Positions 1-23,899 of a stretch of 23,899 nucleotides of DNA are shown in pieces. The DNA comes from a virus, in the IMG/VR virus record IMGVR_UViG_3300037341_000030, positions 1 through 23,899 of that record; one strand, written 5' to 3'. A model generated the notes under the pieces. It did not search any database, was not told where the DNA came from, and was given only the letters and a program-made list of their open reading frames with translations. Every line of letters begins with the position of its first letter. The stretch's first letter is position 1. Both the position numbers and the translations under genes were made by a program.

Positions 1-1594
1 CCCAGGCCACGTCGCTCGCCTCTTTGATGTGCTTACCGAACTCGGTATAGTCAATCGCCATACCATCCTCGGTATACGGGATGTTGCGTTCCAATTCCCG
101 CGACAGGCGGGCGACCGTGCGCTGCGGGAGTTTGCTATCGAGACGCTCCTGAATATAGTGCCGCGCCTCAGTCAGCAGGCGCGCCTGCCGCTCTGCCTTC
201 AGCGCCTCCTCAAGTTCCGTTCGCACATTGACATGTGCCTGATTGGTTTCCTCCAGACGGGCAAGCCGCTCCTGGAGTGCTGTCAACTCTTCTGGTTTCA
301 CTTTGCCCCTCCGGACTTTTTCAGTTGGCTTATCTTGACGCGACTCCATCAGACGCGCCACTCTTCCGCCCGCGCCTGCACGCGTGACGAAATCCACACT
401 ATCGGCCCTGATCAACTGCTCAATAATGCGCCCCTTGCGCCCATCCACCTCGCCAGTGCGGTATGCGCCGTGTGCACGGATGGATACGTCCAGATCCTCG
501 CCAATAGCCGCAATGAGCGGACGATGATTGTTGTAGTATTCGATATCGGCATATAATCCATCATCCATCCATATCGCGTCACTCGCTAGTTTGCCTGCCA
601 GATCGCGGATGTCGCGTTCGGGCCGTTCGGCCTCCTCGGTTTTGGTTGGATGATTGAGGTACAGTTGAGTGCCAGCGGTAAAAACGTTCGGGCCGTCGCG
701 GCGCAATACCTCTGCCGGATAATAGCCCATAGCGCCCCAGCCAGGCGTGATGATGCGAATGAGGGCGCGCCCGTTGCGCTCCTGTTCGCGCAGTTTCGTT
801 TCTGCCAGAAACGACGCTTCTTCCATTTCATCGTCTTTGTACGCCTCATCGGGTTCCATCTCGTCTATCATCTCTTGCAGCATCTTCATGGCGTCCATAA
901 CACGCTGCATATTGCGCTTGTTGAGCTTGCGCCCCGCCTCCTGGATAGCGTTTTCCAGAGACGCGGCGGCCTCTTCTGCCTCAGCGAACTGATGATCATC
1001 GCACGTCATATCGTCCGACGTCTCGAAATCAAAGCGCGTGCAGATGCCATCCCGGCGAAACTCGCAATTGCCGCACGTCCCCGGCCCATCAGCGGCGCGA
1101 TAATTCGGTGCGTCTGCTTGCGCTTCGGTTGTCGTGCTTTTCTCTTCTGTGTCCATTTGTTTCGTTATCCTCTCCGACCATCGCCGCCCAGCATCGCCGC
1201 CCCACAAATCCCAGGCAATGCGCCACGTCGTTGGCTCGCCATCTTCCAGGTCGTAATGCTCGCTACGATTGGAACCGTGACGGGCAAAGAACGAAACCAT
1301 CCGCTGGATAGTGTCTGCTGAGATGTTGCGCCCATTTGCCAGGTCACGCGCCCGCGCAATCCCGACATCAGTGCCGCCGCGCCCGTACTCGTCGCGCCAG
1401 TCCAGCGCCCGCTGAGCGGCGTCCCGGACGCCTTGCGGCGGCGTGTAACTTTCGGCCTCTTGCGACGTGACGTTGATGTCGAGCGCGGTTTTCTGATCAT
1501 CAGCAGCAGCGCGGCTGTCGTGCCTGCCCACGACTTCGCCGTCGTCTTTCACAACGCACCACTCATCATCGCACTGGCGGACGGTATAAGGCAT
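1..1594 (-). CDS. Prohead protease with N-terminal phage modules (partial, 3' end off window)
   Basis: The frame is open from an ATG at 1594 to the window edge (531 codons). Its start overlaps the DUF2190 stop as TAATG. Four parts are visible. Residues 1-40 form a small module (QCDDEWCVVKDDGEVVG). Residues about 50-145 form a helical phage domain (YTPPQGVRDAAQRAL to WGGDAGRRW). A Cys4 motif C-x2-C-x7-C-x12-C lies at 174-198. From about 285 a herpesvirus-assemblin-fold prohead protease follows, with candidate catalytic His315 (LNHPTK) and Ser399 (ADSVDFVTRAGAGG). After about 430 the chain is charged and coiled-coil-like, as in a scaffold. Known biology: such proteases cleave scaffold and capsid proteins during head maturation. 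Position beside portal, minor head and DUF2190 genes supports the call. The catalytic residues are inferred from motif shape, not alignment. Confidence 0.82.
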   Translation of the reverse strand, partial: MPYTVRQCDDEWCVVKDDGEVVGRHDSRAAADDQKTALDINVTSQEAESYTPPQGVRDAAQRALDWRDEYGRGGTDVGIARARDLANGRNISADTIQRMVSFFARHGSNRSEHYDLEDGEPTTWRIAWDLWGGDAGRRWSERITKQMDTEEKSTTTEAQADAPNYRAADGPGTCGNCEFRRDGICTRFDFETSDDMTCDDHQFAEAEEAAASLENAIQEAGRKLNKRNMQRVMDAMKMLQEMIDEMEPDEAYKDDEMEEASFLAETKLREQERNGRALIRIITPGWGAMGYYPAEVLRRDGPNVFTAGTQLYLNHPTKTEEAERPERDIRDLAGKLASDAIWMDDGLYADIEYYNNHRPLIAAIGEDLDVSIRAHGAYRTGEVDGRKGRIIEQLIRADSVDFVTRAGAGGRVARLMESRQDKPTEKVRRGKVKPEELTALQERLARLEETNQAHVNVRTELEEALKAERQARLLTEARHYIQERLDSKLPQRTVARLSRELERNIPYTEDGMAIDYTEFGKHIKEASDVAW

Positions 1595-1998
1595 TACTGG
1601 ATGTGCCACACCGAAATTTCAGCACCCGCGCTACCTGCTGCCGATGCAACGCTACTCACGGCGTAGCCGAAGAACACACCGTCGGTATTGAGATTGAGCG
1701 CGCTGCTTTCAGTGGCGCTCTGCGTACTGTCGTAATAGATAGCGTCGCCTGCTACCACGGTCGTCTGCACACGTCCATCATTCGGGCCGCTAAACGGCAC
1801 AACGCGCAACGTTGCTACGTAATCGCCAAATAGCACAGTCGTGTCGGTTGCATCGTTCTGCCCGTCGCCCTCGTCGGTAATCGCAACGCCGGTAATGCTG
1901 TTCCACTGCACCGGGTCGCCGCTCGAAGGCGTCGCCGGGTGCGTCACCGTCACCGACCGTCCGTAATCGCTCAGGTACTCAGTGATGTTTGTTGCCAT
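1594..1998 (-). CDS. DUF2190 capsid decoration/cement protein
   Basis: 134 aa, starting MATNITEYLSDYG at an ATG preceded by GGAGGG at 2003-2008. A longer open frame reaches 2052 but passes through a terminator-like hairpin and has no ribosome site, so the shorter start is chosen. The protein is rich in Gly, Ser, Thr and Val, with alternating beta-like segments and no Cys. It has the ordering typical of DUF2190: an early 'sVTvTaPat' segment, 'GDpV', 'lfGVAvtd' and a late 'vfaGYAv' region. DUF2190 proteins sit next to prohead protease and major capsid genes and are thought to decorate the head. The stop overlaps the protease start. It is likely expressed from the strong promoter at 2117-2145 and/or by readthrough from the head operon. 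Confidence 0.8.
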   Translation of the reverse strand: MATNITEYLSDYGRSVTVTHPATPSSGDPVQWNSITGVAITDEGDGQNDATDTTVLFGDYVATLRVVPFSGPNDGRVQTTVVAGDAIYYDSTQSATESSALNLNTDGVFFGYAVSSVASAAGSAGAEISVWHIQ

Positions 1999-2016
1999 TC
2001 GTTCCCTCCAGAGAAC

Positions 2017-2057
2017 AAAAAAAGCGGCGCACCCTCCCGAAGGAGAATGCACCGCTT
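2017..2057 (-). terminator. Strong hairpin with U-tract (UUCG loop) in front of the DUF2190 gene
   Basis: On the minus strand, AAGCGGTGCATTCTCC and GGAGGGTGCGCCGCTT pair over 16 bp (three G-U pairs) around a TTCG tetraloop. Seven Ts follow at once. This is the form of a factor-independent terminator. It stands about 90 nt downstream of a consensus promoter and only 8 nt before the Shine-Dalgarno sequence of the next gene. It may therefore act as an attenuator, an antitermination target, an mRNA-stabilising 5' structure, or the end of a short RNA. Confidence 0.85.
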
Positions 2058-2110
2058 ACGTTTCCGCATTCAGTGAATATATAAAACGCCTAAAGGTTTA
2101 AGCGTAGACT
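2017..2110 (-). ncRNA. Candidate short leader/small RNA of about 94 nt
   Basis: A perfect TTGACA-N17-TATAAT promoter ends at 2117, predicting a start near 2110. The transcript would carry a 5' hairpin (CGCTTAAA/TTTAGGCG at 2087-2104, followed by four Ts), an AT-rich linker, and the strong UUCG hairpin plus U7 at 2017-2057. The stretch falls between the stop of the gene ending at 2142 and the DUF2190 start, so it is not protein-coding in the leading reading. Whether it is a free small RNA or only the 5' leader of the capsid mRNA cannot be decided from sequence. Confidence 0.35.
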
Positions 2111-2116
2111 ATTCTC

Positions 2117-2145
2117 ATTATAAGCGTGTGGGTATGTGTTGTCAA
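2117..2145 (-). promoter_or_regulatory. Perfect consensus sigma-70-type promoter, leftward
   Basis: Minus strand: TTGACA (2145-2140), exactly 17 nt, then TATAAT (2122-2117). Both hexamers match the consensus in all positions. The -35 box overlaps the TGA stop of the upstream small gene. It points toward the DUF2190/protease head genes but is followed by two hairpins before the first start codon. Confidence 0.88.
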
Positions 2146-2357
2146 TACGGGCTAATGCAACCCTCAATCTCTCCATCGCGCCGTTCGCGCCTGGTGAGCA
2201 GGGTACGGGGAAGATTGTAACGTCGCTCGATGAGCACCGCCAGCGATATGACTTGCGGGCGGATGCGCTGCTCGGACGTGGGTAGGAGTTGCGCACATTC
2301 CACAAGCGGCGGGTGCAGTTTGAGCAGTGCCTCGCGGATCTTCTGCTGATCACTCAT
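2142..2357 (-). CDS. Small head-operon protein of unknown function (71 aa)
   Basis: ATG at 2357, with GGAGGG five bases upstream. The start overlaps the end of the minor head gene by 8 bases (ATGAGTGA), which implies translational coupling. The protein is mostly helical and Leu/Arg-rich (IREALLKLHPPLVECAQLLP, then VISLAVLIERRYNLPRTLL). It has no signal peptide or membrane segment. Its stop codon lies inside the -35 box of the consensus promoter. I do not recognise the family. Position between the gpF-like minor head protein and the decoration protein suggests a virion-assembly or accessory role, but this is inference only. Confidence 0.7.
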   Translation of the reverse strand: MSDQQKIREALLKLHPPLVECAQLLPTSEQRIRPQVISLAVLIERRYNLPRTLLTRRERRDGEIEGCISPY

Positions 2358-3153
2358 CGCGTGCCCTCCTGTGTTGTACAGCGCAGCGACAGCCGGGAAA
2401 TCTCGGCTCGTGATAGTCGCCCGACGGGAACGCTTGCGCCATCGCTATCCAGCCCACCGCCGCATTCTGCCTACACCCGTCGCTCACCCGATCATCCCCC
2501 GTCGTAATCCAGCGATGCTGCATGCGGATGCCCTCCCGCGCAATGCGCTCGGCTGCCTGTCGTTGTGCGGTGCCATATGCGTTCGCTGTCTCGGTCACGG
2601 CTACAAGCTCGGCGCGGTTGCGTAGGTGTCGCTGCGGCATTGGCGCGCTGAACTCGGCAAAGCGGGCGCGTATCTGGCGCGCCATCTCGGTATACGATGT
2701 GCCCTGCTCCATCCCCTCAACCATCAGCGTACGGATATAGTCTCGCGTCGTATCATTGATCATCGTGACGCGTTGCGCGCCGTAATCGCGTAGGAACTGC
2801 ACAGCCTCCGGGTTGTCAATATCGAAGGCGATGCGTAGGCCTGCCTCCCGCTGGATGTCTTCATTGCCAACAATCCAGGACGCCCGCGCCGCCGCTTCTA
2901 TCGGCGCCGTCATGACCTGCTGCGTCAGTTGCACGGTGTCAAGCCAGGCGGTAATCCAGATGTTCTCCGGCACACTCTCTTGGAGTGGCGCCGGAAACGC
3001 GTCTCGCAGTTTCCGCAACTCACGCAGAAATGTATTTGATTGACGCTTGAACGCATCGCCCATCGCCCGCGACAGGCGGCGCTCAATCGGACGGAGCCGC
3101 CTGTCGCGCTCGTTCGTACCAAGTGCCTCAGTGATGCGATCAACGGTGGTCAT
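2350..3153 (-). CDS. Mu gpF / SPP1 gp7-like minor head protein
   Basis: 267 aa. The C-terminal third carries the family signature: an AVTETANAYGTAQRQAA helix, then RWITTGDDRVSDGCRQNAAVG, and finally EPRFPGCRCAVQH, matching the usual 'W.t.gD.rV...C...G...F......P.H..CRC' pattern. The N-terminal half is helical and charged. Known biology: members are injected or head-interior proteins encoded directly after the portal. The start overlaps the portal stop by 14 bases and the end overlaps the next small gene. Length is normal for the family. The HP of the usual 'pHP.CRC' is FP here, a minor variation. Confidence 0.87.
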   Translation of the reverse strand: MTTVDRITEALGTNERDRRLRPIERRLSRAMGDAFKRQSNTFLRELRKLRDAFPAPLQESVPENIWITAWLDTVQLTQQVMTAPIEAAARASWIVGNEDIQREAGLRIAFDIDNPEAVQFLRDYGAQRVTMINDTTRDYIRTLMVEGMEQGTSYTEMARQIRARFAEFSAPMPQRHLRNRAELVAVTETANAYGTAQRQAAERIAREGIRMQHRWITTGDDRVSDGCRQNAAVGWIAMAQAFPSGDYHEPRFPGCRCAVQHRRARDE

Positions 3154-4762
3154 CGCCTGTCCCCTCCCGCACCGCTTCTACTATTCGCCGCGCCACCTCT
3201 TCCATATCCGGCGGTGTGCCATCTCCAAAGTCGCCGGGCTGCCAGTCGTCGGGGTACATCGCGTCCAGTTCTTTGTCTACATCCTCAACACCGAGCGCAA
3301 TGAGGAGGAGGCGCGCCACCGTGCGAGCGCTCACCGTCTGCGATTGATACGCCGTGGTGATGGCCTCGACACGCTCTTTCACATCGATGTTAATGATCTC
3401 TGGGAAGTCAATCGCAATGCTGCTGTCGTATGGCTCACCCGTCTCTGGATTGATGTTCCAATCCAGGGTAATGGTGTTCTGCCCTGGGTCGGCCTCGTCT
3501 GGATCTTGCTTCACATCCGCCATATCTGCCAGCGCGCCCTGTGGCGATGTGACGGCGTTCTTCACAACGTAACCGAGGATATCTTGCAGCACGTTGCGCC
3601 ACATTTCCTGGCGGTTGCGCATCATCAGTTCAGTCGGCCTGTCCAGGCTCTTTGCTGTGGCGTGGTTGCCGACATCGGCGTCGCCATAAAATACCTCAGG
3701 GATGCCTGCTGCTGCTGCAACCATCAGTAGGAAACGGCGACCATCCTCCGGCGCAACCGACAGGCCGCGAATGTTCAGCGGCTCGTAATCGGCATCATTG
3801 TTTGCCCGAATGAACGCGCTGCCGGTTGCGGTTGCCGGGTTGGTTTCGCGCCAGTTCTGGCTGCTGATCGTTGAGGCTAATTTGTTTTTGGCCTTCGCAA
3901 CACCACCCGCGCCGCCGCCCGTCGTCACTTTGACAGCAATGCGGCTCACGGCTTGCGTGTAACTGTGGATACTCTCCAAGAATACCTTGTACGCCCGTGC
4001 CCAATCCATCTGGGCATACACCGTTGACAAGCCAAACTGCCACCAGGACATGCCGCCCACCTTAACGTGGTAGATCGGCGCGTCCCATTCGATAGCGATG
4101 CCATTGTAGGCATCGGGCTTCTGTCGGGGCGTGTAGCGCCAGTCGGGATAGTACGCAGCGCGGTAGCCGCCTTGCGCACCCGTCTGCGTCCAGCGACGCA
4201 GGTAGTACCACGGCTCTTTCGCGTCGTCGGGGTTGCACACGATTTCCTGTATCTCAGCAAGCGGCACACTCCGCACGCGCACGCGCCCAGAGCGTTGGTT
4301 TGTAAAGAGCACAAAGAAGAGGTTGCCCGACACTTGCAGATCAACATCTTTTCCCATCATTGCTTGCGTGCGGGTAAGCTCGGCCTGATTGCGCTCATCA
4401 TCCCAGAACGATTGAATGACGTCGTTGATTTCAGCATTCGGCGCGCTCACCTGCACGCCCTGCCCGAACGTGTAGAATGTTTTGATGTTGATGCCGCGCT
4501 GGATAAGCGGGTTTTTGAGGTACATCACCTCAGCAATGTTTGCCGCCCTTTGAATGGATTGACGTGTAAACTGATCGCGACTGCTGAGCAGTTGTTCCCA
4601 GTATGAATTCGGGCCGTACAAATCCAATTCAAGTTCGTTAATGTGGCTCTCCAGGAGGGGCGTCAGCGCCTCGAAGTACGCCAGCGCTTCAAGGTACGCG
4701 CCCTCATTCGTCGGCTGCTGCGGTTGATACGGCATGCCGTTCGGCAATACAAGCGTGCTCAT
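3140..4762 (-). CDS. Portal protein
   Basis: 540 aa from the ATG at 4762, four bases after the terminase stop with GGTGAG upstream. An in-frame ATG at 4813 would overlap terL by 47 bases and has no ribosome site. Portal-type features are visible: an N-terminal helical region ending NPLIQRGINIKTFYTFG, the central SGNLFFVLFTNQRSGRVRVRSVPLAEI segment, and a C-terminal stem/crown region (AAAAGIPEVFYGDADVGNHATAKSL, then RNRQEMWRNVLQDILGYVV) of the common 'G.p..f.gd.....asA..l..p' form. Portals form the dodecameric ring at one head vertex that docks the terminase and passes DNA. Context is classical: terS-terL-portal-minor head. Confidence 0.92.
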   Translation of the reverse strand: MSTLVLPNGMPYQPQQPTNEGAYLEALAYFEALTPLLESHINELELDLYGPNSYWEQLLSSRDQFTRQSIQRAANIAEVMYLKNPLIQRGINIKTFYTFGQGVQVSAPNAEINDVIQSFWDDERNQAELTRTQAMMGKDVDLQVSGNLFFVLFTNQRSGRVRVRSVPLAEIQEIVCNPDDAKEPWYYLRRWTQTGAQGGYRAAYYPDWRYTPRQKPDAYNGIAIEWDAPIYHVKVGGMSWWQFGLSTVYAQMDWARAYKVFLESIHSYTQAVSRIAVKVTTGGGAGGVAKAKNKLASTISSQNWRETNPATATGSAFIRANNDADYEPLNIRGLSVAPEDGRRFLLMVAAAAGIPEVFYGDADVGNHATAKSLDRPTELMMRNRQEMWRNVLQDILGYVVKNAVTSPQGALADMADVKQDPDEADPGQNTITLDWNINPETGEPYDSSIAIDFPEIINIDVKERVEAITTAYQSQTVSARTVARLLLIALGVEDVDKELDAMYPDDWQPGDFGDGTPPDMEEVARRIVEAVREGTGDDHR

Positions 4763-4766
4763 GTAC

Positions 4767-6059
4767 TCACCATCCTGATATTCCCGGTATGTCATCGGTG
4801 TAGTTGATGACATAGCCGACTGGCGGGTGCGCTGTGAGATGGTACGCGCCTATCGCGAGGCTCATCACGCAGTCCTGTACCAAGTTGCGATCATCCCATT
4901 GGTATCCCATCAGTTCGCGGCGCTCCTGTTCTGTCCAGTCTGCCTTGAGTGTACCTTGCTCCAGGAGCAATTGCAACGCCTGAATGGCCTGCACCTTGCT
5001 TTTGCTACTCGTGACAAACGGCTCAGCAGGCACCGAAAGGTTTTCAATCAGCGGGTCGCCGATGCCGTTGCTTTCAATGACGAGTTTTCCAGGATAGTGG
5101 TTCCATGCCTGCTCTATATGCTGCTGTATGACCGGATACGGCAGACGTTCCAGGCGCTCGTGGTAGACGCGCTGAACGGGCTGCACCGACACGTCGAACA
5201 CGTTGATGACCGTGGCATCCTGCCTACGTCCAACGTCTACACTCAACAGGTACAGACCGCCAGAGTAAAATGGCTGCTCACCTACGGCGCCGTGCGTGGC
5301 ATTGGCGATGCCCTCTTCGCTGAACACTGCCAACCCGGACATCACGAAATCGCATTCAAACTCCGCCGCCCATTGCTGAGAGGTGTACTTCGGTCGCTCC
5401 TCAAGGTACCAAGCGGCCTGATCGTGCGGTACGCCTGCCGCCTGCTCTTCTGGCGTGTAGTAGCGTGGGCAATGGTGCCAGGGATGCACGAAGTAGCGGA
5501 AGCCGCTCTGCTGCCCATAGAGTTCGCTAAACAGGTTGCCGCGCCCGTTCGGCGTGCTACCGACCACCAGGCGCCCGCCCTGAGCTAATGCCGGGCTGAT
5601 GCTCTGGTAGATCTCCTCGTCATACGCAGCATAAGCGAACTCGTCAAGGTAAACGATATTTGCCGCATAGCCGCGGCCTGCTGATGGGTTGGCAGGCAAC
5701 GAGAGAATGCGCGATCCGTTTGCGAACTCCATTTCGCTCTGGTTCCTCTTGCGAAGTGCAGGCGGATTCCGAAGGTTGTGGTAGGCCACGAAACAATAGC
5801 GCAACATATTGACGGCGAGCGCCTGGTTGCGACTCACCAAAAGTACCGTGCTTTGCGCGTCGTGAATAGCGGTGTACAGCGCCTCAATTGCAAATACCTG
5901 AGAGAAACCGATCTGGCGCGCCTTGAGGACAAACCGCCGCGGCTCCTCGTAGGCATCCAGGTATGCCGCCTGATAGTCGTATGGCTCGAAAGGTATCAGG
6001 CCGCGCACGGGATGCACAAGCATTGCCTCATTGCGCGCCCATTCCAGAGGGGTAGGCAC
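4767..6059 (-). CDS. terL: Terminase large subunit (ATPase and nuclease)
   Basis: 430 aa from a GTG at 6059, four bases after the small-terminase stop, with GGGTGAG upstream. An ATG at 6179 is in frame but would overlap terS by 116 bases with a low-complexity Ser/Pro leader. Numbering from the GTG: adenine-binding region FEPYDYQ near 26-30, Walker A variant KARQIGFS at 46-53, Walker B IVYLDEFAY with D139/E140, and an SSTPNGRGN-like coupling motif (VGSTPNGRGN). The C-terminal RNase-H-like nuclease has SVDVGRRQDATVI and VIESNGIGDPLIENL. It packages DNA by ATP-driven translocation and cuts concatemers at the portal. The Lys-containing GKS of Walker A is replaced by GFS, with the upstream KARQ motif intact, as in many 'ARQIGxS' terminases. 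Confidence 0.93.
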   Translation of the reverse strand: MPTPLEWARNEAMLVHPVRGLIPFEPYDYQAAYLDAYEEPRRFVLKARQIGFSQVFAIEALYTAIHDAQSTVLLVSRNQALAVNMLRYCFVAYHNLRNPPALRKRNQSEMEFANGSRILSLPANPSAGRGYAANIVYLDEFAYAAYDEEIYQSISPALAQGGRLVVGSTPNGRGNLFSELYGQQSGFRYFVHPWHHCPRYYTPEEQAAGVPHDQAAWYLEERPKYTSQQWAAEFECDFVMSGLAVFSEEGIANATHGAVGEQPFYSGGLYLLSVDVGRRQDATVINVFDVSVQPVQRVYHERLERLPYPVIQQHIEQAWNHYPGKLVIESNGIGDPLIENLSVPAEPFVTSSKSKVQAIQALQLLLEQGTLKADWTEQERRELMGYQWDDRNLVQDCVMSLAIGAYHLTAHPPVGYVINYTDDIPGISGW

Positions 6060-6063
6060 GCTC

Positions 6064-6507
6064 TCACCCGTCGCCTGTGGTGCGGCGCTGTTCGTTAGCG
6101 GCAATAATGGCGCCGATGGTTTCGCCCGGTAGGAGCTTGTGGAGGAGGTCGATTGATTTGGTAACGCTATCAAAGTCATCAGGCTCTACACTTGTCTGAT
6201 CTAAGAATGAATACAGACGTTCGATGTATTTTTCGACAACACCCATGTACAAGGTTGCGGCCCGCTCTCCCTGCCCAAGCAGGTTGTCAACATCCCACGC
6301 GGTTACACGTTCTCGCCAGTTGAATTTTGTGCTATCGTTTGCCCACTGTTGAGTAAACGATTTTGTTTTATTTCGTTTTGTTTCAGGCTGTGTGGACTGA
6401 TACGCCTTCTCAAGGGTTCGTGTCGGCCCCAGGTTGCGATACGCCAGAAACCGCGCATAGGCCGCGTTGCTCTCATTATCAAGTTGATCCCACGGTTTGC
6501 GCGCCAC
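6064..6507 (-). CDS. terS: Terminase small subunit
   Basis: 147 aa from a GTG at 6507, seven bases past the previous stop, with AGATAGG upstream. The N-terminus MARKPWDQLDNESNAAYARFLAYRNLGPTRTLEKA matches the opening of many phage small terminases ('PWd.q..Es..Ay.aF..Yrd.G..RslekA'). A helix-turn-helix-like DNA-binding region follows (SFTQQWANDSTKFNWRERVTAWD). The C-terminal half is helical and probably oligomerises. Known role: recognises the packaging site and recruits the large subunit. It lies immediately upstream of terL in the leftward operon. A packaging site (cos/pac) is often near this gene but I cannot point to one. Confidence 0.85.
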   Translation of the reverse strand: MARKPWDQLDNESNAAYARFLAYRNLGPTRTLEKAYQSTQPETKRNKTKSFTQQWANDSTKFNWRERVTAWDVDNLLGQGERAATLYMGVVEKYIERLYSFLDQTSVEPDDFDSVTKSIDLLHKLLPGETIGAIIAANEQRRTTGDG

Positions 6508-6513
6508 ACCTAT

Positions 6514-6726
6514 CTACCCCACCCCATGCTCGATATGCTCATTTACTGCCACCCGCCGCCACATTCCACGCGGCCCCATACGGAACTCAATCACTACCAC
6601 CAGGCACGCAACCATGCGCGCCAGCGCGAACCCGACACGCGGCGGCAGATAGTGAGCAATCCAGACGGCGACGTGAAACACCCACAAACGTCGGGCGCGG
6701 TACTCGATGTTCAATGGTTCGCTCAT
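6514..6726 (-). CDS. Small hydrophobic membrane protein (70 aa)
   Basis: ATG at 6726, overlapping the previous stop as ATGA. Two hydrophobic stretches are visible: LWVFHVAVWIAHYL (about 14-27) and VGFALARMVACLVVVIEF (about 31-48), joined by a PPR turn, with a basic stretch RMGPRGMWRRV afterward. It could be a small membrane protein with one hairpin or two short helices. I do not recognise the family. It lies in a run of three tiny genes just before terS. Confidence 0.6.
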   Translation of the reverse strand: MSEPLNIEYRARRLWVFHVAVWIAHYLPPRVGFALARMVACLVVVIEFRMGPRGMWRRVAVNEHIEHGVG

Positions 6727-6908
6727 GGCATATCCGTTGGGCGCATATGCGCGATGAGTGCCTGTATCTCTCGGAGCAGCGTCAACTGCTCATTGACGGC
6801 GTACACCGCTCGCAAGTACTCCATACGGCGCTCCACTGGCAGCAGTTCGGCATAGGTAACAAGCCTGTCGATAGCGTGCTCGGGCGTGATGTGCGTAGCC
6901 TGTGTCAC
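6723..6908 (-). CDS. Small helical protein (61 aa), unknown
   Basis: A GTG at 6908 preceded by GGAG ten bases upstream is the best start. An in-frame ATG at 6980 would overlap the membrane microprotein gene in another frame. The chain is helical and soluble: HAIDRLVTYAELLPVERRM, then YLRAVYAVNEQLTLLREIQ. No catalytic motif is seen. Its stop overlaps the next gene by ATGA. Function unknown. Confidence 0.6.
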   Translation of the reverse strand: MTQATHITPEHAIDRLVTYAELLPVERRMEYLRAVYAVNEQLTLLREIQALIAHMRPTDMP

Positions 6909-6912
6909 TCCG

Positions 6913-7008
6913 CTACTTCTCCTTACGCCACCAGTCCACAACGGCAAGCACAACAACACAGGCAACACAAAGCGCACCAACGCCGAAATAGAACAGTTCG
7001 AAACTCAC
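6913..7008 (-). CDS. 31-aa single-span membrane microprotein
   Basis: The GTG at 7008 overlaps the TGA of the DUF5662 gene (GTGA) and has GAGGAG about nine bases upstream. The product is a short N-terminus (MSFELFYFG), one strongly hydrophobic helix of about 20 residues (VGALCVACVVVLAVV), then a charged end DWWRKEK. The frame stops with TAG at 6913-6915. This topology resembles tiny holin or antiholin partners, but there is no direct evidence. It is too short for routine gene callers, yet the ribosome site, coupling and coherent membrane sequence support it. Confidence 0.6.
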   Translation of the reverse strand: MSFELFYFGVGALCVACVVVLAVVDWWRKEK

Positions 7009-7466
7009 CAACTGAACTCCTCTATTGTATTTGCCAGAATGCGCGCCAGATCGTCACTCAAGTTCCATCTATCCTGGTTTAGTTCCAGGCTGCGCCAAAT
7101 ATTGCCCGTGGCGTGCCGTTCGCCTGCCGCCTTCCAGTCTATAAGCATCTCCAGTATATCGAACAACGACATGCCGCGTATACCCTCCGGGTAGTGCTCT
7201 GGATGATGGCTATTGTGCTCATAGTGGTGTTTTAATGCGGTTTGTCGCATCTCATCAAGGATGCGCTTGTAATCCTCGCTGCCATACTCAGTATCGCGCA
7301 GCAACGGCGTGAAACGATCAAACATCGACTTCTCTGGCTCCATCAGCTTGGTAACGTCGTGATCGGCAGAGCGGGCGTGCAGGTTCAGTATTGCCTCGCC
7401 AAGCAACTCCTGCACGCGCCGAATGTGTGTCAGGGTGTCGGGTGTGCTGTCGTAAGGCTCGGTCAT
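7005..7466 (-). CDS. DUF5662-family protein (153 aa)
   Basis: ATG at 7466, preceded by GGAGG seven bases upstream. The sequence follows the DUF5662 pattern: DTLTHIRRVQELLGEAI, then an ADHDVTKLMEPE motif with adjacent His and Asp, a YGSEDYKRIL segment, the His-rich HHYEHNSHHPEHY, and GIRGMSLFDILEMLIDWKAA. The conserved His/Asp clusters look like an HD-type metal site, so a phosphohydrolase role is possible but is inference. The family is common in phages and has no established function. The gene sits in the accessory run between the amidase and terS. The stop overlaps the membrane microprotein start. Confidence 0.8.
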   Translation of the reverse strand: MTEPYDSTPDTLTHIRRVQELLGEAILNLHARSADHDVTKLMEPEKSMFDRFTPLLRDTEYGSEDYKRILDEMRQTALKHHYEHNSHHPEHYPEGIRGMSLFDILEMLIDWKAAGERHATGNIWRSLELNQDRWNLSDDLARILANTIEEFSW

Positions 7467-7470
7467 CTCG

Positions 7471-7590
7471 TTAGCCTCCGCGCATTGTTTCGCCTACACC
7501 GAGTGTCTCTTTCAAATGAACAAACGTGTCGAAGGGGGATGTGCCCTTCGCGTTGAATGTATCGAACTGCTGGTCAATGTCACAGGTCAT
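7471..7590 (-). CDS. 39-aa protein of unknown function
   Basis: ATG at 7590 overlaps the stop of the preceding 60-aa gene (ATGA) and the frame ends with TAA at 7471. The product is MTCDIDQQFDTFNA, then SPFDTFVHLKETLGVGETM, acidic and partly helical. The downstream ribosome site of the DUF5662 gene overlaps its last codons. I do not recognise it. Support comes from the coupled start and from filling the gap between two real genes exactly. Confidence 0.5.
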   Translation of the reverse strand: MTCDIDQQFDTFNAKGTSPFDTFVHLKETLGVGETMRGG

Positions 7591-7769
7591 TGCACGTCTA
7601 TCCTCTGGCAATACGACACCCAAAACGCCTGCACTTTCTGCAGGTCGGTCAGGACAATAGCATAATTCCGGTCTGCGTCGCTACGATCATTCGGTTTGTT
7701 ATCGGCAATCTTCTGGCGCAGTTCCTCTAGTTCCTTACCGATCTGCATGTGAACGGTTTCTCCTGACAT
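7587..7769 (-). CDS. 60-aa helical protein, possible Acb2/Tad1-type hairpin (nucleotide sponge)
   Basis: ATG at 7769, 13 bases after the amidase stop with AGAGGGG upstream. The chain reads as two helices: MQIGKELEELRQKIADNK, a short polar linker, then RNYAIVLTDLQKVQAFWV. The second helix resembles the 'R..aI..TdLq.a.m' signature that I recall from Acb2/Tad1 hairpin-domain proteins, which sequester cyclic-nucleotide signals of CBASS and Thoeris defence. The match is short and from memory, so the function is tentative. A generic small coiled-coil phage protein is the alternative. Confidence 0.55.
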   Translation of the reverse strand: MSGETVHMQIGKELEELRQKIADNKPNDRSDADRNYAIVLTDLQKVQAFWVSYCQRIDVQ

Positions 7770-7782
7770 AGTTATCCCCTCT

Positions 7783-8514
7783 TCACTCCGCTACCACTCC
7801 GCTGCTATGGATGTAGTTCGTACTCCCTGACAGACGGCCCCACTGCCCACCGTATGCCTCATCAGTCCAGTCGCACCACTCTGCGATATGCAAGCTGCTG
7901 CCGGGCATGAGGATCTGCGCAACGTTCGCGGACGACGGCTCTGGCACCTCAGGCGCGTACCGCACATAGGCTGTGATACCATCAGGCACGACGTACCAAT
8001 GCGGTGCACGTCGCTCAGGCGGCAACCCATAGACAGCACTGACGAATGCATCCCAGTCGAGCCCCTGCGGGTCGCTCTTGCGGCCGGGGGCAATCTGGCT
8101 ATGGCGTACGAGTTGGGATTGTGGGATGTTGTACTCGCTGACGAGTTGACGCACGAGCCACACAGCAGCGTCAAGCTGACGCACATCGTACGGCGTCGAG
8201 GTGTTGGGGTGCGAGAGTTCAATTCCGATGCTATGGTCGTTGAGGTTGCTCATCTGCACGCCGTCTACAATCCAGGAGGAGGCGCCAGCGTGCCATGCGC
8301 GATCTATGTCGTGCACGAACTGCGTGATCCTCCCATCTGGAGAGATGTAGTAGTGCGTAGAGACGGGCGCGGCAGGATCGCCGCCGTGCCGCAGCCACTC
8401 ATAATCGCTGGGATGGCTTCCGGCGGTAGCGTGCATCACGACCATACGGCGGGAGTTGCCGCCGATGTAGTAGTGCGGCTGCGTCATTTCCACGCGATGA
8501 ATGAGGTATGTCAC
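7783..8514 (-). CDS. Endolysin: N-acetylmuramoyl-L-alanine amidase (Amidase_2) with C-terminal wall-binding-like region
   Basis: 243 aa from a GTG at 8514 that overlaps the previous stop (GTGA), with GGGGGAAG upstream. The Amidase_2 fold is clear. MVVMHATAGSHPSDYEWL carries the first zinc His, STHYYISPDGRITQFV the central strands, RAWHAGAS the second His, SIGIELSHPN the conserved core, and RHSQIAPGRKSDPQGLDWD the third His with the Asp. The last 60 residues or so (WYVVPDGITAYVRYAPEV to GRLSGSTNYIHSSG) look like an SH3-type wall-binding domain. It cleaves the bond between muramic acid and the stem peptide during lysis. No signal peptide is seen, so export would depend on a holin. It follows the glucosaminidase-like and holin-like genes. 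Confidence 0.9.
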   Translation of the reverse strand: MTYLIHRVEMTQPHYYIGGNSRRMVVMHATAGSHPSDYEWLRHGGDPAAPVSTHYYISPDGRITQFVHDIDRAWHAGASSWIVDGVQMSNLNDHSIGIELSHPNTSTPYDVRQLDAAVWLVRQLVSEYNIPQSQLVRHSQIAPGRKSDPQGLDWDAFVSAVYGLPPERRAPHWYVVPDGITAYVRYAPEVPEPSSANVAQILMPGSSLHIAEWCDWTDEAYGGQWGRLSGSTNYIHSSGVVAE

Positions 8515-8861
8515 TCTACTTCCCCCATCTGTTCCGCTGCTTTTTCGATACGGCGCCACCATTGCGCCCATTCCAGGACGCCGTCAATCCATTTGTAATA
8601 GGAAACAAGACCCGCATAGTAGGAATACCCATGCCCGTCGCCGTGCTCCATTGGGACGTGGCCAATATTGCGCGTTGTTCTGGCGTTGCCGCGTGTGCCA
8701 TACTCGTTCAGGCTGTTCCAATAGGCGAGTGCCCATGCCGGATCAATGCCGTAGTTCACGAGGATCTTGTATGCCTCGCTGGCGTCGGGCGCGAGCGGCG
8801 ATTGTGCCATCTCCAGGATGGCTGTGAAGCGTTCCAGAGTAATACGCGGCGAGCCATGCAT
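8511..8861 (-). CDS. Glucosaminidase (GH73)-like protein, catalytic Glu apparently absent
   Basis: 116 aa from the ATG at 8861, which overlaps the holin-like stop as TGATG. Upstream in-frame ATGs would lie deep in the preceding gene. The region SPLAPDASEAYKILVNYGID, then PAWALAYWNSLNEYGTRGNA and TRNIGHVP, resembles bacterial glucosaminidase-like domains ('GIDPa.ALAfw..ES.fGt.G.A....NiG'). A final GYSYYAGLVSYYKWIDGVLEWAQWW segment also fits. In the usual pattern a Glu stands four residues before the FG/YG. Here that residue is Leu, with a Glu two residues later, so activity is doubtful or the site has shifted. It may be a second wall hydrolase or a wall-binding helper beside the amidase. Confidence 0.65.
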   Translation of the reverse strand: MHGSPRITLERFTAILEMAQSPLAPDASEAYKILVNYGIDPAWALAYWNSLNEYGTRGNARTTRNIGHVPMEHGDGHGYSYYAGLVSYYKWIDGVLEWAQWWRRIEKAAEQMGEVE

Positions 8862-9229
8862 CAGGCGTCTAAATCCTTCCATCCCGGCACACCTGTAGCC
8901 ATTCTGCCGTGCCGGTACCAGAGTTGGGACACGAGCGCGCCCGCAAATCCCCACGCCGCCTGTATCCAGTCATCGCCTTGCGCATAGGCGAGCAATGCCG
9001 CTGCCGCAACGCCGATGAGGAGCGAGAGGAGCGTACTTGTGTGGAGCGCATAACGCGGCTTGTGGAGGAGCGCATAGAGCCAGGCGAGTACCCGGCTGCG
9101 AGGACGTTGCGGCGGCGGCGGGAATGTGTTGCGCAGATTGGCGAACAGGATAGACGCCGCCGCGCCCGCTCCGGCCTGCGAGGCAAGATAAGCAAGTGCA
9201 GATATCAGTTCAGTCGGCATCGTTTCCAT
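8861..9229 (-). CDS. Holin-like membrane protein (122 aa)
   Basis: The ATG at 9229 (or 9220, three codons later) lies inside the end of the preceding gene. Hydrophobic segments: SALAYLASQAGAGAAASILF (about 10-29), TLLSLLIGVAAAALLAYA (about 66-83), and a moderately hydrophobic WIQAAWGFAGALVSQLWY (about 88-105). Between the first two is a basic, Pro-rich loop (PPPPQRPRSR) and another RY pair. The C-terminus is charged. Two or three spans with a basic loop, directly before two wall-lysis genes, is the usual setting of a holin. I could not match a specific holin family. Confidence 0.6.
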   Translation of the reverse strand: METMPTELISALAYLASQAGAGAAASILFANLRNTFPPPPQRPRSRVLAWLYALLHKPRYALHTSTLLSLLIGVAAAALLAYAQGDDWIQAAWGFAGALVSQLWYRHGRMATGVPGWKDLDA

Positions 9230-9800
9230 TCGGCGGCCCTAACTCCTGATCGTCATAGCGTGCCAGGCGCTTGCGGTCTTCCTCGTGCCTCGTGCTTTGT
9301 TTCTGGATTTCCAGCCAGTGCGCATGAACTTTCTTTCTCAGGCTCTCTACTTCGGTTTGCAATGCCCTGTATTGATGCAACGTTTCGGCATGCTTGGCCT
9401 CGCTTTCTTCGAGTGCCAGGAGGTGTGCATCAGCCTGTTGTTTGCACACATTCAGTTGATATTCGAGCTGCAACACCATATGGTGCGCCTCTCGCAGTGC
9501 CTTACCTTGTGCTGCAAACTCGTTTTCATTGGCAGCGAGGCGATCACGTAAGTCGGTTTCAATCGCACGCGCTCGCGTCAGTTGCTCTTCAATCGTCGTG
9601 TAGAGCATGTCCGACAACTTGAGCGAATTTTCGAGCCGTTCAGACTGTTCGGCCTGATCCTGGGCGAGGAGTTTAATTTTAAAGTCCAGACGCTTTTCGG
9701 ATTGACGTTGCATCCACTTGACCATGCCACCAATAGTAGCAACGGCCAGCGAGAGCAGTGCAACAAACTCGGCTGGATTGTCCTGGATGAATTGCCACAC
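9210..9800 (-). CDS. Membrane-anchored coiled-coil protein (196 aa), lysis block
   Basis: The GTG at 9800 has GAGGG five bases upstream and is 35-40 nt downstream of an extended -10 promoter; the ATG at 9947 in the same frame would lie within the previous gene. The N-terminus FIQDNPAEFVALLSLAVATIGGMVKWM holds one membrane span. The remaining 160 residues are a long, charged coiled coil (heptads such as SERLENSLKLSDMLYTTIEE, ESEAKHAETLHQYRALQTEV). A single Cys lies near the middle. The layout fits an inner-membrane spanin or a membrane-tethered structural rod. Its overlap with the holin-like gene favours a lysis role. Family not recognised. Confidence 0.65.
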   Translation of the reverse strand: MWQFIQDNPAEFVALLSLAVATIGGMVKWMQRQSEKRLDFKIKLLAQDQAEQSERLENSLKLSDMLYTTIEEQLTRARAIETDLRDRLAANENEFAAQGKALREAHHMVLQLEYQLNVCKQQADAHLLALEESEAKHAETLHQYRALQTEVESLRKKVHAHWLEIQKQSTRHEEDRKRLARYDDQELGPPNGNDAD

Positions 9801-9834
9801 AAACCCTCGATGAAAAACCTGATACGTCAGTCTG

Positions 9835-9843
9835 ATTATAACA
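9835..9843 (-). promoter_or_regulatory. Extended -10 promoter for the lysis block
   Basis: Minus strand TG-T-TATAAT, a perfect -10 hexamer with the TGn extension. No good -35 is seen at 17-18 nt, which extended -10 promoters do not strictly need. It overlaps the last codons of the 73-aa gene and points at the GTG start at 9800. A short weak inverted repeat (CTGA/TCAG) followed by five Ts lies between. Confidence 0.55.
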
Positions 9844-10057
9844 TATATTCTTCCTTTTTGGTATCCCTCTCCAACACGCGCCGCACATCCTCCCGCAATC
9901 CAAGGCGGGCGCCGCGCCAGTCGTGCGCGTCGTTGAGGCTGGCACACTCAGCGAGGAGCAGCCACAATTGCCTGGTGTGGTGTGGGTTGTAGCGGCGGAT
10001 GTATGCCGTGTCGGTTTCGATAGCACGGCGCAGTGTTTCGATGGTTGCGGTGTCCAT
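9836..10057 (-). CDS. 73-aa protein of unknown function
   Basis: ATG at 10057, preceded by GGAG (10063-10066) eight bases upstream, which overlaps the TAA of the methyltransferase relic. The protein is helical and charged: TIETLRRAIETDTAYIRRYN, LWLLLAECASLNDAHDWRG, LREDVRRVLERDTKKEE. Spacing of helices resembles small phage adaptor-like or regulatory proteins, but no family is recognised. The gene ends inside the extended -10 element. Confidence 0.6.
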   Translation of the reverse strand: MDTATIETLRRAIETDTAYIRRYNPHHTRQLWLLLAECASLNDAHDWRGARLGLREDVRRVLERDTKKEEYML

Positions 10058-10060
10058 AGG

Positions 10061-10195
10061 TTACTCCTCTCCAAACATATCCAGTTGTCGCGGCCTGTTC
10101 TGCTCCTCGGTATCGCACACGAGCGCGTGTATGCTGTCGCTCTCTAGCGTCCGTAGCACGTCCAGTGCATCGCCGTGGTACAGTTGTGTAATCAT
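10061..10195 (-). CDS. 44-aa remnant of a second DNA methyltransferase
   Basis: ATG at 10195 overlaps the C5-methyltransferase stop (ATGA) with GGAGG six bases upstream. The first 28 residues (LYHGDALDVLRTLESDSIHA, then LVCD) match the opening of N4-cytosine/N6-adenine methyltransferases, usually '..GDaL.vLr.Lpd.Sv...vTDPPY'. The catalytic DPPY stretch is missing: after VCD the chain goes straight to TEEQNRPRQLDMFGEE, which resembles a methyltransferase C-terminus. An in-frame internal deletion of most of the gene is the simplest explanation. The product cannot be an active enzyme. Confidence 0.6.
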   Translation of the reverse strand: MITQLYHGDALDVLRTLESDSIHALVCDTEEQNRPRQLDMFGEE

Positions 10196-11136
10196 TGCGC
10201 CTCCATTACCCGCTGCATCAAAAGCGGCGGCACGGCATTACCGATAATCCTGCACGCCAGAGCATTGCGCTCCGGCAGTTCGTACCAGTCAGGGAACGAT
10301 TGAAAACGCGCCAGCGCACGCGGCGTCATTTTCACGACGCGGCCTTGCGCCAACACCGCCCGCGTCGCGTGTCGAGCACCCGTCTGTGCCTTGACCGCAA
10401 ACGCAGGCGTGTGACCTATTATGCGCGTGCAGGTTGTGCCATTGGTGTTGGCTTGCCCGTCCAGCAGCACACTCTCACGCACATCCGCAGGCAGGCGCGC
10501 CAGTTGCCACGGCGCGAACTCGCTATCCGGCAGTGTGTCTATGATGTCCTGTATCGCCTCATGCCATCCCACCCACGGCCACAGACCGCCGAACATATCA
10601 TCGCGCCCGCCCTGGCAATGTGTTGCAACAGGCCGCACCACGCGCCCGTCACGGCGTGCCACCAGGATGAGACGGCGGCGCGTCTGCGGCACGCCGTAGT
10701 CGGCTGCGTTCAGATGCCACCATTGCACGTCATAGCGCAGCGCACGCAATGCCTGCACAATCAGCGCAAACGACACACTTTCGCGATATCCATAGACCTG
10801 CTCCAGACTAAACACAGGCGGCTGCTGTTCCTGGATTGCGCGCACCGTGCCGCGTGCCATCTCGATATCGAGTTCGGTTTCGGTGGCATCGTCTTTAGCA
10901 ACGCTGAAATTTGGACACGGCGGACTTGCGTGTAGCCAGGCCACACGCGGCAGCGCGCTATAATCCACATCCTGCACAGGCGCTACAATCATCTGTGTGT
11001 CAGGCAGGTTGCGCGTGTGCCATGCGGCTATGGCTGCGTCATACTCGACTGCCCACAGCGGCGTATAGCCTGCCTGTAGCGCGCCGATATCAGCACCGCC
11101 GCCGCCGCTAAAGAGCGAAGCAAATGTACCCATCAT
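10192..11136 (-). CDS. C5-cytosine DNA methyltransferase
   Basis: 314 aa from the first of two ATGs (11136), with GGAGGGG seven bases upstream. Motifs in order: I SLFSGGGGADIGALQAGY (SAM binding), IV ASPPCPNFS with the catalytic Cys (PCP where PCQ is usual), VI LEQVYGY (LEQV for the common ENV), VIII QTRRRLILVARR, a variable region of about 100 residues as target recognition domain, IX-like FQSFPDWYELP, and X IIGNAVPP. It methylates carbon 5 of cytosine in a short target, probably to protect phage DNA from host restriction. No partner nuclease is adjacent. Next to it is the relic of a second methyltransferase. Confidence 0.92.
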   Translation of the reverse strand: MMGTFASLFSGGGGADIGALQAGYTPLWAVEYDAAIAAWHTRNLPDTQMIVAPVQDVDYSALPRVAWLHASPPCPNFSVAKDDATETELDIEMARGTVRAIQEQQPPVFSLEQVYGYRESVSFALIVQALRALRYDVQWWHLNAADYGVPQTRRRLILVARRDGRVVRPVATHCQGGRDDMFGGLWPWVGWHEAIQDIIDTLPDSEFAPWQLARLPADVRESVLLDGQANTNGTTCTRIIGHTPAFAVKAQTGARHATRAVLAQGRVVKMTPRALARFQSFPDWYELPERNALACRIIGNAVPPLLMQRVMEAQ

Positions 11137-11468
11137 TCAATCCCCTCCACTTGCTGCCTTACATCCCATCTCACATGTCGAGACGGGTCTTGGAGCAGGT
11201 GCCAACGCATAGGCATGTATGCGCTGGTAGGGTACACCGGGATAATGTAAACCTCCGGCAGATATGCATAAATACACGGCACAAATTTTCCATAGAGCGG
11301 CGTCTTTGATATGCTGCATTGCGGCTCACTCCAGACAATCGCCGTTGGTAAATAGCCATAATCAAGCACATAGCAACGCAGAAAATATTCAAGATCATCC
11401 GGGATCGGTTCTTCATTCGGGAACGCAAATCCTGGAAAACTCATCTCAGCAGGCCATTCGAATTTCAT
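11133..11468 (-). CDS. 111-aa protein of unknown function
   Basis: ATG at 11468, overlapping the previous stop (ATGA), with GGAGGGAA upstream; the in-frame upstream ATG at 11525 has no support. The chain has many aromatic and Pro residues: FEWPAEMSFPGFAFPNEEPI, LEYFLRCYVLDYGYLPTAI, then YAYLPEVYIIPVYPTSAY. It looks like a compact beta-rich protein with no clear motif. It sits between a small basic protein and the C5 methyltransferase. Family not recognised. Confidence 0.65.
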   Translation of the reverse strand: MKFEWPAEMSFPGFAFPNEEPIPDDLEYFLRCYVLDYGYLPTAIVWSEPQCSISKTPLYGKFVPCIYAYLPEVYIIPVYPTSAYMPMRWHLLQDPSRHVRWDVRQQVEGIE

Positions 11469-11698
11469 GCATTTCCCTCCACTTGCCTGCGTAGCCGCTC
11501 CACGGCTTGCGGTAGACTGTACCACGGCGGCGCGTCGTCGTGATCTAGCGTCCAGTATGACGCCGTAGGAACATCGATGCCGAGCGCGTCTGACAGGCGC
11601 TCCAATTCAACGTACAGGGCGCGGCGCTGTTCGGCCCGCGCTGCCAGTTCGGGCTGGTCGGGGGAGTGGCGTTGTGTGGTAAGTTTGCGACGTGCCAT
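11465..11698 (-). CDS. 77-aa basic protein of unknown function
   Basis: ATG at 11698 directly after the TAG of the replication gene, with GGAGGG nine bases upstream. The N-terminus is basic (MARRKLTTQRHS), followed by a helix (ELAARAEQRRALYVELERLS) and a YWTLDHDDAPPWYSLP stretch ending in another basic helix. The stop overlaps the next gene by ATGA. No family is recognised. A nucleic-acid-binding accessory role is possible because of charge and location, but unproven. Confidence 0.6.
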   Translation of the reverse strand: MARRKLTTQRHSPDQPELAARAEQRRALYVELERLSDALGIDVPTASYWTLDHDDAPPWYSLPQAVERLRRQVEGNA

Positions 11699-13876
11699 CT
11701 AATAGCCCTCCAGAGATTGATACCCGCTGCTGCTCTCATGCAGCCATTGTGCAACCTGATTACTCGCATCCGCCCGACTTGCAAATGGTTCGGGCCAAAT
11801 GACATGGCTTTGATCATCCGTTAACCAGTACTGCCCATTGTTGATTGTGATGCGGAGTGTGCCGCTTTCGTGTGCACTGAGTACATCCCCGATGTATTCT
11901 TTTTGCGATTTTTCGCCTATAGAATAGCAGGCAGAGTAGGCAGAGTTGCCAAAAAATGCCGTTTTATCGCTTTCTGATGCGTCGCCAACTCTGCCACCCC
12001 CCCAGGCAGAGTTAGGCAGAGTTGAGGCTCCATAGGCAGAGTGCCTACTCTGCCTACTATTCCCACTCTGCCCACTCTGCCTACTCTGCCTGCAAATTTT
12101 CTCATATTTACCATAACCCACTTTGCGAACAAGCAAGTTGTCGGCAAGGTGACGCAGTTGCTTCTGGACGGCATTGACGGTGGTTTCGAGTTCGGCGGCG
12201 ATGTCTTTGGGTGTGTACTGTACGCCTTCCTGCATTGCCTCTAAAACGCGCTGGCGCTCGCTCGTAATGGCATATGCAGCTGCGTCGCCTTCGATACGAT
12301 GTTCGGTTGCATAATCATCCCAGGAGAGCGCCAGTTCCTCATCGTCCACGTCGCGCCCTCGGATATGCAGCACCATGTCATCAGAGCCAGGCACGCGTCC
12401 GATAATCCACATCGTTGCGACGCCGCCCGTCAGACCGGTAGAACCGCTGATCTCATCGAACACATCATCGGCTTTCGCCTTGCGGGTGTGATGGATAGCA
12501 ATGATCGTAATGCGGTGGCGCTCTGCAAACTCGTTCAATGGCTTGACGGCATTATAATCATCATCGTAGGGATTGGCGTTCTTGTCTCGTGGTGCCCTGA
12601 TGTTCTGGAGGATGTCCACAACAATGAGCGCGGTTTTCGGATGATGTTGCATCCATTCCTCAAGCATCTGAATGCCCGCCTCGCCGCGTTCCCATTGTGT
12701 AAAAAGATGGAAGTTATCAGGCCATTCAAGGGCATCCCCAAGCATTGCCCCGACGCGGCTCTTCATGCGGCGTTGATTGCTCTCCAGATCGAGGTAGAGT
12801 ACTTCGCCGGATCGTGTGTCCAGATTATCAAACGCCTTCCGCTGCTGCATTGCCACAGCCAGCGATAGACCAAGCGCCAGCCAACTCTTTTTGGTCTTCG
12901 GTTTCCCAGCCATCAGGCAGCAGCCTTCCGGCAACAGGCCCGGCACAATCCACTGCAACTCGTCAAACTCTTTGCGACGCAGTGCAAACAGAGTAATACC
13001 CTCTTGCATCCATGATGGGGTATACACCGTGCCTGCACGAGCACATCTTTCGAGTGCCTGCAACGTCTCTTCGGGGTTGTCGCGGCAGAAGTCGGCAAGG
13101 TCATAACCGAAATCATTACCCAGGTCAATCGCTGTGCCCTTCACCTGCTCAGCGATTTGGGGTGCAATCCTGCGGCCTTTATCGTCGCTGTCGAGTGCTA
13201 CATATACCCGACCCCGCCAGCGATCCTGTAGCTCTTCTATAAGGTGCTGTGGTATCTTTTTCTCACCACCTGGCACACAAATGGCGGGCACACCGTAATG
13301 GTGTGCCACCACGGTAGACGCCTCACCATTGCAGATGATCAGGCAGTCGAGTTGCATACTGATCGCCACGCCAAGTCCGTACCAGCACGGTTTCCAGCCC
13401 TTGTCGTGATCGTATTTCAGCCCGGCTTTCTCTTCATCCAGATATCGATATCGGATGCCCGTCTGTGTCGCAATAACCAGTGCCTTATGGCCGCGCCGCC
13501 GGGTTTCTTTCCATCCGGCGCGGCTAAAAACTTGCTTACTCACACCGTGCTTTGTGGCGTAGTCTTCGAGCGAGGTGTACGCCGGTTTCGGTGCGTATGT
13601 GGCGCCCTGACTAATCCCGGCGCGCTCCCAGATGTTGCCCGATGGGTGCGTGTCGTTGGGTGTCTGGATATTCAGGCGTTCAGCTAACTCTCGCTGACTG
13701 CCGCCTTCCTCGTCTTTATGGTCATACCAGACCAGTAAGCCATCATCGTTTTCCGACACGGCGAGCGTGCCCCCATCAGCATCAGGCCGCCACGGTGTGT
13801 TGTAGCGGCCTTCGCCGTGCTGTGTATTCTGGTATGGTTCGAGTGCCTGCAAGATAGCGGTTTTTGTGTCGTGCAT
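11699..13876 (-). CDS. Replication protein: Toprim domain plus RepA-type (RecA-fold) ATPase
   Basis: 725 aa from the ATG at 13876, just past the helicase stop (TGATATG). Residues about 1-110 form an N-terminal region (GRYNTPWRPDADGGTLAV, LLVWYDHKDEEGG). A Toprim domain spans about 190-265 (LIICNGEASTVVAHHYGVPA with the catalytic Glu; VYVALDSDDKGRR with the DxD). A RecA-fold ATPase spans about 310-480: Walker A GKPKTKKSW, Walker B ALIVVDIL and the IIAIHHTRKAK sensor. A winged-helix-like part follows (TPKDIAAELETTVNAVQKQL), then a repeat-coded linker at about 596-649 and a small C-terminal domain. The layout fits a phage primase/helicase-loader type replication initiator. Whether it primes is not certain because no zinc finger is seen. 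Confidence 0.82.
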   Translation of the reverse strand: MHDTKTAILQALEPYQNTQHGEGRYNTPWRPDADGGTLAVSENDDGLLVWYDHKDEEGGSQRELAERLNIQTPNDTHPSGNIWERAGISQGATYAPKPAYTSLEDYATKHGVSKQVFSRAGWKETRRRGHKALVIATQTGIRYRYLDEEKAGLKYDHDKGWKPCWYGLGVAISMQLDCLIICNGEASTVVAHHYGVPAICVPGGEKKIPQHLIEELQDRWRGRVYVALDSDDKGRRIAPQIAEQVKGTAIDLGNDFGYDLADFCRDNPEETLQALERCARAGTVYTPSWMQEGITLFALRRKEFDELQWIVPGLLPEGCCLMAGKPKTKKSWLALGLSLAVAMQQRKAFDNLDTRSGEVLYLDLESNQRRMKSRVGAMLGDALEWPDNFHLFTQWERGEAGIQMLEEWMQHHPKTALIVVDILQNIRAPRDKNANPYDDDYNAVKPLNEFAERHRITIIAIHHTRKAKADDVFDEISGSTGLTGGVATMWIIGRVPGSDDMVLHIRGRDVDDEELALSWDDYATEHRIEGDAAAYAITSERQRVLEAMQEGVQYTPKDIAAELETTVNAVQKQLRHLADNLLVRKVGYGKYEKICRQSRQSGQSGNSRQSRHSAYGASTLPNSAWGGGRVGDASESDKTAFFGNSAYSACYSIGEKSQKEYIGDVLSAHESGTLRITINNGQYWLTDDQSHVIWPEPFASRADASNQVAQWLHESSSGYQSLEGY
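11930..12090. repeat. Cluster of ten GGCAGAGT/ACTCTGCC 8-mers: iteron-like, candidate origin
   Basis: Exact copies of GGCAGAGT start at 11930, 11939, 12005, 12015 and 12035. Exact ACTCTGCC copies start at 11988, 12047, 12065, 12074 and 12083, with a decayed copy at 12056. The last group has a strict 9-bp period (12047, 12056, 12065, 12074, 12083). The copies at 12035 and 12047 form a perfect dyad with a 4-nt spacer. AT-rich tracts flank the cluster (11951-11970, 12091-12115). The repeats lie inside the replication gene and encode a low-complexity (R/G)(Q/N)S linker, much like the iterons within phage lambda O. Confidence 0.8.
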
Positions 13877-13877
13877 A

Positions 13878-15671
13878 TCATCGTGTCCTGATTTGCAATA
13901 CTAATTCGTCGCCTTTCGCATACGCCCTCAAGAGCGCACCTTCGACTTCCAGTTCACCGCCCGCATCTATCACTATCTGTGCAAGTTCCCGGCGCTTTAA
14001 CTTGCGATCTACCTTGATGCGGCTATACTCACAATCCAAGTCGTTGACTTGCTCATACAACGATTGTGGTGTATCTGAGTGACACGGAGGCGTGTCACCA
14101 TCTGGTTCTGTGGTGCATGAAACCTGTTGCTCCTGTACCGGCTCCTGTGTAGCTTCTGGCGGCTTCTCCTGATGTACGAAACAAAGATAGTGCTTGCTGC
14201 GAGTGAGTGCCACATAGCGCAAGTTCCATTCCTGTTCGGTTTGCCACTGCTGCGGATTGCGGAGTTGTAATGGTAGTTTGTCGGGGCGCAGGATAAATAC
14301 CCGCTCCGCTTCCAGCCCTTTGGCGCGATGGATGGTAGACAGCGTAATAATACTATTCTTGTCGTTGAACAAACTTTCAAGCCGCGCCTTAAAAGTATCG
14401 GCGCTGGTGCTCTGCCATTCCTGATAGCAGCGCCGCACAGCACTTACCCGGTCTTCGAGCGATTGCAGTTTCTCATCGTCATCACCCAACTTCGCGGCCT
14501 GCTCAGCACGATAGGCGTCAAGATGCCAGATAAAGCGTTCCCACGGCTTATCGCCGTTATCAGTGGCCTGATCAACGATCTTTGTTAACTGCCTGCCGAT
14601 ATCGCGCCCGCGAACAGTGGCAGGCGTGCCACGCGCTATCAATTCCAGGCACGCATCAATCAACGGCGCTGTAAGGCGACAGAGCACCAGATCATTCGGC
14701 TGGAGGTATCGGTGCAGATCTTGCTCGCCAATATGCTCAATAACTCCATCGGGCGCATTGTCACAGGCTTCAATTTCTGGTACAATCTCACGGGCCAGAT
14801 CGAGATGCTCAGACGGGCAACGATAACAAATGGATAGCGGCAGCCGGGTTGCATCGGTTACCGTGGCGATCTTCTGGAAGCTGGCAGCATCCGCGCCCGC
14901 AAAGCCGTAAATAGCCTGCCTGTCGTCCCCTACTGCCACAATGCGCCCGGTCTGATTGACGCATTTTAGCACTAGGTTAAGCTGTGCTGCGTTCAGGTCT
15001 TGCGCTTCGTCAATGAGTACCCAATCGTACTGATCTGGTATCAGTGCCCATCGGTATGGCAAATATAACTGATCGGCAAAGTCAATTACTTTTTGCTCTG
15101 ATGCCAGATCATTTCCACGTTCGATAGCAACCTTAACCAGTAGCAATAGTTCGGTTGTTGTATCTTCGATGCCATAATGTCGTATCAGGCATTCCAGTGC
15201 CGTCTGGTCTTCTGGATTGGCTAATGTGATACGCACAAATCGACACAGGTCATAGAGCGCGCCTGACAGTTTGCGGCGTTCATCATAATCATTCGCTAGT
15301 GGTGCAGTCAGGTCTTTCGCAATAGCGCGATACTTCCGATCATCCAGTGACACGCGGCCCAGATGGCGCACTACGGTACGGTGGCCGATGCTATTGATCG
15401 TGCTCACGTTCGCATTTTGCAGTTTCTTCTGCATCGGCTCTGCGATATGCTTATTGAAGGCACAAAACAGGATAGAGCCGTTCAACCGCTCAGTGAGCTT
15501 TGCCAGTGTGGTACTCTTGCCGCTTCCTGCTACAGCCTCTACCAATGCATTCCCGGTGCCGTGTTGCGCCCATTCAAAAATGGACGCCTGGTACTTCGAT
15601 GGTACAAACCCATTTGTCTGTGATGGTTCGGGCATCACGCCCATCCCCATCGCCTGTTGTAATAAATTCAT
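13878..15671 (-). CDS. UvrD/Rep-family (SF1) DNA helicase
   Basis: 597 aa from an ATG that overlaps the RecT stop (ATGA). Motif Q-like KYQASIFEWA near 26-35; motif I AVAGSGKSTTL (46-56); motif Ia ILFCAFNKHIA; II WVLIDEAQDLN; III IVAVGDDRQAIYGFAGA; IV LSICYRCP; V STIHRAKGLEAERVFIL; VI LRYVALTRSKHYL. All motifs are intact. Known role: 3'-5' translocation and unwinding of DNA, here probably in phage replication or recombination. After motif VI there are about 110 residues: a Pro/Gln/Thr/Cys-rich linker and a small domain (LYEQVNDLDCEYSRIK, GGELEVEGALLRAYAKG) that I do not recognise. Confidence 0.92.
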   Translation of the reverse strand: MNLLQQAMGMGVMPEPSQTNGFVPSKYQASIFEWAQHGTGNALVEAVAGSGKSTTLAKLTERLNGSILFCAFNKHIAEPMQKKLQNANVSTINSIGHRTVVRHLGRVSLDDRKYRAIAKDLTAPLANDYDERRKLSGALYDLCRFVRITLANPEDQTALECLIRHYGIEDTTTELLLLVKVAIERGNDLASEQKVIDFADQLYLPYRWALIPDQYDWVLIDEAQDLNAAQLNLVLKCVNQTGRIVAVGDDRQAIYGFAGADAASFQKIATVTDATRLPLSICYRCPSEHLDLAREIVPEIEACDNAPDGVIEHIGEQDLHRYLQPNDLVLCRLTAPLIDACLELIARGTPATVRGRDIGRQLTKIVDQATDNGDKPWERFIWHLDAYRAEQAAKLGDDDEKLQSLEDRVSAVRRCYQEWQSTSADTFKARLESLFNDKNSIITLSTIHRAKGLEAERVFILRPDKLPLQLRNPQQWQTEQEWNLRYVALTRSKHYLCFVHQEKPPEATQEPVQEQQVSCTTEPDGDTPPCHSDTPQSLYEQVNDLDCEYSRIKVDRKLKRRELAQIVIDAGGELEVEGALLRAYAKGDELVLQIRTR

Positions 15672-16222
15672 TCCGCTACCTCTGCGTCTATAATATCCCC
15701 ATTCAACTCGCTCGCCAGGTACAAACCGGCTAGCAGATCAGGCACCACAATGCGAGCGCACATACTGATAGCGCGCCACCTGCACATATTCGCCGGGTAC
15801 TTTTTCCAGTTGCTATCGGGTTTGACCAGACCGGCCCGCTCGGCATCTTTCATGCTATACGTGAGTGTGAAACGAAACCCGGTACTCCTGATCATCGTGA
15901 CGGTGCAGGCGTCGTCTGTGCTGCTGTCAATCTGGAGGCGCACAATGTCGGGGCGGCTTTGGATTTTCGCTAGCATTCCCTGCGAGGTGAGCGCAACCTT
16001 GCCCATGACGACCTGTAGGTTATCGCCCACCGAGGAAAGCGGAAACCCAAGCTCGTATGCCTTCAGCATCGCAAACGCGGCCTGCTCTGGCTTGCTCACG
16101 CCTGCTACCAGACGGCATTCATAGACGGTTTCAGCCATCGATGTAATCAAATGCCACGCCTCTGGCGTTACCTCACGGCGGGCCAGTTCGGTGGTTGTGG
16201 TCGGTACCAATTCGGTGGTCAT
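15668..16222 (-). CDS. recT: RecT-like single-strand annealing protein
   Basis: 184 aa, starting MTTELVPTTTTELARREVTP; the start overlaps the previous stop by 4 bases. The core matches a RecT-type phage family: KPEQAAFAMLKAYELGFPLS, NLQVVMGKVALTSQGMLA, VTMIRSTGFRFTLTYSMKDA, ERAGLVKPDSNWKKYPANMC, and RWRAISMCARIVVPDLLAGL. The 'W.kyp..M..wRA.......v.pd...Gly' block is the hallmark. Such proteins bind single-stranded DNA and anneal complementary strands in phage recombination. It is shorter than E. coli RecT (269 aa) but normal for this subgroup. It sits between an ERCC4-fold protein and a helicase, forming a recombination cassette. Confidence 0.82.
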   Translation of the reverse strand: MTTELVPTTTTELARREVTPEAWHLITSMAETVYECRLVAGVSKPEQAAFAMLKAYELGFPLSSVGDNLQVVMGKVALTSQGMLAKIQSRPDIVRLQIDSSTDDACTVTMIRSTGFRFTLTYSMKDAERAGLVKPDSNWKKYPANMCRWRAISMCARIVVPDLLAGLYLASELNGDIIDAEVAE

Positions 16223-16866
16223 GTGGTTGCCTCCTGCGGTTCGTGGACTTTCACACGGAAGCCCATATCATCGTGCAATCCGAGCGCCTCACGCACCTTA
16301 CGCCGGGTTTCCGGCCCGATGCCTGGAAACTCGTGCTGATCATCGGTGAGCACCATCAGTGCCCATGCTGCGCTGCCACAGTGCTCCAGAAGTGCTACGG
16401 CCTTCTGCTCGCCGATGCCTGGCAAGGCCAGCAGCATATCCAGATCAGGATCGGCAAAGAGCACATCACGCGGCGGGCGCACTCGGCGGGTTGTACGGTC
16501 GCGGCTAGCCAGGCGTTGCACCGTCTCGACGAGCGTTTCCTGCTTAATATGCAGCGTTCCGACGCCAGTTTCTTGCACGCTCAAGAGCGCGCCGGATAGA
16601 TCATCGTCAAGCGTGCGCTTACCCTCCAGCGTGATGAGGTACGCCCACGGTGACAACTCGCGTATCTTCAACATCTCTGCATAGAGCGTCTTATCACACA
16701 ATGCGTGACGCAAGTCATTTGTGGCCATTACGCAGATTGCCAGTTGCGCACCATCGGCGCATACAGCCAGGTACGATGCTGGCGCAATTGGCGCGCTAAT
16801 GGCAGGCACACCCCACTCCGGCTGCGCTTGCATATTCATTCCATTATAGAGTATACTAGTCAGCAT
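16219..16866 (-). CDS. ERCC4-fold nuclease-like protein with degenerate active site and tandem HhH
   Basis: 215 aa from the ATG at 16866, with GGAG nine bases upstream; the ATG at 16908 lies in the terminator. The core is ERCC4/XPF-like: the segment ending TNDLRHALCDKTLYAEMLKI, then RELSPWAYLITLEG, aligns by eye with the usual 'ERKt..DL..Sl.dgRl..El..l....p..yL.lEG'. At the expected ERK the sequence reads VMA, and no GD precedes it. The C-terminal (HhH)2 domain is intact: LLALPGIGEQKAVALLEHCG and FPGIGPETRRKVREALGL. So DNA binding is likely but cleavage is not. It may be a structure-specific DNA binder in recombination with RecT and the helicase. Its stop overlaps recT. Confidence 0.72.
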   Translation of the reverse strand: MLTSILYNGMNMQAQPEWGVPAISAPIAPASYLAVCADGAQLAICVMATNDLRHALCDKTLYAEMLKIRELSPWAYLITLEGKRTLDDDLSGALLSVQETGVGTLHIKQETLVETVQRLASRDRTTRRVRPPRDVLFADPDLDMLLALPGIGEQKAVALLEHCGSAAWALMVLTDDQHEFPGIGPETRRKVREALGLHDDMGFRVKVHEPQEATT

Positions 16867-16880
16867 GATTGTTTCTCCAT

Positions 16881-16918
16881 AAAACGCCTGCGCAGCGATC
16901 AACTGCACAGGCGTTTTT
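16881..16918. terminator. Bidirectional terminator-like hairpin
   Basis: AAAACGCCTG (16881-16890) and CAGGCGTTTT (16908-16917) are perfect inverted repeats. The inner arms pair further (GCAG/CTGC past one mismatch) around a 7-nt loop. Runs of A and T flank both sides, so it could terminate either strand. In the leftward direction it follows the stop of the 242-aa gene and ends within a few bases of the ERCC4-like gene's GGAG. Confidence 0.8.
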
Positions 16919-16926
16919 GCTCCTCG

Positions 16927-17655
16927 CTAGTAGGGCAGGATGCCCGTCACATCGATGACTTCATTAGATGTCATCGTAATGCCCGCATCCTTCATCAGCG
17001 GGTTGGATTCAAGCATCTGCTGAAACGCCTTTGCGGGGTCTGCCTGCTGCTGTGCGGCTGTCCACATCGCAGGCAGCATCGTAACCAGTGTGGCGCGCTG
17101 CGGGTGCTCTGTCTCTTCTTCCATAATCGACTGTGGTACATTCCTTGTCGGGGCATCGCCGCCATTGCGACGTTCATTCCAGAACGCCTCCGCAGCAGCC
17201 TCGCATGCCTCACGGCTCTCGAAAACCTCAACAAACCGGGGCGTTGTGAGATCCTTCTGTTCGCCTTCTTTGTTCGTGTACTCGCCAACTTTGATGAGTT
17301 CAATATGCACCCAATGCCGATGCACCTGCGTCGTCGGGTCGGTAATGCCGAGCACCGTCAACGATGGGCGTACTACCTTCGTCCAGTCGGGCCGCTTGCG
17401 CGAGCGCGCCTGCATCGTGCGGTCAATGCTGTAGGTATTCCCATCGCGGCTCGTGCCGTAGAAGTGGAAAGTGATCTCAACATCCGGGTTTTTATGCTCC
17501 GGATTGTTGGCATCATAGTCTACCAGTTGCCAGCGACCGTCAACCTGCTGAAACACGACCTCGCGTGTGTCGATCTCGCACTCGACAAAATAGTCTTTCG
17601 TCCTGGATTGCGGCTCCGTTGTGGCGTTCATTGCGTTTGCCATTGCGTTGTTCAT
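16927..17655 (-). CDS. 242-aa early protein of unknown function
   Basis: ATG at 17655 with AGGA seven bases upstream. Residues 20-140 are beta-rich and charged (TKDYFVECEIDTREVVFQQV, VEITFHFYGTSRDGNTYSID, HWVHIELIKVGEYTNKEGEQ). A helix follows (REACEAAAEAFWNERRNGG), and the C-terminus is helical with a QQQADPAKAFQQMLESNP stretch. A beta-barrel N-terminus plus an acidic tail, just upstream of RecT and helicase genes, would suit a single-strand DNA-binding or replication accessory protein, but no signature confirms this. Followed by a terminator-like hairpin, so it may be expressed at a higher level than the genes beyond. Confidence 0.75.
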   Translation of the reverse strand: MNNAMANAMNATTEPQSRTKDYFVECEIDTREVVFQQVDGRWQLVDYDANNPEHKNPDVEITFHFYGTSRDGNTYSIDRTMQARSRKRPDWTKVVRPSLTVLGITDPTTQVHRHWVHIELIKVGEYTNKEGEQKDLTTPRFVEVFESREACEAAAEAFWNERRNGGDAPTRNVPQSIMEEETEHPQRATLVTMLPAMWTAAQQQADPAKAFQQMLESNPLMKDAGITMTSNEVIDVTGILPY

Positions 17656-17680
17656 GTCGGTTCCTTTCGTATTGCGATTA

Positions 17681-17761
17681 TTACGGCTTCAGCCTGGGCT
17701 GCGGTTGTGGCTCAGGCAGCGGCATGGGCGGGTAGTGGATAGTTTCATCGATGTACATCAT
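17681..17761 (-). CDS. 26-aa proline-rich microprotein
   Basis: Two adjacent ATGs (17761, 17758) stand six bases after a full AGGAGGTG ribosome site. The product begins MMYIDETIHYPPMP and continues with a PxPxP run (LPEPQPQPRLKP), then TAA. The ribosome site is among the strongest in the window. The peptide may be a binding peptide or a translation leader for the 242-aa gene. No family is known. Confidence 0.5.
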   Translation of the reverse strand: MMYIDETIHYPPMPLPEPQPQPRLKP

Positions 17762-17772
17762 AGTGGCACCTC

Positions 17773-17997
17773 CTATTCATAAGTAAAGAAACGGTTTACG
17801 TGCGCGTCGTGCCCTGGCTGTTCGATGACATCGTACCAGTCATCGAACAATTGCACGAGGGTTGTTCTTTCTGGGTTATGCGGGTCGAATGCCAGTGCAT
17901 CCCATTCAGGGTGCGCTATGCGCAGCATCAGCCCAAACGTCCACCCTCGCATCATCTCTCCGGGATTAATATCCCGGAGGTGTTTTCGGGTTGTCAT
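17773..17997 (-). CDS. 74-aa protein of unknown function
   Basis: ATG at 17997 overlaps the previous stop (ATGA). The sequence is MTTRKHLRDINPGEMM, RGWTFGLMLRIAHPEWDALA, then TTLVQLFDDWYDVIEQPGHD. It is mixed helical with many aromatic residues and no Cys. The region 17950-17980 also holds a CCTCCGGGA/TCCCGGAGG inverted repeat within the coding sequence. No family is recognised. Confidence 0.65.
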   Translation of the reverse strand: MTTRKHLRDINPGEMMRGWTFGLMLRIAHPEWDALAFDPHNPERTTLVQLFDDWYDVIEQPGHDAHVNRFFTYE

Positions 17998-18371
17998 GCC
18001 GTCACCTTGCGAATACTTACGCTCGGCTTGCTAATCTTGCGCATACGATCTAGCGCGCCTGGCTCGTGCGCCTTGAAATATTCCTCAAGGCGTTTATCGT
18101 CCCAACTAACACGCGGCTTCGAGTAGACTGCCTGCCAGCGCGCACCTTTGATCGTCTTGCCTGCCTCAACAACCGCTGCCTTGACCTGCTCTTCGGCGGC
18201 TTTAATAGCGTCGTTGATCTCCTCCATCGTGCTTTCGTGTTCGCTGTCCAGTTGCGCGATAGCGGCGCGCTGCTCATCAGTTAACACGGCGTCGCGTGCC
18301 TGCTGATAATCAGCTTGCTCCAGATCACGCCGGGCGTACAGTTCCTCCAGATGGGTAATATCCACGCTCAT
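17994..18371 (-). CDS. Conserved phage early protein, coiled coil with C-terminal SWD motif (125 aa)
   Basis: ATG at 18371 overlaps the stop of the 45-aa gene (ATGA). Residues about 5-75 are a helical, coiled-coil-type region (ELYARRDLEQADYQQARDAV, EHESTMEEINDAIKAAEEQV). The C-terminal part reads GARWQAVYSKPRVSWDDKRL, then KISKPSVSIRKV, matching a pattern I have seen in many phage early proteins ('vY.k.RvsWD...L.......pe.....k...pSV.IR'). Function is not established. The long antiparallel coil recalls Gam-type host-nuclease inhibitors, but that link is only structural impression. Confidence 0.72.
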   Translation of the reverse strand: MSVDITHLEELYARRDLEQADYQQARDAVLTDEQRAAIAQLDSEHESTMEEINDAIKAAEEQVKAAVVEAGKTIKGARWQAVYSKPRVSWDDKRLEEYFKAHEPGALDRMRKISKPSVSIRKVTA

Positions 18372-18505
18372 GACTTCTCCTTATCCTTCTGTTGCTCCTG
18401 GTGCGCCTGTGCAAGCGCCTGTCCGCTATTGCACTCCTGTTCCCGCTGTATCTCGTCTGCCCGCTCCAACAGGCGAACGGCTTCTTCTCGTGTGGTGTCT
18501 GCCAT
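18368..18505 (-). CDS. 45-aa hydrophilic helical protein
   Basis: ATG at 18505 after AAGGAGGA (spacing about 7), stop overlapping the next gene by ATGA. The product (MADTTREEAVRLLERADEI, then QALAQAHQEQQKDKEKS) is entirely polar and probably one long helix. It is the second gene of the leftward early operon. Function unknown. Confidence 0.6.
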   Translation of the reverse strand: MADTTREEAVRLLERADEIQREQECNSGQALAQAHQEQQKDKEKS

Positions 18506-18507
18506 GA

Positions 18508-18744
18508 CTAATCCTCCTTTTTGAACAGATCATCTGTCACACGCATCCGGCCCGGCGGCATCAGCGGTGCGCTCTCGCGGCGCTCGCGGTCAGTTTTCCC
18601 CGTCGCCTGCAACCGCTTGTAAACGATAGCGTCCAGTGTCGCCTGCGCTGCCTGGCGCGTGCTGAAGTACCCTACAAGGTCGCCGTCCAGATACGCGGCG
18701 TAGTCGCCTGTGATCGTGTCATACTCAACGTGCTTGTGGTTCAT
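18508..18744 (-). CDS. 78-aa protein, first gene of the leftward operon
   Basis: ATG at 18744 with AGGAG (18750-18754) seven bases upstream, about 40 nt from the predicted transcription start. The N-terminus VEYDTITGDYAAYLDGDLVG and the following YFSTRQAAQATLDAIVYKRL form a strand-strand-helix pattern like small 'DUF' phage proteins that handle sequence-tag or DNA-mimic roles. The C-terminus is charged and Pro/Met-rich. Function unknown; being first in the operon suggests immediate-early expression. Confidence 0.65.
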   Translation of the reverse strand: MNHKHVEYDTITGDYAAYLDGDLVGYFSTRQAAQATLDAIVYKRLQATGKTDRERRESAPLMPPGRMRVTDDLFKKED

Positions 18745-18789
18745 CTGATGCTCCTTCTGATGTGGCGCCGCCCCTTGCGACGTGCTGTT

Positions 18790-18818
18790 ATTGTAGCATG
18801 TTCCCGCCTTCTTGTCAA
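18790..18818 (-). promoter_or_regulatory. Leftward early promoter
   Basis: Minus strand TTGACA (18818-18813), 17-nt spacer, TACAAT (18795-18790). It has a perfect -35 and one mismatch in the -10. It drives the leftward early operon and, through it, possibly the replication genes. It is the mirror image of the rightward promoter, with the same hexamers and spacing. Confidence 0.88.
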
Positions 18819-18854
18819 TCTATAATTGACAGAATACATAAAACTATTGACAAG
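18811..18854. promoter_or_regulatory. Symmetric operator-like element between the divergent promoters
   Basis: CTTGTCAAT (18811-18819) and ATTGACAAG (18846-18854) form a perfect 9-bp inverted repeat that includes the two -35 boxes. A third half-site ATTGACA (18825-18831) makes a tighter dyad with the first (7-bp arms, 5-nt spacer). The -35 boxes alone explain part of the symmetry, but not the extra flanking bases or the third copy. The XRE regulator just to the right is the obvious candidate binder. Confidence 0.5.
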
Positions 18855-18875
18855 CTTATGGTTTTCCTTTACAAT
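18847..18875 (+). promoter_or_regulatory. Rightward early promoter
   Basis: TTGACA (18847-18852), 17-nt spacer, TACAAT (18870-18875). It starts transcription near 18882, about 25 nt before the XRE regulator ATG. It drives the rightward chain of small genes. Confidence 0.9.
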
Positions 18876-18906
18876 GGACGTGTGCAGACAAGAGAGGAGG
18901 AGGGCA

Positions 18907-19146
18907 ATGGGGAAAATTGTGAACAAGTTGAAAGAAGCCCGTTTACGGCGGGCGGCAGAAGCAGGTGAGGATCTAACTGTGTCGGACGTGGCTCGCGCTA
19001 TCGGTGTAGACCGCCAACGATTATGGGACTTAGAGCAAAACCCATACCGAATACCAAGGCGCGATTTGATGGCGCAACTATGCGCATATTACAACGTCGA
19101 ACCCGGCAATCTATTGGAGCATATTGTAACAGAGGAGACAGAATAG
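18907..19146 (+). CDS. XRE/Cro-family helix-turn-helix regulator
   Basis: 79 aa from the ATG at 18907, preceded by GAGGAGGAGGG; an upstream ATG at 18826 lies in the promoter region and is rejected. The helix-turn-helix is LTVSDVARAIGVDRQRLWDL, followed by EQNPYRIPRRDLMAQLCAYY and NVEPGNLLEH, the standard Cro/C1 layout. It is the first gene of the rightward operon and probably acts on the divergent promoters as a Cro- or repressor-like switch. No second regulator is seen in the window, so lysogeny is not shown. Confidence 0.88.
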   Translation: MGKIVNKLKEARLRRAAEAGEDLTVSDVARAIGVDRQRLWDLEQNPYRIPRRDLMAQLCAYYNVEPGNLLEHIVTEETE

Positions 19147-19664
19147 TGACCACACTAAACGACGCCATCACCACCGCCCGCCAGGCCCTGGCATACCAGC
19201 GCGCTACCGAGAAGGCACAGCACGACGCAGAACACGCCCGCCAGTGCGACCTGCACCAGGCCGCGCAGGCAGACCTGGAGTCCTGGCTTTACAAACTGCC
19301 AAAAGGGATGGCAGACCGCGCTGATTACGATATCCCGTTCCCGCTGCCAACACACGTATTTGATATCATCGTCTCGTTCGACCTGAGCGATTACGGCGCC
19401 GCGCCGATCAGCACCCGCCCCGAATGGCGCGGCGACCACTGGTTTTTCAAAACGTGGCGTGTGGCGCACCACGAACTGGATTTCTTCAGCAACGAGGATG
19501 AACCGCCGGAGTGGCGCGTCGTTGTTGCCGATGAATGCACGCCATACACGACGCTCGAGCAGGCGCTCATAGCCGCGCTGGCAGAACACGAGCGCGCAAC
19601 CGGCCCGCTGGCAGCGGAAGCCCGCGAATGCACGGAGCGGGCGCGAAAGGACTGGGTAGCATGA
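19146..19664 (+). CDS. 172-aa protein of unknown function
   Basis: A GTG at 19146 overlaps the TAG of the regulator, with GAGGAG upstream; the longer frame from 19023 would run through the regulator gene. The N-terminus is a helical region (ITTARQALAYQRATEKAQHD). The centre is aromatic and beta-rich (YDIPFPLPTHVFDIIVSFDL, EWRGDHWFFKTWRVAHHELD), and the C-terminus is a helix (EQALIAALAEHERATGPL). It may bind a small ligand or partner protein, but no motif supports a specific role. The stop overlaps the next start (ATGA). Confidence 0.7.
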   Translation: MTTLNDAITTARQALAYQRATEKAQHDAEHARQCDLHQAAQADLESWLYKLPKGMADRADYDIPFPLPTHVFDIIVSFDLSDYGAAPISTRPEWRGDHWFFKTWRVAHHELDFFSNEDEPPEWRVVVADECTPYTTLEQALIAALAEHERATGPLAAEARECTERARKDWVA

Positions 19665-19876
19665 CCCACCGACGGCCCTGGCTGCGCTTTTTAAACAAGT
19701 CATTGTGTCCGAACTTTTACCACAATTCGGCGCTACTGCTACATCTCGACACGGGTGTAGCAGACGTGTGGTGCGATGATATGGTCATCGGCACAGCACG
19801 CACAATGCATGAGGCTCGCTCTATTGTAGATCGGTATGAGCAGTTTGGAGCAACAAAGGAGACGACTAATGAGTGA
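19661..19876 (+). CDS. 71-aa protein of unknown function
   Basis: ATG at 19661 overlaps the previous stop (ATGA). The frame is open upstream to 19535, but that part is the neighbouring gene in another frame. The sequence is MTHRRPWLRFLNKSLCPN, then LLLHLDTGVADVWCDDMVIG and TARTMHEARSIVDRYEQFGA, a strand-strand-helix arrangement like many short phage proteins that display a 'd...G....f.t..eAr..vd' pattern. It ends in TNE, like the next two proteins. Function unknown. Confidence 0.65.
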   Translation: MTHRRPWLRFLNKSLCPNFYHNSALLLHLDTGVADVWCDDMVIGTARTMHEARSIVDRYEQFGATKETTNE

Positions 19877-20210
19877 ACCGTGCAACACACTGGAAGGCAT
19901 ACAGACGGGCGACCTGATTTACATCAGCAATGGCCGTACATCTACCATTTCGCGTGTCACGCATGTCACAAGGACACAAGTGCACGCGACATTGCGTAAA
20001 TTCAGGCGTGATGGGAGTGAGATCGGCGGCGGCGCCTATCGCGGCGGCATATGGAGTTGCTACCACGCCCGGCCTGCCACCGAGGAGGATATTATGGAGC
20101 ACAGGCGGCGCGCGCTGGCACGTAATTTATACCAAGTAGAATATATCGATTTGTCGCTCGATCAACTCGAACGTATCTGGGATATTGTAGAGGAGGGCAC
20201 CAATGAATGA
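19869..20210 (+). CDS. 113-aa protein of unknown function (KOW/SH3-like pattern)
   Basis: ATG at 19869 overlaps the previous stop by 8 bases (ATGAGTGA), with GGAG upstream. The N-terminal part LEGIQTGDLIYISNGRTSTI, then SRVTHVTRTQVHATLRKFRR, looks like a small SH3-type barrel with a Gly-Asp turn. The rest holds GGGAYRGGIWSCYHARPATE and a helical tail (LSLDQLERIWDIVEEG). It could bind nucleic acid; this is inference from fold impression. Ends in EEGTNE. Confidence 0.65.
   Translation: MSEPCNTLEGIQTGDLIYISNGRTSTISRVTHVTRTQVHATLRKFRRDGSEIGGGAYRGGIWSCYHARPATEEDIMEHRRRALARNLYQVEYIDLSLDQLERIWDIVEEGTNE
20188..20210 (+). repeat. Gene-junction repeat, copy 1 (pair with 20429-20451)
   Basis: A 23-nt stretch containing GAGGAGGGCAC, the next start codon and the previous stop recurs at 20429-20451 with 21 of 23 bases the same. 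A looser version lies at 19856-19876. Each copy encodes the final ...EEGTNE of one gene and starts the next gene (ATGAAT). Confidence 0.75.
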
Positions 20211-20451
20211 ACAGCAAATGCAGGCAATCATGGCGAGCGCGGTTCACGTAGCATGCAGTAACCTGACAGATGATGAGCTGGTGGCGCTGCACCTGACAGC
20301 ACAATTCGACATGGACCCGACCACCCATGCGTTTTACAGCAAGGCGGCACACCTATTCACCGAACGCAACGGCACCAGGATGCACGAGGAAACCAAAAAC
20401 GCACTAGCGCGGGTCGTCAACATGCGGCTAGAGGAGGGCACTAATGAATAA
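20203..20451 (+). CDS. 82-aa protein of unknown function
   Basis: ATG at 20203, set in the junction repeat with GAGGAGGG upstream and an 8-base overlap with the preceding gene. The product is helical: QQMQAIMASAVHVACSNLTD, DELVALHLTAQFDMDPTTHA, then a C-terminal helix (KNALARVVNMRLEEG). No motif is recognised. Ends in EEGTNE, like its predecessor. Confidence 0.65.
   Translation: MNEQQMQAIMASAVHVACSNLTDDELVALHLTAQFDMDPTTHAFYSKAAHLFTERNGTRMHEETKNALARVVNMRLEEGTNE
20429..20451 (+). repeat. Gene-junction repeat, copy 2
   Basis: Second copy of the junction element at 20188-20210, differing at two positions. It holds the ribosome site GAGGAGGG and the ATG at 20444, and ends with the TAA of the preceding gene. 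Confidence 0.75.
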
Positions 20452-20680
20452 CCCACCACGGCCCCCGGCAGAGACGCGCAAAGAGATGCGCGCTACTAAC
20501 CTGGCATTTGATATGGCAACACAGGCAGGCGCAGAAGCGGCGACAGGCCCGCGTGAGCAACTGTACGCGTTTCTAACGGCTCACGGCTATGAGTGGAACG
20601 GGCATAATTGGGTGAAGATGCCGCCCGTCTCGCCACAGACGGGATACGCCTATGATGATGTGGAAAGGTTCCCAGGATGA
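20444..20680 (+). CDS. 78-aa protein of unknown function
   Basis: ATG at 20444, inside the second junction repeat. The protein has a Pro-rich N-terminus (MNNPPRPPAETRKEM), a helix (TNLAFDMATQAGAEAATGP), then REQLYAFLTAHGYEWNGHNW and a Pro/Tyr tail. The stop overlaps the next start (ATGA). No known family. Confidence 0.62.
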   Translation: MNNPPRPPAETRKEMRATNLAFDMATQAGAEAATGPREQLYAFLTAHGYEWNGHNWVKMPPVSPQTGYAYDDVERFPG

Positions 20681-20874
20681 GTGACCGCGCCCGCGCATAC
20701 CGGGTGCGCCATCCAGAGCGCGTCAAGGAGGCCCAACGTCGCTGGCGAGAGCGCAACCGCGAACAGCGCCGCGAATACAGCCGCGAGTATAAGCGACGGA
20801 CGCAGAAAGACTACCGAGCGCGCCGCAAGGTTGCGCTGTGGAATGAGATGATAGGAGTGTACGAGCGTGAATGA
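20677..20874 (+). CDS. 65-aa highly basic helical protein
   Basis: ATG at 20677 overlaps the previous stop. Arg makes up nearly a third of the chain, with clustered RxYRxxHPERVKEAQRRW, RERNREQRREYSREYKRR and RTQKDYRARRKV segments. This helical pattern resembles the basic leader regions of phage HNH endonucleases ('YR..n.ek....qr.Y...n'), but no HNH residues follow. A nucleic-acid-binding role is likely from charge. Its last codons overlap the next gene by 8 bases. Confidence 0.65.
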   Translation: MSDRARAYRVRHPERVKEAQRRWRERNREQRREYSREYKRRTQKDYRARRKVALWNEMIGVYERE

Positions 20875-21634
20875 CTATAGAACGAACGTCCTGAGTTATG
20901 GCGGCGGCGTGCAATCCGTCGCTATGTGTGTTCTGGTAGCACGCGGCGTCCTGGAGCGGCCCGACTACATCGTCTGCGCCGACACCGGGCGCGAGGCTGC
21001 GTCAACATGGGACTATCTCACAGAGGTGATGCAACCGTTCTTGGAGCGCTACGGGCTACACGTGGACATCGCGCCGCACGACCTGAGCACCGTTGACCTG
21101 TACAGCCACCAGGGTGATGTGCTTATGCCGATGCACACAAGCACGGGGCAACTGCGGACGTATTGCAGTGTGGAGTGGAAAAAGCGACCGGTTAATCGCT
21201 GGCTACGAGCGCAAGGCGTGCAGCAGGCTGTCAAGTGGATTGGGTTCAGCCTGGATGAGCGACGCCGCGCCACGCTCCAGGATAGTGAGAAGTGGATTAG
21301 CATCCGCTATCCCTTGCTCGAACTCAACCTGACCCGACAGGATTGTCTAAACATTATCCAGGCAGAAGGCTTGCCAGAGCCGCCGAAGTCGGCGTGCTGG
21401 ATGTGTCCGCATCGGAGGAATAGCGAGTGGCGCCACATCCGCGACAACTACCCAGAAGACTGGGCAGCGGCGATCAAACTAGACGAAGAATTGAGAGACG
21501 CCGCGCCATTGGATACGCTTGACGACGACCGCTTGTGGTTGCACCGTGACCGCGTGCCGCTGGCAGAAGCCGACATCGACACACCCGATAAAGGAGAGAA
21601 CCGGCAGTGCGGTATGGGGATGTGTTTTGTATAG
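20867..21634 (+). CDS. PAPS reductase / DndC-type ATP-pyrophosphatase family protein
   Basis: 255 aa from a GTG at 20867, with AGGAG upstream. The pyrophosphatase loop is VLSYGGGVQSVA (SxGGGxxS). Next come YIVCADTGREAASTWDYL, a TYCS Cys, KWIGFSLDERRRA, a SACWMCPHRR pair, and a C-terminal CGMGMC. The Cys set could bind an iron-sulfur cluster. Members activate a substrate by adenylation and reduce or transfer sulfur; in phages they are sometimes tied to nucleic-acid modification. Its substrate here is unknown. It is followed by a PD-(D/E)XK-like nuclease and a zinc ribbon, which suggests a nucleic-acid role rather than sulfate assimilation. Confidence 0.85.
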   Translation: MNDYRTNVLSYGGGVQSVAMCVLVARGVLERPDYIVCADTGREAASTWDYLTEVMQPFLERYGLHVDIAPHDLSTVDLYSHQGDVLMPMHTSTGQLRTYCSVEWKKRPVNRWLRAQGVQQAVKWIGFSLDERRRATLQDSEKWISIRYPLLELNLTRQDCLNIIQAEGLPEPPKSACWMCPHRRNSEWRHIRDNYPEDWAAAIKLDEELRDAAPLDTLDDDRLWLHRDRVPLAEADIDTPDKGENRQCGMGMCFV

Positions 21635-21643
21635 GAGAGCAGA

Positions 21644-21943
21644 ATGTCACGTCGCGCTAATCGGAAGGACGCCAACCACGGACGGATTGTGCGCACGCTG
21701 CGCCAAATTGGTGCGCACGTCATAGACACGGCAGTCGCGCCTCAATTGGGGTTTGATCTGCTTGTGGTATTTCGTGGGCGTGTGTATTTCATCGAAGTTA
21801 AGGACGGCAGCAAACCACCGTGTGAGCGTCAATTGACAGAGGGAGAGCGAGCGCAACAGGCCGCGCTTTCTCTGCACGATGTGGCATATCACGTCGTATT
21901 GTCAGAGGATGAGGCGTTGAAGGTGATAGGAGCGATTGCATGA
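21644..21943 (+). CDS. PD-(D/E)XK nuclease-like protein (VRR-NUC/Hjc type)
   Basis: 99 aa from the ATG at 21644, with AGGAGAG upstream. The core reads RIVRTLRQIGAHVIDTAVAP, then QLGFDLLVVFRGRVYFIEVK with the Asp-x15-Glu-x-Lys triad (GFDLLV...FIEVKDG). After it comes a QLTEGERAQQAALSLHDVAY helix, as in small phage VRR-NUC or Holliday-junction resolvase-like enzymes. It may resolve recombination intermediates or cleave modified or branched DNA. Overlaps the zinc-ribbon gene by ATGA. Confidence 0.82.
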   Translation: MSRRANRKDANHGRIVRTLRQIGAHVIDTAVAPQLGFDLLVVFRGRVYFIEVKDGSKPPCERQLTEGERAQQAALSLHDVAYHVVLSEDEALKVIGAIA

Positions 21944-22089
21944 AACCATACCAGGAATACCGACGGTGTCCATGTGGCACCGTGTATATCATCAGTCGAC
22001 GCAGCCAGCGGTGGCGCTGTAAACGATGCCACGAAACGGCAATGCAACGCGAGCGGCGCGAGTTGAGGAAGGAGAGGGATAATGGGTGA
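21940..22089 (+). CDS. 49-aa zinc-ribbon protein
   Basis: ATG at 21940 overlaps the nuclease stop (ATGA). The sequence has CPCG near the start and CKRC after 15 intervening residues, then a basic helix (ETAMQRERRELRKERDNG). Four Cys in two knuckles suggest a small zinc ribbon. It may bind nucleic acid and could help the neighbouring nuclease. It fills the gap between two genes and its stop overlaps the next start by 8 bases. Confidence 0.65.
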   Translation: MKPYQEYRRCPCGTVYIISRRSQRWRCKRCHETAMQRERRELRKERDNG

Positions 22090-22669
22090 TCATATGACGC
22101 ATATCACGACACAATCTGGTGATACATTCGAGGTGCAATCTCATGGCGTAGTGGGCATATTGGAGTATAGAGGTGTCTATTGTGTCGTGAAATTGCCTAG
22201 CGCACATCTGATGCATGAGCGCCGCGAGCTTGCCCACGCTCGGATACTCGCAACGATGATTGATCGCATCGGTATGGCGCGCTGGTTTGCGGCCATCCGG
22301 ATCTATCGTGCAAACCAACGGGGGGCGCGGCGAGGGTATTACGCCGGGCGTCGTCTGCTGCGCTCGGCATGGAGTTGGCAAGAATACAACTACGGCGACA
22401 AGCGGCAGCATTGGCTGGCACTCCAGAGTGATCGTCTGGTTAACGCCTGGCTCAACTATGCTGCTGAACATGACGATTACTGTTATGAGGCTATGGTGTG
22501 CGCTGTCATAAATAACGATACGTGGCCCGAACGCATTTCGGACATGCGAGAGGCGACGAGAACATCAGCACAACATTGTCGTGACAAGGCGGCTATTACT
22601 GGCTCGTGTCATTGTGGCGTTTATCAGTGTACACAAGTTGATGGGGAGTGGAATAATGCACGATCTTAA
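22082..22669 (+). CDS. 195-aa protein of unknown function
   Basis: ATG at 22082 with AAGGAGAGG upstream. Visible parts: a beta-rich N-terminus (THITTQSGDTFEVQSHGVVG), then LPSAHLMHERRELAHARILA, a long basic region (IRIYRANQRGARRGYYAGRR), and a Cys/His tail (CRDKAAITGSCHCGVYQCTQ). The late Cys-rich part may bind metal. I do not recognise the family. A longer repertoire of Arg and Tyr suggests nucleic-acid contact, by inference only. Confidence 0.7.
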   Translation: MGDHMTHITTQSGDTFEVQSHGVVGILEYRGVYCVVKLPSAHLMHERRELAHARILATMIDRIGMARWFAAIRIYRANQRGARRGYYAGRRLLRSAWSWQEYNYGDKRQHWLALQSDRLVNAWLNYAAEHDDYCYEAMVCAVINNDTWPERISDMREATRTSAQHCRDKAAITGSCHCGVYQCTQVDGEWNNARS

Positions 22670-22733
22670 GTGGTTGATATTGGCTGGCTTTTTTGCCTAC
22701 ATCGCGTTGTGGGGGCTGGGGGTGTTCGGGTGA
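22656..22733 (+). CDS. 25-aa single-span membrane microprotein
   Basis: ATG at 22656, ten bases after GGGGAG, overlapping the end of the previous gene. The chain is MHDLKWLILAGFFAYIALWG and then LGVFG: nearly all one hydrophobic helix with a short charged start. Its TGA overlaps the GTG start of the next gene (GTGA). Too short for standard callers, but coupling at both ends argues for a real gene. Confidence 0.5.
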   Translation: MHDLKWLILAGFFAYIALWGLGVFG

Positions 22734-23080
22734 CTACTACTCGAAGGGTAGCAGAGATTTTAGGCGTCGGCGAGCGCACTGTTCAGCGATGGGTGCAACA
22801 CGGCATGCTACCGTGTCAGCAGCGTTCGCCTGCATACATCAGCGCGGATAACATTATCGAATTCCTGCACAATCCTGAGCACTGGCATCGGTGGAGCGCC
22901 GAAAAGATACCCCATGCCGATGTACGTGTCTATGCACAACGATTGCGCGGGGAATGGGTGCGGTGTTCAGTGTGGGCGCGCCAGCACGATATACCAGAGT
23001 GTACGGCGCGAGACTGGCTCGTCGATGGCAAAGTAGTGGGTAAGAAAATCGGCAACGTCTGGTACATCTGGGATGATTGA
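22730..23080 (+). CDS. Double helix-turn-helix DNA-binding protein (MerR/excisionase-like)
   Basis: 116 aa from a GTG at 22730, overlapping the microprotein stop. Two similar modules are seen. Module 1 is RRVAEILGVGERTVQRWVQH, then GMLPCQQRSPAYISADNIIE. Module 2 is SVWARQHDIPECTARDWLVD, then GKVVGKKIGNVWYI. Each has the HTH_17 layout ('va..lgv....v..w...G.lp....g..w.i'). It may be an excisionase-type or regulatory protein. No integrase is in the window to pair with it. Confidence 0.78.
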   Translation: MTTTRRVAEILGVGERTVQRWVQHGMLPCQQRSPAYISADNIIEFLHNPEHWHRWSAEKIPHADVRVYAQRLRGEWVRCSVWARQHDIPECTARDWLVDGKVVGKKIGNVWYIWDD

Positions 23081-23104
23081 AGCTATGCAAAAGAAAGACA
23101 ACAA

Positions 23105-23371
23105 GTGCTAACTGAAGAACAACCGAACGCGAACAAACCCAACACAGAACTGATCGATATCGCCCGCGACTACTGGCAGACCTGTAAGGCATACGAGCGG
23201 GCACCTAACGCGGATGTGCGCCACGAGACAGCGGCGCACCGCGTGACACTGCACGAGCAACTCATGGATGCAATGCGGCGGCATGGCATCCCATTTGACA
23301 ACCGTGAACACGCGGCACGAATAGCGCGCTCGTGGCAAGGCAAGGTTTTTTTACAGAAGGGAGAGGAGAGT
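23105..23371 (+). CDS. Small helical phage protein, fused in frame to dCTP deaminase across a T7 tract
   Basis: The frame opens after the HTH stop; GTG at 23105 is the only usable start. The visible protein has a polar leader (LTEEQPNANKPN) and a helical core TELIDIARDYWQTCKAYERA, HETAAHRVTLHEQLMDAMRR, HGIPFDNREHAARIARSWQG. No stop codon occurs before the dcd ATG, so the reading continues straight into dcd. A run of seven Ts at 23346-23352 is next to the joint. With one T fewer the frame would end at a TGA overlapping the dcd ATG (ATGA), like other genes here. Start and end are therefore uncertain. Confidence 0.55.
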
Positions 23372-23899
23372 ATGACACCACTCGCAGACCATCAAATTCG
23401 GGCGCTCGCTCACGGCGGCATGATAGCGCCGTACAGCGAGGCGGTTGGCGCTCCGGCTGTCTCGTATGGGCTTACATCTTATGGCTACGATATGCGGATT
23501 GACGCCGTCTTTCGCTATCCACAGCGCGGTATGGCGCTCGACCCGAAACGGCCCGACCTGGCACAATGGGTTGACGTGCAGACGCATGAGCAGGACGTGC
23601 CATACGCCATAGATCCGTATGTTTTCCAGGCAGACGGGCAGCCGATCTTTCTGGTTATGCCGCCATACTCATTTGTGCTAGGGCGCTCTGTAGAGCGGTT
23701 CCGCATCCCGCGCAACGTAACATGCACGGTGTTGGGAAAGAGCACGTATGCTCGCAATGGCACCATCGTCAACGTGACGCCGCTCGAGCCCGAATGGGAA
23801 GGACATGTCACGATTGAGATTAGCAACACGGCGCCGATGGCGTCGGTTATTTACATTGGGGAGGGCATCGCACAGGTGCAGTTCTGGAAAGCCGATGCG
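23372..23899 (+). CDS. dcd: dCTP deaminase (partial, 3' end off window)
   Basis: ATG at 23372 with GAGAGGAG upstream; 176 residues are visible of about 185 expected. The N-terminus (LADHQIRALAHGGMIAPYSE, VSYGLTSYGYDMRI) and the core LGKSTYARNGTIVNVTPLEP, then EWEGHVTIEISN, match bacterial Dcd closely. By comparison with the E. coli enzyme, Ser124, Arg128 and Glu149 fit the catalytic and substrate-binding positions. It deaminates dCTP to dUTP, feeding thymidylate synthesis for phage DNA. The same frame is open upstream without a stop (see preceding gene), so a longer fused form cannot be excluded. Confidence 0.95.
   Translation, partial: MTPLADHQIRALAHGGMIAPYSEAVGAPAVSYGLTSYGYDMRIDAVFRYPQRGMALDPKRPDLAQWVDVQTHEQDVPYAIDPYVFQADGQPIFLVMPPYSFVLGRSVERFRIPRNVTCTVLGKSTYARNGTIVNVTPLEPEWEGHVTIEISNTAPMASVIYIGEGIAQVQFWKADA

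Follow-up and report, generated by a model that had tools for sequence, protein, structure and literature searches.

An array of short repeats within a phage primase-helicase gene as a probable replication origin, and its coupling to the winged helix of the encoded protein

In phage lambda the origin repeats lie within the coding sequence of the initiator O itself, and O, like TP901-1 ORF13 and Tuc2009 Rep, is a replisome organiser and not a helicase. The helicase of the P4 alpha protein belongs to SF3, and in RSF1010 the primase is RepB' and the origin is bound by RepC. The initiators TP901-1 ORF13 and Tuc2009 Rep bind repeats inside their own genes, and RSF1010 has a RepA helicase, a separate primase and the origin-binding RepC (PMC8965321). 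In SaPI Rep and in Cch2 of SCC(mec) a C-terminal domain binds iterons located directly downstream of the helicase gene (in Cch2, three 5-nt iterons in a 23-bp direct-repeat region), and loading of two hexamers has been proposed for both proteins (PMC7581432). P4 alpha unites a Toprim-type primase, a helicase and an origin-binding domain in one protein, and the Prim-Pol replicase ORF904 of Sulfolobus pRN1 combines primase, helicase and a C-terminal winged helix, its essential origin element being a stem-loop without iterons just downstream of the gene (PMC4234260). The origin (oriV) of plasmid RA3 was mapped to the 3' end of the gene of its initiator RepB (PMC9455977). A pair of replication initiators with exchanged winged helix-turn-helix (wHTH) domains has been described in Gordonia phages, in passages that make no mention of origin sites (PMC10684548). 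Neither 9-bp arrays next to AAA_25-wHTH proteins nor a recognition code such as the one described below turned up in our search of the open-access literature, most subscription papers and bioRxiv preprints being outside the scope of the search.

Here we analysed a 23.9-kb stretch of DNA (23,899 nt; "the window" hereafter means this whole stretch), the IMG/VR virus record IMGVR_UViG_3300037341_000030, whose gene content includes a terminase, a portal protein, an endolysin, a UvrD-like helicase and a RecT-like protein. Also present are a C5 cytosine methyltransferase (10192-11136, minus strand) and a phosphoadenosine phosphosulfate reductase-like gene (20867-21634, plus strand), and scanning the window for tRNAs and Rfam families gave no match. 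The product of the initiator gene P0001 (Table 1) resembles replicative primase-helicases (T7 gp4, Twinkle and RSF1010 RepA) in Foldseek and profile comparisons, and Pfam, PHROG and Foldseek matches assign its helicase to the AAA_25/DnaB/T7 gp4/RepA class. It scores above the curated cut-off for AAA_25 (97.7 bits against 27), conserves the P-loop GKPKTKKSW and has RSF1010 RepA (1g8y) as its closest solved helicase by sequence profile. A search of PDB sequences with P0001 as single query returned no match, and no O-type initiator family was present among its Pfam or PHROG matches.

The original prediction had placed iteron-like repeats within the gene of a Toprim/RepA-type protein, a description borne out by the AAA_25 match (E = 9e-28), the Toprim_2 match being weak. 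It had reported ten exact 8-mers in both orientations, and the ten exact copies of GGCAGAGT/ACTCTGCC indeed all fall within 11930-12090, with none elsewhere in the 23.9 kb, where chance would provide 0.75 copies and none of 100 shuffles reached ten. Five units keep the strict 9-bp register that had been claimed (11930/11939 and 12065/12074/12083), the units at 12047 and 12065 are 18 bp apart with a degenerate unit in between, and the perfect dyad (12034-12055) is real. Flanking AT-rich stretches are present as described but modest, with 60-67% AT at 11880-11929 and 63% at 12080-12129, the spacer near 11947-11987 having about 50-57%. All ten units lie inside the initiator ORF (11699-13876), in the 3' part of the gene, and the array begins 8 nt past the wHTH codons. 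The array also contains a C7 tract. Runs of G or of C are enriched in the 200 bp past the wHTH in viral and plasmid relatives, both for runs of at least 5 (33/80 against 314/2603 control windows) and of at least 6 (18/80 against 61/2603; near-duplicates included in both counts), and these runs could be a priming or melting feature.

Table 1. Positions of the initiator gene, its domains and the elements of the repeat array in the window
Feature	Position	Strand	Basis
Initiator gene P0001, 725 aa: Toprim-like, AAA_25 helicase, wHTH, array-encoded linker, C-terminal domain	11699..13876	-	
Toprim_2-like segment, residues 192-249	13130..13303	-	20 bits, slightly below curated cut-off; Foldseek match to T7 primase-helicase
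AAA_25/RepA-type helicase domain, residues 297-468	12473..12988	-	E = 9e-28; profile match to RSF1010 RepA
wHTH, residues 535-593; array binding inferred	12098..12274	-	AF2 model, weak HTH matches; residue-base covariation in relatives
Recognition helix, residues 567-579; K572 codon at 12161-12163	12140..12178	-	DSSP of AF2 model
Folded C-terminal domain, residues 658-718, after array-encoded linker	11723..11905	-	AF2 model
Array of ten GGCAGAGT units; plus strand at 11930, 11939, 12005, 12015, 12035; minus strand at 11988, 12047, 12065, 12074, 12083	11930..12090	both	
Perfect dyad AGGCAGAGT-gcct-ACTCTGCCT	12034..12055		sequence
AT-rich flank, candidate strand-opening element (inferred)	11890..11927		60-67% AT in 30-bp windows; well conserved in L012
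C7 tract (G7 on coding strand) inside array	11996..12002	+	tract of at least 5 kept in L012
Suppressed synonymous change, codons 594-665: array, spacer and AT-rich flank	11882..12097	-	pairwise comparison

Comparison of seven pairs of relatives (about 89-95% identical in protein) showed that synonymous change in codons 594-665 amounts to 4-12%, compared with 23-44% over the remainder of the gene (Fisher P from 3e-4 to 5e-11), a 3- to 9-fold suppression. The repeats encode RQS/GQS in one orientation and NSAYSA in the other, and the linker to which they belong (residues 597-654) is predicted by AlphaFold2 to be disordered (pLDDT about 27-32) with folded domains on either side, in line with the original view of a tolerant, low-complexity linker. 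Because synonymous change is suppressed, the linker is disordered and the position of the array is kept even past the stop codon in relatives, the repeats act as DNA and not as protein.

All close relatives of the window gene keep the array. Intact replication genes without the repeats, which had been put forward as the observation that would refute the prediction, were accordingly not found among them, although some distant homologs do show no array. One relative, at locus L012, encodes a protein 79-80% identical to that of the window overall and about 95% identical in the AAA domain but only 57-59% in the wHTH, and in its array GTCACTCT replaces GGCAGAGT in all units and both orientations, with the same general layout and with the spacer DNA between units largely retained. 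Loci L071 and L090 behave in the same way (AAA 94% and wHTH 56% identical; unit TGTCACC changed to TGCAACC), and L060/L066 and L061/L072/L073 likewise show a switch of unit with a diverged wHTH, whereas pairs with wHTH identities of 69-73% retain similar units. Among the close relatives the layout is therefore kept while the unit switches in concert with the wHTH. A scan for GGCAGAGTNGGCAGAGT returned 45 stretches, mostly single matches, and besides the known loci only L130 (10371-10725) looked relevant: it is a truncated distant homolog with a GGCAGAGT array as in the window and a wHTH 39% identical. L102 and L129, considered as other users of the window's unit, look like repetitive sequence and were discarded.

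In two large subfamilies the coupling between wHTH and unit can be traced to a single residue and a single base. In relatives with TGTCxC units, the residue equivalent to K572, which lies within the recognition helix (567-579), is Q when x is A and K/R when x is C; in those with GxTAAC units, x = G goes with K/R, A with Q and C with Y/F. The rule was fixed in writing before further loci were scored, and it fits all nine new non-redundant loci that had not been used to find it and 50 of the 52 loci pooled (Fisher P = 2e-12; exceptions L179 and L180). Phylogenetically independent pairs on a tree built from the AAA domain alone gave 9-10 cases with the code and none against (P about 0.004, range 0.002-0.008). 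The Kitasatospora sister pair L165/L166 differs at both residue and base, and so does the Amycolatopsis pair L182/L183, for which branch support is weak. Such covariation would be hard to explain unless the helix contacts the covarying base, and because the residue predicts the base in two subfamilies the wHTH very probably binds the array, a statement made from sequence and without a binding assay. The whole-array Mantel test was significant but confounded in both directions, and we therefore put the weight on the near-identical pairs and on the residue test; once the wHTH is controlled for, a correlation of unit similarity with the AAA domain is also present (partial Mantel 0.18, P = 0.003). 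The code fails to explain the window's own unit, whose subfamily lies outside both groups: the window and L012 share K572 but differ in unit, and in L130 the window's unit occurs together with M572. L130 and the window have N568 and Q573 in common, and these two residues are candidates for setting the window's unit.

The survey took in about 150 distant homologs. An AAA_25+wHTH alignment used as query retrieved 79 viral loci, homologs were found in plasmid and phage records (C. bescii pATHE01, a Tsukamurella plasmid, the S. suis element phi-SsuZKB4_rum and others), and scanning genomes with an actinobacterial-type alignment yielded 80 loci, in Actinomycetota, Alphaproteobacteria, Spirochaetes, Clostridia, Vampirovibrio and Acidobacteria; the genome scan with P0001 as single query found no match. 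Many of the homologs on plasmids, the Streptococcus element and other phages have arrays of 9-bp period with lineage-specific units. An 8-mer occurs at least four times in the 400 bp past the wHTH in 35 of 75 loci, some of them near-duplicates, against 62 of 4272 control windows. A looser periodicity score (60/78 against 332/1194) has a high background in GC-rich genomes, and we therefore quote the strict triplet test, which demands three units spaced by 8-10 bp and a further three in inverted orientation: it was met by 27/80 viral or plasmid and 18/78 genome loci against 2/1690 and 0/1454 control windows (pooled, 45/158 against 2/3144). Neighbours of the same orientation stand 9 bp apart 196 times, the next commonest distance being 8 bp (35 times), and since the 9-bp step dominates in coding (71/87) as well as non-coding arrays (47/67) it is not a codon effect. 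In 35 non-redundant relatives the array starts at a median of 24 nt past the wHTH codons, and it lies inside the ORF in 17, spans the stop codon in nine and follows it in eight (one unknown). Several relatives have no array near the wHTH, and one clade, with no array beside the wHTH, has clusters that are weak at most and lie about 2 kb downstream of the gene, so that the arrangement is common and not universal. These distant clusters of repeated 8-mers (ACGTGTAT, TGTAAACA, AGTACACA, TGTACACA; loci L039, L040, L042, L043 and L045) are possibly a relocated site.

The N-terminal primase also varies among relatives, being Toprim-like in the window and L048, Prim-Pol in pATHE01, L016 and L091, RepB-primase-like below the cut-off in L046, and absent in short forms. 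In C. bescii pATHE01 no other Rep or initiator is evident among the annotated genes. Recurrent IMG/VR contigs of about 10-12 kb carrying the initiator stand behind L239, L240, L245-L248 and L284-L286, and may be small integrative elements or phage satellites and not full phages. Taking these results together, we lean towards regarding the array as an origin cassette fused to the wHTH in a widespread family of mobile-element initiators with interchangeable primases, in which the wHTH codons are followed by 9-bp sites, lineages have repeatedly switched wHTH and site word together, a natural code links one helix residue to one base, and many initiator-origin pairs are probably orthogonal.

As for the function of the array, computation demonstrates selection at the DNA level, a conserved array position, concerted change of the units and coupling between unit and wHTH. 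We consider it likely that the units of the array are bound by the C-terminal winged helix of the very protein that the surrounding gene encodes, and that the array is, most likely, the replication origin of the phage. The original prediction of origin-type iterons in an initiator gene is in this sense supported by selection, layout and code; origin activity itself is the best inference from them, there being no replication, binding or marker-frequency data. Under the mechanism that we propose, copies of the primase-helicase would dock via their wHTHs on 9-bp-spaced units in opposing orientations, and docking would load RepA/T7-gp4-like hexamers at the locus, which by inference might open the neighbouring AT-rich DNA and unwind outward in bidirectional firing while the Toprim domain primes synthesis. 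GC skew is uninformative on the origin: it has no switch at 12 kb, and its sign reverses near 20 kb, at the point where the genes change direction.

Binding sites by themselves are no proof of origin function, and the wHTH could instead bind the array for gene regulation, through autorepression or control of a downstream gene. Winged helices are common in repressors, and there are weak profile matches to MarR/ArsR-type regulators. However, the array lies about 1.8 kb from the gene start, at its 3' end, the next minus-strand ORF begins at 11698, directly after the initiator gene, leaving no intergenic promoter region, and the wHTH forms one polypeptide with primase and helicase domains, all of which make regulation an unlikely reading. 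That the array serves as a partition (centromere-like) or incompatibility site, used by the initiator or by another protein, we hold to be very unlikely: arrays of direct repeats to which small DNA-binding proteins bind are a typical feature of centromeres, and L018 has a ParB gene close to its homolog, but the window proteins scanned included none recognisable as ParA/ParB-like and the covarying partner is a wHTH fused to a helicase. The inverted array might also form a hairpin in single-stranded DNA or mRNA, like the stem-loop origin of pRN1, and the region 11900-12110 of the window does form a much stronger fold than shuffled sequence (z about -10 for both DNA and RNA). This strong fold follows from the inversion of the units; complementarity of the bases lying between the cores over 45 loci is 0.51 in hairpin register against 0.56 out of register, and the arrays detected in L142, L145, L150, L152, L155, L173, L175, L176 and L178 have a single orientation, so we rejected the hairpin as a shared function and see little chance of it here. 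A functionless expansion of simple repeats in a tolerant linker, to which the low-complexity and predicted disorder of the encoded residues would point, is hardly tenable, being contradicted by the constraint on synonymous sites, the joint change of L012 units of both orientations, the persistence of arrays outside the ORF and the residue-base code.

The array, as a probable binding site and origin, points to a system of origin recognition in many uncultivated phages, plasmids and integrated elements. Their proteins carry merely the annotation "AAA family ATPase", and their origins would become readable from the sequence. With site word and recognition helix switching repeatedly, and with a residue-base code that also held on loci that had played no part in its discovery, the joint change of initiator and origin specificity becomes directly testable, and orthogonal replicons for laboratory use suggest themselves.

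Placing the locus among the known systems, the window initiator differs from RA3 RepB, whose repeats are also different and longer, and it differs from RSF1010 RepA/RepB'/RepC in that helicase, primase and inferred site binding are fused in one polypeptide. It shares with pRN1 ORF904 the combination of primase, helicase and C-terminal winged helix, the helicase class of ORF904 being another, and with P4 alpha a Toprim-like domain together with a wHTH; unlike in P4 alpha, the helicase is of RecA fold and not SF3, and the array stands beside the wHTH codons within the gene. As in SaPI Rep and Cch2, a DNA-binding domain lies C-terminal to the helicase core and short repeats directly 3' of its codons, but the core is a RecA-fold AAA_25/RepA-type helicase in contrast to SaPI Rep and the MCM-like Cch2 helicases, and in the window's family the array can lie inside the ORF with units repeating at 9 bp. 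With TP901-1, Tuc2009 and lambda the window has in common that the repeats are inside the initiator's own coding sequence, so that the comparison to lambda-type phages in the original prediction holds in this respect and not for lambda O as the closest model. Because the window protein is itself a helicase, the closest working models are SaPI Rep, SCC Cch2, P4 alpha and TP901-1/Tuc2009, and not lambda O.
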